Assembly: GCA_902812465.1 (NCBI GenBank)
Contig: CADDZE010000026.1
Location: 1 to 54,196, forward strand
DNA from: Acidobacteriota bacterium
GTDB lineage: Bacteria > Acidobacteriota > Terriglobia > UBA7540
DNA: 54,196 nt
Direction of reading: 5' to 3'
Shown: positions 1-54,196 of the stretch, piece by piece
How the letters are laid out: every line of letters starts with the position of its first letter
Numbering within the stretch: position 1 is the stretch's first letter
Program-made: the position numbers and the translations under genes
The notes under the pieces: model-generated
What the model saw: only the letters and a program-made list of their open reading frames with translations
Databases searched by the model: none
What the model was told of the DNA's origin: nothing

Positions 1-256
1 GCCCGCCCCGTTTGGCCGTGAACCGGACGGTGGACTCCGTGTTGATATTGACCACAGCAGGCCCCACCTTTTCAGCGATGGCGGCGAAGGAATTGGGCAG
101 GTTGACGGGTGAGGGTGGGGGCAGCAAAGCCGCATCGGGCGCCGCCGCACTTCCGCGGGCTGCCCCAGCATTGCGGGAGATGATGGTGCCGATCAGAATA
201 CCTATACCCAGCGTCAGGGCTACCGCTAGGGTCGCCAAATACCGCTGCCGATTCAT
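1..256 (-). CDS. HtrA/DegP-family serine protease, N-terminal part (runs off the left edge)
   Basis: Read on the minus strand from ATG at 256, the frame stays open to the window edge (85 codons). It begins MNRQRYLATLAVALTLG, a basic start followed by a hydrophobic stretch that is a signal peptide or membrane anchor. A Gly/Ala/Pro-rich linker follows, then NSFAAIAEKVGPAVVNIN, the hallmark opening of the trypsin-like domain of Do/DegQ/HtrA proteases. These are envelope quality-control proteases. A purine-rich RBS (GAGGAAGG) lies just upstream of the ATG. The catalytic His/Asp/Ser and PDZ domains would lie outside the window and cannot be checked. The gene is divergent from the NtrY-like kinase. 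Its promoter region shares a long identical element with the one at 10.3 kb. Confidence 0.85.
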   Translation of the reverse strand, partial: MNRQRYLATLAVALTLGIGILIGTIISRNAGAARGSAAAPDAALLPPPSPVNLPNSFAAIAEKVGPAVVNINTESTVRFTAKRGG

Positions 257-299
257 GCCTTCCTCACGCCCGGCTCCGTCCCCAACCGGCTTTTCCGCC

Positions 300-328
300 A
301 GTATACACCAGCGGCGTTGCTCGTGTAA
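300..328 (-). promoter_or_regulatory. Probable sigma-70 promoter of the HtrA gene
   Basis: On the minus strand there is a TATACT -10 box (300-305) with TTACAC (323-328) 17 nt upstream. This predicts a leader of about 37 nt before the ATG at 256. The FHA activator gene also has a TATACT box, followed by a similar leader (CGGTTGG then GGACGGA in both), which supports this one as functional. Confidence 0.5.
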
Positions 329-424
329 GCGCCATTGGGCGCCGGGCAGGATTTGTTCCGAGTGCTCGCAACTGCCAAGTTTGAGCGTCCGTTACCGAAC
401 CGCTTTGGGGATGTCGGCTTCGAG

Positions 425-459
425 TTTTCAACAACATATCCGGTTCGTTTTTGTCAAAT
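425..459 (-). promoter_or_regulatory. Conserved upstream element, copy A (htrA side)
   Basis: On the minus strand, 450 down to 425 is 26 nt identical to 10271-10296. The core reads GAACCGGATATGTTGTTG, and both copies are preceded by ATTTGAC. Both copies point toward the downstream gene and lie about 120-130 bp upstream of a TATACT -10 box. It could be an activator or repressor operator, or an ECF-sigma promoter with a GAACC -35 and TCGA 18 nt downstream. The ECF reading is inference; HtrA genes are classic envelope-stress sigma targets. Confidence 0.55.
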
Positions 460-796
460 CAATTGCTCCGCACCAAGCCGAGGCGGTTTCCTGGCGGACG
501 CCTTGAGGAGGCGGGTCGCGAAGTTATACAAAAAATACAACCGAGTGCCGGGAAGGCGCGCGCTCCCAGCCGGCGGGTTGTTTACATTGAAAACTAAAAT
601 TTTCTGGGAGGGTGGGCAGGGCGTGGCTTGACTCGCTCCCCGCCCCGGCGTAGGGTTGCTTAACAGTGGAGGCCACGGAGGGCCCGCCGGGCATCCCGGC
701 TCGCGGCAGGTATTCGCGGGCGCTTCAACACGGCGATGCGGTACTGTGCCTCTGCACTTCAAAACCGGGTTGCGCCGCACCCGTTCGAAAGCCAAC

Positions 797-3010
797 ATGG
801 CTGAGCGACGACACCGAAATTTGCTGCTGGTCGTGCTCTCGATCCTGGTTCCCGCTCTGTTTTTGCTGGGCTGGAGCCAGGCGTCGCTGAACCTTTCTTT
901 CATTCGTCCCCGTACTGCGGCGGAGACGATCCTGCTGCTGGCTCTCTCCATCCTGATTTTCGTGGCGTTTGTCATCTTTGCCCTGGTCTTGCTGCGCATT
1001 CTGCTGAAGCTTTATGTGGAGCGGCGGCAACAGCAGCTAGGCTCGCGCTTCAAGACGAAGATGGTAGTGGCCTTCCTCAGCCTGTCGCTACTACCTGTCT
1101 GCTTCCTTTTTGCTTTTGCTTACGGCTTGCTGAACCGCAGCATCGACCGCTGGTTTGGCATCCCCTTCGAGACCGTCCGCAAGAACGCTGATGCCATGCT
1201 CGAGCAACTGGCTTCGCAGGCGCAGCAACGCACCCTCGATGACGCCGAACACCTGGCGTCGAACCTGGCCATCCAGGTGGCTATGGAAAGGCTCGATGCG
1301 ACCAAGCTGGGTACGCTGCTGGCGCGCGAGGTGGCGGAACGCCATCTCTATGCCGCTCTCTGCCTCACCGGAGAGGGACGCCTCCTGGCGCGTGCGGGCG
1401 GCGCCACCCCGCCGCCGGAGGAGTTGCAGCAGCACTTTCCCGCCCCGCTCGCTTCCAGCAAGGCATGGGTGCAGGCCCTTAAGGCTCCCTGGTCTCGTAC
1501 CGGCTCGGAGCTCTTCGTGGCAGCCGAGAAGGTCGGGGACGCCGGAACCCTTCTCGTGATGCGGCAGCTTCCGCCACGCATCGAGCAGATTGCCGAACAG
1601 ATCCGGGAGCAGGCGCGCACTTATGATGAGTTAAACCGGGAGCGCAAGGCGGTTAAGCGAATCTACCTTTCCGTCCTCGGACTGCTGACGGTGCTGATCC
1701 TTTTCGCCGTCACCTGGTTTGCCATGTTCGTTTCCAAGCAAGTTACCGTTCCGGTGCAAGCGCTGGCTCAGGCCACGCACGAGGTCACTCAAGGGAACCT
1801 GGGTTTTCAGATTGCGGCGCGTTCGGACGACGAGCTGGGCAGCCTGATTCGCCTCTTCAACCACATGACGGCGCAGCTCCAGGAGAGCCGCCAGGCTCTC
1901 GAGAAGGCGGCCGCCGAGCTGCAACAGGCGAACCGCCAGCTGGAGGAGCGAAGCAACACGATGGAGGCGATCCTCGAGCACATCCCGACGGGAGTCATTT
2001 CTTTCGATCCAGCGGGAAGGATTGTGCGGATGAACTCGACCGTGTGGCGCCTGCTGGGACGCCCTAAGAGCAGCGAACCCCCGAAGAGCCTGGCGGAACT
2101 GTTTCCGCCCGAGGACGCGCGGGAAATTGTCCGGCTTTTCCGGCAGGCGTCGCGGCAAGGAGTGGTGACGCGCCAGCTCCAGATGACGCTCGGGACGCGG
2201 CGGGCCACCGTCGGCCTGACGCTTTCTTCCATTCGCGCCCAGCACGGCGCTGTCGGTTCGGTTTTGGTCATCGAAGACCTTACAGAACTCTTGCGTGCGC
2301 AGCGCGCTGCGGCGTGGCAGGAGGTGGCGCAGCGCATCGCCCACGAGATCAAGAACCCCCTCACGCCTATTCAGCTCTCGGCCGAACGTATTCGCCGGCT
2401 GATGGACCGCGAAGTCGGCTCACCGGCAGACGTGACGGCCACCATCCAGGAGAGTGCCAGCCTGATCGGGCGCGAGGTGGCGACGCTCAAGACACTGGTT
2501 GACGAATTCTCGGACTTCGCTCGCTTCCCGGCGTCGCAGCCGGTGCCTTCCGACCTGAACGCCATCGTCGCCAGCGCGCTGAGCGTCTTCGAGGGCCGCC
2601 TGGACGGCATCCAGGTGCACCGCCGCCTGGCGCCGAACCTGCCCACGCTGCGCGCCGACCCCGAGCAGCTAAAGCGCGCGCTGGTGAACTTGATTGACAA
2701 TGCGGCCGAGGCGCTGGAACACGCGCCCGTCAAGGAGATCTGGGTGAGTACGCGCGCCGACCCCGACCGCGACGTCGCCGAAATCAGTATTGCTGACAGC
2801 GGCCCCGGTATTCCCCCTGAAGCCAGGGAACGGCTCTTCCTTCCCTTCTTCTCGACGAAGCGGCGCGGCACCGGTCTAGGGCTGGCGATTGTCAGCCGCA
2901 TCGTCTCCGAGCATCACGGCGGCATCCGCGTCGAGGAGAATCAGCCCAGCGGGACGCGTTTCGTCATCGAGCTGCCCTGCGAGCGGGCAGCCGCTCTGGC
3001 AGAGGCCTGA
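797..3010 (+). CDS. NtrY-like membrane sensor histidine kinase (HAMP-PAS-HisKA-HATPase)
   Basis: About 737 aa. The N-terminus has hydrophobic segments near residues 8-28, 45-75 and 95-120. A roughly 180-residue extracytoplasmic region and a further membrane helix near 320-345 follow. Then come a HAMP linker, a coiled coil, a PAS domain (starting ILEHIPTGVISFDPAGRI), the phospho-acceptor box QRIAHEIKNPLTPIQLSAER and a HATPase with DSGPGIP and GTGLGLAIV. This order is that of the NtrY family, which autophosphorylates and passes phosphate to an NtrX-type activator. No ntrX is adjacent; the nearest sigma-54 activator is at 10467. The open frame extends to 656, but those 47 residues look non-coding, so ATG 797 is preferred. 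Neighbours: TPR gene 4 bp downstream. Confidence 0.88.
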   Translation: MAERRHRNLLLVVLSILVPALFLLGWSQASLNLSFIRPRTAAETILLLALSILIFVAFVIFALVLLRILLKLYVERRQQQLGSRFKTKMVVAFLSLSLLPVCFLFAFAYGLLNRSIDRWFGIPFETVRKNADAMLEQLASQAQQRTLDDAEHLASNLAIQVAMERLDATKLGTLLAREVAERHLYAALCLTGEGRLLARAGGATPPPEELQQHFPAPLASSKAWVQALKAPWSRTGSELFVAAEKVGDAGTLLVMRQLPPRIEQIAEQIREQARTYDELNRERKAVKRIYLSVLGLLTVLILFAVTWFAMFVSKQVTVPVQALAQATHEVTQGNLGFQIAARSDDELGSLIRLFNHMTAQLQESRQALEKAAAELQQANRQLEERSNTMEAILEHIPTGVISFDPAGRIVRMNSTVWRLLGRPKSSEPPKSLAELFPPEDAREIVRLFRQASRQGVVTRQLQMTLGTRRATVGLTLSSIRAQHGAVGSVLVIEDLTELLRAQRAAAWQEVAQRIAHEIKNPLTPIQLSAERIRRLMDREVGSPADVTATIQESASLIGREVATLKTLVDEFSDFARFPASQPVPSDLNAIVASALSVFEGRLDGIQVHRRLAPNLPTLRADPEQLKRALVNLIDNAAEALEHAPVKEIWVSTRADPDRDVAEISIADSGPGIPPEARERLFLPFFSTKRRGTGLGLAIVSRIVSEHHGGIRVEENQPSGTRFVIELPCERAAALAEA

Positions 3011-3014
3011 CGCG

Positions 3015-4955
3015 ATGCTTTGCCTCACCGCGCTGCTCTTCGCTTCCTTCTTTGCCCTGGCTCCTTCCCAAGGTCAACTCGATGGCTTGCAAAGCGAGCT
3101 GCGGTCGGCGGTAGCCGCCGAACAAGCAGGTCAATACGAGAAGGCTGCCGCCCTTTACCAGCGTATTGCAGAGCAGGCGGACGGGGAGCTCCAGGTGCAA
3201 GCACGAACGCGCCTTGCCACGGACTATTTTCTGCTGCACCGTTACACGGATTCCCTGCAGGCGGTGGAGCCGCTGACCCAGGGCGCGGCAGTGCCTTCGC
3301 GGCTTCCTGCGCAGGCATGGCTGGTGGAGGGCTTGGACTACCTTGAGCTAGACCACCCTGCCCGGGCGCTGGCTCCGCTGCGCCAGGCCCTCGCGGTGAA
3401 CCCAGACAGCGGCACCGCGCGCCTGGCCCTCGGTGATGCTTTGGCGCGAACCCACCGGTTCGAGGAGGCTCTCTCCCAGTACCAGGAACAGACTCGCCGA
3501 ACTCCCCAACTGCCTGATGCCTGGTACAAGCTCGGCCTCACTTACCAGCAACTCGCGGCAGAGACGGTAAAGGAGGTTGCCAAGAAGTTCCCGGCGAGCA
3601 CTGTGGCCGAGCAGCTCGCGGCGGAAGAGGCATTGGCCAACGAGGATTACCTGGCGGCAGCGAAATCTTGCTATCGTCTCGTGCGACGCGCCCCCCAGCA
3701 GCCCCAGGTGCACGCCGACTTGGGGTTCGCCCTGCTCAACCTGGGATTCCCCAAGGTTGCCGAGGAGCAGTTTCGCGCCGAGCTGTCCCAGGACCCGTAC
3801 TGTCCCCTCGCCTTGCTGGGCCGGGCGGTGACGGAATCCCTGCGCGGCGACCAGGGCGGAGCGATGGCGAGTGTGAAGCAGCTGATCGACGCCAACCCTC
3901 ACGAAGCATCACGCCTGCTGGCTTCGCCGCCGCCCGTCGCGCTGCGCCAGGCCTGGGCCAGCGGCAAGGTTCGCGTTCCCCAGCCACTCGCGACGTCCCC
4001 AGCGGCCCGGCTCTGGGTGGCCTGGCTGAGGGATTCGGGCACAACCTTCACCCCGCCCGCAGCGCTGCCAGCACCCTGCGTTAACCTCCCGTCCCATGCT
4101 CTGGAGGCGCCCGGTGTGTGGCTGCCCGAGGCTTGCTACCTGAGCCTGCGGCAGCGGCTTGGCCGGAAGAAGCGCTTGAGCCCGACAGAGCGCTTGAAGC
4201 TGGCCGAAACCGAGCTGCGGCTGGTCAACTACCAGCAGGCGCGCCACGCTGCTCAACTTGCGCTCGCCAGCGACCCCAGTAGCGACTGGGCCATGTTTTG
4301 GCTCCACCAGGCGAATGAGAGGCTGGCCGACGACATGTTTCTGAAGGTGGCTTCTCTGAACCCCGAGTCTCCTCGCGTGCACGAAATGTTGGCTCGATAC
4401 TATGCCCACGAGCACGACGTGCCCCGCGCCAAGGCGGAGTACTCCGCTGCCATACGTGCCGCACCTGACCTGCCCGACCTGCACCTTGGCTTGGGAACCC
4501 TCTACTGGGGGAGCGGCGAGTGGGAGGAAGCCGAGAAGGAGCTTCAGCGGACCCTTGAGCTCATGCCGGGCTCCGTCCGCGCGCGCTTCGAGCTGGGTGA
4601 CGCGTACGTCCAGCAGGGCCGCTGGCAGGAGGCCATCCGCCAGCTGCAACAGGTGCGGGATGACCCGGGTGTCGGCCTGAAGGCGCGGCTCGATTTGGCG
4701 AAAGCGGAGGAGGAGATGGGCCAATTACGGCAGGCGATCGAGGTCCTGGCGCCGGCGGCCAGCCAGGATACCAGCGGGGAAGTGCACTATCGCCTCGCGG
4801 CCTTGTACCGCAAGCTGGGTGACAAGGCTCACGCGGAGCGAGCGCTAGCGACGTTCAAGAAGCTGCGCGATGCTTCCCTGGCCGCGAGCCGCCAGGAGGC
4901 CGAGTCTCTCGATAAGGAAACGGCAGAGCAGCGTGCCCTGCCGTCAGTACAATGA
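3015..4955 (+). CDS. Secreted tetratricopeptide-repeat protein
   Basis: About 646 aa. The ATG at 3015 gives a short hydrophobic leader (MLCLTALLFASFFALAPSQG), an obvious signal peptide. The frame could start at 2889, but that part overlaps the kinase gene. Repeated helical pairs follow: residues about 35-260 and 400-620 carry TPR signatures such as ALAVNPDSGTARLALGDAL and TLELMPGSVRARFELGDAY. A less repetitive Pro-rich region with several Cys separates the two blocks. TPR arrays mediate protein-protein contacts, so this is probably a periplasmic scaffold. Its stop overlaps the next start (ATGA), which indicates translational coupling to the FG-GAP protein. The specific partner is unknown. Confidence 0.8.
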   Translation: MLCLTALLFASFFALAPSQGQLDGLQSELRSAVAAEQAGQYEKAAALYQRIAEQADGELQVQARTRLATDYFLLHRYTDSLQAVEPLTQGAAVPSRLPAQAWLVEGLDYLELDHPARALAPLRQALAVNPDSGTARLALGDALARTHRFEEALSQYQEQTRRTPQLPDAWYKLGLTYQQLAAETVKEVAKKFPASTVAEQLAAEEALANEDYLAAAKSCYRLVRRAPQQPQVHADLGFALLNLGFPKVAEEQFRAELSQDPYCPLALLGRAVTESLRGDQGGAMASVKQLIDANPHEASRLLASPPPVALRQAWASGKVRVPQPLATSPAARLWVAWLRDSGTTFTPPAALPAPCVNLPSHALEAPGVWLPEACYLSLRQRLGRKKRLSPTERLKLAETELRLVNYQQARHAAQLALASDPSSDWAMFWLHQANERLADDMFLKVASLNPESPRVHEMLARYYAHEHDVPRAKAEYSAAIRAAPDLPDLHLGLGTLYWGSGEWEEAEKELQRTLELMPGSVRARFELGDAYVQQGRWQEAIRQLQQVRDDPGVGLKARLDLAKAEEEMGQLRQAIEVLAPAASQDTSGEVHYRLAALYRKLGDKAHAERALATFKKLRDASLAASRQEAESLDKETAEQRALPSVQ

Positions 4956-6637
4956 ATCGGCGCCAATTCCTCCTGCCGTCAAGCCTCTGCTTCCTGGTGC
5001 CGCTCTTCCGCGGCGGACGTCGGGGTCAGCCGGTGCTTGCGCCGGGACCCTGGTACGCGGACGTCGCACGCCGCGCCGGGCTTACTGCCTTCCGGGATAC
5101 CTGCGGCTCGCTCGCCAAAGACTACCTGGTGGAAACAGTGGGCAGTGGGGTCGCCATCTTCGATTACAACCGGGACGGCCTGATGGACATTCTGCTGGTG
5201 AACGGCTCCTCGTTCGAAATCCTGGCGGATCCCTCCCTGCCGCGGCCCTCCAGCCGGCTGTTTCGCAACAACGGCGACGGCACCTTCACGGACGTTACCC
5301 GGGCGAGCGGGCTGATCAACGACGGCTGGGGCATGGGCGTCGCGGCCGCGGACTACGACGGCGACGGCTACACCGATGTTTTCATCACCAACTTCGGCAC
5401 CAACGCGCTCTTCCACAACAACGGCGATGGGACGTTCACCAACGCGACGCGCCAGGCGGGCCTGCAGGGCGGTAACTGGAGCACTGGCTGCGCCTGGGGC
5501 GACTACGACGGCGACGGGCGGCTGGACCTCTACGTGGCGCGCTACGTCGACTTCGATCGCGCGCGCATCCCGCGCCCGGGCGCTAACGGTTATTGCCAGT
5601 ACCACGCCGTCCCGGTGGCTTGCGGACCCCAGGGCTTACCGGGCCTCGCTGACCTTCTCTACCACAACGAGGGGCAGGGAAGGTTTCGCGAGGTCAGCGC
5701 CGACGCGCGCGTGCGGGACACCGACCAGGCCTATGGGTTTTCGGTGGTTTGGTCCGATTTCGACAACGACGGGCGCCTGGACGCCTTCGTGGCCAACGAT
5801 TCCACCCCCAACTTCCTCTGGCACAACCAGGGCAACGGGACCTTCGAAGAAATCGCCTTCGAGGCTGGGTGCGCGGTGAGCGGAGACGGCCGCGCCCAGT
5901 CCTCCATGGGCATTGCCCTCGGCGATTACAACAACGATGGCTGGATGGACCTGCTGGTAACCAATTTTTCCGAAGACTACAGCACCCTCTACCGCAACCG
6001 CCACGGCCAGTTCGACGATGTGACCTACGAGGCGGGCCTGGGCACGGTGAGTTATAAGCAGCTGAAATGGGGCACCGGCTTCATCGACTTTGACCACGAC
6101 GGCTGGCTGGACCTCTTCGTCGCCAACGGGCACATCTATCCCCAGGCCGATCGCGCCGGCAACACCTACCGCCAGACTAACCAGCTCTTCCGCAACCTGC
6201 GCAACGGGCGCTTCGAATTGCTCCCAGCGGCGGAGAGCGGATTCAGCGAGGCGCGCAGCAGCCGTGGCGCCGCCTGGGGCGATCTCAACAACGACGGCCT
6301 GCTGGAAATTGTGGTGAATAACATTGACGAGGTGCCGTTTCTCTACCGTTCAGCGAGACAACCCTCGGGAAACTGGATTCGCTTCAAACTCGCCGGCGCA
6401 GGCCGAAACCCGGATGCGATCGGTGCCCGCGTTCGTGTGACGGCCGGCAGCGTCATTCAGACCGGCGAAGTGCGCAGCGGCGAGAGCTACCTCTCCTGCT
6501 GTGAGGCGCGCCTCCACTTTGGATTGGGAAAAGCGGCGGGTGCCGACCGCGTCGAAATCCGCTGGCCGGACGGCCGCCTCGAGGTGCACCAGCACCTGGC
6601 GGCGAACCGCGAGTACGTGCTCCGCGAAGCCCGCTGA
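4952..6637 (+). CDS. FG-GAP repeat / ASPIC-UnbV (CRTAC1-like) exported protein
   Basis: 561 aa. The N-terminus MNRRQFLLPSS has a Tat-like RRxFL followed by a hydrophobic stretch, so export is likely. Residues about 50-440 contain at least seven FG-GAP/VCBS-type calcium-loop repeats (DYDGDGYTDVF, DFDNDGRLDAF, DYNNDGWMDLL), expected to form a beta-propeller. Residues about 470-555 form the ASPIC/UnbV domain (GARVRVTAGS, then ARLHFGLGKA and VEIRWPDGR). The family is widespread in Acidobacteriota and planctomycetes, but its biochemical role is not established. It is translationally coupled to the TPR gene and faces a second family member transcribed toward it. Confidence 0.85.
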   Translation: MNRRQFLLPSSLCFLVPLFRGGRRGQPVLAPGPWYADVARRAGLTAFRDTCGSLAKDYLVETVGSGVAIFDYNRDGLMDILLVNGSSFEILADPSLPRPSSRLFRNNGDGTFTDVTRASGLINDGWGMGVAAADYDGDGYTDVFITNFGTNALFHNNGDGTFTNATRQAGLQGGNWSTGCAWGDYDGDGRLDLYVARYVDFDRARIPRPGANGYCQYHAVPVACGPQGLPGLADLLYHNEGQGRFREVSADARVRDTDQAYGFSVVWSDFDNDGRLDAFVANDSTPNFLWHNQGNGTFEEIAFEAGCAVSGDGRAQSSMGIALGDYNNDGWMDLLVTNFSEDYSTLYRNRHGQFDDVTYEAGLGTVSYKQLKWGTGFIDFDHDGWLDLFVANGHIYPQADRAGNTYRQTNQLFRNLRNGRFELLPAAESGFSEARSSRGAAWGDLNNDGLLEIVVNNIDEVPFLYRSARQPSGNWIRFKLAGAGRNPDAIGARVRVTAGSVIQTGEVRSGESYLSCCEARLHFGLGKAAGADRVEIRWPDGRLEVHQHLAANREYVLREAR

Positions 6638-6656
6638 CCGGCCCCCTGCGGCCGAA

Positions 6657-6674
6657 GGCGGTACCAGCACCGCC
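6657..6674. terminator. Small inverted repeat between convergent FG-GAP genes
   Basis: GGCGGT-ACCAGC-ACCGCC is a perfect 6-bp stem with a 6-nt loop, lying in the 62-bp gap between convergent stop codons. There is no T-run on either side, so intrinsic termination is only a possibility. Confidence 0.25.
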
Positions 6675-6699
6675 GTTACAGGGATGCTGCCAGGCGAAC

Positions 6700-8499
6700 T
6701 TAGCTCTTGCCGGCCATGCGAGGGAACTTGCCGGGGACGATGCCCGCGCCTTCCTTCACAGTCAGGATCTGGTCGATAGGTACGTTGGTGAGATGATCCA
6801 CCGCGCCGCTGGGCCAGCGGATTTCGAGCGAATCGATTTTGGTTTGCGAGCCGAGGCCGAAGTGGAGGCGCGGATCACTGGCGGACATGTAGCCCATGCC
6901 GCCCTTCGCCTGGGTCACCTGGATCTGCCCCCCGGCCGTCAGCTTGAGCGCGGAGCCGACGCCATCCCGATTTGACTTGGTGCCCACCAGGAACACTTCC
7001 AGCCAGTGGTTGGCGTTGCCGCCGTCGTTGCGCAGGAGCTCGGGCGGGCCGCCGCGAACATTGATGGCCAGGTCGAGGTCGCCGTCGTTGTCAAAATCGG
7101 CCACCGCCAGGCCGCGTCCGGCAATCGGGTGCATGAAGTCCGGGCCGAGGTGCTCGGAAACCTTCTCGAACTTGCCGTGGCCGAGATTCCGGAACATCAG
7201 CTTGGGCTCTTCGTAGGTCACCTCCGTGTGGTAGAGCTGGATGTTATCGAGCATGGCCCCATTCACCTGGCAGATGTCGGTCCAGCCGTCATTGTCATAA
7301 TCCATAAATTTCATGGTGACGCCGCTGAGGAAGATCGCCTTGTTGCCGAGGCCGGAGGAATAGGTGGCGTCATCGAAGGTGCCGTCGTGGTTGTTGTGGT
7401 AGAGGCGGTTGAGCTCGAAGTCGAGGTGGGTCACATAGAGGTCCAGCCAGCCATCGCCGTCGACGTCGGCAGCGTCGATCCCCATACCCGCCTCGTATTT
7501 CCCGTCCTCGCTGGCCGCGATGCCGGAAATGAAAGAGACGTCCTTGAACGTGCCGTCGTGGTTGTTCAGGAAAAGGAAGTTGGGCCAAGTGTCGTTGGCA
7601 ATGGCGATGTCCGGCCAGCCATCATTGTTGAAGTCAGCCAGCACAACGCCCATTCCCTTAGCTTCCGGCTTGCCCACCCCGCTCTTATCGCTGACGTCGG
7701 TGAAGGTGCCATCGTGGTTGTTGTGGTAGAGCTTGATGTGCTGGCCTTTGTAGTTGTCGGGGTGGCAGTAAGCGCGGTAGCCCGGCTTGTGCTCGCCACA
7801 CCAGATGTTGTTGGCAGGGCTCCACTCGATGTAGTTGCACACGACGAGGTCTAAGTAGCCGTCCTTGTCGTAATCGAACCAGCCGGCGCTGGTGCCCCAA
7901 TTTCCCTGGTTGGCTACACCGGCCTTTTCAGTCACGTCGGTGAAGGTGCCGTCGCCGTTGTTGTGGTAAAGGATAGAGCGGCCGTAGCCGGTGACGTAGA
8001 GGTCGGGGTAGCCGTCATTGTCGAAGTCGCCCACGGCAACGCCTTGGCCGTAGAGCCCTTCGGCCCCCACGCCAGCCTTAGCGGTGACGTCGGTAAAGGT
8101 GCCGTCGCCATTGTTGTGATAAAGCGCGGAGTGCAAGGGATGGGGCGGCTTGTAGATGTCGGTGGCGGCCGACTGCACGAAGTAGAGGTCGTAGAGGCCA
8201 TCGCGGTCGTAGTCAATCCAGCCCACGCCGGTGCCCATGGTTTCCAGGTAGTACTTCTGGTCCGTGGCGGTGGCGTCCTGCTGGAAGGTGATGCCGGAGC
8301 CGCGCAGCACGTTGGTAAAGCGCACGGGAATGCCCGCTGGAAGGGCACGCAGCAGCCGCGGCGGGCGAAGCATCAGCCACAGCAGAGACGCCGCGAGGAG
8401 GAGCCACAACCCCTGGATAAGCCGGCGGTGAAGAGCGCGGCAGAACGCCCGGGCGCCAAGAGAGCGCGCTCCGGTGAGCGAGGATGGTGCTGGGTTCAC
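6700..8499 (-). CDS. Second FG-GAP / ASPIC-UnbV (CRTAC1-like) protein, membrane-anchored
   Basis: About 599 aa from GTG 8499. A hydrophobic segment near residues 28-45 (IQGLWLLLAASLLWLML) suggests an N-terminal anchor or signal. Residues about 80-480 hold repeated metal-loop motifs (DYDRDGLYDLYF, DFDNDGYPDLYV, DVDGDGWLDLYV). Most are paired with LYHNNGDGTFTDVT-type strands, giving a beta-propeller. The C-terminus is an UnbV domain (DPRLHFGLG, LEIRWPSGAVD). The frame remains open to a TTG at 8517, but a good promoter -10 lies at 8507-8512, so transcripts should begin near 8500 and GTG 8499 would be leaderless or nearly so. Function is unknown; probably a surface or periplasmic binding protein. 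Confidence 0.83.
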   Translation of the reverse strand: MNPAPSSLTGARSLGARAFCRALHRRLIQGLWLLLAASLLWLMLRPPRLLRALPAGIPVRFTNVLRGSGITFQQDATATDQKYYLETMGTGVGWIDYDRDGLYDLYFVQSAATDIYKPPHPLHSALYHNNGDGTFTDVTAKAGVGAEGLYGQGVAVGDFDNDGYPDLYVTGYGRSILYHNNGDGTFTDVTEKAGVANQGNWGTSAGWFDYDKDGYLDLVVCNYIEWSPANNIWCGEHKPGYRAYCHPDNYKGQHIKLYHNNHDGTFTDVSDKSGVGKPEAKGMGVVLADFNNDGWPDIAIANDTWPNFLFLNNHDGTFKDVSFISGIAASEDGKYEAGMGIDAADVDGDGWLDLYVTHLDFELNRLYHNNHDGTFDDATYSSGLGNKAIFLSGVTMKFMDYDNDGWTDICQVNGAMLDNIQLYHTEVTYEEPKLMFRNLGHGKFEKVSEHLGPDFMHPIAGRGLAVADFDNDGDLDLAINVRGGPPELLRNDGGNANHWLEVFLVGTKSNRDGVGSALKLTAGGQIQVTQAKGGMGYMSASDPRLHFGLGSQTKIDSLEIRWPSGAVDHLTNVPIDQILTVKEGAGIVPGKFPRMAGKS

Positions 8500-8506
8500 G
8501 GAATCC

Positions 8507-8534
8507 ACTATAGCCAACCGCGAGCGGGTTTCAA
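8507..8534 (-). promoter_or_regulatory. Sigma-70 promoter for the second FG-GAP gene
   Basis: On the minus strand, TTGAAA (8529-8534), a 16-nt spacer and TATAGT (8507-8512) match the -35/-10 consensus at 5/6 and 5/6 positions. Predicted transcription start is about 8500, at the GTG start codon. Confidence 0.5.
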
Positions 8535-8552
8535 ACCTGCCCTCAAGCTGCC

Positions 8553-9986
8553 TTAACTGGCTCCGCGGCCCGTCAACACGACGGGGATGGTCTTCAACAG
8601 GATCTTCCAGTCGAGGGCCGGCGACCAGTGATCGATATACTGAAGGTCCAATTCCATCCAGCGGCGGAAGCTGAGGGTGCTGCGGCCCTCGAGCGCCCAG
8701 AGACAGGTCAAGCCGGGCTGCATACGTAGGCGGCGGCGCTGCCAGGGCTCGTAGCGTTCTACTTCCTCGGGCAGCGGCGGCCGGGGTCCCACGAAGGACA
8801 TATCGCCCTTGAGAATGTTGAAGAGTTGCGGCAACTCGTCCAGGCTGAACTTACGCATGAAACGGCCCACGCCCGTGCAGCGTGGATCGTTCTTAATCTT
8901 GAACACCGGCCCGTCGAGCTCGTTGAGGGCTGCCAGCTCCTCGCGCAGCAGATCGGCGTCAGCGTGCATCGAGCGGAACTTATAGACCGTAAAACGGCGC
9001 CCGCCCAACCCGCATCGCGTCTGGCGGTAGAGCACAGGCCCTGCGGATGTCAGCTTGATGAGGAGGGCAAGCAGGAGCATCAGGGGGGCAAAAAGGACCA
9101 GTAGCACCAGGGCCATGATGAAGTCCACCAGACGCTTGAGCAGTAGCAGGTATTCATTTTCCGGTGTGGTCGAGAAGGTGAGCAGCGGCATTCCCTGAAG
9201 CCGGTCGAGCGACACCTTGGAAAAGGTGTGCGGGAAGAAGCTGAGCAGCAAGCGTGTGCGGACGCCTTCCTCCTCGCAGACGAGGAAGGCGGGCTTGAGA
9301 AAGTCGAGCTCCGGCTTACCCACGGCGAAGACAACCTCATCGATGACCCGGCGGTGGAGCAAGTCCCGCAGTTGGTCCAACAAATAGATGGGATAACGCC
9401 CCTCGAGGCCGCCGAGCATCCGCGCTTGCGCTTCCGGCAGGTCTTCGGCTCGCGGCACCGCCAGTCCGGCGAGCTTCATGCCGTGCCGCTCATGGGCTTC
9501 AATCGTCCGGGCGATTTCCATGGCCTCCGCCGTAGTCCCCACGACCAGGAAATGCCGCATGCCGGCGAAGGCGCGCCGTAGACGGCTGCCGAGCGGACGG
9601 ACGGCCAGCCGGAACAGGATCATTCCCAGCAGGTCGAAGAGCGCGTAAAGGCCCAGTAGCGCGCGGCTGACGTATCCGACCTTGAGGGCGAAGGTGAAGG
9701 CGAACAAGAGCGTGGTGGCGATGACGAATACCTTGGCGGGGTCGGCCAAGGCCCGGCGCAGGTCATCTTCCTCGACATCGCGATAGATGCCGGCAGCCAG
9801 CCCAACCGCAATCCAGATCCCCAGGGCCAGCGGCACAATCCAGAGGTAGTAAACGGCCGGGTAGAGCGGGCGCAGGAAGGGAAGGCGGGCGCGGACGGCG
9901 TGGGCGAGCGCGAAGCTGGCCAGCGCCAGGATCGCGTCCATCAGCAGGTAAAAAACACCCATCATCCGGCGGTGATGCAGAAACAT
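8553..9986 (-). CDS. Exopolysaccharide-type polyprenyl-phosphate sugar-1-phosphate transferase
   Basis: 477 aa. Residues about 10-130 hold four or five hydrophobic helices. About 135-270 is a Rossmann-like CoA-binding-type region (HFLVVGTTAEAMEIARTIEA). A further membrane helix near 290-315 (KRLVDFIMALVLLVLFAPLM) precedes the catalytic bacterial sugar transferase domain with YRQTRCGLGGRRFTVYKFRSM, KFSLDELPQLFNILKGDMS and VGPRPPLP. This is the WcaJ/WbaP/EpsL-type architecture. Such enzymes transfer a sugar-1-phosphate to undecaprenyl phosphate at the inner membrane as the first step of EPS or O-antigen assembly. No glycosyltransferase cluster surrounds it, so it stands as an orphan priming enzyme. 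Sugar specificity cannot be read from the sequence. Confidence 0.9.
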   Translation of the reverse strand: MFLHHRRMMGVFYLLMDAILALASFALAHAVRARLPFLRPLYPAVYYLWIVPLALGIWIAVGLAAGIYRDVEEDDLRRALADPAKVFVIATTLLFAFTFALKVGYVSRALLGLYALFDLLGMILFRLAVRPLGSRLRRAFAGMRHFLVVGTTAEAMEIARTIEAHERHGMKLAGLAVPRAEDLPEAQARMLGGLEGRYPIYLLDQLRDLLHRRVIDEVVFAVGKPELDFLKPAFLVCEEEGVRTRLLLSFFPHTFSKVSLDRLQGMPLLTFSTTPENEYLLLLKRLVDFIMALVLLVLFAPLMLLLALLIKLTSAGPVLYRQTRCGLGGRRFTVYKFRSMHADADLLREELAALNELDGPVFKIKNDPRCTGVGRFMRKFSLDELPQLFNILKGDMSFVGPRPPLPEEVERYEPWQRRRLRMQPGLTCLWALEGRSTLSFRRWMELDLQYIDHWSPALDWKILLKTIPVVLTGRGAS

Positions 9987-10262
9987 ACGGACCCAGTCGT
10001 CATCTTAGCAGAAGGCGCTGGCAAAGCTGACGGCCCGCCAGCAGGGCACTTCAACTGCCGAGGGCCTGTCGTACGGTGTCCCAGGCGAGGCCCTGCGGCT
10101 GCTCAAGCCTGGAGACGAAGTGTGGGATGTAAACAACGTAAAGGATTAAGCTTTCCGCACCCCTTGTCGGCTTGTAAGGTCTCGCGCAGAGGCATGGATT
10201 GGCGTACAGGCTATCAACCTGGGCGGCAGGAGATCGCCCCGGTTGGCGCGCAGCAAATGTTA

Positions 10263-10296
10263 ATTTGACGAAACGAACCGGATATGTTGTTGAAAA
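10263..10296 (+). promoter_or_regulatory. Conserved upstream element, copy B (FHA activator side)
   Basis: ATTTGAC followed by a 26-nt block (10271-10296) identical to the minus strand at 450-425. The downstream 40 nt remain partly alike (CGGTTCGG then CGCTCA in both copies). It lies about 132 bp before the -10 box at 10428, a spacing close to that of the htrA copy. Confidence 0.55.
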
Positions 10297-10404
10297 ATCG
10301 AGGGGGCGTTCTAAACCGGTTCGGCGGCGAGCGCTCAGCGCAGTTCAGCGGGTTGCCAGGGAACCGGGCGCATGGCCGCGGAGGTGTGAAGCGGCGCCGA
10401 GTTA

Positions 10405-10433
10405 TTGTCGCGGGGCGCGCCGTGCCCTATACT
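10405..10433 (+). promoter_or_regulatory. Probable sigma-70 promoter of the FHA activator gene
   Basis: TTGTCG (10405-10410), a 17-nt spacer and TATACT (10428-10433). The predicted leader is about 26 nt to ATG 10467. Confidence 0.5.
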
Positions 10434-10466
10434 GACAAAACGGTTGGCAAGGACGGAAGCAAACCG

Positions 10467-12392
10467 ATGACCCCTCGGCTCACCGCGTTATCCGGCCCGC
10501 TGAAGGGCAGCGTCTTCCCGCTTACCCCGGGCGAGATATCGATCGGAAGGCACACCTCCAACCAGATTTGCGTCGGGGACTTGCGCGTCTCACGCCGGCA
10601 CTGCCTGCTGCGTTGCAACCGCGACCGGTTCACCTTGGTCGATCTTGAAAGCCGCAACGGCTCGTTCGTGAACGGCGTTCCGGTGAAGGAGCGGGAGCTC
10701 GAGGAAGGAGACCGTATCGAGATCGGCGACTCGGTGTTTCTGTTCCTCTGCCAGGAGCCTGAGGACCGGCCAGCGCCTACGCCCGTTCGCCTGGAGGAGG
10801 GAGGCCTGCCCAGCACGACCACCGTGAGGCTGCGTCGCGAAGATGCCGTCTACGCCCTGGCCACCGAAGCTGGCACCGCCGCCCGCAGCGCCCGCAAAGC
10901 TCGTGACCTGGATGCCCTGTTGCGGATCAGCCTGAGCATTAATTCCATTCGCGAGCTCGAGCCGCTCCAGCACCGCCTGCTGGACCTGATCTTCGAGGTC
11001 ATTCCCGCCCAGCGGGGCGCCATCCTGCTCACCGGCTCCGGCGCAGAGGATTTTGTTTCCGTCTTCGGGCGCGAGCGCAGCTCGGCCTCTTCGCGTCCGC
11101 TGCACGTCAGCCGCACCGTCATCCGCCAAGTGCTGCAGGAGCGCGCCGGGATTTTGAGCAACGACGTGCTGCAGGGTCAGGACTTCAGCCCCGCGCAGAG
11201 CTTGGTGGCGTCGCAGGTCTCCTCGTTGCTGGCGGCTCCGCTGATGCTCTTCGAGCGGGTGATCGGCGCCATTTACCTCGATACCAGCAACCCCGCGGTG
11301 CGCTTCGACGAGGATCACCTCCAGCTTCTGACCGGAATTGCCGGCATCGCCGCCATCGCCCTGGATAACGCTCGGCAGATCGAGCGGCTGGAGAGCGAGA
11401 ACGAGCGCCTGCAGAGTGAGATCCAGATCGAACATAACCTTGTGGGCGAAAGTGCGGCCATGCGCGAGGTGCTGCAATTTATCGCCAAAGTCGCCCCGCA
11501 CGATTCGACGGTGCTGATCTGCGGCGAGAGCGGTACCGGCAAGGAACTGGTGGCACGGGCCCTGCACGCCAATAGCCCGCGCGCTCCGAAGCCTTTCGTG
11601 GCCATCAACTGCGCCGCGTTGCCCGATAGCCTGCTGGAGAGTGAGCTTTTCGGTCACGAGCGCGGCGCCTTCACTGGGGCCGTCTCCCAGAAGAAAGGGA
11701 AGCTCGAGGTGGCCAATGAGGGGACAGTGTTTCTGGACGAAATTGGCGAGCTGGCTCCGCTGCTGCAGGCCAAAATGCTGCGTGTGCTGCAGGAGCGAGA
11801 GTTTGAGCGCGTGGGCGGCACGCATCCGCTGAAGCTGGACGTGCGGCTGATTGCCGCCACTAACCGGAATCTTGAGGAAGCGATCCGCAACGGCACCTTT
11901 CGTCAGGACCTCTACTTCCGCCTGAACGTGGTCTCCATCACGATCCCTCCCCTGCGCGAGCGCCGGGGAGACATTCCCCTGCTGGCCACCCACTTCGCCG
12001 CCAAACATAGCCGGTTGTGCAAGCGGCGTCCCATGGGACTATCACCAGAAGCGCGCGAGTGCCTGATGCGCTACGACTGGCCGGGAAACGTGCGTGAACT
12101 CGAAAACGTCATTGAGCGCGCTGTGGTGATGAGCTCGGGGGGCGTTATCCGTCCCGAGGACCTGCCGGAAGAGGTGGTGGAATCAGCGCGTGCCACGGGT
12201 GCTCCTTCTACGCGCTATCACGAAGCCATCCAGCAGGAGAAGAAGCGGCTGATCCTCCAAGCGTTTGGGCAAGCGGCCGGGAATTACACCGAAGCGGCTA
12301 AGCTGCTCGGTGTTCACCCCAACTACCTGCATCGACTGATTCGGAATCTCAATCTTAAGGGCGAGCTGAGGCGGCCGGCCGCAGGGCGGTAA
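10467..12392 (+). CDS. Sigma-54-dependent transcriptional activator with FHA and GAF sensory domains
   Basis: 641 aa. Residues about 5-95 form an FHA phosphothreonine-binding domain ([33 protein letters not shown]). About 150-310 is a GAF domain. About 330-560 is the AAA+ domain with Walker A GESGTGKE, the sigma-54-contacting GAFTGA loop ([12 protein letters not shown]), Walker [10 protein letters not shown] and an arginine-finger region. The C-terminus is a Fis-type helix-turn-helix ([18 protein letters not shown]). The regulator should remodel sigma-54 RNA polymerase at -24/-12 promoters. The FHA input suggests control by Ser/Thr phosphorylation, though no kinase gene is nearby. ATG 10467 is chosen because the FHA domain starts there and the promoter lies upstream of it. 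Confidence 0.9.
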
Positions 12393-12468
12393 GGCTGGAT
12401 GTTGCGAGCTGTGATAGGATAGCGAAGAAAAGACGAATACGCGAACCAGCGCACCCTGCGGAGAGCCT

Positions 12469-14859
12469 GTGTTGGAAACCGAAGCCCTTGCTTCCTTGCC
12501 CAGCCCCACAGCGCCCCTGGAAGCGGCCTTGGACGAGGTTCAACGTCGCGCCCGGGGATGGCACGGCGGCATCACGGGAATCCGCCGCCTGCCAGCGCGC
12601 GAACCACGTTACGCTGATCTTCCGCCGGATCTTCCACCCAGTATCGAGCGGGCTTTGAAAGCTCGCGGCATCGAACGCCTCTACCTTCACCAGGCCGAAA
12701 CCTACCGCCTGGCGTGCGAAGGCCGGAACGTTGCGGTGGTCACGCCGACGGCTTCCGGCAAGACGCTCTGCTACAACTTGCCTATCCTGAGCGCTCTGGC
12801 TAACGATGCGGACGCTCGGGCCCTCTACCTGTTTCCCACCAAGGCCCTGGCCCAGGACCAGCTGACCGAACTGAACCGCTGGGGCGAGCACTTGGACGGT
12901 AGTCTCCGCACCTTCACCTACGACGGCGATACGCCGCAGGACGCCCGCCAGGCCATCCGTGCCCGAGCCAACCTGGTGATCAGCAACCCGGACATGCTGC
13001 ACACGGGTATCTTGCCTCATCACACCAAGTGGGAACGCCTGTTTGAAAATTTGCGCTACGTGGTGCTAGACGAGCTTCACGTTTACCGCGGGGTATTCGG
13101 TAGTCACGTGGCCAATGTGCTGCGCCGTCTGAAGCGGATTGCGCGATTCTACGGCAGCCATCCGCAGTTCCTGCTGACCTCAGCCACCATTGCGAATCCC
13201 GCCGAGCTGGCGCGGCGCCTCCTTGAAGAGAACGTCGCGCTGGTGGACCAGAACGGAGCGCCCGCTGCCGAGAAGCACTTCGTGCTCTACAACCCTCCCG
13301 TGGTGAATGCCGAACTGGGCATCCGCCGGTCTTATCTGGAAGAGAGCCGCCGTGTGGCGCGAGCGTTTCTCGAGCGGGGCTTGCAGACGATCGTCTTCGC
13401 CAATAGCCGCCTGGCAACGGAAATCCTCGTGACCTACCTGAAGCAGGACTTCAGCCGCGGGCCGGCAGCGCCGGAGGCGGTGCGCGGCTACCGTGGTGGA
13501 TATCTGCCTCGAGAGCGACGAGAGATTGAGAGCGGCCTGCGCGAGGGCCGGCTGCTCGGCGTGGTTTCCACCAACGCGCTGGAGCTGGGCGTCGACGTCG
13601 GCAGTCTGGACGCCGCCATCCTTGCCGGCTATCCGGGCACCATTGCCTCCACCTGGCAGCGCGCCGGCCGCGCCGGACGCCGGCAAGGCGCTTCGGCAGC
13701 CGTGCTGGTGGCTTCCAGCGCGCCGCTCGACCAGTTTATCGTTCAGAATCCGGAGTACTTCTTTGGGCGTTCGCCGGAACACGCCTACGTCAATCCGGAT
13801 AACCTGCAGATTCTTCTCAGCCATCTGAAGTGTGCCGCCTTCGAGCTGCCCCTGCGCGACGACGAGCGGTTTGGCAACCTGGATCTGAAGACACTCTGCC
13901 GGTTTCTCGAGGAGACTGGCTTTCTGCACCGGACGCCAGAGGGATGGCACTGGATCTCGGATAGCTATCCCGCCGACGCCGTCAGCCTGCGCTCCGTCTC
14001 CTCGGACAACTTCGTCATTGTAGATACCACGCACGAGCCACGCGTGATCGGCGAGGTCGACTTCGCGAGTGCTTTGACCACCGTGCACGAAAAGGCCATC
14101 TACCTCCAGGACGGTCAGCAGTACCACGTCGAGCGCTTAGATTACGACGATCGCAAGGCTTACGTGCACGAAGTGCAAAGCGAGTACTTCACTGATGCGA
14201 TTTCCTACACAAAGATTAAAATCCTAGAGACGTTTGAGTCAGCACCCCTCCGGGAGGACTCCGGTGCCAGGAGTCAGGAGGGGAAGATTTCCCGAACCCC
14301 GAGAAAGAGCCACGGCGAAGTCCGGGTGAACACCCAGGTGGTGGGGTTCAAGAAGATTAAGTTCCACACCCATGAAAACGTCGGGTCGGGCCAGCTCATG
14401 CTTCCGGAACAGGAGATGCACACCACGGCTTACTGGCTCACCTTGCCGGGCGACCTGCTTGCGGCCCTGCCCTATTCGAATACCGAGCGGCTGGACGGCG
14501 TCAACGGCCTGGCACACGCGATGCGAGCTATGGCCACCCTACTGGTGATGTGCGATGCGCGCGACCTCGGAGTGACGGTGGGCGAGAGTGCGCTGCTCGG
14601 CGGGAAGACGGCGCAGTCCCGAAGCCCGGTTCCCGGACCTCCAGCGTTCGAGCTGAACATTTATCTGTACGATAGGTACCCCGGGGGCGTGGGATTGAGC
14701 GAGCCCTTGTTCCGCTTGAGTGAAGAGCTGCTGGAGAATACGCGCAAGCTCATCGTGGGCTGTCCCTGTCCACAAGGGTGCCCCTCGTGTGTTGGCCCCA
14801 CCGGCGAAGTTGGGCCAAAAGGTAAGGAGGCGGCGCTGGCGATTTTGCGACTTTTGTGA
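12469..14859 (+). CDS. mrfA: DEAD/DEAH-box DNA helicase with DUF1998 (MrfA/YprA family)
   Basis: 796 aa, GTG start with GGAGAG 5 nt upstream. Residues about 65-250 are helicase domain 1: HQAETYRLACEGRNVAVVTP, Walker A PTASGKT, DELH box (VVLDELHVYRG), motif III TSATI. About 290-430 are domain 2 (VSTNALELGVDVG, WQRAGRAGRR). A DUF1998-type C-terminal region ends with a Cys cluster (CPCPQGCPSCVGP), probably metal-binding. This is the YprA/MrfA and Hrq1-like family of 3'-5' helicases. In Bacillus, MrfA works with MrfB in mitomycin-type DNA damage repair, and the mrfB homologue is the next gene here. Residues about 590-615 carry a charged insertion, described under findings. Confidence 0.9.
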   Translation: MLETEALASLPSPTAPLEAALDEVQRRARGWHGGITGIRRLPAREPRYADLPPDLPPSIERALKARGIERLYLHQAETYRLACEGRNVAVVTPTASGKTLCYNLPILSALANDADARALYLFPTKALAQDQLTELNRWGEHLDGSLRTFTYDGDTPQDARQAIRARANLVISNPDMLHTGILPHHTKWERLFENLRYVVLDELHVYRGVFGSHVANVLRRLKRIARFYGSHPQFLLTSATIANPAELARRLLEENVALVDQNGAPAAEKHFVLYNPPVVNAELGIRRSYLEESRRVARAFLERGLQTIVFANSRLATEILVTYLKQDFSRGPAAPEAVRGYRGGYLPRERREIESGLREGRLLGVVSTNALELGVDVGSLDAAILAGYPGTIASTWQRAGRAGRRQGASAAVLVASSAPLDQFIVQNPEYFFGRSPEHAYVNPDNLQILLSHLKCAAFELPLRDDERFGNLDLKTLCRFLEETGFLHRTPEGWHWISDSYPADAVSLRSVSSDNFVIVDTTHEPRVIGEVDFASALTTVHEKAIYLQDGQQYHVERLDYDDRKAYVHEVQSEYFTDAISYTKIKILETFESAPLREDSGARSQEGKISRTPRKSHGEVRVNTQVVGFKKIKFHTHENVGSGQLMLPEQEMHTTAYWLTLPGDLLAALPYSNTERLDGVNGLAHAMRAMATLLVMCDARDLGVTVGESALLGGKTAQSRSPVPGPPAFELNIYLYDRYPGGVGLSEPLFRLSEELLENTRKLIVGCPCPQGCPSCVGPTGEVGPKGKEAALAILRLL

Positions 14860-14973
14860 GCTGAGAGGCGGTTTCTGCCAGTGGAATTCCTATCCTTATC
14901 CCGAAATTGTGGTTGCGGGTCCGTAGCGGGTAGCGTGACTGCGAGCTTTTGACGTTGCGCCCTTAAGCAAGAG

Positions 14974-16284
14974 ATGAATCTGGAGGAGAAACTCGCCCAG
15001 CTCAGGCGTGCGGCACACCCCCGATCACGCGACGTCCATCTCCTGCGTCAGCTCGAGTATCTGCGCCGTTTCGAATCAACTCCCAAGCCGCTGCCAGCCC
15101 AACGCGCGCCCCATCCCATCGAGGAGTACGTGGAGGGCGTTGTTGAGCGAAACGAGCGGGGAGAGTTCTTCCTGGCGCGTCAGTCGCTGCCCTTCGGCCG
15201 GCCCTACGGCAAGCTGCGGATCGGCGACATCTCGACCGCAGACCTAACGCCGCTCCGCCTGCTACTGGATGGTGCAGCCGTCCCCTCCGCCACGCGCCTC
15301 GCTTACCTGGATACGGAGACGACAGGCCTGGCGGGCGGCACAGGCACCTGCGCCTTCCTGGTCGGTCTCGGCACCATCGAAGGATCGCAGTTCGTGGTGC
15401 GGCAGTTCTTCATCCGTGATTACCCAGAAGAGCGTGCCATGCTGCACGCCTTGGCCGAAGCGCTGAGGAGTTGCGAGGGTCTGGTTACCTTCAATGGCAA
15501 GACGTTTGACCTGCCCCTGCTTGAAACGCGCTTCACGCTGGCTCGCATGGCGTCGCCCTTCACGCGCCTTATGCACCTGGACCTGCTGTACCCGGCGCGG
15601 CTGCTCTGGAAGCTACGGCTGGAAAGCTGTCGGCTGGCTCACCTGGAAGAGCAGGTGTTGCGGGTGAGGCGTCAAGGGGACATTGCCGGTGCGGACATTC
15701 CCGGGGTCTTCTTCGATTATCTGCGCACGGGCAACGCGCGCGGCTTGCAGCCGGTCTTTTGCCACAACGCGCTGGACATCGTGACGCTGGCCGCGCTTAC
15801 CGTAGAGATATCGCGGGTCCTGGCGGATGCTGGCGCTTCGAGCCTCGAATCATCCCTCGACCTCTTCGGCCTGAGCTGTATCCTCGATCGTGCCGGCGCC
15901 TACGACGAAGCGCTTGCTGCGTGCCGGCGGGCTCTGGCCGCCGGCCTCCCACCTGCGGTTGAGTCTCAGGCGCTCTGCCGGCTGGCGTCCCACTACAAGC
16001 GCGGCGGCCAGTATGAAGCGGCTGTCTCCGTGTGGACCCAGCTGGCGGGGCGCGACGATATCTGGGGCGTCGCAGCGAGCGAGGAATTGGCGATTTACTA
16101 CGAGCATCGGAAGCGCGACGCTGCGGCGGCGCTTAGGATTGTCGGAGCGGCCTTGAAACGATTTAGAGAGGCTGGATTGCTGGACGCTCGCCGCGAACGC
16201 CGCTTCCTCCATCGCCTGGCTCGCCTGCGGCGCAAGACTGCTCTGCTCTTTTGCGATCTTCAAAGCGGACGCGGTTCTGATTGA
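14974..16284 (+). CDS. mrfB: RNase H-like (DEDD) exonuclease with TPR tail (MrfB/YprB family)
   Basis: 436 aa. After an N-terminal linker, residues about 107-280 form a DnaQ-like fold. Its acidic residues are visible: YLDTETTGLAGGTG (D, E), LVTFNGKTFDLPLLETRF (D) and CHNALDIVTLAAL (H, D). The C-terminal 130 residues look like helical TPR repeats (ALAACRRALAAGLPPAVESQ). Size and layout match Bacillus YprB/MrfB, the exonuclease partner of the helicase MrfA. It lies 114 bp downstream of mrfA on the same strand. Its last 25 bp overlap the end of the convergent response-regulator gene. Confidence 0.85.
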   Translation: MNLEEKLAQLRRAAHPRSRDVHLLRQLEYLRRFESTPKPLPAQRAPHPIEEYVEGVVERNERGEFFLARQSLPFGRPYGKLRIGDISTADLTPLRLLLDGAAVPSATRLAYLDTETTGLAGGTGTCAFLVGLGTIEGSQFVVRQFFIRDYPEERAMLHALAEALRSCEGLVTFNGKTFDLPLLETRFTLARMASPFTRLMHLDLLYPARLLWKLRLESCRLAHLEEQVLRVRRQGDIAGADIPGVFFDYLRTGNARGLQPVFCHNALDIVTLAALTVEISRVLADAGASSLESSLDLFGLSCILDRAGAYDEALAACRRALAAGLPPAVESQALCRLASHYKRGGQYEAAVSVWTQLAGRDDIWGVAASEELAIYYEHRKRDAAAALRIVGAALKRFREAGLLDARRERRFLHRLARLRRKTALLFCDLQSGRGSD

Positions 16285-17474
16285 TGCGGCGGTGTGGTCG
16301 AGCATACCCGGACTTTTACCGGCTCCCGGACGCCCACACTGGCCACGAAGTTATGGATACGGGCGAGCAGGCTCGGGGTGACTTCCTGGCCGCGAGCGAC
16401 AAGCAGGACACCGCTGAGAGTCTTTACGTCCTCGGCAAGCACCATGCCAGGCCGCATGCCGGCCACCGGCAGTAAGGCGATTTCATCCGTGGGTGGCGCG
16501 CCCCGAAGCTGTGCCAGAGCCTCCAGCAAGACCGGATCGTAGCACCCTTTTCGGGCGCGCAGCGTGGCGAAGATGTCCGTTAACGGCTGGCCGCTGGCCT
16601 CCAGCGAGTCGAAGTCCAGCGCCAGCCGGAGGGCGCGCGCTCCCCAGGGAATGGCTTCGCCAGCCACGCGGTCGCGCGGCTCACCGCTGCCGTCGAAGTT
16701 CTTCCGCTGGTAACGCAGGACCTCGCGCACGGGCTCGAGGCGAGGAATGTTGCCTAGCAGCCCCTCGACCACCCCGGGTATGCGGTCAACCATCGTTTGC
16801 TCCACCGCGCTTAACTCCTCTCCGCGGTAGAGCTTCTCCACCACCGCTGGTGGCAGGGTGACGGAACCAACCTGTGAAAGCATCGCTGCCACTTCCGAAG
16901 CCCAGGAGTCCGGCACGCCCAGGTAGCCGACGAGGTCCTGGATAGATTGGCGCAGCCGCGTCGCCCGGCCAAAGGCAGCGGGATTGACCAGCGCGAGGAT
17001 GTCGGTCAGCGCCTGGACGCTGCCCCGCAGCGTTTGCTCGAGCAGCACCCGCTCTGCCGTCACCAGCCGGTGCTGTTCGACGGCAGCTTCGAGGGTGCCG
17101 ATCAGAAGCGCGGGCGGGCAGGGCTTGGTGATAAAGCGGAAAATCGACGCCTCGTTCACTGCCGAGATAGCGTGGGTAAGATCGGCCTGGCCGCTCAGGA
17201 GCACGCGCACGGTGTCGGGAACGACTTCGCGCGCCCGGCGCAGAAAGGCGATGCCGTCCATTACCGGCATTTTCAGGTCAGAGACGACAGCGGCCAGCGA
17301 GGGGTCGCGCCGGAGAGTTTCAAGGCCTGCCGCGCCGCTCGAGGCAGTGGTCACGTCGAAGCGCGAGCGCAGGTTGCGGACATAGGCCTCCAGAACGCTT
17401 GGCTCATCGTCCACCAACAGGATGCGCGGCCGCCCGTTCCCCGGCTTAGCGATGGGTTGCATCCATTCTTTCAT
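16260..17474 (-). CDS. Response regulator with degenerate HD-GYP-like output domain
   Basis: About 404 aa. Residues about 18-135 form a receiver domain (ILLVDDEPSVLEAYVRNL, VVSDLKMPVMDG with the phospho-acceptor Asp, ITKPCP). About 150-330 align in pattern with HD-GYP phosphodiesterases, but the metal site is lost. Where the family has LHDIGK this protein has LSQVGS, the HHE position reads RYQ, and GYP reads SGEP. It is therefore probably a non-catalytic binding output. It is the third gene of a minus-strand signalling block, 47 bp after the REC-HDOD gene. GTG 17477 or ATG 17462 are alternative starts. The 3' end overlaps mrfB tail-to-tail. Confidence 0.8.
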   Translation of the reverse strand: MKEWMQPIAKPGNGRPRILLVDDEPSVLEAYVRNLRSRFDVTTASSGAAGLETLRRDPSLAAVVSDLKMPVMDGIAFLRRAREVVPDTVRVLLSGQADLTHAISAVNEASIFRFITKPCPPALLIGTLEAAVEQHRLVTAERVLLEQTLRGSVQALTDILALVNPAAFGRATRLRQSIQDLVGYLGVPDSWASEVAAMLSQVGSVTLPPAVVEKLYRGEELSAVEQTMVDRIPGVVEGLLGNIPRLEPVREVLRYQRKNFDGSGEPRDRVAGEAIPWGARALRLALDFDSLEASGQPLTDIFATLRARKGCYDPVLLEALAQLRGAPPTDEIALLPVAGMRPGMVLAEDVKTLSGVLLVARGQEVTPSLLARIHNFVASVGVREPVKVRVCSTTPPHQSEPRPL

Positions 17475-17524
17475 CACCCTGGGTACCTCAAAGGTGCAGC
17501 TGAGAGAGCCGCGCTAACGAATCG

Positions 17525-18727
17525 TTACCCCGCTTCCAGGCGCTGCACGACATCGGCCGCCTTGGCTCTCCAGGCGGGAAGGGAATGCTCGGCACCGAGA
17601 CTCCGCAGGTAATCAAAATCGAAGGTGGTGAAGGTTTGCGAGTTCCGGGCCTTTTCGTTTTCGTGAGCGAGGATGTTCGCAACATAGACGGTGGCCACGG
17701 AATCGAATGCCTGCGAGGGAACGCGGGCCGGTGCGTGGTGATAGGCTACGGCTTCCACGATGGCATAAGGCAACCCCCACAGGCCGAGCAGATAGGCGCC
17801 GATCTCGGCGTGGGTGACGCCAAGCAGTTCCTGTTCGACCTCGTGCCAGGGGCGCTTTCGCTGGCGCGCCGCCTCTTGCACACGAGCCAGCTCGTTAGGG
17901 AGGCGCGAGGCCAGAATGAGCTTGCCCAAATCGTGCAACAGGGCACCCACCTGGGCGGCATCCTTCAGGTGGCCTTCGGTGGGAAGTTTGCTGGCAATCT
18001 TGGCACAACGCTGAGAGTGGGCTTGCAGCTCGTCAATCGAGAAGTCGGGCACCTTGGGGATCTTATCGAACATGCGGAAAGCTTCGATGCTCAGCACCAG
18101 GTTTCGCAGGATGTCGGTGCCGAGGTAGGCGACCGCTTCGCGGATGCTGGTCATCGTGCGAACCACTCCGAAGAAAGGTGAATTGACCAGCTGTAAAATC
18201 TTGGCAGAGATAGCGACGTCCTGCTCGACGATCGCCGTCAGCTTGTCCAGTGAGACCTCGGGATCCGTCAGCGCTTCACTAAGAGCGGCGTAGGTCCGCG
18301 GCAGCGCCGGAAGGTCTTCCATGCCGGCTACCACTTTGCACAGCTGTTCGCTTGAGAGCAGCGACTTAAGGTTGCAGGCGCGCTCCACGGCCACTCGCAG
18401 CACAACCGGATCGCAAGGTTTGCTGAGGAATTGGTGAGCCACGGGCACCGCGCGAAGCGCCGCCTCAAGGGAGGTGTGGCCCGTCAGCACCATGCGCACG
18501 ACGTTGGGATAACGGGCGCGCACCTGCTCGAGCAAGGTGGCCCCGTCCATGCCTGGCATCCGCATGTCCGAGACGATCACGTCGAAGCCGCCGCTGCTGA
18601 GCTCCGCCAGCGCGGCCTCGCCCCCGCAGGCGAACCGCATCTCCCACCGATCGCGCTGCGGGCGCAGCATTCGCTGCAGGCCCTCGAGCACCTTAGGCTC
18701 ATCATCGACGAAAAGAATGCGCCTCAT
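17525..18727 (-). CDS. Response regulator with HDOD output domain
   Basis: 400 aa. The receiver domain covers residues 1-120 (ILFVDDEPKVLEGLQRML, VIVSDMRMPGMDG, LSKPCDP). An HDOD domain spans about 140-340 (LPALPRTYAALSEALTDPEV, DVAISAKILQLVNSPFFG, ALLHDLGKLILA, HAEIGAYLLGLWGLP). HDOD proteins are non-enzymatic relatives of HD-GYP found in signalling hubs. This one still shows HD in HDLGK and YHH further on, a more intact metal site than its downstream neighbour. The start ATG overlaps the stop of the kinase gene (ATGA), so it is very likely the translationally coupled partner of that kinase. Confidence 0.87.
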   Translation of the reverse strand: MRRILFVDDEPKVLEGLQRMLRPQRDRWEMRFACGGEAALAELSSGGFDVIVSDMRMPGMDGATLLEQVRARYPNVVRMVLTGHTSLEAALRAVPVAHQFLSKPCDPVVLRVAVERACNLKSLLSSEQLCKVVAGMEDLPALPRTYAALSEALTDPEVSLDKLTAIVEQDVAISAKILQLVNSPFFGVVRTMTSIREAVAYLGTDILRNLVLSIEAFRMFDKIPKVPDFSIDELQAHSQRCAKIASKLPTEGHLKDAAQVGALLHDLGKLILASRLPNELARVQEAARQRKRPWHEVEQELLGVTHAEIGAYLLGLWGLPYAIVEAVAYHHAPARVPSQAFDSVATVYVANILAHENEKARNSQTFTTFDFDYLRSLGAEHSLPAWRAKAADVVQRLEAG

Positions 18728-20862
18728 GTGCGGACTGCCTCGCGCGACGGGGATGCGCTGACCGGCAGACGGATGAAGAAGGTGGTCCCCTTGCCCGCCT
18801 CGGTCTCGAAAGAAACCGAGCCGCCATGCTTGTCAACCACCACGGAACGGGCAATCGCCAGGCCCTGTCCGGTCCCTTTCCCGACCTCCTTCGTGGTGAA
18901 AAAAGGATCGAAGATCTTGTCGCGGATCTCCTCCGGAATGCCCGGTCCCGTATCGCTGATGGTGATAACCACCTCGTCGCCATCCTGCCGCGTGGTGATA
19001 CGAATCCGCCCCTTTTGGCCACTGTGGCGGACCACGTCGCCGATGGCATGGGCAGCATTCACCAAGATATTGAGAAACACCTGGTTGAGGTCGCCAGGAT
19101 GGCAAACGACGGGCGGCAGCTCGCCGAAGTCGGTCTCGACGTCAGCCACGTATTTCAGTTCGTTGCGCGCCACCACCAGCGTACTCTCGAGTGCCTTGTT
19201 CAGATCCGACGCCGCCTTCTCCGCTCGGTCCGGGTGCGCGAAGTCCTTCATGGCCCTGACGATCTTCGCCACCCGGTCAACGCCCTCGAGGGTTTGCTCG
19301 AGAGCTCTGGGAATTTCCGGCAGGAGGTAGCCTAGGTCAGCGGCCACCGCTGCCTCCGACCTGGCTTTGAGAAGTTCTGAGGTCACTTGACCGGCCTCAG
19401 CGGCCGCCTGAAGTACCTGGCATCGTTCAATGACTGCGGTCAAGCTGGCGAAGGCATCCTGGAGAAACCGGGCGTTGTCCCCTACGAACTGGATGGGTGT
19501 GTTAATCTCGTGGGCGATGCCGGCCGCCAGTCCACCGACGGCCTCGAGCTTCTGCGCGTGACGCAGCTCCATCTCCATACGCTTGCGTTCGGTCACGTCG
19601 CGCGCAATCACGGCCAGCGAGAGCGGCCGCCCCGACGAAGGTTCACGAATAACAAAAGAATTAACCTGGACGTCGATGGGCTTGCCGGTTTTGAAATGAC
19701 GGTACAGCGTCTCGCCTTCCCAGTAGCCCTTGGCCAGGATCGTCGGCAGGGCTTGCTGGCTGAAGGTCTCCGGGCAGCTCGGGTGGTGGTAATCATCGAT
19801 GTTTGTCTGCCGGACTTGCTCGGCACTCTCGATTCCTACTAGGCGGCGGCCGGCGGCGTTCAGGTGAAGTACTTTGCCATCGAGACTCGCCAGCCCGATG
19901 AAATCGCTGCTGTTCTCGATTAGAAATACCAGTTTCTGCTGCTCCTCCTCCGTCCGCTTGCGCTTGATCTCCAGGGCAATCTGGTTGGCTGCTGATGTTA
20001 GGGCCTGCTGCGCGGCCGCTGCCAGGGGCTTCCTGGCAAACCCAGCCATGACGCCCATCAAGCGATCTTCGACCTGCAGCGGGTATCCCGCGAAGGCGAC
20101 CATCCCTTCACGCCTTGCCCAGTCGCGGTCCTGGGTCTCGAGTTCCTCCTGAGCCCGGTCGGTCACGAAAGGTTCTCGTTGCAAGGCCATCCGCTGTGCT
20201 TCGGCCTGCCCTGGCACAGTTCGCTCTTGCCGGTCCGCGATGGGCAGGCCGGCACTGGCCTGCAAGACGAGTTGCGGCTGCTCCTCGCCTGATTCCGACG
20301 TCCAAATTAGGACGCAGGCAAGACCTGCATGGCGCACCAGGCTCCTCGCACATTCGCCCAGCGCCTGCTGCAGGCTGCTCGCCTGCGTGACGGCCGCGCC
20401 GATGTCCGCGGCCAGTCGCAGCAGCCGGTTGCGCTCGGCCAGTGCTTGTTGCGCGCTTTCAAGCTCGGTTACGCGGGCAGCGAGGTTCCTCTGGAGCTGC
20501 AGCACCCGAGCGCCCGCCTGCACTCGTGCGCGCAGCTCGCGGTGCTTGAAAGGTTTTGTCAGGAACTCATCGGCGCCTGCCTCCAGGCCCTGAACCACGT
20601 CTTCTTCAGACTCTCGCCCGGTGAGCAGGATTACGAAGGTCGGCGGGGCTTGAGGGTTGGCGCGCAGGCGGCGAACGACCTCGAGGCCTTCCAGACCAGG
20701 CATCTCCCAGTCCAGGATAGCCATTTCCGGCCATCCTCGCTCGAGAACCTGGAGCGCTTCGGACCCGTCTCCCACCGCAACCACGTCGTAACCCCAGGAA
20801 ATCAGCGCCCCCTCCAGACGACGGCGCGAGACGGGATCGTCCTCAGCGACGAGCACTTTCAT
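18724..20862 (-). CDS. Hybrid histidine kinase, REC-GAF-PAS-HisKA-HATPase
   Basis: About 712 aa and soluble; no membrane helix is seen. The order is: receiver domain 1-120 (MKVLVAEDDPVSRRRLEGAL, MAILDWEMPGLEG), coiled coil, GAF about 150-300, PAS about 320-440 with S-box-like text, H-box GGLAAGIAHEINTPIQFVGD and HATPase (NAAHAIGD, DTGPGIPEEI, GKGTGQGLAIA). The receiver at the N-terminus suggests it is itself a phosphorelay target, with phosphate then passed to the two response regulators downstream. ATG 20919 is an alternative start adding 19 residues. 20862 is preferred because the receiver fold begins exactly there. A possible promoter (TTGACG at 20957-20962, minus strand) lies upstream. 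Confidence 0.86.
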   Translation of the reverse strand: MKVLVAEDDPVSRRRLEGALISWGYDVVAVGDGSEALQVLERGWPEMAILDWEMPGLEGLEVVRRLRANPQAPPTFVILLTGRESEEDVVQGLEAGADEFLTKPFKHRELRARVQAGARVLQLQRNLAARVTELESAQQALAERNRLLRLAADIGAAVTQASSLQQALGECARSLVRHAGLACVLIWTSESGEEQPQLVLQASAGLPIADRQERTVPGQAEAQRMALQREPFVTDRAQEELETQDRDWARREGMVAFAGYPLQVEDRLMGVMAGFARKPLAAAAQQALTSAANQIALEIKRKRTEEEQQKLVFLIENSSDFIGLASLDGKVLHLNAAGRRLVGIESAEQVRQTNIDDYHHPSCPETFSQQALPTILAKGYWEGETLYRHFKTGKPIDVQVNSFVIREPSSGRPLSLAVIARDVTERKRMEMELRHAQKLEAVGGLAAGIAHEINTPIQFVGDNARFLQDAFASLTAVIERCQVLQAAAEAGQVTSELLKARSEAAVAADLGYLLPEIPRALEQTLEGVDRVAKIVRAMKDFAHPDRAEKAASDLNKALESTLVVARNELKYVADVETDFGELPPVVCHPGDLNQVFLNILVNAAHAIGDVVRHSGQKGRIRITTRQDGDEVVITISDTGPGIPEEIRDKIFDPFFTTKEVGKGTGQGLAIARSVVVDKHGGSVSFETEAGKGTTFFIRLPVSASPSREAVRT

Positions 20863-20995
20863 ACGCCGGGCTCTGGCCGCGCCTTTCTGCTTTTGTTGGC
20901 TACCGCGATGGAGCCCCATTCACTACTAAGTGACGTCTATCACAAATAAATAGGCCCGTCAAGTTCCACCGGCGCCCGAAAGCATCCTCTCGGCC

Positions 20996-22498
20996 TTAGG
21001 AACTAACCGGTTCGGGCAAGGGGGCCGAGCAAAGCATGCGCGTGAGGGTTTGGAAGTGGTGGCCCATCACCGCGAGGGTGATGGCGGTGTCGAAGGCGTG
21101 ACGGTAGCGGGTAGCAGCCTGAATGAAAAATTTCCAGTAGCTCGAACGCGCTTCCCCCAGCACTCCCTGCCGCAGGATGGATCGCGCCAGAGCCAAGTAG
21201 TCCGAAGCCGATCGCCGTCGATGATAGTGGGGCTTATAGCGTTCGAGAAAACGCAGCACGCGCTCGTAGTAGGCCTCAGGCTGATAGATGCGCTGCAAGA
21301 TGGACCGGTACCCTTCCACGAGGCGCTGCGGATTCATGCGAGGTATGAAGTTCAGGTGCAGGTCCATATTGTCGCCGCGACTCTCATGGATGATGCGTCC
21401 TTCCTTGAGAAGGCGGCGGTAAAGCTGCGTGCCAGGGAGGGCCAGTAACAGGCCTACCATGGCCAGGGGAATGGTGCTCTCGGTGATGAATTCCACTTGG
21501 CGGTCAAAAACGTCTTCGGGGTCGTTGTCGAACCCGACGATGAATCCGGCCATGACCTCCAAGCCGTAGCTTTGGATGCGGCGCACGCTTTCCACTAGGC
21601 TACGGCGCGTGTTCTGCATCTTTTGCGCCTCTTTCAAGCTGGCTTCCACCGGCGTCTCGATACCCAGGAAGACCCGCGTGAAGCAGGCATCCTTCATCAT
21701 GCTTAGCAATTCGGTATCATCGGCTAGGTTGAGGGAAGCTTCGGTGAAGAAATTGAAAGGGCGGCCATGCCGCCGGTTCCAGTCCGCCACCGCTGGCAGT
21801 AGTTCCTTCACTTTGCGTTTGTTGCCGATGAAGTTGTCATCGACGATAAACACCGATCCCCGCCACCGGCGGTCGTACAGCTGGTCGAGCTCTGCCAGCA
21901 CTTGAGTGGGCGATTTGGTGCGCGGGCGGCGTCCGTAGATTTCGATGATGTCGCAGAATTCACAGTTGAAAGGGCAACCCCGCGAATACTGAATAGCCAT
22001 CGCGCTGTAATAGCGTGGATTAATTAGGCTCAGGTCAGGGAGGGGTGTGCGGTCGAGGCCCGGAAGTTGGGAAGCCTTATAAACGGGCTTGGCCGTGCCC
22101 CGCTCGAGATCGGCGGCTAATTCCGCCATCAGGTCTTCCGCTTCACCGATAACCACGTGGTCCGCGTAGCGGGGTAGCTCCTCGACACTGCTCGCCACTG
22201 GCCCGCCAATCACTGTTCGCAACCCGCGGGCGCGGCAGCGCGCGAGGATGCGGATCAGATCTTGCTTGTGCACCAGCATGCCACTCAGCAACGCGACGTC
22301 CGCCCAACGAAGGTCGGCATCCGTCAGCTGGCGGATGTTGGTATCCACCAGGCGCTTTTTCCAGTGGCGGGGCAGCAGAGGCGCCACGGTGAGCAGACCG
22401 AGCGGCGGATAGGCGGACCGCTTACCTTCAAATGGCAAAGCATGCTTAAAGCTCCAGTAAGTGTCCGGCCATTCCGGATAGATCAGGAGTGCATTCAT
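20996..22498 (-). CDS. B12-binding radical SAM protein with DUF4070-type C-terminus
   Basis: 500 aa from ATG 22498; upstream frame to 22723 looks non-coding. Residues about 1-150 form a cobalamin-binding-like Rossmann domain (MNALLIYPEWPDTYWSFKHA, then YPPLGLLTVAPLLP). Radical SAM cysteines occur in RGCPFNCEFCDIIEIYGRRP (CxxxCxxC). The C-terminal part, with MAGFIVGFDNDPEDVFDRQV and LLLALPGTQLYRRLLKEGRI, fits the DUF4070 family that includes the hopanoid C-2 methylase HpnP. These enzymes catalyse radical methylation or related steps, often on lipids. Substrate is unknown here, and no hopanoid genes are in the window. It is monocistronic. Confidence 0.82.
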   Translation of the reverse strand: MNALLIYPEWPDTYWSFKHALPFEGKRSAYPPLGLLTVAPLLPRHWKKRLVDTNIRQLTDADLRWADVALLSGMLVHKQDLIRILARCRARGLRTVIGGPVASSVEELPRYADHVVIGEAEDLMAELAADLERGTAKPVYKASQLPGLDRTPLPDLSLINPRYYSAMAIQYSRGCPFNCEFCDIIEIYGRRPRTKSPTQVLAELDQLYDRRWRGSVFIVDDNFIGNKRKVKELLPAVADWNRRHGRPFNFFTEASLNLADDTELLSMMKDACFTRVFLGIETPVEASLKEAQKMQNTRRSLVESVRRIQSYGLEVMAGFIVGFDNDPEDVFDRQVEFITESTIPLAMVGLLLALPGTQLYRRLLKEGRIIHESRGDNMDLHLNFIPRMNPQRLVEGYRSILQRIYQPEAYYERVLRFLERYKPHYHRRRSASDYLALARSILRQGVLGEARSSYWKFFIQAATRYRHAFDTAITLAVMGHHFQTLTRMLCSAPLPEPVSS

Positions 22499-22910
22499 GG
22501 TGAATTTGATGTGTGCCGGGCAGCGCAGGCAGCAGCTATTGTTACCTATGGCGCCTTGCGCTGGAAAACCGAAAACGCCGAAACGCGAAAAATCGGCCTT
22601 GAAAGTAGAATCGGAGAGACCAATGGTTACTCGCCCGGGCAGAGCCCATCCAGGGTATTTACAATGTAAACAGTTTGCTCCTCCCGGTAGCCCGGGCCTC
22701 GCGAACTGGGAAGTGCCAGACATCGCAGGCGAAGCGGCAAAGCGGGCGCGTCCCCCTCCAGCCTAGGGGCGTGTTCTAGCTTCGCCTTCCATCAGACCAC
22801 GGCTTCTCCTTCGACCAGTGTTAGAATGGGGCTCCCAGGCCGTCTCAGTTTCGCTGGTTTAAACACCCACTTCTGCGAGGTAATGAATGCTTCGGTGTTA
22901 GGAGGGACGC
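22499..22910. other. Divergent intergenic region (radical SAM / SGNH hydrolase)
   Basis: 412 bp with no supported gene. It contains a short inverted repeat TTTACAATGTAAA at about 22659-22671. The only other clear signal is the AGGAGG RBS of the hydrolase just before 22911. Confidence 0.4.
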
Positions 22911-23678
22911 GTGACCAAGCGCACTCGCATTCTACTGCTGAGCATGAGCAGCTGCCTCTTGGTGGGCCGCAGCGCACCGTGCCAGCTGGTGGAGCAGTTC
23001 AACCCCCCGAAAGCGAACTGCTGCCTGGCGGGGCTGGCGCAAAGCCTGGCCGAACAGCTGCAGGACTGGAATCAGCTCGGCCGCTACCATGCTGACGACG
23101 AGCGCCTGAAGGCCCAGCCGGTGGACCCGCATCGCGTCGTGTTTCTGGGCGACTCAATTACTGACGGGTGGGACCTCGCACGGTATTTCCCGGGCAAGCC
23201 GTATGTGAACCGGGGTATCAGCGGCCAGACGACCGCTCAGATGCTGGTGCGAGTGTTTCCCGACGTGATCGACTTGAAGCCGGCTGCACTGATCCTGCTG
23301 GCGGGCACCAACGACATTGCGCGTAACACCGGTCCCCAAACGTTGACCATGGTGACTGAGAACATCCAGGCGATCACCGAGCTGGCGCAGGCCCACGGCA
23401 TCAAGGTGGTTCTTTGCCTGTTGACTCCGGTCAGCGACTACACGCCACGCAAGCAGACGGAGCGCCGCCCTCCCGCCCATATCCTGAAGCTGAACACCTG
23501 GTTGCGCGAGTACGCCTCCAGAGCCGGAGCCGTTCTGGCCGACTACTATTCCCCCCTGGCCGATGCCCAGGGGATGCTGCGAGAGGGTTACTCGGACGAC
23601 GGCCTGCATCCCAACGCCAAGGGCTACGAACTGATGGCGCCGGTAGCGGAGGCCGCGATCGAGCAGGCGCTCCGTTGA
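22911..23678 (+). CDS. Exported SGNH/GDSL hydrolase
   Basis: 255 aa from GTG 22911 with a strong AGGAGG RBS at good spacing. The N-terminus (MTKRTRILLLSMSSCLLVGR) is a signal peptide, possibly a lipoprotein signal. All four SGNH blocks are present: block I GDSITDGWDLARYFP with catalytic Ser near residue 85, block II Gly (NRGISGQTT), block III LLAGTNDI with the oxyanion Asn, and block V DGLHPNAKGY with Asp and His. The family comprises esterases, lipases and carbohydrate acetyl-esterases acting outside the cytoplasm. The substrate cannot be assigned. The 100 residues before block I contain several Cys. It is convergent with purN. Confidence 0.88.
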   Translation: MTKRTRILLLSMSSCLLVGRSAPCQLVEQFNPPKANCCLAGLAQSLAEQLQDWNQLGRYHADDERLKAQPVDPHRVVFLGDSITDGWDLARYFPGKPYVNRGISGQTTAQMLVRVFPDVIDLKPAALILLAGTNDIARNTGPQTLTMVTENIQAITELAQAHGIKVVLCLLTPVSDYTPRKQTERRPPAHILKLNTWLREYASRAGAVLADYYSPLADAQGMLREGYSDDGLHPNAKGYELMAPVAEAAIEQALR

Positions 23679-23717
23679 GGGGGCCGACGTGTGAAGGCGA
23701 TTGGATATCGCGGCAGG

Positions 23718-24338
23718 CTATTCCCCTGCGGGCAGCCTCGGCTGGATCAGCACGCGACGGCCTTCCAAGCGAATGCGGTCTTCAGCCACCAAGCGGATCG
23801 CCTCCGGATAAATCCGGTGCTCTTCTTCCAGGATGCGCGCGGAGAGGGTTTCTACGGTGTCGTCGTCGCGCACCGGCACAACCGCCTGGCAGATGATGGG
23901 CCCTGTATCCACGCCTTCGTCCACCAGGTGCACCGTGCAACCAGTGTACTTCACCCCATACTCGAGCGCTCGTTTCTGCGCGTCGGTACCGGGAAAGGCA
24001 GGGAGCAATGCGGGATGAATGTTGAGGATGCGGTGGGGAAATTCGTGGATAAAGTACGGGCTCAGAATACGCATGAAGCCCGCTAGGCAGACGATATCGA
24101 CACCGTGTTCCTTCAGAACTGCCACCACTTCGCGGTCATAGGCTTCGCGCTCCTTGCCCTGCGAAGGAATGCATCGCGCCGGCAGACCCATTTGCCAGGC
24201 CCGGGCAAGTCCTGGTGCGTCTTCGCGGTTGCTGATCACTACCGCGATACGCGCGGGAATCTGGCCGGCGGCCACGCTGTGCGCAATCGCTTCAAAGTTT
24301 GACCCGCGGCCCGAAAGCAGAATACCCAGGTTCTTCAT
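23718..24338 (-). CDS. purN: Phosphoribosylglycinamide formyltransferase
   Basis: 206 aa, the normal length. The opening NLGILLSGRGSNFEAIAHSV contains the PRPP-type phosphate loop. ILSPYFIHEFPHRILNIHPA gives the catalytic Asn/His pair, and GCTVHLVDEGVDTGPIICQA supplies the catalytic Asp. PurN transfers the formyl group of 10-formyl-tetrahydrofolate to GAR in step 3 of purine synthesis in the cytoplasm. The gene starts 5 bp after purM ends, so they are co-transcribed. Confidence 0.95.
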   Translation of the reverse strand: MKNLGILLSGRGSNFEAIAHSVAAGQIPARIAVVISNREDAPGLARAWQMGLPARCIPSQGKEREAYDREVVAVLKEHGVDIVCLAGFMRILSPYFIHEFPHRILNIHPALLPAFPGTDAQKRALEYGVKYTGCTVHLVDEGVDTGPIICQAVVPVRDDDTVETLSARILEEEHRIYPEAIRLVAEDRIRLEGRRVLIQPRLPAGE

Positions 24339-24343
24339 GAGTG

Positions 24344-25483
24344 TCAGCCACGCTCATCCGTATATTGAACGCGGGGGCGGCCGCGCACGACGCGCCCGAT
24401 CACCCAGGCTTGCTCACCCTTCCGCTTGAGGGCCGCCATCACGCGAGGGGTGTGGCGCGCCGCGACGATGAGGATCAGGCCGATACCCATGTTAAAGGTC
24501 CGCAGCATTTCGTCCTGCGGAACGTTGCCAGCTCGAGCGATGAGATTGAAGATCGGGAGCACTGGCCAGCTGCCCAGGCGCACCTCGGCGCCGCAGCCGG
24601 GGGGCAGAAGGCGCGGCACATTCTCGCTGATGCCGCCGCCGGTGACGTGGACAGCCCCGTGCACCAGCCGACGGGCGAGCAGTGGCTCTAGCACCGGCCA
24701 ATAGCAGCGGTGCGGGGCGAGCAGTTCGCTGGCCAGAGTGCGGCCGAGCTCGGGGACGCGTTCGGAAAGGTGAAACCCGGCGGTCTCGAGCAGCACTTTG
24801 CGCGCCAGCGAGTATCCATTCGTGTGCAAGCCGAGCGAGGGCAGCCCGATCAGGACGTCGCCGGGCCGAATCCGCCGGCCGTCTACGATCCGTCGGCGCT
24901 CAGCGACACCCACGATGCAGCCGGCGAGGTCGTATTCTCCCGGGGCGTAGAGGCCAGGCATCTCCGCCGTCTCCCCACCGATCAGTGCGCAGCCGGCGGC
25001 GCGGCAGGCACGCGCCAAACCCTTCACCACTTCTGCCACCAGCAGCGGCCTCAGCTTTCCCATGGCCAGGTAGTCCAGGAAAAAGAGTGGACGGGCGCCG
25101 TGAACGGCGATGTCATTCACGCAGTGGTTCACCAAGTCGGCGCCCACCGTCGAGTGGCGGTCGAGGGCAAAAGCAATCTTCAGCTTGGTGCCCACCCCGT
25201 CGACGCTGGAGATTAATACGGCGTCGCGCGGCAGGCCACGCAGGTCGAAGAAGCCGCCGAAAGCGCCGACGTCTTTTAGCACGCGGCGACTGAAGGTCGC
25301 GCGCGCCAGTCGCTTGATGCGTGCTTTGGCGCGCTTGGCCGCGTCGATGTCGACGCCCGCGTCGCGATAGAGGATACCGTGGCGAATGGGCAAGGGTGAA
25401 CGATGAACCGCCGGTAGCGGTTGGAAACAGGAAGCAACGTAATTGGGAAGGCTGAATCTCCGTCCTGCTTGTTTCAGCCTCAA
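24344..25483 (-). CDS. purM: Phosphoribosylformylglycinamidine cyclo-ligase (AIR synthetase)
   Basis: 379 aa from TTG 25483, which has AAGGA 5 nt upstream. The family usually starts just before YRDAGVDIDA, so a TTG at 25393 (349 aa) is the alternative; the extra 30 residues look unconserved. Motifs: SVDGVGTKLKIAFALDRHST, NHCVNDIAVHGARPLFFLDY, LIGGETAEMPGLY, HVTGGGISENVPRLLP and FNMGIGLILIV. The enzyme closes the imidazole ring (FGAM to AIR, ATP-dependent) in step 5 of purine synthesis. Both candidate starts are TTG, which is unusual for this neighbourhood. Confidence 0.94.
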   Translation of the reverse strand: MRLKQAGRRFSLPNYVASCFQPLPAVHRSPLPIRHGILYRDAGVDIDAAKRAKARIKRLARATFSRRVLKDVGAFGGFFDLRGLPRDAVLISSVDGVGTKLKIAFALDRHSTVGADLVNHCVNDIAVHGARPLFFLDYLAMGKLRPLLVAEVVKGLARACRAAGCALIGGETAEMPGLYAPGEYDLAGCIVGVAERRRIVDGRRIRPGDVLIGLPSLGLHTNGYSLARKVLLETAGFHLSERVPELGRTLASELLAPHRCYWPVLEPLLARRLVHGAVHVTGGGISENVPRLLPPGCGAEVRLGSWPVLPIFNLIARAGNVPQDEMLRTFNMGIGLILIVAARHTPRVMAALKRKGEQAWVIGRVVRGRPRVQYTDERG

Positions 25484-25529
25484 TGGTCCTTATACATCCA
25501 CCTACAATTCGGAGCTCAAAAACCAGGCT

Positions 25530-26390
25530 TCAAAAGACCTTGCCAGTACGCGACCAGCGGGTACGTTTAAAGAAATTGACGAGGATTGAGCCGTCAAACT
25601 TCAGCCGGGTCATCAGGTCGTCGGCCTGCCACTCGGCGCTGGGCGCATCATACGACCAATAGACGAAAAGGGGCTCGCCCACCACGTTCTCCACCGGAAC
25701 GAAGCCCCAGAAGCGGCTATCCGAGGAGTTGTCGCGATTGTCTCCCATGGCAAAGATATACCCTTGTGGGACGTGCAGCCCGTCAGGCTTGATGTAAGCA
25801 GGCATCTCCCGTGCCCAGCTGGGGTCCAGACCCCAGGCCGCCGGCAGAACGTCCAGCTGGCTCAGCGACGGAGGGAAGTTGTCACGCAAAGGGATCGGAT
25901 ACGACATCTGGAAGCGCGCGTAGGGCTCATTCAGCCGCCGGCCGTTGACGTACACCTGTTTGTTCACAATCTTAATCACGTCGCCACCCAAGCCGATGGC
26001 GCGCTTCACGTACATGACCGAAGGGTTGCGCGGATAGCGGAAGGCCACAATGTCCCCGCGATGAATGGTGCGCAGGGGCGGCAGCCGCCAGTGGGTATAG
26101 GGAATACGTGGCCCATAGAGTAGCTTGTTGAGGAAGACATGGTCGCCCACCAGAATGGTATTCTCCATCGAACCAGTGGGGATCACCGTGGCCTCGGCGA
26201 TGAAAGTGCGGATACAGAAGACGCCCGCCATCACCCAGAGCAGCGAGCGAACCGTTTCCCAAACGCCTTCGCCAGGGTGGCCGGTCGCTGGCCCTCCTCT
26301 CTGCGACTCCGCTGGCGAAGCTTCTGCCTGTTCGGCAGAGGTGAAGGACTCTAGCGGAACGTGCGGCGGTTCGATCTTGGTGGATTCCAT
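25530..26390 (-). CDS. lepB: Signal peptidase I
   Basis: 286 aa. A 40-residue Pro/Ser/Glu-rich cytoplasmic N-terminus precedes one membrane helix (about residues 46-66). The catalytic Ser74 lies in VIPTGSMENTILVGDHVF and the general-base Lys129 in MYVKRAIGLGGDVI. Box E, GDNRDNSSDSRFWGFVP, is intact. It removes signal peptides at the outer face of the inner membrane. The gene sits between purF and purM with short spacings (15 and 46 bp), so it appears co-transcribed with purine genes. Confidence 0.94.
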   Translation of the reverse strand: MESTKIEPPHVPLESFTSAEQAEASPAESQRGGPATGHPGEGVWETVRSLLWVMAGVFCIRTFIAEATVIPTGSMENTILVGDHVFLNKLLYGPRIPYTHWRLPPLRTIHRGDIVAFRYPRNPSVMYVKRAIGLGGDVIKIVNKQVYVNGRRLNEPYARFQMSYPIPLRDNFPPSLSQLDVLPAAWGLDPSWAREMPAYIKPDGLHVPQGYIFAMGDNRDNSSDSRFWGFVPVENVVGEPLFVYWSYDAPSAEWQADDLMTRLKFDGSILVNFFKRTRWSRTGKVF

Positions 26391-26405
26391 CGTGTAGGTG
26401 TGTCC

Positions 26406-27845
26406 TCACTCCCGGTTGCGAGCCGCGATCAGCGGCTCCTGGACTCGTGTGGGGTAGTTGGCAGTGTAGCAGGCCAGGCAGTAGCGTCCGTCGGTGTCTC
26501 CAACGGCCTGCCGCAGAGCCTCGATCGAAAGGTACCCCAGCGAATCGGCTCCGATGAACTGGCGAATTTCCTCCACCGACTGCGTGGCCGCAATCAGCTC
26601 CCGCCGCGTCGGCGTGTCAATGCCGTAAAAGCACGGCGAGATAGTGGGCGGGCAACTAATGCGCACGTGAACCTCGCGCGCGCCCGCCTCCCGTACGATG
26701 CCCACGATCTTGCGGCTGGTTGTGCCGCGGATGATCGAGTCATCCACGAGTACGATGCGGCGTCCCCGGAGCAGGCTGCGTACAGGGTTCAACTTCAGCC
26801 GCACTCCGAAATCCCGAATCCGCTGGCTGGGTTCGATGAAGGTGCGACCGACGTAGTGGTTGCGGATCAGCCCGAACCTCAGAGGCAAGCGCGCTTCCTC
26901 GGCAAAGCCGATGGCCGCGGCCACGCCCGAGTCCGGCACGGGCACCACCATGTCCGCCTCGGCCGGGTGCTCGCGCGCCAGCAAGCGCCCTAACATCTCT
27001 CGGCTGGCTTGCACGGAGCGTCCGAAGATGACGCTGTCGGGCCGCGAAAAATAGACGTGCTCGAAGATGCATTGCGAAGGGTGGGCTGGCGCGAAGCGCA
27101 AGGAAGTGATCCCGCGGCCCTCGAGGATGGCCAGTTCGCCTGGCTCGACTTCGCGCTCATAGGTGGCTCCGATCAGGTCGAAAGCGCAGGTCTCTGAGGC
27201 CACCACCCACGCGTCGCCCAGTTTACCCAAGCATAATGGACGGAATCCGCGCGGATCGCGGATGGCGTACACTGCTTCCTTAAAGAGCGCCACCAGCGAG
27301 TAGGCGCCTTCGACCCGGTCTAGGGCGTCGGCCAGCGCTTCCGGCGTGCCAGCCTGTTTCGAACGCGCAAAGTAGTGCTGAATCACCTCGGTGTCGCTGG
27401 TGGTCTGAAAGATCGCGCCACGGGATTCAAGGTCGCGCCGGATGGCCGGGGCGTTCACCAAGTTGCCGTTATGCGCCAGCGCTACCGGGCCCTTCTGGCA
27501 GCTCACAATCAGCGGCTGGGCGTTGCGCAGATCCGTGTCGCCTGCCGTCGAATATCGTGTGTGGCCAATGGCTAGCCGGCCGGTAAGCTGTTGCAATATT
27601 TCAGGGGTGAAAATCTCCGCTACGTGGCCCATGCCCTTGTGGCAGGACAGCTGCTCTCCATCCGACACCGCAATGCCGGCACTTTCCTGCCCGCGATGTT
27701 GAAGGGCATAGAGTCCGAGATAAGTCAGCTTGGCGGCTTCGGGATGGCCACACACAGCGAAGACGCCACAATGGTCGTGGAACTTGTCGTCTCCTACCGG
27801 CTGCGGTGGCGGAAAGAGCGAGCCTGCGGCTTCGACCATCTTCAT
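26406..27845 (-). CDS. purF: Amidophosphoribosyltransferase
   Basis: 479 aa from ATG 27845; the open frame continues to 28007, but those residues are not family-like. A short propeptide ending DDKFHDH precedes the N-terminal nucleophile Cys (CGVFAVCGHPEAAKL). The glutaminase domain follows (LQHRGQESAGIAV, GHTRYSTAG, AHNGNLVN). The PRTase domain carries VVPVPDSGVAAAIG and IVLVDDSIIRGTTSRKI. C-terminal CPPTI and GRYCLACYTANYP provide the Cys ligands of the structural 4Fe-4S cluster, so this is the Bacillus-type, iron-sulfur enzyme needing propeptide cleavage. It commits PRPP to purine synthesis and is first in the cluster. Confidence 0.95.
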   Translation of the reverse strand: MKMVEAAGSLFPPPQPVGDDKFHDHCGVFAVCGHPEAAKLTYLGLYALQHRGQESAGIAVSDGEQLSCHKGMGHVAEIFTPEILQQLTGRLAIGHTRYSTAGDTDLRNAQPLIVSCQKGPVALAHNGNLVNAPAIRRDLESRGAIFQTTSDTEVIQHYFARSKQAGTPEALADALDRVEGAYSLVALFKEAVYAIRDPRGFRPLCLGKLGDAWVVASETCAFDLIGATYEREVEPGELAILEGRGITSLRFAPAHPSQCIFEHVYFSRPDSVIFGRSVQASREMLGRLLAREHPAEADMVVPVPDSGVAAAIGFAEEARLPLRFGLIRNHYVGRTFIEPSQRIRDFGVRLKLNPVRSLLRGRRIVLVDDSIIRGTTSRKIVGIVREAGAREVHVRISCPPTISPCFYGIDTPTRRELIAATQSVEEIRQFIGADSLGYLSIEALRQAVGDTDGRYCLACYTANYPTRVQEPLIAARNRE

Positions 27846-28321
27846 TCTAGCGGAGCTCCCTGGGGCCTCGCGTTCGTTCACACAAGAATCGTCAGCGACC
27901 CGAGGTGGGTTGAGGAAAATGCGGATTCCCTGCCTCTGTAGCACGAGAGTGTTGCACTCTATTCTCGCCTGAACTGTGGAACCGCGCAAGGGCCAGGAAT
28001 ACCTCATGACAATCGGCTGCTTCGTCGGGCAGTTGAGGAAATTTTCCGATCGAAGCGGGTGCGGTGTTCCACGGAGAGATTTCTATGGCCAAGCTGAGAA
28101 GGTAGGATTGACAGGGCATTCCCGGAAAAGAAGCGTGTCTTTCGCGGTCCCCTGAATCGTCTGCTGCTGCCAGAGCGGCTTAATTCAGGCACAGAGGCCA
28201 GGTATAGGAAGTCCCACGGTAGCGTCGCCGCGGACGCGTGCCCCGGGGAAGACGTGCCAGGGGTAGCGGAACCCAAACCCGGCCCATAAGATGAGCGAAC
28301 GGGGCGCCTAAGATCCGAGCT

Positions 28322-28354
28322 CGGGAGGGGACGGAGAGTCGGGATCCCCTCCCG
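28322..28354. repeat. GC-rich stem-loop
   Basis: CGGGAGGGGA (28322-28331) pairs perfectly with TCCCCTCCCG (28345-28354) around a 13-nt loop. It is the first of several adjacent hairpins. Confidence 0.6.
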
Positions 28355-28373
28355 GCCGGTCAGGAAGCGGGGT

Positions 28374-28401
28374 GGCTCGCGCCAGACTAGAGGCGCGGGC
28401 C
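28374..28401. repeat. GC-rich stem-loop
   Basis: GGCTCGCGCC (28374-28383) pairs with GGCGCGGGCC (28392-28401) with one G-U wobble and an 8-nt loop, AGACTAGA. It follows the previous stem by 19 bp. Confidence 0.55.
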
Positions 28402-28563
28402 TGGGACCCGGGCGTCAGTAGGGCGTCGTGGTAGCAGGGCCACCCTTTTCCTGAAACCATCGGCGGCGTCATCCCCTTTGGCGCGCCGAGCCGGCCAAGT
28501 CGGACGCGACCACCTTCAGCCAAGGGCGATGAGTTCTGCCGCCTTATAAGAAACGTTCGCCCC

Positions 28564-28598
28564 GGAGGCCATACGTGCCGCTCTCACGTATGGCCTCC
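28564..28598. repeat. Perfect 14-bp inverted repeat
   Basis: GGAGGCCATACGTG (28564-28577) and its exact complement CACGTATGGCCTCC (28585-28598) flank CCGCTCT. No T-run follows on either strand, so it is not a typical intrinsic terminator. An operator, RNA hairpin or mobile-element end are possible. Confidence 0.65.
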
Positions 28599-28677
28599 CA
28601 GGCAAGAGCCGGTCAGCGTGCCGGTTTCGGCTGCCAACCGGCCAATCCATGGATTCAGGCGCCTGGCAGGAGATTAA

Positions 28678-28797
28678 CTACTGAAGTCCGCCGTTGAATC
28701 CCTCGGGCAGTTTGACCTTTATGACACCCGCCAGCGCAAGGCCGTTGGGATCGAGTCCCGCGCAATCCAGCTCCTGCTTGCCAGAGGCAGGTGTCAT
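28678..28797 (-). CDS. Possible small protein, 39 aa (unsupported by homology)
   Basis: ATG at 28797 with GAGGGTG about 7 nt upstream. The frame ends LALAGVIKVKLPEGFNGGLQ and has a protein-like composition rather than the Arg/Pro-rich look of chance frames here. The frame remains open upstream to about 28880 without another ATG. It could equally be the tail of a decayed gene. I do not recognise it. Confidence 0.2.
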   Translation of the reverse strand: MTPASGKQELDCAGLDPNGLALAGVIKVKLPEGFNGGLQ

Positions 28798-29163
28798 CAG
28801 GTTCACCCTCTTGCGTCCGGCAGCCGGCGTCCTCGGTGGCCCCCGGACGCCGGCCACTGTGTCATGGACGCTGAACCGAAATCAAGGGCAGGAGTGTGAA
28901 ATTAGGATGACATTGAAATGACCGACCAACCTGTTGATTCGCTGGAGGTTAGCACCCAGGGCGGTCGGGGGGCGTCATTTGGGGTCCCAGAGGAGGGTCT
29001 TGGCTTATGGTGCTCTTCACTCCGTGGCCGCCTAGTTACCCAGGGCCCTGCGCAGGGGCCTGGCCCGCTCTTGGGCCTTGGGGCCGTCCAGCTCTCAAGG
29101 TTGCGCTTGCTTCGGGGTTAATTTTCAAGTACCCTTCGCAATTGTTCGGGTCTTCCGCCGTGC

Positions 29164-30201
29164 ATGTCTCACGATAACGGTAAGCTTGAGCTCTACGCCG
29201 TCTGCGGCTTCGGGCTGGGCCTCTATTGGTTCTACAAAGGCTTCCGGACGTACCGCGAGTATCGCGTGGTGGAGGACACGCCGGAAATACCCATCCGCAG
29301 CATCCCCATGGGGTTAGTGCGGGTGCATGGCAGGGCGACGGGACAGAATTCGCTCATCAGCCCCCTGACCCGCAAGCCCTGTTTCTATTACCGTGTCGAG
29401 ATCCAGGAGTGGAAGAGCGATGGGCAGCGTGGGCACAGCTGGCATCACTACCGCACCGACACGGACAGCGTTTTCTTCTACCTGGAGGACGGCACCGGGC
29501 GTGTCCGGGTGGACCCCAGTCTAGCGGAGTTCGATCTACCCAAGTCGGGTGAAAGGGAGGTCAGGGGCAGCGGTGGACCTGGTTTCACGCCCTTGGCCCC
29601 TTCGGCGCCCACCGGGGAGCCCAGCGACCAAGAGCTTCTGGCCTACATCGGCAGGGCGGGCAGCATCCCCTTTGCTGGCTTCTTCCAGAAGATGCTCTCC
29701 AAAGCGCAGTCATCGGATGACCCCCGGAAGGAGCAGATGCGCCAGCTCCTGGCCGAGGCCCTCAAGCACCCGGTTAACAGCCCGCTATTCGCGGAGCAAA
29801 TACTCAAGCTGGGTGACCTGAGCCAGAGTCTGCAAGGGGCCAGCCAGGAACACGAGGCGGAACGCGCTTTTGTCCGTCAGCACTTCGACTTAGTGGCTCA
29901 GCGACTGGCGAAGGGTAGCCAGCTGGCCTCAGGGAGGTTCCGTCTCGTCGAGTATTGCTTGCAGGCCGGCCAGGAGTACGACATCACGGGCACCTGCATC
30001 GAGAATCCTCATCCCCAAGATGAGCACGATCGGAATCTGATCACCAAGGGCCAGAACGAGCCGACCTTCCTGATTTGCGGGGGAAAGCAACAGCAGGTCG
30101 ACGCGAGCTTGCGGAAGCGGGCCGCATGGCAAATCTTCGGCGGAGCAGGTCTGGCCGTGGCCTGCCTGGGGTTTCTACTGGTACGGTTCGGGTTGTTTTG
30201 A
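29164..30201 (+). CDS. GIDE-domain (MUL1/E3-ligase-like) membrane protein
   Basis: 345 aa. Layout: N-terminal hydrophobic segment about residues 10-28 (ELYAVCGFGLGLYWFYKGF), a central domain and a C-terminal helix near 322-343 (IFGGAGLAVACLGFLLVRFG). The GIDE-type domain shows IPMGLVRVHGRATGQ, LTRKPCFYYRVEIQEW and a late GQEYDITGTC strand. In eukaryotes this domain sits in MUL1-type ubiquitin ligases, but bacterial versions lack the RING. Here too no RING-type Cys cluster is visible. It directly precedes lemA, a recurrent bacterial pairing of unknown function. The mid-region (about 125-240) is polar and variable. Confidence 0.75.
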   Translation: MSHDNGKLELYAVCGFGLGLYWFYKGFRTYREYRVVEDTPEIPIRSIPMGLVRVHGRATGQNSLISPLTRKPCFYYRVEIQEWKSDGQRGHSWHHYRTDTDSVFFYLEDGTGRVRVDPSLAEFDLPKSGEREVRGSGGPGFTPLAPSAPTGEPSDQELLAYIGRAGSIPFAGFFQKMLSKAQSSDDPRKEQMRQLLAEALKHPVNSPLFAEQILKLGDLSQSLQGASQEHEAERAFVRQHFDLVAQRLAKGSQLASGRFRLVEYCLQAGQEYDITGTCIENPHPQDEHDRNLITKGQNEPTFLICGGKQQQVDASLRKRAAWQIFGGAGLAVACLGFLLVRFGLF

Positions 30202-30264
30202 GGCGACGGCCAGCCGCGGGCTGGGCGCGGTCGACTTCAGAAAGAGGAAGGGGGCGGGTTGACT

Positions 30265-30831
30265 ATGGGACTGGCGATTCTACTCGGTCTAGTGTTTGTT
30301 CTCGTGGTAGTGGGCATCGCGGTCTACCTTCTGACCATCTACAATGCACTGATCCGGCTGAAGAACGACATTGACAAGGCCTGGTCAAATATCGACGTGC
30401 TGCTCAAGCAGCGCCATGACGAGCTCCCCAAGTTGATCGAGACCTGCAAAGGGTACATGCAGTACGAGCAGCACGCGTTTCAGAGCATTGTCGAGGCGCG
30501 CAATGCCTACCAGAAAGCCTCCACCGTCGCGGAAAAGGCCCAGGCCGACAACCTGATCAGCGGGGCCCTCAAGAACTTGTTTGCGCTGGTGGAGAATTAT
30601 CCCGAACTAAAGGCAAATAACAATTTCATGGCGCTCCAGAACCGTATCTCCGAGCTCGAGGAGAAAATTGCGGACCGCCGCGAGTTCTTCAACGACGACG
30701 TCAATACTTACAACATCCGTATCCAGCAACTTCCGGACGTCTTCATCGCCCGGGTCATGAATTTGCAGCCCAGGGACCTCTTCAAGGTAAGTGAAGAGGA
30801 TCGCCAGGACGTCCAAGTGAAGTTCGCTTGA
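30265..30831 (+). CDS. lemA: LemA family protein
   Basis: About 188 aa. A single N-terminal membrane helix (MGLAILLGLVFVLVVVGIAV) is followed by YNALIRLKNDIDKAWSNIDV, the family signature, then long amphipathic helices. Near the C-terminus RREFFNDDVNTYNIRIQQLP is characteristic. LemA proteins expose a helical bundle on one side of the membrane, and their function is not settled. A TTG at 30259 two codons upstream is an alternative start. It is 63 bp after the GIDE gene and abuts ispE. Confidence 0.92.
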   Translation: MGLAILLGLVFVLVVVGIAVYLLTIYNALIRLKNDIDKAWSNIDVLLKQRHDELPKLIETCKGYMQYEQHAFQSIVEARNAYQKASTVAEKAQADNLISGALKNLFALVENYPELKANNNFMALQNRISELEEKIADRREFFNDDVNTYNIRIQQLPDVFIARVMNLQPRDLFKVSEEDRQDVQVKFA

Positions 30832-30896
30832 GGTCGGCGCGCCAGCCGGTGGGGGACGGCGCGGGAGCGGGGTGGAAGACGAATAGGCCTGCCGAT

Positions 30897-31841
30897 TTGA
30901 GCCGATCCATTTCCCTACGAGCCTTCGCTAAGATCAACCTCGGGCTGCGAGTCCTGGGCCGCCGGCCTGACGGATACCACGAGTTGCGCACCGTCTGTCA
31001 GACCCTGGCTCTCCACGACCGCCTTGAGGTTGTTCTGCTCAGTGCCGGGAGGCAAATCGAAATCCTCTGCGAGCATCCGCAAGTGCCCGCCGGACCGGAC
31101 AACCTGGTTTACCAGGCTGGCAGCCTCTGGCGGCGAGCGCGGCAATTCCACGGCTCCATCCGGATTCGTCTGGAAAAGCGAATCCCCGTCGGTAGCGGCT
31201 TAGGAGGAGCCAGCTCCGACGCGGCGGTTACGCTTTTGGGGCTGGAGCGGCTGACAGGCGACCGATTAACCATTGATCAGCGGTGGCGCCTGGCGGCCGC
31301 GCTCGGATCGGACGTGCCACTGTTTCTTTGGGGTGGACGCGTGCTCGCCTGCGGGCGGGGCGAGGAAGTCTACCCGCTTCCCGACCCAGGGAAGTGGCAG
31401 TGCCTGGTTGTCTTTCCAGGCACCGGCTTTCCGACCGCGGAAGCCTATCGTTGCCTCGATTGCCTGCCAGGACGCCGGTTGACAGGGACCGGCAAAACGC
31501 GTAAAAGTAATAACTTCGGTGTGCGGCCACTACTCCCCTTGGAAGGCTGGGGACCGGCCGAGAACGACTTTGAGCGAGTCGTCTTTGCTAAGTGGCCGGA
31601 ACTGGCGCGTTTGAAGCGCCGGTTCATCCGGGCCGGAGCCGAAGTCGCGTCCTTGACAGGTAGCGGTTCGGCCCTCTTTGCCCTCTTCGACTCCGCCAGC
31701 AACTTAGATCGCGCTCTCAAGCTGGTTCCCCGGGCGTGGCATGCTTATCCTACCCGGACGCTTTCGCGCGCGGAATACTGGAAACGACTGGTTGCGGCGG
31801 GACGTGACCAGCGGCGCCGAGCCAGCCATCGGCCGTTTTGA
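30897..31841 (+). CDS. ispE: 4-diphosphocytidyl-2-C-methyl-D-erythritol kinase
   Basis: About 314 aa. A GHMP kinase: AFAKINLGLRVLGRRPDGYH at the N-terminus (substrate Lys), PVGSGLGGASSDAAVTLLGL as the ATP loop, and LTGSGSALFALFDS near the C-terminus. It phosphorylates CDP-methylerythritol in the MEP isoprenoid pathway. The frame is open from TTG 30828, which overlaps the lemA stop. I prefer TTG 30897, which places the start about eight residues before AFAKINL as in known IspE. GTG 30849 is also possible. Transcription probably continues from lemA and into the tRNA-Gln/prs block. Confidence 0.9.
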   Translation: MSRSISLRAFAKINLGLRVLGRRPDGYHELRTVCQTLALHDRLEVVLLSAGRQIEILCEHPQVPAGPDNLVYQAGSLWRRARQFHGSIRIRLEKRIPVGSGLGGASSDAAVTLLGLERLTGDRLTIDQRWRLAAALGSDVPLFLWGGRVLACGRGEEVYPLPDPGKWQCLVVFPGTGFPTAEAYRCLDCLPGRRLTGTGKTRKSNNFGVRPLLPLEGWGPAENDFERVVFAKWPELARLKRRFIRAGAEVASLTGSGSALFALFDSASNLDRALKLVPRAWHAYPTRTLSRAEYWKRLVAAGRDQRRRASHRPF

Positions 31842-31874
31842 TGGCTTCTTGTCACCGTCCACCGATGCCTGTGA

Positions 31875-31948
31875 TGGGAGGTCGTCCAGTGGTAGGACAC
31901 ATGCCTTTGGAGCATGGAACCCTGGTTCGAATCCAGGCCTCCCAGCCA
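31875..31948 (+). tRNA. tRNA-Gln (anticodon UUG)
   Basis: The cloverleaf is complete. Acceptor TGGGAGG pairs with CCTCCCA. The D-arm is GTCC/GGAC, the anticodon stem CATGC/GCATG with loop CTTTGGA (anticodon TTG), and the T-arm CCTGG-TTCGAAT-CCAGG. G is the discriminator and CCA is encoded (31946-31948). It sits between ispE and prs. Confidence 0.95.
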
Positions 31949-31989
31949 ACCCTGGGGACGTCAGTACGCAGCGTTAGGAGCCAGAAAGC

Positions 31990-32946
31990 ATGGCCGCGCG
32001 GGCTAAAGAGCGGAACTTGAAGGTCTTCACCGGCAATGCCCACCCGGAGCTGGCCAAGGAGATTTGCCGCCATCTCGGTGTGCCTTTGGGTGCCGCGGAT
32101 ATCGGCCGTTTTCCTGATGGCGAGGTGCGGGTGCAGCTGGGGGAAAACGTGCGCGGCGCGGATGTCTTTGTCATCCAGCCCACCTGCAAGCCGGTAAACG
32201 ACAATTTGATGGAACTGCTCATCATGCTCGACTCTCTGCGGCGCGCCTCCGCTAAGCGGATTACCGCCGTGATGCCGTACTATGGCTATGCCCGCCAAGA
32301 CCGCAAGGATCGCCCGCGCGTGCCCATCTCGGCCAAGCTGGTGGCAGACCTGATCACTTCCGCCGGGGCGCACCGGGTTTTAGCTTTGGACTTGCACGCG
32401 GGGCAAATTCAGGGCTATTTCAACATTCCGGTGGACCACCTTTTTGCCACTCCGGTGACGGTGAACTACTTTCGCCGCCTTCATCTGAAGAATCTGACCG
32501 TCGTTTCTCCGGACACCGGGGGCGTCGAACGGGCGCGAGCCTTCGCCAAGAAACTGCAGGCCCCGCTGGCTATCATTGACAAGCGCCGCGAGGACGCCAA
32601 TACAGTGGAAGTGATGAACGTCATCGGCGAAGTGGAAGGGCGCATTTGCCTGATCGTCGACGACATGGTCGATACGGGCGGCACGCTGATTCGCGGTGCC
32701 AAGACGCTCAAAGAGAAGGGCGCGGCCAAGGTATTTGCCTGCTGCGTGCACGGCGTCTTCGCCCAGAATGCGCTGGCGAAGATCTGTGATTCGGACCTCG
32801 AACAGGTGGTGACAACCAATTCAATTCCCCTCCCGCCGGAAGGCCACGCCTGTGCGCGGGTGAGGGTCTTGAGCGTGGCCAAGCTGCTGGCGGAAGCAAT
32901 TGGCTCGATTCACGAAGAGACCTCGGTCAGTCGGCTGTTCATCTGA
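31990..32946 (+). CDS. prs: Ribose-phosphate pyrophosphokinase (PRPP synthetase)
   Basis: 318 aa, standard length. Motifs: FTGNAHPELAKEICRHLG, GRFPDGEVRVQL, the ATP-binding flexible loop YYGYARQDRKDRPR, the divalent-metal His of LDLHAGQIQGYFNIP and the PRPP loop LIVDDMVDTGGTL. It makes PRPP from ribose-5-phosphate and ATP, feeding purF of this window as well as pyrimidine, His, Trp and NAD synthesis. The gene order prs-rplY-pth is a common bacterial block. Confidence 0.96.
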   Translation: MAARAKERNLKVFTGNAHPELAKEICRHLGVPLGAADIGRFPDGEVRVQLGENVRGADVFVIQPTCKPVNDNLMELLIMLDSLRRASAKRITAVMPYYGYARQDRKDRPRVPISAKLVADLITSAGAHRVLALDLHAGQIQGYFNIPVDHLFATPVTVNYFRRLHLKNLTVVSPDTGGVERARAFAKKLQAPLAIIDKRREDANTVEVMNVIGEVEGRICLIVDDMVDTGGTLIRGAKTLKEKGAAKVFACCVHGVFAQNALAKICDSDLEQVVTTNSIPLPPEGHACARVRVLSVAKLLAEAIGSIHEETSVSRLFI

Positions 32947-32978
32947 CTGCGAGGAGCCGCAATTCAGGAGAATGCTCG

Positions 32979-33686
32979 ATGGTGGACCCCCTTACGATCG
33001 AAGCTACTCAGCGCGAGGAGTTCGGCAAGAACGCGGCGCGTCGACTGCGGGCCGCCGGCCGCATACCCGCAGTGGTCTACGGCGGTGACGCTCCGCCCGT
33101 TGCACTGAGCCTCGAGCCGCGCAAGCTGGCTCCGCTGCTCCACTCCGAGGCGAGCCGCAACACCGTCTTCACGCTTGTCATCGGCGGCAAGGCACCGGCT
33201 CGAGTTATGTTGCGGGACTGGCAGGTAGAGCCCGTGCACGGAGCTTTGCTGCACGTCGACTTGGTGCGTGTGACGAAGGACACCAAGGTGCGGGTGCGGG
33301 TGCCCATCCACGTGACTGGCGAGGCTAAGGGGGTCAAGGTGCAAGGTGGTATCTTCGAGTTTGTGCTGCGCGAGGTCGAGGTGGAATGCCTCCCCGAGGC
33401 GATTCCCGAGAGCGTCACGATCGACGTCACCGACTTGGTCATTGGCCGCACCCTCCGCGTTTCCGATCTGCCCCTGAGCCCGGAGGTGAAGCTGCTCACC
33501 GATCCTTCGCGTGTAGTGGCGCACGTGGTGGCGCTGAAGGCTGAGGAAAAGCCGGCGGCGGAGGCTGAAGTGGCCGAGGCGGCACCCACCGAGCCGGAGG
33601 TCATTCGCAAGGGTAAGACAGAAGAGAGCGCCGAGGAAGCGGACAAGAGTGAGAAGAAGGAAGCTAAGAAGGGCAGCGAGAAGTGA
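32979..33686 (+). CDS. rplY: Large ribosomal subunit protein bL25, CTC/TL5 form
   Basis: 235 aa. The N-terminal L25 domain (EATQREEFGKNAARRLRAAG, IPAVVYGG) binds 5S rRNA. A beta-rich CTC C-terminal domain (VPIHVTGEAKGVKVQGGIFE) covers about residues 100-190. The protein ends in a 45-residue Glu/Ala/Lys-rich disordered tail. The long form is typical of non-enteric bacteria. It lies 32 bp after prs and 29 bp before pth. Confidence 0.93.
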   Translation: MVDPLTIEATQREEFGKNAARRLRAAGRIPAVVYGGDAPPVALSLEPRKLAPLLHSEASRNTVFTLVIGGKAPARVMLRDWQVEPVHGALLHVDLVRVTKDTKVRVRVPIHVTGEAKGVKVQGGIFEFVLREVEVECLPEAIPESVTIDVTDLVIGRTLRVSDLPLSPEVKLLTDPSRVVAHVVALKAEEKPAAEAEVAEAAPTEPEVIRKGKTEESAEEADKSEKKEAKKGSEK

Positions 33687-33715
33687 AGCGTCGCGCTGTT
33701 GGGCCATAGATCACG

Positions 33716-34297
33716 GTGGCGTTGAAGCTGATCGTCGGTCTCGGCAACCCCGGCCACGAATATGCCTTCACGCGGCATAACCTCGGCTTTGCCGTGGTGG
33801 ACCGCCTGGCCGAAGCGGCCGGCGTCGAGATCAGCCGTCCGGAGGCCCAGGCGCTGACGGCGACGGCGAAGGTGGCCGGCACGCCGGTGGTTCTGGCCAA
33901 GCCTCAGACCTACATGAACCTGAGCGGGCTGGCTGTCAGTCGTCTCCTGGAGCGATACGGCCTTCCGGTGAACGATCTCGTCGTCGTGCTCGATGAGGTG
34001 AACCTTCCGCTTGGCACCTTGCGCATCCGGACGCGAGGCAGCGCGGGCGGACACAACGGTCTGAAGTCAGTCATCGGCAGCTTGCAGTCGGACGATTTCG
34101 TGCGCGTGCGGCTGGGGATTCGGGGCGAGCGGGTTAGCGGCGACCTCGCTGATTATGTGCTGAGCCCGTTTCGTGAGGAAGAGCTGGAGACGGTGGCCGA
34201 TATGATTGGCCGCGCCACCGAAGCGATCGAAGTCCTGCTGCGCGAGGGTCCGCAGAAAGCGATGAGCCGATACAACCAGCGGCTGACAACCCAATGA
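33716..34297 (+). CDS. pth: Peptidyl-tRNA hydrolase
   Basis: 193 aa, GTG start. The opening LIVGLGNPGHEYAFTRHNLG includes the catalytic His. KPQTYMNLSG gives the tRNA-contacting Asn, and VVVLDEVNLPLG the Asp that activates the His. GSAGGHNGLKSVIGSL and FVRVRLGIRG are also conserved. It recycles peptidyl-tRNAs released from stalled ribosomes. It leads directly into the rpsF-rpsR-rplI group. Confidence 0.95.
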   Translation: MALKLIVGLGNPGHEYAFTRHNLGFAVVDRLAEAAGVEISRPEAQALTATAKVAGTPVVLAKPQTYMNLSGLAVSRLLERYGLPVNDLVVVLDEVNLPLGTLRIRTRGSAGGHNGLKSVIGSLQSDDFVRVRLGIRGERVSGDLADYVLSPFREEELETVADMIGRATEAIEVLLREGPQKAMSRYNQRLTTQ

Positions 34298-34311
34298 CGG
34301 TGTGAGGTCTC

Positions 34312-34710
34312 ATGCGTAAGTACGAGATTATTTTTGTTATCCGCCCCGACGCCCCAGAGGAGGAAGTGGACAAGATCGTCCATCAGATGGAGGGTGTTGT
34401 GAGCGGGACGGGCGGCCGGGTGGAACGCGTCGACCGCATGGGACGGCGCAAGCTGGCCTATCGTGTCCGCCGGCACCGCGAGGGTATCTACGTGCTCTTC
34501 GTGTTGGAAGGGGGCGGGGAGACGGTCAAGGAGTTTGAGCGCCGTTTAAAAGTCACCGACGCCGTGATCAAATACCTGACCGTGCGAATCGACGAGGAGG
34601 AGAAGCGGGCTGCCAAGCTCAAGGCCTTACGTGCTGAAGAAGCGGCGCGGAGGCCGAAGGGCAAAGCCGCGGCTGCTCCGTCCGCCGAGGTACTGCCAGC
34701 TAAGGAGTAA
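34312..34710 (+). CDS. rpsF: Small ribosomal subunit protein bS6
   Basis: 132 aa. [20 protein letters not shown] and [20 protein letters not shown] are diagnostic for S6, which pairs with S18 on the 30S platform. The Lys/Ala/Glu-rich C-terminal extension (about residues 100-132) is longer than in E. coli. It is 14 bp after pth and 5 bp before rpsR; no ssb gene lies between S6 and S18. Confidence 0.95.
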
Positions 34711-34715
34711 GGAAC

Positions 34716-35012
34716 ATGCCGCCAGCCAAAAACTCAGCTCGCAACGCCGAGCGGCCTGCCAAACCATCCAGTACCCCAACCGCAGGTCGAAAGCAGTATT
34801 TCCGCCGCCGGAAGGTCTGCAAGTTCTGCGACGAGAAGATCGATGTGATCGACTACAAGGATGTCAAGACCATCCAGCAATTCGTCTCCGAGCGCGGCAA
34901 GATTTTGCCGCGGCGCCTGACGGGGACTTGCTCCCCGCACCAGCGCTTGCTGACGCTGGCTATCAAGCGGGCACGCAACATAGCATTCCTTCCGTTCGCC
35001 GCCGAGCTCTGA
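34716..35012 (+). CDS. rpsR: Small ribosomal subunit protein bS18
   Basis: 98 aa. A 30-residue Ala/Pro/Lys-rich N-terminal extension precedes the S18 core: [53 protein letters not shown]. The CKFC and TCSPH pattern indicates the zinc-binding (C+) form of the protein. It binds together with S6. Confidence 0.95.
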
Positions 35013-35151
35013 GGATGAAGGCGGCGCTCCGGCTGCGCAGCTCCTATGGCCCCCACCCTTTGGGGGTCGCATGGTGCGCCAGGCGCGGAACGAGAAACGA
35101 TAGACGACTCGAAAGGCAGGTTTCGCCCTGCCCAAAGGCGGAGAACCTTCT

Positions 35152-35631
35152 ATGGAAGTGATACTGCTTCAGGACGTTGACAAACTGGGAAGGCGCGGTC
35201 AGGTGGTGAAGGTCGCTGACGGCTACGGCCGCAATCACCTACTGCCGAAGAAGATTGCCATTGCTGCCACGCCTCAGAATCGCAAGTGGGTGGAGCAGCA
35301 GCGGCTAAAGTTTCTGAAGATGGAAGCTAAGGAGAAAGCCGAAGCCGAGGAGCTTGCCCAGCTGCTTGCCGGTGTGACGGTCACCGTGAAACGTAAGGCG
35401 GGCGAGCAGGGGACTCTGTTTGGCTCAGTCACGGCGATGGACGTAGCCGAGGGTTTGGCGGCCCAGGGCTACACCCTGGATCGCCGTAAGATCCAGCTGC
35501 CAAACCCGCTGAAGGTCCTCGGCGAGTATGAGGTACCGGTGAAGCTGCATCGCGAAGTGACGGCCACCATTAAAGTGAAGGTGGAGAGTGAAACCGAGAC
35601 GCCCGCTGCAGCTGCACCGCCGGCCACCTAG
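35152..35631 (+). CDS. rplI: Large ribosomal subunit protein bL9
   Basis: 159 aa. MEVILLQDVDKLGRRGQVVK is the N-terminal rRNA-binding domain, GYGRNHLLPKKIAIAAT follows it, then the long connecting helix and the C-terminal domain (QLPNPLKVLGEYEVPVKLH). It ends the ribosomal protein run. The 139-bp gap from rpsR holds no gene. Confidence 0.95.
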   Translation: MEVILLQDVDKLGRRGQVVKVADGYGRNHLLPKKIAIAATPQNRKWVEQQRLKFLKMEAKEKAEAEELAQLLAGVTVTVKRKAGEQGTLFGSVTAMDVAEGLAAQGYTLDRRKIQLPNPLKVLGEYEVPVKLHREVTATIKVKVESETETPAAAAPPAT

Positions 35632-35751
35632 CGGTCACCGGGTTGAACCGTGAGGGTCGGAGGCGGGCGTGGGTTTTCCTATCTTGGAGGTTAAGGTTGG
35701 GGCTGGCCTGAAAAGGGCAGACACTTGGCCCTAGGAATGTCATAAATATTC

Positions 35752-35780
35752 TTGACACGCACGGTGCGTTCCACTATAGT
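35752..35780 (+). promoter_or_regulatory. Near-consensus sigma-70 promoter of the respiratory locus
   Basis: TTGACA (35752-35757), a 17-nt spacer and TATAGT (35775-35780) give a 6/6 and a 5/6 match. Predicted start is near 35787, a leader of about 63 nt before the Rieske ATG. It is the clearest promoter in the window and probably drives the bc complex genes and beyond. Confidence 0.8.
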
Positions 35781-35849
35781 CACGCGCCTGGGCCAGTTCG
35801 GGATCGCTGCAGGAAGTCCGAAGACCTATTCCCGCGCTTCGAGGGAAAA

Positions 35850-36482
35850 ATGGACGATTCCCCGGCAATAACTTCCGCGAACCCGTCTGCGGAGAACCCG
35901 GCCACAACGGTAGTTAAGCCTGCGGACAAGCCCGCACCTGCTCGGCCTGCCAGCGCTGCGGCCAAACCACCCATCACAACGGAAGAGAAAAAGCCAGAAC
36001 CCGGCAGAGTCCGGCGGCGGCTGATCTGGAGCGCCGTTTGGGCCTACCTCGCGGCGAATTTCTTGATGTTTCTCCGCTTCTTCTTTCCCCGGGCGCTGTT
36101 CGAGCCGAGCACCGTGCACAACATCGGGTACCCGTCGGACTTCGCGCTGGGCGTGAACGAAAAGTTCAAACAAGCGTACCGCATTTGGGTGGTGAAGGAG
36201 CCAGATCGCCTGTTTGTGATCTTTGCGCGTTGCACGCACCTAGGATGTACGCCGGACTGGAAGCCTAACGAGAACAAGTTCAAGTGCCCCTGCCACGGGA
36301 GCGGTTATACGCCGGAAGGAATTAACTTTGAGGGTCCGGCGCCGCGTCCCATGGACCGCGCGCACGTCGAGCTCGACCCCACCGGGGCGATTGTGGTGGA
36401 TACCAGCCGCCTCTATACGTGGGACCGCTCCAAGGGCGGGCGTGACGAGTTTAACGATCCGGGCGCGTACATCCCGGTCTAG
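35850..36482 (+). CDS. Rieske iron-sulfur protein of the bc-type complex
   Basis: 210 aa. A 50-residue Ala/Pro/Lys-rich cytoplasmic extension precedes an anchor helix (about 58-80, LIWSAVWAYLAANFLMFLRF). The Rieske fold holds C128-T-H130-L-G-C133 and C146-P-C148-H149-G-S-G, all four 2Fe-2S ligands plus the disulfide pair. It takes the first electron from quinol at the Qo site and passes it toward cytochrome c. It is first in the operon, before two cytochrome b genes. Confidence 0.93.
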   Translation: MDDSPAITSANPSAENPATTVVKPADKPAPARPASAAAKPPITTEEKKPEPGRVRRRLIWSAVWAYLAANFLMFLRFFFPRALFEPSTVHNIGYPSDFALGVNEKFKQAYRIWVVKEPDRLFVIFARCTHLGCTPDWKPNENKFKCPCHGSGYTPEGINFEGPAPRPMDRAHVELDPTGAIVVDTSRLYTWDRSKGGRDEFNDPGAYIPV

Positions 36483-36580
36483 CACGAGACAGCGGCTTGA
36501 CGCTGTTGCGTACCCTTCTTTCGGATAGCGTTTGGATGGCGGGTTGAACCCGCCGCGAGGGCCATCGGCGAGGCGTTTCG

Positions 36581-37486
36581 ATGGGAGCGCAGACACCAGT
36601 CACTCCGGAAAAGCCCGAGCAAGGCATTCTGCCGCCGAGGGTGAGGGAAGAGCTCAATGTTCTGCGGGAGAAGGCGAAGGAAGACCTGGAGGCGCTGAAG
36701 AAGCCGGAAAAGACGCAGCTCTTCAAGTCGATGTTTCGGGTGAAGCACGACGAGAGCGAACGCAGCCGCGCCCTCAGCGTGCTAACCAACGTCTTTTTCC
36801 ACCTCCACCCGGCCAAGGTCAACCGCGACGCCGTGCGCTACAGCTACACGTGGGGCATGGGCGGCATCAGCTTCTACCTGTTCATCGTCCTCACCTTTAC
36901 CGGCATTCTGCTGATGTTTTATTACCACCCCACCAAGGGCCAGGCCTATCGCGACATCATTTATCTGATGAGCGACGTCCCCTTCGGGAAGCTGCTGCGC
37001 AATATGCACCGGTGGGCCGCACACCTGATGGTAATTACCGTCTGGCTGCACATGTTCCGGGTGTTCTTGACGGGGTCGTACAAGAAGCCGCGCGAATTCA
37101 ACTGGTGCGTGGGCGTGCTGCTGCTGGTTTTCACGCTGCTGCTGTCCTTCACCGGTTATTTGCTGCCAGATGACCAGCTGGGGTTTTGGGCGGTCACCGT
37201 AGGGACCAACATGGCGCGTGCGACGCCGCTTTTGGGCGCCGAAGGCCCCCTGGGGCCCCAGGTGGGCGTTACGCCATACAACGACGTACACTTCGCCCTG
37301 CTGGGCGGCTCGATTGTGGATTCGAATGCCCTGCTGCGGGCGTACATTTGGCATTGCATCGCCATCCCTGTCATCCTCAGCATCCTGCTGGCGGTGCACT
37401 TCTGGCGGGTGAGAAAGGACGGTGGGATCTCGGGACCGGCTCCTGTGCAACTGGAGTCAGAGATGAAGCCGGAGCGAAAATTCTAA
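36581..37486 (+). CDS. Cytochrome b, N-terminal haem-binding part (cytochrome b6-like)
   Basis: 301 aa. After a 75-residue charged, soluble N-terminal extension the protein has four or more membrane helices. Helix B carries MHRWAAHLMVITVWLHMFRV and helix D carries IWHCIAIPVILSILLAVHFW, the two His pairs for haems bL and bH. LLSFTGYLLPDDQLGFWAVT is the conserved Qo-side segment. The gene ends after helix D, as in b6f-type split cytochrome b, and the remaining helices are encoded next. Confidence 0.92.
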   Translation: MGAQTPVTPEKPEQGILPPRVREELNVLREKAKEDLEALKKPEKTQLFKSMFRVKHDESERSRALSVLTNVFFHLHPAKVNRDAVRYSYTWGMGGISFYLFIVLTFTGILLMFYYHPTKGQAYRDIIYLMSDVPFGKLLRNMHRWAAHLMVITVWLHMFRVFLTGSYKKPREFNWCVGVLLLVFTLLLSFTGYLLPDDQLGFWAVTVGTNMARATPLLGAEGPLGPQVGVTPYNDVHFALLGGSIVDSNALLRAYIWHCIAIPVILSILLAVHFWRVRKDGGISGPAPVQLESEMKPERKF

Positions 37487-37583
37487 CGCAGCGGCCAAAC
37501 GCGCGCATTGAGCGCGAAGCCGGCGGGTTTGCTGAGCTTCGACTTTCCAGTTTTAGGTTTGGAATCTCGAAGCAGGGGGATTT

Positions 37584-38519
37584 ATGGACTGGCATCAACT
37601 TTGGGCGATCCTGTCGGCCCCGGATAACATTCCGATCGTTGCGATCGCTTTTCTGGTGCCATTCTATTCGTGGCTGGCTTTTCGCCAGGCACGCGCCAAT
37701 GACCGGTTGATTGCGCAGCTCGAAGCCGATCCGCAGCTCGCCAAGACGCATCATCGCAAGACTTATCCGTGGAAGCCGGGCTGGCTGAAGGAAGTGCACA
37801 CCTGGCCCTACCTGATGCGGATGGAGTTTCTGGCGGCGCTCATTGTCACGGTCATCCTGACCATCTGGTCGATTACCCTGAATGCGCCTCTGGAGGAACT
37901 TTCGAATCCCAACCTCACCATGAATCCGGCCAAGGCTCCCTGGTACTTTCTGGGGCTGCAGGAGATGCTGGTCTACTTTGATCCTTGGCTGGCCGGTGTT
38001 GTCTTCCCGACACTGATCATTGTCGGCCTGATGGCCATTCCCTATATCGACGCCAATCCCCTGGGTTCGGGCTATTACACCCTGAAACAGCGCAAGTGGG
38101 CCATCGCCACGTTCTGCTTTGGCTTCATCGTGTTGTGGATCGTGATGGTATTCATTGGCACCTTCCTGCGGGGACCAGGGTGGGTGCTGTTCCGGTTCGG
38201 CCGGACCTGGGATCCCACCTACCAGCCGTACGCCGTGAACCGTGACTTGCCCGACATTTTCCACATCACCTCAATGACCGGCAAGGCGATTTTTGGCGCC
38301 CTTGTGGTGGGCCTCTATTTCCTGGTTATGGGGTATTTGTTGCATCGGCTGATTACCCGCAAGGGATTTAACCGCAAAATCTATGAGCGGATGAGTCTGA
38401 TCCAATACCTGGTGATGCAGTTCTTTCTCATCACCATGATCGCACTGCCCATCAAGATCGCGATCCGGCTGCTGTTCAACATCAAGTACGTGTGGATCAC
38501 CCCGTGGTTCAACGTTTGA
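37584..38519 (+). CDS. Cytochrome b, C-terminal part (subunit IV-like)
   Basis: 311 aa. It has about six hydrophobic helices. PWYFLGLQEMLVYFDPWLAG is the equivalent of the Qo PEWY region of subunit IV. The protein is larger than plant or cyanobacterial subunit IV (about 160 aa) because it has an extra N-terminal helix and three additional C-terminal helices. With the previous gene it makes the quinol-oxidising core. It is 97 bp downstream on the same strand. Haem ligands are not expected here and none are seen. Confidence 0.88.
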   Translation: MDWHQLWAILSAPDNIPIVAIAFLVPFYSWLAFRQARANDRLIAQLEADPQLAKTHHRKTYPWKPGWLKEVHTWPYLMRMEFLAALIVTVILTIWSITLNAPLEELSNPNLTMNPAKAPWYFLGLQEMLVYFDPWLAGVVFPTLIIVGLMAIPYIDANPLGSGYYTLKQRKWAIATFCFGFIVLWIVMVFIGTFLRGPGWVLFRFGRTWDPTYQPYAVNRDLPDIFHITSMTGKAIFGALVVGLYFLVMGYLLHRLITRKGFNRKIYERMSLIQYLVMQFFLITMIALPIKIAIRLLFNIKYVWITPWFNV

Positions 38520-38633
38520 AGAAAAGCTGCCAGCGATCAGCCGCCGGCGTTTCAGCCAGCGACTGCTTGCTTTATGCGACTGAGGGCTGATCACCGAATC
38601 TTGAAGGGATTCGTTCGCTGAAGTCTCTTGCCT

Positions 38634-41600
38634 ATGCCTCCCGAATCTCCGGAGCGCGACCCCGTCACTTCGCAGTCGCTTTCTGGTCTGCTGCTGATCA
38701 GTGCGCTTCTCCTGGTGCTGACGCTCGGCTGGGCACTCTACGACGAGTTCTATGGGCTGCGGCCTTGGAAGGACTACCAGCGCGATTTCGTCGTCCGGTA
38801 TACCGCGTTTCTCAGGCGGCAGAAGCCGAAGCAAGAGGCGGCCGAGCGGGCCATCAAGGCCTCGCCTGAGTATCAGGCCTTGCAGCAGCAGGTCGACGCA
38901 CTACAGAAGTCGGTCGAGCCCGAACTGCGAAAGCTCGATGAGCAGTCCGCCCTGATCGACCAGCGCCTGGCCGCCATCACCGGCAAGTACACCGACGCCC
39001 ACGCCCGCGTCACCTACATGATCTGGGAGGTGGAGCACAACTCTGGCAGCTCGAAGCGATCCTGGCAAGCCGATCTGGACAAGTTCAAAAAGGGGCCCTT
39101 CCGCTTCGAGGCGGTTTCCCTGGAAGATGGCCGGGTGAGGACGGAGAGCGTTGATTACGACCGCCTCGAAAGCGAGTTCAAGTCGTTGCAGGCCAAGAAG
39201 GGCGAGTTGCTGGTGCGAAAGGGCGAACTCCTTCGCCCGGTTTCGGAGCTGAAGGCCAAGTTGGATGCCTACTTCAAGGAACACATGACGGGGCTTACGG
39301 CGGCCCAAATCCAGGGGCTGATCGACAAGACACAGGCCATGGATATCGCGATCAAGCAGATCAACAACCCCGACGCGGGTATTGTGGATCGCTGCGAATC
39401 TTGCCACCTCGGCATCCGCGAGCCTATTGAGATCACCGCCCGCGACATGGGTGGCCGCCGCGTCTTCGTCAGCCACCCCGACCCCGAACTCCTCAAGATC
39501 CACGACCCGGAAAAGTTCGGCTGCACCCCCTGCCATAACGGGAACGGGATGCAGGTGGACAGCGTGAAACAAGCCCACGGTGAATACGAGCATTGGTTGA
39601 CACCGCTGTACCATAAGGCAGACCCCCGCGCCAAGTCGGCAGGGGCCTATATGGAAGCGGGTTGCCAGCAGTGCCACACCAATGACATGGTTCTGGCCCA
39701 TGCTCCCGTCCTCACGGCGGGCAAGGATCTTTTCCAGTGGCGCGGCTGCGTGGGTTGCCACCGCTATCAGAATTATGACCCCGAGCCGGAAGAGCTTACG
39801 GCAGCGCAGCAGAAGCTCCAGCAGCTCGCGCAGCAGCGTGCCGAGGACGTCGCCAATATCGCCAAGGCCACCCAGGCGGGTGACAATGCACCGGACAACG
39901 AAACCGCCCGCCAGTTCTACGCTCAGGCTAACGAATACCGGCTGGCGGTCACCAATATCGATCTTCAGACGGACCAGCTCAATACCCGGATTAAGTTTCT
40001 TCAGATGGACCGCAAGAAAGTGGGGCCGGACCTGAAGGAAGTTCGTGCCAAGCTCCGCCCAGAATGGATTCCGGTGTGGCTCAAGAATCCGCACGCTTTC
40101 CGCCCCACCACCCGCATGCCTCGTTTCCGCCTGGATGAAGACGAGCTGCCGGCGGTCGCGGCGTTTATCTGGCAGAGTGCCTTGGACGTGAAACTGCCTT
40201 CGCAACCGATGGGCGATCCGGTGAAGGGCAAGGCGAGCTTCGAATCGCGCGGCTGCCAAGCCTGCCACGCAATCGGGGAGGGTGCCAACGCTGTCGGCGG
40301 ATGGTTCGGCGCGAACCTCACTCGCATCGGCGAGAAGGTGGACTACGACTACCTGGTGCGCTGGATCCACAACCCGCGCGAGCGGTCCGCGCCCTATTGC
40401 CCGTTCGAAAAGCGCGACTTGACGCCGGCCGACTACCAGAAGCACGGCTTGCCCTACGTCTTCGATCTCGACCACTCGAAATGCCCAAACGACGGCCACG
40501 AATTGGTGGTCGAGCAGATGACGGTGATGCCCAATCTGCGCCTCTCCTGGCAAGAGTCGCGTGACATCGCCGCTTACCTCATGACGCTGAAGCAGAAGGA
40601 TCCGGCCTCCTACCCGCCAGCGCCTTATCTCAATGATCCCCAGCTGAAGGCCAAAGGTGAAGAGATCGTGCGCCGTTACGGCTGCGCTGGCTGCCACGAA
40701 ATCGCGGGGTTCGAGGACGAAGGGAGGATTGGCACTGAGCTGACCACCGAAGGCAGCAAGCCGCTCGAGCAGCTCGACTTCGCCCTGTACATTGGACAGG
40801 CCAAGCGAGAGGGGTGGTGGAGCCACCGAGGCTTCTTCGAACACAAGCTCGCCCGACCAGAAATGTTTGACGACGGCATGGTGAAAGCCGAGGGCGAAGA
40901 GCTCAAAATGCCCAACTTCTTTGAGCCGCAAAACGGCGATCTCACCAAGAAGTGGGGACTTCAGGACCTGCCGCCGGAATCCCGCGAGCAGATCGCCCAG
41001 CTGACCACGTTCCTTTTAGGCAGTGTTAGCTCCCAGTACCCCGCACGCTACTTCGATCTGCCCGAGGACCAACGCAAGGACATTCAGGACGGATGGTGGA
41101 TCGTCAAGAAGTACAACTGCATGGGGTGCCACCAGTTCACTCTGGATCAGGACTCGGTGCTGATGACTTTGCCGCAATACCAGACGCCGGACGGCAAGGG
41201 CCAGTTGCCGCCCCGGTTGGTGACGGAGGGCGCGCGGGTGAATCCGGAATGGCTGGCTCGCTTCCTCGCCAATCCCGCGCTGAGCGAAAAGGATACCGAC
41301 CGTGACGGCGTGCGCTCCTATCTCAAGTTGAGGATGCCGACTTTCTACTTTTCTCCCATCGAAGTCCGGAAGCTGGTTCGCTTCTTCCAGGCAATGTCCC
41401 AGCAGCCCATGCCTTATATCCCGCAGAAGCTCGAGCCGCTGACCAGCCGGGAGATTGCCATGGCGAGGGCCCTGTTCACCAGCAAGGGTGCGCCTTGCCT
41501 GAAGTGCCACGCGGTGGGGCTGCCCGCCCACGACCAATACGCCACGGCCCCCAACTTCTTGCTCGCTGCCGACCGCCTGAAGCCGGACTGGGTAAAACAC

Positions 41601-41873
41601 TGGATTCTCGACCCGGCCATGATCGACCCGGGCACCGCCATGCCTTCGGGGCTGTTCCGGCAGGAGGGTGGCCGCTGGGTGTTCAACGGTCCCACGCCGC
41701 CCGTCTTCCAGGGTTACGAGGGCGACCATGCCGATCTTTTGATGCGCTACTTGTTTGAACTCACGCCGGCTGAGCAGCAGCAGTTGATCCGTATGACGGG
41801 CGCCGGCATGAATGCGACGGCGGCCAAGGCGCAACTCAGGCCTGCGGTTAGGGGAAGAGCTGCCGGACGCTAG
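38634..41873 (+). CDS. Membrane-anchored octaheme cytochrome c
   Basis: 1079 aa from ATG 38634 (TTG 38628 also possible). There is one N-terminal helix (about 14-36), a coiled-coil-rich segment about 60-240, then eight CxxCH haem sites. Their first Cys lie at residues 254, 297, 344, 372, 541, 684, 829 and 955 (CESCH, CTPCH, CQQCH, CVGCH, CQACH, CAGCH, CMGCH, CLKCH). The spacing indicates a compact multihaem N-half and at least three or four mono-haem cytochrome c folds in the C-half. It follows the cytochrome b genes where a cytochrome c1 would be. It very probably replaces c1 and the soluble carrier, wiring the bc core to the CuA oxidase encoded downstream. Confidence 0.9.
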   Translation: MPPESPERDPVTSQSLSGLLLISALLLVLTLGWALYDEFYGLRPWKDYQRDFVVRYTAFLRRQKPKQEAAERAIKASPEYQALQQQVDALQKSVEPELRKLDEQSALIDQRLAAITGKYTDAHARVTYMIWEVEHNSGSSKRSWQADLDKFKKGPFRFEAVSLEDGRVRTESVDYDRLESEFKSLQAKKGELLVRKGELLRPVSELKAKLDAYFKEHMTGLTAAQIQGLIDKTQAMDIAIKQINNPDAGIVDRCESCHLGIREPIEITARDMGGRRVFVSHPDPELLKIHDPEKFGCTPCHNGNGMQVDSVKQAHGEYEHWLTPLYHKADPRAKSAGAYMEAGCQQCHTNDMVLAHAPVLTAGKDLFQWRGCVGCHRYQNYDPEPEELTAAQQKLQQLAQQRAEDVANIAKATQAGDNAPDNETARQFYAQANEYRLAVTNIDLQTDQLNTRIKFLQMDRKKVGPDLKEVRAKLRPEWIPVWLKNPHAFRPTTRMPRFRLDEDELPAVAAFIWQSALDVKLPSQPMGDPVKGKASFESRGCQACHAIGEGANAVGGWFGANLTRIGEKVDYDYLVRWIHNPRERSAPYCPFEKRDLTPADYQKHGLPYVFDLDHSKCPNDGHELVVEQMTVMPNLRLSWQESRDIAAYLMTLKQKDPASYPPAPYLNDPQLKAKGEEIVRRYGCAGCHEIAGFEDEGRIGTELTTEGSKPLEQLDFALYIGQAKREGWWSHRGFFEHKLARPEMFDDGMVKAEGEELKMPNFFEPQNGDLTKKWGLQDLPPESREQIAQLTTFLLGSVSSQYPARYFDLPEDQRKDIQDGWWIVKKYNCMGCHQFTLDQDSVLMTLPQYQTPDGKGQLPPRLVTEGARVNPEWLARFLANPALSEKDTDRDGVRSYLKLRMPTFYFSPIEVRKLVRFFQAMSQQPMPYIPQKLEPLTSREIAMARALFTSKGAPCLKCHAVGLPAHDQYATAPNFLLAADRLKPDWVKHWILDPAMIDPGTAMPSGLFRQEGGRWVFNGPTPPVFQGYEGDHADLLMRYLFELTPAEQQQLIRMTGAGMNATAAKAQLRPAVRGRAAGR

Positions 41874-42032
41874 CGTGGCGGTGGCTTACTCGGCCACGGA
41901 GGCGTTAGACTTGTGGAGATCTCCAATGGCCGCTGCTCGACGGGGCTTGACCCCAGCCTTCGCCGGCGGCAACCTTAAAGAGAAAGGCAGAGTGTAGCGG
42001 CACTCTGAACGCCCAGGTGACGGAAGGTGACA

Positions 42033-42827
42033 ATGAAGATACCTAGAGCGTTATGGGTGGCCGGCATGGCGGTAACGCTGCTGCTCGCCGGCTGTAGTAA
42101 AAAGCAGGAGACCGCTGAGGAAACGAGCGCTGTTCCCTCTGAGCAGCCAGCCGGCGGTACCCCGGTGGATCCAGCGACCGCGGGTGAAATCACTGGGAAG
42201 GTGACCTTCAATGGGCCCAAGCCGAAGCTAGCCGTCCTTCACATGGATCAGGACCCGGTGTGTGTGCAGAAGCACAGCTCGCCGGTCTATGCCGAAGACG
42301 GCGAAGTGAATGGCAACGGTACGGTGCCCAACGCGTTCGTTTACGTGAAGGAGGGCGCTGACAAGTATACGTTTCCGGCGCCGACGGAGGCGGTGACGCT
42401 CGACCAGAACGGATGCCTGTACAAACCCCATGTGCTGGGGATCATGGTGGGGCAGACGCTGCATATCATCTCGAGCGATCCCACGACGCACAACATTCAC
42501 CCCTTGCCTAAAAACAACCCGGAGTGGAATCAGTCGCAGGCGCCCGGGGCGCCACCGATCGATAAGAAATTTGCTCGGCCAGAAGTGATGATTCCCGTCA
42601 AGTGCAACCAGCACCCCTGGATGCGGGCGTACATCGGCGTCGTCAAGAATCCGCTTTATGCGGTTACTGGTGAGGATGGCACGTTTACTATCAAGGGTGT
42701 CCCTCCGGGTGACTACACTGTGGAAGCGTGGACAGCTACTTGGGGCACTCAGGATCAGAAGGTGGCGGTTTCGCCCAAGGGTACAGCGACCGCCGACTTC
42801 ACGTTTAAGCCGGGCGCCGGGACGTAA
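42033..42827 (+). CDS. Cupredoxin-like lipoprotein with carboxypeptidase-regulatory-like domain
   Basis: 264 aa. Signal with lipobox LLAGC (Cys21) and GGAAGGTGA RBS just before ATG 42033. A beta-rich core holds THNIHPL (His153 and His156) and KCNQHPWMRAYIGV (Cys191, His194, Met197). These ligands resemble an amicyanin-type blue-copper site (C-x2-H-x2-M). The C-terminal 60 residues (GEDGTFTIKGVPPGDYTVEA) form a carboxypeptidase regulatory-like beta sandwich. Lying between the octaheme cytochrome and oxidase subunit II, it is probably a periplasmic electron-transfer or copper-delivery partner. Copper binding is inferred from ligands only. Confidence 0.82.
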   Translation: MKIPRALWVAGMAVTLLLAGCSKKQETAEETSAVPSEQPAGGTPVDPATAGEITGKVTFNGPKPKLAVLHMDQDPVCVQKHSSPVYAEDGEVNGNGTVPNAFVYVKEGADKYTFPAPTEAVTLDQNGCLYKPHVLGIMVGQTLHIISSDPTTHNIHPLPKNNPEWNQSQAPGAPPIDKKFARPEVMIPVKCNQHPWMRAYIGVVKNPLYAVTGEDGTFTIKGVPPGDYTVEAWTATWGTQDQKVAVSPKGTATADFTFKPGAGT

Positions 42828-42875
42828 GGGCCAGAACCAGCACGCAGCGAACCGGGGACCGGAAGGAGCGGAGGC

Positions 42876-43697
42876 ATGGCTTTAGCCATCGCGCTGGTCA
42901 TTGCAGTCATCACGGTCATCTCCGTCTACGTCTTCTGGGCGCACGTCTGGTGGCTGCCGGTGGACGTCTCGACGCACGGCGCCAGCATCGACCACCAGTT
43001 CATGATGACCCTCATCATGACGGGCATCGTGTTCGTGCTGGCCCAGCTCGGGCTAGCTTACTTCGTCTGGAAGTATCGTGACCGCGGCGACCGCCGGCCG
43101 GCCAAGTATTCGCATGGCAACAACGCCCTCGAGATTACATGGACAACGGCTGCCTTCATCGTCTTCGTGGGGCTGAACCTTCTCGGCTATCGGAGCTGGG
43201 CCAGCATGCGCTTCACGCCCGCCGCCGCGGACGCCTTGCGCGTCGAGGTTTGGGGAGAACAGTTCCAGTTTTACTTCCGTTATCCCGGTCCCGACGGCCA
43301 GTTTGGACCGACCCACGTCAACCTGATGAACGATGCGACGGGTAACGCTCTGGGGCTCGACCGGGACAATGATCCCGCATCGAAGGATGATATCGTCACC
43401 GCCACGTTGGCGATCCCTGTCAATCGCGAGGTGGAGCTGATCTTACATTCGAAGGATGTGGGGCACTCGTTTTACGTGCGAGAGCTTCGCGTCCACCAGG
43501 ACCTAGTCCCGGGCATGGCCATTCCCATTCACTTTACTGCCAGCGAGGATGCTTTGAATTATAACGGCGGCCGTTACGAGATTGTTTGCACGCAGCTCTG
43601 CGGCTTGGGCCATTACAAGATGCGAGCCTTCCTGCAGGTGATGACGCAGGAAGATTTCGACAAGTGGCTGAAACAACAGGCAGAAGAACAGCAATAA
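42876..43697 (+). CDS. coxB: Cytochrome c oxidase subunit II (CuA)
   Basis: 273 aa. Two membrane helices (about 1-25 and 45-68) lead into the CuA cupredoxin domain: His197 in KDVGHSFYVRELRVHQDLVP, and VCTQLCGLGHYKM with Cys238, Cys242, His246 and Met249. All CuA ligands are present, so it accepts electrons from cytochrome c or a similar donor. There is no C-terminal cytochrome c fusion (not caa3 type), consistent with the separate multihaem cytochrome upstream. Confidence 0.95.
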   Translation: MALAIALVIAVITVISVYVFWAHVWWLPVDVSTHGASIDHQFMMTLIMTGIVFVLAQLGLAYFVWKYRDRGDRRPAKYSHGNNALEITWTTAAFIVFVGLNLLGYRSWASMRFTPAAADALRVEVWGEQFQFYFRYPGPDGQFGPTHVNLMNDATGNALGLDRDNDPASKDDIVTATLAIPVNREVELILHSKDVGHSFYVRELRVHQDLVPGMAIPIHFTASEDALNYNGGRYEIVCTQLCGLGHYKMRAFLQVMTQEDFDKWLKQQAEEQQ

Positions 43698-43709
43698 GAG
43701 CGGCGAGTT

Positions 43710-43745
43710 CTGACGCCCGGCGTCAGGCGCAGGATTCAAGATCCT
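43710..43745. repeat. Two tandem stem-loops between coxB and coxA
   Basis: CTGACGC-CCG-GCGTCAG (43710-43726) and AGGAT-TCAAG-ATCCT (43731-43745) are perfect small inverted repeats in the 109-bp intercistronic gap. They may protect or process the mRNA, or attenuate read-through. No T-run is present. Confidence 0.4.
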
Positions 43746-43806
43746 CCCAGCCGGGTGAGATAGCCCGCAGCTTCTCGCTGTTGGATTCTGCCTCGTCGGA
43801 GGACTC

Positions 43807-45579
43807 ATGGAAGCACACGCGGTAGCCACGCACGCCCACGCGGCCCCCACCGGCTTCATTCGCAAATACATTTTCAGCCTCGACCACAAGGTGATCGGCA
43901 AGCAGTACTACTTCCTCGCCTTGTTTTCCGTGGTGGTGGGCATCCTCCTCTCGGTGCTGATGCGATGGCACTTGGTTTGGCCGGATGCCCGGATACCCCT
44001 CCTCGACAAGCTTTCCCCAACCGGCGCACCCGGCGGGATCATGACCCCAGAGTACTACCTGTCGCTGCTGACCATGCATGGCACGCTGATGGTCTTCTTT
44101 GTCCTGACCACGGCACCCCAGAGCGGCTTTGGCAATTTTCTCCTCCCCATCCAGATCGGCGCCGAGGATATGGCTTTCCCGCGGCTCAACATGCTTTCCT
44201 TCTGGGTGACGTTCGCCGGGCTGGTGGTCCTCCTTTCCAGTTTCTTTGTGGGTGATGGACCGCCGCTTTCCGGCTGGACAGCGTATACGCCACTCAGCGC
44301 GGTGGGAAGCGTGGCGGGCCCCGGCGAGGGCACTGGTCAGACGCTGTGGGTGATCTCGATTGCCCTGTTCTGCGTCGGGTCACTGCTGGGAGCCTTGAAC
44401 TTTATCACTACTACACTCGATCTTCGTACTCGCGGCCTCACGCTGATGCGCTTGCCGCTCACTTGCTGGGCCTGGTTTATCACCGCCGTTCTGGCCTTGC
44501 TTTCGTTTGCCGTGCTGTTTGCGGCCGGGGTCCTGCTGCTCCTGGACCGCGTGGGCGGCACCAGCTTCTTCGTCCCGGCCGGCCTGGTGGTGAGCGACCA
44601 GAGGATCGCTCACAGCGGCGGCTCGCCCTTGCTCTGGCAGCACCTCTTCTGGTTCTTCGGCCATCCTGAGGTGTACATCGCCATCCTGCCGGGCATGGGC
44701 ATTACCTCGCACGTGCTCTCGACGTTCTCTCGTAAGCCGATTTTCGGCTACCGCGCCATGGTCTATGCCATGATGGCCATCGGCTTTCTGGGGTTCATGG
44801 TGTGGGGCCACCACATGTTCGTCAGCGGCATGAGTCCCTACGTCGGCTTTGCTTTCTCCGTCTTTACCATGGCTATTGGCGTGCCCTCCGCCATTAAGAC
44901 CTTCAACTGGCTGGGGACCTTGTGGGGCGGCAAGCTGCGGCTGAACACCGCCATGCTGTTCGCCATCGGCTTCGTCTCCCTGTTTGTTAGCGGCGGATTG
45001 AGCGGCCTCTTCCTGGCTCAGCCCCCGGTGGACACCAACCTGCATGCCACGTATTTCGTCGTTGGCCACTTCCACCTGGTGATGGGGGTCGCCGCCATCT
45101 TCGGTATGTTCGCCGGAACCTTCTTCTGGTTTCCCAAGATGTTCGGCCGCATGATGAACGAGACGCTGGGCAAGATTCATTTCTGGATCACGTTTGTGGG
45201 CGTCTACTGCATCTTCATGCCCATGCATTTTCTTGGCCTCGAGGGCAACATTCGCCGCTACTCGCGCTTTACCGATGTCAACTTCCTGGTGCCGCTGATT
45301 CCGCTGCACAAGTTCATGACCATCGCCGCTTTTGTGACCGCAGGGGCGCAGTTTATCTTCCTCTTCAACTTGTTCTGGAGCATGTTCAAGGGTGAGAAAG
45401 CCACCGAGAATCCCTGGGAGGCCACGTCGCTTGAATGGACCGTTCCGTCGCCTCCGCCGTTTGATAACTTTGCCGGAAGGCACCCGGTGGTCTACCGCGG
45501 CCCGTACGAGTTCAGCGTGCCGGGGGCGCCGAAGGACTACGTCATGCAAGATGCGCCTGAACCGGTTGCGGCGCATTAA
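43807..45579 (+). CDS. coxA: Cytochrome c oxidase subunit I (haem a/a3-CuB)
   Basis: 590 aa with about 12 helices plus a C-terminal extension. YYLSLLTMHGTLMVFFVLTT holds the low-spin haem His. FFGHPEVYIAILPGMGITSH has the CuB His and its cross-linked Tyr. WGHHMFVSGM gives the His-His CuB pair, and YFVVGHFHLVMG the haem a3/a His pair. The Glu of HPEVY points to an A-family oxidase. It pumps protons while reducing O2. Between coxB and two subunit III-family genes. Confidence 0.96.
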   Translation: MEAHAVATHAHAAPTGFIRKYIFSLDHKVIGKQYYFLALFSVVVGILLSVLMRWHLVWPDARIPLLDKLSPTGAPGGIMTPEYYLSLLTMHGTLMVFFVLTTAPQSGFGNFLLPIQIGAEDMAFPRLNMLSFWVTFAGLVVLLSSFFVGDGPPLSGWTAYTPLSAVGSVAGPGEGTGQTLWVISIALFCVGSLLGALNFITTTLDLRTRGLTLMRLPLTCWAWFITAVLALLSFAVLFAAGVLLLLDRVGGTSFFVPAGLVVSDQRIAHSGGSPLLWQHLFWFFGHPEVYIAILPGMGITSHVLSTFSRKPIFGYRAMVYAMMAIGFLGFMVWGHHMFVSGMSPYVGFAFSVFTMAIGVPSAIKTFNWLGTLWGGKLRLNTAMLFAIGFVSLFVSGGLSGLFLAQPPVDTNLHATYFVVGHFHLVMGVAAIFGMFAGTFFWFPKMFGRMMNETLGKIHFWITFVGVYCIFMPMHFLGLEGNIRRYSRFTDVNFLVPLIPLHKFMTIAAFVTAGAQFIFLFNLFWSMFKGEKATENPWEATSLEWTVPSPPPFDNFAGRHPVVYRGPYEFSVPGAPKDYVMQDAPEPVAAH

Positions 45580-45616
45580 CCGGGCGGCGTGGGCAGCCAA
45601 TCAGCCTCTGTGAGAT

Positions 45617-46291
45617 ATGGGTTCGACAACGCTGACACCACCGAAGACCAAGCCTCCCCGCGGCACCCGTTTGGGCAAGCCAGGGCGCAGCGGTGATGGC
45701 TTCGGCTGGGGCGATGGCCACGGCTTCAGCGGTGGGCCCGGCGGTGGATGGAGCGTTCCGGCACGCGCCTACCGCACCGGCATGTGGCTGGCGCTGGGCG
45801 CTATCGTTATGCTCTTTGCGGCCTTCACCAGCGCCCTGGTGGTGCGCCGGGGGATATCGAACGACTGGGTTCCGACAGCTCTGCCGCGCATCCTCTACCT
45901 CAATACAGTGATTTTGGCGGCCAGCAGTCTCACTCTCGAGCTGGGACGCCGCGCTCTTACCGCGGACCTTGCCACCCAGTTCTCGCGCTGGCTGTACGCC
46001 ACGGCTGGGCTTGGCATCGCTTTCGTCGCCGGGCAGTTGACCGCCTGGCACCAGCTAGCGGCGCGCGGTGTCTACTTGGCCACCAACCCCAGCAGCTCGT
46101 TCTTTTATCTGCTGACCGCTGCCCACGGCGTCCACTTGCTGGGCGGGATCGCAGCCTTGGCGTACCTGTGCTGGCGTGTCGCGGGATTCAACAGCTCTCG
46201 AAGGACGGCCGTCGATGTCACGGCTATTTACTGGCACTTCATGACAGGACTGTGGGTTTACATCCTGGTGCTGTTAACGGCGAGATTCTGA
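45617..46291 (+). CDS. coxC: Haem-copper oxidase subunit III family protein
   Basis: 224 aa. A 50-residue Gly/Pro-rich soluble N-terminus precedes five hydrophobic helices. ERRALTADLATQFSRWLY-like loops, FFYLLTAAHGVHLLGGIAAL and IYWHFMTGLWVYILVLLTAR (Glu/His-containing helices) match the subunit III fold. It stabilises subunit I and its proton uptake. It sits 37 bp after coxA. A second member follows at 46550. Confidence 0.88.
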   Translation: MGSTTLTPPKTKPPRGTRLGKPGRSGDGFGWGDGHGFSGGPGGGWSVPARAYRTGMWLALGAIVMLFAAFTSALVVRRGISNDWVPTALPRILYLNTVILAASSLTLELGRRALTADLATQFSRWLYATAGLGIAFVAGQLTAWHQLAARGVYLATNPSSSFFYLLTAAHGVHLLGGIAALAYLCWRVAGFNSSRRTAVDVTAIYWHFMTGLWVYILVLLTARF

Positions 46292-46549
46292 CGATGGATA
46301 CAATCCATACGTTCTGCACAAAGCGAACAGAGTTTCCAGGTCAGGACAGCCCAGGCGCGGCGGTGCCCCAATCAAAAATTGAAGGAACGAAGCCACCAAA
46401 TGATTGAAAACACGAGAGGGCGTTCCGCGAGTGCTCGCCAACCCGGCCGCTGGTTCCGGATTCTCGGCCGTGCCGTCAAGGAAGCACACCGGTGCACGGA
46501 GACGCTTGTCTACAAAGTCGACGTTTCATTTGGGGAGGGCTAAGCGCCG

Positions 46550-47191
46550 ATGGCCAGCCATGAGGCGGTCACTCTAGGGTTGCATGAAACCGAGTCGATG
46601 TGGGCAGGAGGACGCTCGCCCTTCGCCGTCGGCTCGAAGAAGCTGGGCATGTGGCTGTTCATCGTCTCGGACGCCATCACCTTTTCCGCCCTGCTCATCG
46701 CTTACAGCTTCGTGCGCGTGGCCAGCCCGAGCTGGCCGCGGCCGTTTGAGTCCGCGAGCATCGCCAATGCCACAGTGATGACGCTGATCTTGCTCACCAG
46801 CAGCATCACGGTGGTCATGGCCGTGCGCCAGGCAAAGCTGGGTAACCGAAGTGCCGTAGCGGGATGGTTGGCGGCAACCATGCTCGGCGGCATCCTGTTT
46901 GATGTATTGCACCTCCGTGAGTGGGTGGGCCTGATCGAGGAAGGTGTCCGCCTGTTCAAGAATCCCTGGGGCACGCCTCAGTTCGGGGCGGCGTTTTTCA
47001 CCCTGACGGGACTGCACATGACGCACGTTACGGTGGGTGTCGTCTACCTGGGGGTCATTGCCATCGGCACAAAGCGCGGCAAATACACCGCCGAGGATGT
47101 GGAGGTCAGCGGGCTCTATTGGCACTTCGTCGACCTGGTATGGATGTTTATCTTCCCGCTGGTCTACCTGATGTCAGCGAAGTTTGCGTGA
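46550..47191 (+). CDS. Second haem-copper oxidase subunit III family protein
   Basis: 213 aa, five helices. KKLGMWLFIVSDAITFSALL opens the domain. FFTLTGLHMTHVTVGVVYLG and GLYWHFVDLVWMFIFPLVYL are conserved subunit III helices. It differs clearly from the 45617 protein. Some oxidases carry two subunit III-like chains, or one may be used by a different complex. A 258-bp gap without a gene separates them. Confidence 0.88.
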   Translation: MASHEAVTLGLHETESMWAGGRSPFAVGSKKLGMWLFIVSDAITFSALLIAYSFVRVASPSWPRPFESASIANATVMTLILLTSSITVVMAVRQAKLGNRSAVAGWLAATMLGGILFDVLHLREWVGLIEEGVRLFKNPWGTPQFGAAFFTLTGLHMTHVTVGVVYLGVIAIGTKRGKYTAEDVEVSGLYWHFVDLVWMFIFPLVYLMSAKFA

Positions 47192-47245
47192 GGCCAGAAA
47201 GCAGAAGGAGCAGACTCGAGTTCAAAACAAGAGAGGGAGCAGCCC

Positions 47246-47563
47246 ATGCATGCTACGGTCGAGCATCCGGCTGAACACGTGGAGCCCAAGCGCATCTTTC
47301 TGATTGTTTGGGGATTCCTGCTGGCGCTGACGGGCGTGGAGGTGTTGCTGGCCTATCAAAGTCTCGAGATTAAAGTTATGCTGGTTCTGCTCATGACGCT
47401 ATCCATCGTCAAGGCCTCGCTGATCATTGCCTACTTCATGCACCTGCGGTATGAGCGGCGCAGCCTGGCACTCGTGCTGATGCCAGCGATGGTCTTCGTA
47501 ATTGCGATGCTGTTCGTGGTGTTTCCTGACAGCTTGCGGCTGCTGTGGATGAGCACGCAATGA
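47246..47563 (+). CDS. Cytochrome c oxidase subunit IV (prokaryotic CtaF-like)
   Basis: 105 aa with three hydrophobic segments: IFLIVWGFLLALTGVEVLLA, IKVMLVLLMTLSIVKASLII (leading into YFMHLRYERR) and LVLMPAMVFVIAMLFVVFPD. YFMHLRYE is typical of this small family. It is an accessory subunit that supports assembly of subunits I/II. 54 bp after the second subunit III gene. Confidence 0.9.
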   Translation: MHATVEHPAEHVEPKRIFLIVWGFLLALTGVEVLLAYQSLEIKVMLVLLMTLSIVKASLIIAYFMHLRYERRSLALVLMPAMVFVIAMLFVVFPDSLRLLWMSTQ

Positions 47564-47587
47564 AAGACGACGCGGGGGAAGCGAAGG

Positions 47588-47610
47588 GCGCACGCCGGTG
47601 CGGCGTGCGC
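47588..47610. repeat. Perfect stem-loop after the oxidase subunit IV gene
   Basis: GCGCACGCC (47588-47596), loop GGTGC, GGCGTGCGC (47602-47610): a 9-bp perfect GC stem 25 bp after the stop. It may mark the end of the structural oxidase genes. No T-run follows. Confidence 0.45.
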
Positions 47611-47666
47611 GCCACCCCTTGCTTAGGCTCGGCCGTGCGGATTTCCCGGGAGAGGTTAGAGTCAGC

Positions 47667-47999
47667 TTGGCGATACAATTCGATACGAAATCTGAGGCGC
47701 ACCCCTTGAACGGCAGGCAAGCACCGGTGCGGACGCTGCGCGTGGCGGCACTGGTAACGGGCCTTATCATCAGCCTGGCTTCAAGCAGCCCGGCGCTTGC
47801 CCAAACCTGTCCCCTGTGCTACAACGCCGCGGCGGTATCCAAGGCTGGGGCGGTCCATGCGCTGCGCAGCGGCGTGTTAGTGCTGCTGATCCCCCCACTG
47901 GTCATGTTTGCCGGCATCTTCGTGCTGGCGTTTCACCGCAACCGGCGCGACCAGGCGGCGCTCGATAACTGGCCGCAGGCGGACAACCAGGCGGCATGA
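47667..47999 (+). CDS. Small exported membrane protein with CxxC, unknown function
   Basis: About 110 aa from TTG 47667, preceded by GGGAGAGG. The frame opens earlier (GTG 47598), but that start lies inside the hairpin at 47588-47610. A hydrophobic leader ending ...SLASSSPALAQ is a clear signal peptide with an Ala-X-Ala site. Next come TCPLCYNAAAVSKAGAV with a CxxC pair, and a membrane helix (LRSGVLVLLIPPLVMFAGIF) with a short cytoplasmic tail. The stop overlaps ctaA. It could help thiol or copper handling in oxidase assembly, but that is only context. Confidence 0.7.
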   Translation: MAIQFDTKSEAHPLNGRQAPVRTLRVAALVTGLIISLASSSPALAQTCPLCYNAAAVSKAGAVHALRSGVLVLLIPPLVMFAGIFVLAFHRNRRDQAALDNWPQADNQAA

Positions 48000-48976
48000 G
48001 CAAGAAGGGAAAGCGGATGGAAGGGGAGCGGTTCGCGAGAGCATCCCAATCCGAAAGAGCCTGGCTGCATCGCTACGCCATTTTTGTCGCCTGTGCGACC
48101 TTCCTTTTGATCATCGCCGGGGCCCTAGTCACCTCGAATGATGCAGCGCTCTCTGTTCCCTCGTGGCCTACGCCGCTACACTGGCCGGCGGCGATGGGGC
48201 CCGGTGGCAAGTACGAGCTGGGCCATCGAGCGGTAGCGGGCACGGTCACGGTGCTGACGCTTCTTCTGGCGTCATGGTTGTGGCGTGCCGAGCCGCGGCG
48301 CTGGGTACGCCGAATGGGTGCCGTGGCGGTCCTCGCCATCGTGGCCCAGGCGATCCTCGGTGGCGTGACCGTACTGCTGGAGCTGCCGGTGGTGGTCTCG
48401 GTCGGCCATGCTTGCTTGGGCCAGCTCTCCTTCTGCATCGCCGTCAGCCTGGCGTTTTTCACGCATCCTGACTGGCGATGGGATGAGCCGAGCATCGAGG
48501 ATGGGCGCCGTCCGTCGCTGCGCCAGCTGGCGACCGCCACCGTGGCGCTGGTTTTTCTTCAGCTCATCCTCGGAGCCGCTTTCCGGCACAACGGCCTGGG
48601 AATCGTCCCCCACCTCATCGGCGCGGCCCTGGTGACCGTTGCGATTTTGTGGCTTTGGGCTCGCGTGCTTTCGTCGCCGTGGCAGGAACCGCGCCTGAAG
48701 CGTCCGGCGACGCTGCTCGGCGGGCTTCTAGTGCTGCAGCTGGCGCTGGGCGTTGCGTCCTATGTGCTGAAGTTGTCGGCGCGGAACGCACCTCAACCGC
48801 TTCCGCCGGTGGTGAATGTGACCACGGCCCACGTGGCCGTGGGAGCGCTCGTCCTCGCCACCAGTGTCGTGGTGGCGCTCCAAGCCTTTCGCCGCACCGC
48901 CCCACACCGCGCATCGGCTGGCGAGCGTTTGCCAGAAGCGAAGCTGAGTTCGCCCATCCCGAAGGTGACGGCATGA
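47996..48976 (+). CDS. ctaA: Haem A synthase
   Basis: 326 aa, about eight helices. FLLIIAGALVTSNDAALSVP, WPTPLHWPAAMGPGGKYELG and HRAVAGTVTVL give the first His and conserved loop. VVSVGHACLGQLSF, FRHNGLGIVPHLIGAALVTV and VTTAHVAVGALVLATSVV supply the remaining haem-ligand His. It oxidises the methyl group of haem O to formyl to make haem A for CoxA. It overlaps its neighbours at both ends (ATGA junctions), so it is tightly coupled to ctaB. Confidence 0.93.
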   Translation: MSKKGKRMEGERFARASQSERAWLHRYAIFVACATFLLIIAGALVTSNDAALSVPSWPTPLHWPAAMGPGGKYELGHRAVAGTVTVLTLLLASWLWRAEPRRWVRRMGAVAVLAIVAQAILGGVTVLLELPVVVSVGHACLGQLSFCIAVSLAFFTHPDWRWDEPSIEDGRRPSLRQLATATVALVFLQLILGAAFRHNGLGIVPHLIGAALVTVAILWLWARVLSSPWQEPRLKRPATLLGGLLVLQLALGVASYVLKLSARNAPQPLPPVVNVTTAHVAVGALVLATSVVVALQAFRRTAPHRASAGERLPEAKLSSPIPKVTA

Positions 48977-49905
48977 AAGCGCTCGCCACACCAACCCGGC
49001 TGAACCAACCGGCCGTGGCTGCCGCCAGGCCAAGGGCGGCCACTACCTGGCTCGCCCGCCTGCCTGATTACTGGGCGCTGACCAAGCCGGAAGTGAACCT
49101 GCTCGTCGTCATCAGCACCCTGGTGGGTTATTACCTGGGCTCTCCAATGCCGCTGAGGGGGACGCGCCTCCTTCACACGCTTCTCGGGACCTTCCTGGTG
49201 GCCAGCGGTACAGCTACTTTGAATGAGTTTATGGAGCGCGAGTTCGATGCACTCATGCGGCGTACGGCGCGACGGCCGCTGCCTTCCGGACGGATTGCAC
49301 CGGTGCAAGCCTTGGGCTTTGGGTTGCTACTGGCCTTTGCTGGTGCCGTCTACCTTTGGCTGGCAGTCAATGCGCTGGCCAGCTTTCTGGCGGCCGCCAC
49401 CCTCCTCGCCTACCTGCTGCTTTACACGCCGCTGAAGCGCAAGACGCCGCTCTGCACCTTGATCGGAGCTTTTCCTGGGGCGGTGCCGCCTCTCATTGGC
49501 TGGGCCGCCGCGCGTGGCAGTTTGGGTGCCTCCGCGTGGGTACTTTATGCCATTGTCTTCCTTTGGCAGTTCCCGCACTTCCTCGGTATCGCTTGGGTCT
49601 ACCGGGACGATTACGCCCGTGCGGGATACCGGATGCTGCCGCCCGAGGACCATCTGGGTCGCTCAATGGCGTGTCAGGTGCTGGTTGCCTCCATGGCCCT
49701 GGTTCCTGTGAGCCTCGTTCCGGTTTGGCTGGGGCAGACGGGCTGGGTCTACTTTGCCGGCGGGCTGCTGCTCGGTGCGGCCTTTTTGTATTACGGCGTG
49801 CGCCTGGCTGTTGCGCGCACACGTCCAGCCGCGCGTAAAGTAGTTCTGGCCAGTGTCGCCTATTTGCCGCTCCTGTTCGTGCTGATGATGGCGAACAAGA
49901 AGTGA
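48973..49905 (+). CDS. ctaB: Protohaem IX farnesyltransferase (haem O synthase)
   Basis: 310 aa from ATG 48973, which overlaps the ctaA stop and has GAAGGTGA upstream. A UbiA-family prenyltransferase: DYWALTKPEVNLLVVISTLV, the Asp-rich NEFMEREFDALMRRTARRPL and YTPLKRKTPLCTLIGAFPGA with the second Asp-free family loop, plus about eight helices. It adds a farnesyl group to haem B, giving haem O for CtaA. Confidence 0.95.
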   Translation: MKALATPTRLNQPAVAAARPRAATTWLARLPDYWALTKPEVNLLVVISTLVGYYLGSPMPLRGTRLLHTLLGTFLVASGTATLNEFMEREFDALMRRTARRPLPSGRIAPVQALGFGLLLAFAGAVYLWLAVNALASFLAAATLLAYLLLYTPLKRKTPLCTLIGAFPGAVPPLIGWAAARGSLGASAWVLYAIVFLWQFPHFLGIAWVYRDDYARAGYRMLPPEDHLGRSMACQVLVASMALVPVSLVPVWLGQTGWVYFAGGLLLGAAFLYYGVRLAVARTRPAARKVVLASVAYLPLLFVLMMANKK

Positions 49906-50037
49906 GCAGATCAAAAGCATGAAGGGGCAGGGAATGAATCGGACCATTGAGTCATAGATGACCCGGCCATCCGATCTCCCGGGCGCGCCATCCTTCGATC
50001 ACCCGATTCAGCCGCTGCCCTTCGTCCCTAAACCTTT

Positions 50038-50346
50038 ATGCCAGATGATCGCATGGAGGTCCTCGGTCCGGAGCCAGCTATGCGCGAAGGGCTGATTGAG
50101 CTGGCCATCAGTGCAGCGATCGCATTGGTCTTCTTGGCGGTAGCGGTCTGGGAAGTGGCGACAGGCCGCATTGCCTATATGGACGGAATCGCACTCACGC
50201 TCATCAGCCTCACCATCGCCGCTTTCTTTGGCTTCAACATCTTCTGGTCAGTGCGCAAGGGCGAACTGCAATCTCTGTTGAAGGCAGCGAGGCAACCGAA
50301 GGCGAACGCCTCCGCCAGTGATCCGGAAACGAAATCTGAAGGCTAA
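50038..50346 (+). CDS. Small two-helix membrane protein, unknown
   Basis: 102 aa. Two predicted helices (about 20-42, ELAISAAIALVFLAVAVWEV; and 52-74, IALTLISLTIAAFFGFNIFW) and a polar C-terminal tail rich in Lys/Ala. No known domain recognised. Its stop TAA is directly followed by the ATG of the DUF420 gene, so it belongs to the oxidase-biogenesis end of the locus. Confidence 0.65.
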   Translation: MPDDRMEVLGPEPAMREGLIELAISAAIALVFLAVAVWEVATGRIAYMDGIALTLISLTIAAFFGFNIFWSVRKGELQSLLKAARQPKANASASDPETKSEG

Positions 50347-50835
50347 ATGGTGAATGGGTGTTGGCGGCCCTTCATGAAGCCCCACGCCCGATTCACCGTT
50401 GATGGTGTTGGTTCAGGCTTGATTCCCCTTTCCGTTTTTCCCGCCATCGATGCGGCGCTGAATGCAACCAGTGCGGTGCTGCTCACCCTGGGTTACGTCT
50501 GCATTCGGCGCCGCAGTGTGGCCGCCCACAAGGTGTGCATGTTGTCGGCCTTCACCACCTCCACCCTTTTCCTGATCTGCTACCTCTGGTACCACGCTCA
50601 TCATGGGGTCACGCATTTTCAGAAACAGGGTATGGTTCGGACAGCCTACTTCATCCTGCTCGGCTCCCACACGGTGCTGGCGGGCGCGATTGTGCCGCTC
50701 GTCCTCGTCACGCTTTACCGTGCCTTGCAGCGCACCTTTGACCGGCATCGCCGCATTGCCCGCTGGACGCTTCCCCTCTGGCTCTATGTGTCGGTAACGG
50801 GTGTCGTGGTCTATTGGATGCTCTACCATCGGTGA
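50347..50835 (+). CDS. DUF420 (CtaM-like) membrane protein
   Basis: 162 aa, four helices. FPAIDAALNATSAVLLTLGY, KVCMLSAFTTSTLFLICYLW followed by YHAHHG, YFILLGSHTVLAGAIVPLVL and RIARWTLPLWLYVSVTGVVV are typical of DUF420. Conserved His in HK, YHAHHG, SHT and RHRRIAR suggest metal or haem contacts. In Firmicutes the related CtaM is needed for functional aa3 oxidase, which fits its position after ctaA and ctaB. ATG 50374 is an alternative start. Confidence 0.82.
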   Translation: MVNGCWRPFMKPHARFTVDGVGSGLIPLSVFPAIDAALNATSAVLLTLGYVCIRRRSVAAHKVCMLSAFTTSTLFLICYLWYHAHHGVTHFQKQGMVRTAYFILLGSHTVLAGAIVPLVLVTLYRALQRTFDRHRRIARWTLPLWLYVSVTGVVVYWMLYHR

Positions 50836-51135
50836 GGCAGGAGCCGGAAATGCCTGCCGCCTGCGCCCTAGCATACTTGACCAGCGTCCTGCTGTGGGAC
50901 GGCTATGCTACCCGCCGTGGGTTCTTGGCCTTGGGTGTACAGCCTTTGCTTCCTCAGTCCCAGTGAGATTCTGCCCCGAGCGAAGGGACGCACACCGCTA
51001 CACACGCGGCCCCAACCGCGCCGCCCCTGTCTTCTTCCTGCGTTTGATCGTAGAAGAAGGCTTAGCTCCAGTCTATGTTAATCTGAGAGCAGTTGCGGCG
51101 CGCGCCGCTGCGCCGTGCCTTGCTGCGAGGGCGAA

Positions 51136-51579
51136 GTGGACTGCCGCTTCTGCCAGCTTGTGAGGGGTGAGGTCCAGGCGTACGCCGTGCTGGAGGACGA
51201 CATTTCACTGGGCTTTCTGGACCACCGGCCGCTGTTTCCGGGGCACACTCTCTTGGTTCCGCGCGCGCATTTCGAAACCATGGCTGACCTGCCAGCGGCT
51301 GTTTTGGTGCGCCTGTTCGCACATGCGCAGCTTCTGGCGCGCGCCATGGAAGAGGGACTGGGTGCCGAAGGCTCCTTCGTCGCGGTGAACAACCGCGTCA
51401 GCCAGAGTGTTCCCCATTTCCATATCCATATCGTTCCCAGACGCAGGAAGGACGGGCTGCGCGGCTTCTTCTGGCCGCGGCAGAAATACCCCGACGAGGC
51501 CGCGGCTCGCCAGGTGCAGGCCGCCTTGCGGGCAGCCGTGGCGAAATTGCGAGCGGAAGCAGGAGCGTCGCGGCCATGA
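51136..51579 (+). CDS. HIT-family nucleotide hydrolase/transferase
   Basis: 147 aa from GTG 51136 (GAGGG 5 nt upstream); GTG 51115 would add seven residues. CRFCQLVRGEVQAYAVLEDD gives the N-terminal CxxC. FLDHRPLFPGHTLLVPRAHF is typical of HINT/Fhit relatives, and VPHFHIHIVPRRR is the His triad with the catalytic middle His. Family members hydrolyse AMP-lysine-type or dinucleoside polyphosphate substrates. The stop overlaps the next start (ATGA). The 300-bp gap before this gene holds no recognisable gene. Confidence 0.88.
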   Translation: MDCRFCQLVRGEVQAYAVLEDDISLGFLDHRPLFPGHTLLVPRAHFETMADLPAAVLVRLFAHAQLLARAMEEGLGAEGSFVAVNNRVSQSVPHFHIHIVPRRRKDGLRGFFWPRQKYPDEAAARQVQAALRAAVAKLRAEAGASRP

Positions 51580-52445
51580 TCAAGCCATCTCCATTCTCCG
51601 GTCGCCCCGCGCCGGGTCGAGCCTCTGGTCACCGGGGATCCCGCACACCGAACATGATGGTCGCCCTGGTGCCGGCCTTGCTGGTACTGGTGACCTACCT
51701 TTTTTGGCGGCAGACGTGGTTTGGAACGCCGCTCACGGACCGCGAGATGGCGCAATATCTCGGTGACGTTTCCGTGCCCCACCGGACTCAGCACGCCTTG
51801 TCCGTGCTGGCGGACGAAATGAAGCGCGGGGACCCGAGTGCCCGCCGCTGGTATCCGCAGCTCCTTGCGCTCGCCGACAGCCCTGAGCCGCAGTTTCGCC
51901 TGATGGCGGCGTGGGTGATGGGCCAGGACAACACCAACCGGCTGTTCCACACCGAGCTCCGTAAGCTTCTGGGCGATCCGGCAGAGATGGTGCGGCGGAA
52001 CGCCGCCTTAGCCCTGGTGCGCTTCGGAGATGCGAGTGGCAGGCCGGAGCTGCGCGCGATGCTCCGCCCTTGGCCTTTGGCTGCACCCGCCTCCGGCACA
52101 TTGACCTTTCGCCTCAAAGAGCATGAGTCGGTGAAGACTGGCGAGGTAGTCGCACGCATTGAAGAAGGCTCGGTCACAACAGAAGTCCGGTCAGCCGTGG
52201 GGGGTCAGCTGGAGCGGCTTCGGGGAAAGGAGGCTGGCATCGTCCAGGCAGGCGACCAGATTGCGGTGGTTGCTCCGGATGAATCGCAGGTATGGGAGGC
52301 TCTGCGGGCTCTCTACCTGGTCGGCACTCGCGACGACCTTGCGGAGGTAGATCGCATTGCTCAGGGCGCAGGCGGGATGAGCGAGCGCATCCGCCAGCAG
52401 GCTGCCTTGACCGCAGCAGCCATCCGCCAAAGGATAAGGGGCTGA
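51576..52445 (+). CDS. Membrane-anchored HEAT-repeat protein with a biotinyl/lipoyl-like barrel
   Basis: 289 aa. One helix (about 28-45, MMVALVPALLVLVTYLFW). Residues about 70-165 are helical HEAT-like repeats (PQFRLMAAWVMGQDN, EMVRRNAALALVRFGD). Residues about 168-235 look like a biotinyl/lipoyl-type beta barrel: ASGTLTFRLKEHESVKTGEV, ARIEEGSVTTEVRS, IVQAGDQIAVVAPDE. There is no MKM motif for biotin or lipoyl attachment. Such a hybrid resembles the barrel of membrane-fusion adaptors, so a protein-contact role is more likely than catalysis. It ends in a further helix pair. Translationally coupled to the HIT gene. Confidence 0.6.
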   Translation: MIKPSPFSGRPAPGRASGHRGSRTPNMMVALVPALLVLVTYLFWRQTWFGTPLTDREMAQYLGDVSVPHRTQHALSVLADEMKRGDPSARRWYPQLLALADSPEPQFRLMAAWVMGQDNTNRLFHTELRKLLGDPAEMVRRNAALALVRFGDASGRPELRAMLRPWPLAAPASGTLTFRLKEHESVKTGEVVARIEEGSVTTEVRSAVGGQLERLRGKEAGIVQAGDQIAVVAPDESQVWEALRALYLVGTRDDLAEVDRIAQGAGGMSERIRQQAALTAAAIRQRIRG

Positions 52446-52892
52446 GCTGCGAGTGAGGGCCGTAGAGCGCTTGGCAAAGGAGATTGAGGCGTTGGCAGCG
52501 GCCTCCCTTAGTTCTGGAAGGTCGCGACCTGTGCATGATCGAGGTTCGGCATTGCCATGACGATCTTGAGAGCTTACTCTGATTTTAAGGGACGGCGGGT
52601 GACCAGCCAGGCGGCCGGCGCCTGGTTGAGGAGCTGCCAAAGACGGGCCGATGATCAGTGGAAGAACAACAGGGTCCAGTGTGCGGCCATCTAGTCGTTT
52701 TGGCCGAGCGGTGCTGCCCACGCGGACGCTCACGGAGCCGCAAGCGGCATCAGCATCGGCCTCGAATCAAAACCGCTCCGTTTTGGCGGTCGAGCAACGG
52801 AGTTCCTTCGGGGTTCGGGAAGGTGGTCTTTTGAGGGGCGAAACTAGCACCAAAACTAGCACGACGAAAATTTCCGTCCAGTAAGTCCTTTA
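52446..52892. other. Intergenic region before tRNA-Arg
   Basis: 447 bp without a recognised gene. A 77-codon frame (52651-52884) ends ETSTKTSTTKISVQ but shows no family features. Just before the tRNA a short tandem repeat ACTAGCACCAAAACTAGCAC (about 52846-52861) occurs. Confidence 0.4.
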
Positions 52893-52969
52893 GGGCGTGT
52901 AGCTCAGCTGGATAGAGCATCGGATTTCTAATCCGAGGGTCGGGGGTTCGAATCCCTCCACGCCTGCCA
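52893..52969 (+). tRNA. tRNA-Arg (anticodon UCU)
   Basis: Acceptor GGGCGTG pairs with CACGCCT (one G-U). D-arm GCTC/GAGC, anticodon stem TCGGA/TCCGA with loop TTTCTAA (anticodon TCT), T-arm GGGGG-TTCGAAT-CCCTC. G discriminator and encoded CCA (52967-52969). It reads AGA codons. tRNA-Arg 3' ends are frequent integration sites. Confidence 0.95.
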
Positions 52970-53867
52970 GTTTCGTCTTTGCGGACTGCCGCTTACGCGA
53001 CATCGTTTTTGGCTCACGATTGAGGTGCATATTCGTTCCAGCTTCTGCATCGTGGCCGATGCATCAGTCGCCACGCCGCTTCCCTTTCGACTTTCTCCAC
53101 GGGCGTTGTGATCTGTTTGGTTGTGTTCGTGGCCTATCGCGCCAAGCCTTCCTGCGCAGCGGCCAACCCACCCGCGCCCGGGGACGCTGAGTTTGCCGAG
53201 CGGAACCTGCCCCACTCAGCCTGCCCAGCCGGCAAACGAGTGCCACAGCACGACTCACAAGCCGCAGGTGTACAATACCTTTGGGGGGCGGCGGAGGCTG
53301 GGAAGCGGGAAGCCCGGTCTATTGGGCCGACTACCTCTCGATGACGAATGATCAGGAGCTGGCCGCAACGCCCGGCACAGAATACACCTTTTCCTCCGAA
53401 GGCGAAGTGATATGCGGCTTTGTGGGGAGCCCGATTTTTCTGGCGAACCGCGGATTGACTGCTATTCGCCTACGGGCCATAGGAGCCCGAAGCCAACGTG
53501 ACGACCCCGTCCGACTGCAATCGGTCCTGCAACCGGGCGATCAAACGTCACGCGCAGGTGCAAGCGGGGCGTCTCGGCGAGATAGCCATCGACGCGGTAC
53601 TGTCGAGCGATGTGAACGCCTGCCATCGGACCGCCTGGCGGGTCTCTTGAACGCTCCCTCTTTTGTGGCCTTTACAAAAGCTGACATCGCGTTTGTTTAC
53701 GGCAGCATCTGGAAACAGCGCAACTTCACGCCGGTCATAACTGAAAAGTATGGAATTCCGAACCCCCTGCATTTCCTGCCACACGGCGAGAAATCCGACC
53801 AGTGAGCACCGCGCTGGCTGGCACGTTGGTTTTCACTTTGGCGCATCGAGTGAGCAATGGAGGGAAT
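52970..53867. other. Low-coding region downstream of tRNA-Arg
   Basis: About 900 bp with no intact recognised gene and a base pattern unlike the neighbouring coding DNA. A 174-codon plus-strand frame (53281-53805) shows no recognised domain. Its second half lies opposite the Csb2-like remnant, so it is not called. I saw no CRISPR direct repeats and no integrase. It reads as decayed accessory DNA. Confidence 0.45.
53462..53671 (-). pseudogene. Remnant resembling the C-terminus of a Cas5/Cas6-type CRISPR protein (Csb2, type I-G)
   Basis: The minus strand from 53671 to the TAG at 53462-53464 reads about 69 codons. An in-frame TAA (53672-53674) closes the frame upstream. The text includes DPPGGPMAGVHIARQYRVDG, YLAETPRLHLRVTFDRPVAG and PIAVGRGRHVGFGLLWPVGE. 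HLRVTFDRPVAGPI followed by the glycine-rich GRGRHVGFG loop is the C-terminal signature of RAMP-superfamily Cas5/Cas6 proteins, closest by eye to Csb2 (GSU0054 type, type I-U/I-G). Full Csb2 is several hundred residues and nothing similar is seen upstream, so this is a fragment. No cas1/2/4 or array is visible nearby. The assignment rests on motif recognition. Confidence 0.5.
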
Positions 53868-54196
53868 GTGATCAAGAAAATCTTTCTTCTTAGTTTCGCC
53901 ATCGGCTTGGCGGCGCTCACAGCGCCCTCCCAGCCGTCGGCGCCGCTGCGATTGCTTCACACCATACCCGTGCCTGGGGTCGAAGGCCGCATCGATCACT
54001 TCGATGTAGATATCGCGGGCCAGCGGCTTTTCATGTCTGCTCTCGGCAACAACACGCTTGAGGTTTTCAATCTGAGCTCGAACAGCCTCATTCGCACGAT
54101 TCACGGCCTCAGCGAGCCGCAGGGCGTGAGCTACGCGCGAAAATCCAATTGCATTTTCGTGGCCAACGGCGGGGACGGAACTGTCCGCATCTTTGA
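53868..54196 (+). CDS. Exported YncE-like beta-propeller protein, N-terminal part (runs off the right edge)
   Basis: GTG 53868 with GGAGGGAA just upstream opens a frame of 109 codons to the window end. MIKKIFLLSFAIGLAALTAP is a signal peptide. Then HTIPVPGVEGRIDHFDVD, RLFMSALGNNTLEVFNLSSN, GLSEPQGVSYARKSNCIFVA and NGGDGTVRIF give successive beta-propeller blades of the YncE/NHL kind found in periplasmic or secreted proteins. Ligand unknown. The start is supported by the RBS and the signal peptide. Confidence 0.82.
   Translation, partial: MIKKIFLLSFAIGLAALTAPSQPSAPLRLLHTIPVPGVEGRIDHFDVDIAGQRLFMSALGNNTLEVFNLSSNSLIRTIHGLSEPQGVSYARKSNCIFVANGGDGTVRIF

Follow-up and report, generated by a model that had tools for sequence, protein, structure and literature searches.

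Two copies of one element in the window

The window analysed here is 54,196 bp long and is an entire contig (C26) of a draft acidobacterial genome of 3.92 Mb in 190 contigs, which is 98.6% complete. At its left end, positions 2 to 256 on the minus strand encode an HtrA/DegP-like N-terminus (MNRQRYLATLAV...SFAAIAEKVGPAVVNINTES), which is truncated by the contig end and was named by eye from its motif; a profile search with this 85-residue fragment gave no match. On the plus strand, positions 10467 to 12392 encode an activator with FHA (9.1e-20), GAF (1.3e-11) and sigma-54-interaction (AAA+, Sigma54_activat, 4.3e-73) domains. Between them, at 4952-6637 and 6700-8508, lie two adjacent genes with FG-GAP-like internal repeats, visible in the DNA as long repeats in both direct and inverted orientation.

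An identical 26-mer, AAACGAACCGGATATGTTGTTGAAAA, is found upstream of both genes, at 450-425 on the minus strand and 10271-10296 on the plus strand, as the initial annotation had claimed. It had also judged the match to be beyond chance, and a search of the window with 3 mismatches indeed returned these two sites alone, whereas 100 shuffled sequences gave none. Both copies are part of a directional element that lies upstream of its gene and points at it. The core upstream of htrA extends from 414 to 458 on the minus strand (profile match 410-469, E 2.4e-13), with TTTGAC at 458-453, an invariant block to 425 and a weaker CGAGG/CCG tail to about 414. The core upstream of the activator extends from 10264 to 10307 on the plus strand (profile match 10251-10308, E 9.4e-18), with TTTGAC at 10264-10269, the invariant block to 10296 and a weaker tail to about 10307.

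Other resemblances described at the outset held in part. ATTTGAC precedes both copies but not at the same spacing, as the minus copy is one base longer (ATTTGACAA vs ATTTGACG); this additional base, after TTTGAC, also sets the htrA core apart from the family in the ungapped alignment of 67 copies. CGGTTCGG and CGCTCA are present in both window copies but are not a family-wide trait, the downstream regions of the family being no more alike than shuffled sequence. TATACT (305-300 and 10428-10433), CGGTTGG and GGACGGA were likewise found at both genes, their spacing varying between the copies by anything from a few bp to 12 bp.

Copy number and core sequence

The genome contains 66 copies of the core at no more than 3 mismatches, 21 of them exact, and the reversed control gave none. 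When 67 copies were turned into a sequence-only profile, it matched the genome 79 times with E < 2e-6. No convincing copy was detected in the plasmid and viral collections searched, all named genomes that carry the element family are acidobacterial, and no description of the element was found in the literature searched. The element is real, directional and unreported in that literature.

In the ungapped alignment of the 67 copies, the consensus TTTGACnAAACGAACCGGATAnGTnnTTGAAAA is nearly invariant from -10 to +22, that is over 33 bp, and is followed by a weaker tail reaching +33 and preceded by a weakly A-rich stretch between -20 and -14. As read from the sequence, the order of parts is a direct-repeat array, the 33-bp core, a predicted sigma70-type promoter and the gene.

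Genomic context and downstream genes

Genes were called with a purpose-written codon-usage caller run around the retrieved copies only. Nearly all of the 67 analysed cores are intergenic. Two overlap gene calls: the plus copy of the window, whose gene truly starts with the ATG at 10467 but was over-extended by the caller, and the copy at locus L056, which lies inside a doubtful antisense call. Of the 64 scorable copies, 61 have a next downstream gene that reads away from the core (binomial 2e-15), and the direction of the upstream gene is random (30 vs 31 among overlap-free copies). The genome scan that had been proposed to recognise a dispersed repeat therefore did reveal many copies, but not the random orientation of such a repeat, since the copies are intergenic and oriented.

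The predicted targets were tallied from the downstream genes; for three copies no such gene could be called, and the domain scan covered all but three of the encoded proteins. They include SpoT, UvrC, MutS, ThiC, EPSP synthase (aroA), trigger factor (tig), succinyl-CoA ligase, a RecN/SMC-like ATPase, starch synthase, PhoH, an S41 protease, an ECF sigma factor, response regulators, a histidine kinase, many TPR proteins and outer-membrane proteins. This set is diverse, often housekeeping, and is not an envelope-stress list. As about 79 promoters carry the element, upstream of such diverse genes, a link specific to htrA and the FHA activator is unsupported; that both genes share a regulator, as the initial annotation had suggested, is still the best reading, with a DNA-binding factor in that role.

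The same annotation had offered a shared ECF-type envelope-stress promoter, GAACC-N18-TCGA. The protease gene htrA is a classic envelope-stress target, and GAACC does occupy the same position in 63 of the 67 copies. The reading fails nevertheless, because GAACC is separated from TCGA by a 'spacer' that is no less invariant than GAACC itself, no more than 27 of the 67 copies have TCGA and a predicted sigma70-type promoter lies 120-160 bp further downstream; the breadth of the target set argues in the same direction. We regard an ECF promoter as scarcely credible.

The region between core and gene

Predicted sigma70-type promoters lie downstream of both window cores, TTACAC-17-TATACT for htrA (300-328, minus strand), with its -10 box at +142 from the core, and TTGTCG-17-TATACT for the activator (10405-10433, plus strand), with its -10 box at +154. 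Across the family, 22 boxes resembling a -10 element were counted at +120 to +159 against 4.9 expected (p ~1e-8), and none on the reverse strand of the same interval. The best sigma70-type promoter, positioned downstream of the core, scored above the shuffled 95% level in 26 of the 67 copies.

Apart from these boxes, the promoter regions are unrelated. The mean pairwise local alignment score of the flank from +36 to +160 was 16.0, compared to 15.7 for shuffled sequence, which leaves no residual homology. For the flank from -150 to -22 it was 17.0 compared to 15.4, the excess corresponding to a new motif. A duplicated promoter, which the initial annotation had considered, or a mobile one is therefore not supported, as the sequence beyond the core cannot be aligned across the promoter region; judged by these alignments, the element is a discrete site.

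The element could alternatively be part of a transcribed leader that works as RNA, either riboswitch-like or as an attenuator. Its position is always 5' of genes, and inverted repeats of the type CGAACCGG...CCGGTTCGG occur in both window copies, yet RNAalifold, run over -30 to +130 on 40 copies, gave 0 consensus pairs, an Rfam search returned tRNAs only and left the element unmatched, and the best promoter comes after the core, not before it. An RNA leader is accordingly very improbable.

Direct repeats upstream of the core

The new motif upstream of the core is a direct-repeat array with a 9-bp period and a consensus of about GTAnRCATY, made up of 3-9 units and usually located between -165 and -45. 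It was first noticed as TGTAAACAACGTG, a sequence with 14 sites in the genome, 11 of which lie at most 200 bp upstream of a core. GT pairs at lags of 9, 18 and 27 within the region from -190 to -45 numbered 231, 176 and 112, compared to shuffled means of 52, 50 and 46 (maxima 74, 65 and 67), an excess that is absent downstream and far upstream of the cores. A block of at least three repeat units was found in 56 of the 67 copies, and a good array is missing in about one fifth of them. In the window, the plus copy has its array at 10120-10146 on the plus strand (GTGTGGGAT GTAAACAAC GTAAAGGAT). The htrA copy is among those missing a good one: its weak array at 521-586 on the minus strand (TGTAAACAAC at 586-577, GTATTTTTT GTATAACTT at 538-521) is called poor because it falls below the array score applied elsewhere. 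No fixed 9-bp register exists between array and core, and weak hints of a helical register at 10-11 bp were lost after multiple testing.

Since these copies had also served to train the array profile, the fair tests of the array are the lag counts and four copies that stood outside the training. These are the good copies of the relative G014, all four of which (L116 and L168-L170) have an array, with scores of 14.9-26.2. They lie together on one 100-kb contig (C5) of that genome, whose spoT and FHA activator genes are without the element; this contig may be misbinned or an island. Chance matches to the core in other phyla, namely in Algoriphagus, in a Firmicute and in a record of Omnitrophica, had no array.

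An array beside an asymmetric 33-bp core resembles the arm sites of excisionases next to a core site, and together with the approximately 80 dispersed copies this might point to a recombination or nucleoid-organisation site, either att-like with Xis-type arm repeats or bound by a chromosome-organising protein. We hold such a site to be improbable, as the copies are oriented by the gene and not by the chromosome, and as their distance to the -10 box is restricted.

Conservation and related families

For each of spoT, thiC and tig, orthologues from 27-29 other genomes were examined, and for the FHA activator seven homologues from six genomes belonging to the family; none of them has the element upstream. 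The conservation upstream of orthologues that the initial annotation would have predicted was thus not observed for any of these four genes in other genera of the family, and the placement of the element is lineage-specific. An ancestral regulon of the family was considered and rejected, the orthologues of the four target genes being without the element. In the genome of the window (G000), the upstream neighbour of spoT, thiC and tig (L193, L223 and L253) differs from that of every relative, an observation that concerns these three genes only. Because placement is not conserved at orthologues, we infer selection on regulation from the form of the element alone.

Two further families of sequences in the same genome have the right half of the core in common with it, and both face genes where inspected. 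Family B consists of tandem GAATCCCATTATGTTGTTGAAAATAAAGG, and family C (CGAAGCCACCAAGTTATTGAAAA) has dozens of matches. At seven loci (L153, L154, L156, L157, L159, L160 and L162), family B precedes genes, among them one judged by eye to be guaB-like, as a tandem block of about 190 bp in which two to three units of GAATCCCATTATGTTGTTGAAAATAAA are about 61 bp apart. At L154 (1455-1499, plus strand) and L156 (1379-1423, plus strand), 9-bp arrays follow downstream of the family B units but on the other strand, so that the array may be an independent module. A family C unit, GAAGCCACCAAATGATTGAAAA, lies within the window at 46389-46410 on the plus strand and precedes a gene at 46550 that resembles cytochrome-oxidase subunit III. 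Just upstream of that unit, on the opposite strand, the window has its strongest 9-bp GT array (46284-46328, minus strand; GTTCGCTTT GTGCAGAAC GTATGGATT GTATCCATC GTCAGAATC). Genomes of genus g10 contain 15-69 matches of a tandem variant with a spacing of about 66 bp; a 9-bp array was not found in these elements, with no long GT runs at the G009 loci and none at the L119 copies.

These data bear on the possibility that the element is a repeat that propagates itself, as a mobile promoter, a MITE or a REP-like sequence, and whose survivors are only those upstream of and facing genes, any regulation being a by-product. The high copy number with 21 exact cores, the lineage-specific placement, the similarity of the family B tandem block at several loci of one genome and the longer tandem blocks of genus g10 are all compatible with propagation. 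Such a repeat would, however, be expected to leave alignable flanks, yet the core and a variable array are all that the copies have in common; terminal inverted repeats are absent from the aligned region, the fixed sequence is only 33-45 bp long and the orientation is nearly absolute. We therefore consider propagation unlikely, although it deserves to be taken seriously.

Proposed function

The explanation that we favour, with a probability of roughly 0.6, is a lineage-specific cis-regulatory DNA element, in which a core operator and a 9-bp filament track act on sigma70 promoters at about 80 sites. The core would be bound by a sequence-specific protein, and the 9-bp repeats would be coated by a small DNA-binding protein that oligomerises head to tail, like BldC or Xis. 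Both proteins would assemble into a nucleoprotein complex, from which the sigma70 promoter, about 130-150 bp further downstream, would be activated or tuned. Four HTH_17 proteins of the genome exceed the Pfam cut-off; one, on contig C154, adjoins an apparent integrase (by eye), and a small stand-alone one is encoded at C2:93367, neither of them being tied to the element.

More tentatively, and at somewhat less than even odds, the element may represent a new two-module control system of Acidobacteriota, in which a 33-bp operator and a 9-bp polymerisation track place a filament 130-300 bp upstream of about 80 sigma70 promoters, and in which sibling operator families (GAATCCCATT... and CGAAGCCACC...) sharing the GTTRTTGAAAA half are perhaps read by paralogous factors. 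Global regulation in this abundant soil phylum is largely uncharted, and a long invariant operator present at about 80 promoters, usually behind a 9-bp track, constitutes a defined bait for the regulator. Given its sibling families and its absence at orthologues, the element would exemplify a control network rewired inside one bacterial family.

Comparison with known systems

The element shares with the REPIN/REP and MITE families its high copy number, intergenic location and lineage specificity, but has neither a palindrome nor terminal inverted repeats (by eye and by RNAalifold), and its orientation to the gene is almost fixed. Under the term promoter propagation in prokaryotes, putative mobile promoters have reportedly been recognised as similar promoter-region sequences before non-homologous genes of one genome. 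The element likewise precedes non-homologous genes, but its copies share the core and the loose array alone, the remaining promoter region being unrelated. The Xis filaments on arm sites by phage att cores also combine head-to-tail direct repeats with an adjacent asymmetric core; in contrast to these, the element exists in about 80 promoter-facing copies, and no integrase was noted beside them in the flanks examined.

A further close parallel is found in the Streptomyces operators of BldC, a small MerR-like wHTH protein; there, each protomer occupies 9 bp and the protomers follow one another head to tail over sites that vary in length, with a repeat consensus of AATTxxxx(C) (PMC5859096). Both have 9-bp direct repeats that are directional, variable in number and upstream of the promoters of many genes, and by analogy each repeat of the element may also accommodate one protomer. 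The element differs by its repeat, GTAnRCATY instead of AATTxxxx(C), and by the separate invariant 33-bp core that follows the array. A search for a BldC orthologue gave a weak match to the BldC model only (23 bits, cut-off 77), in an integrase-linked excisionase-like protein. Because the repeat sequence differs, we propose that the element works like a BldC operator and do not class it as a member of that group.
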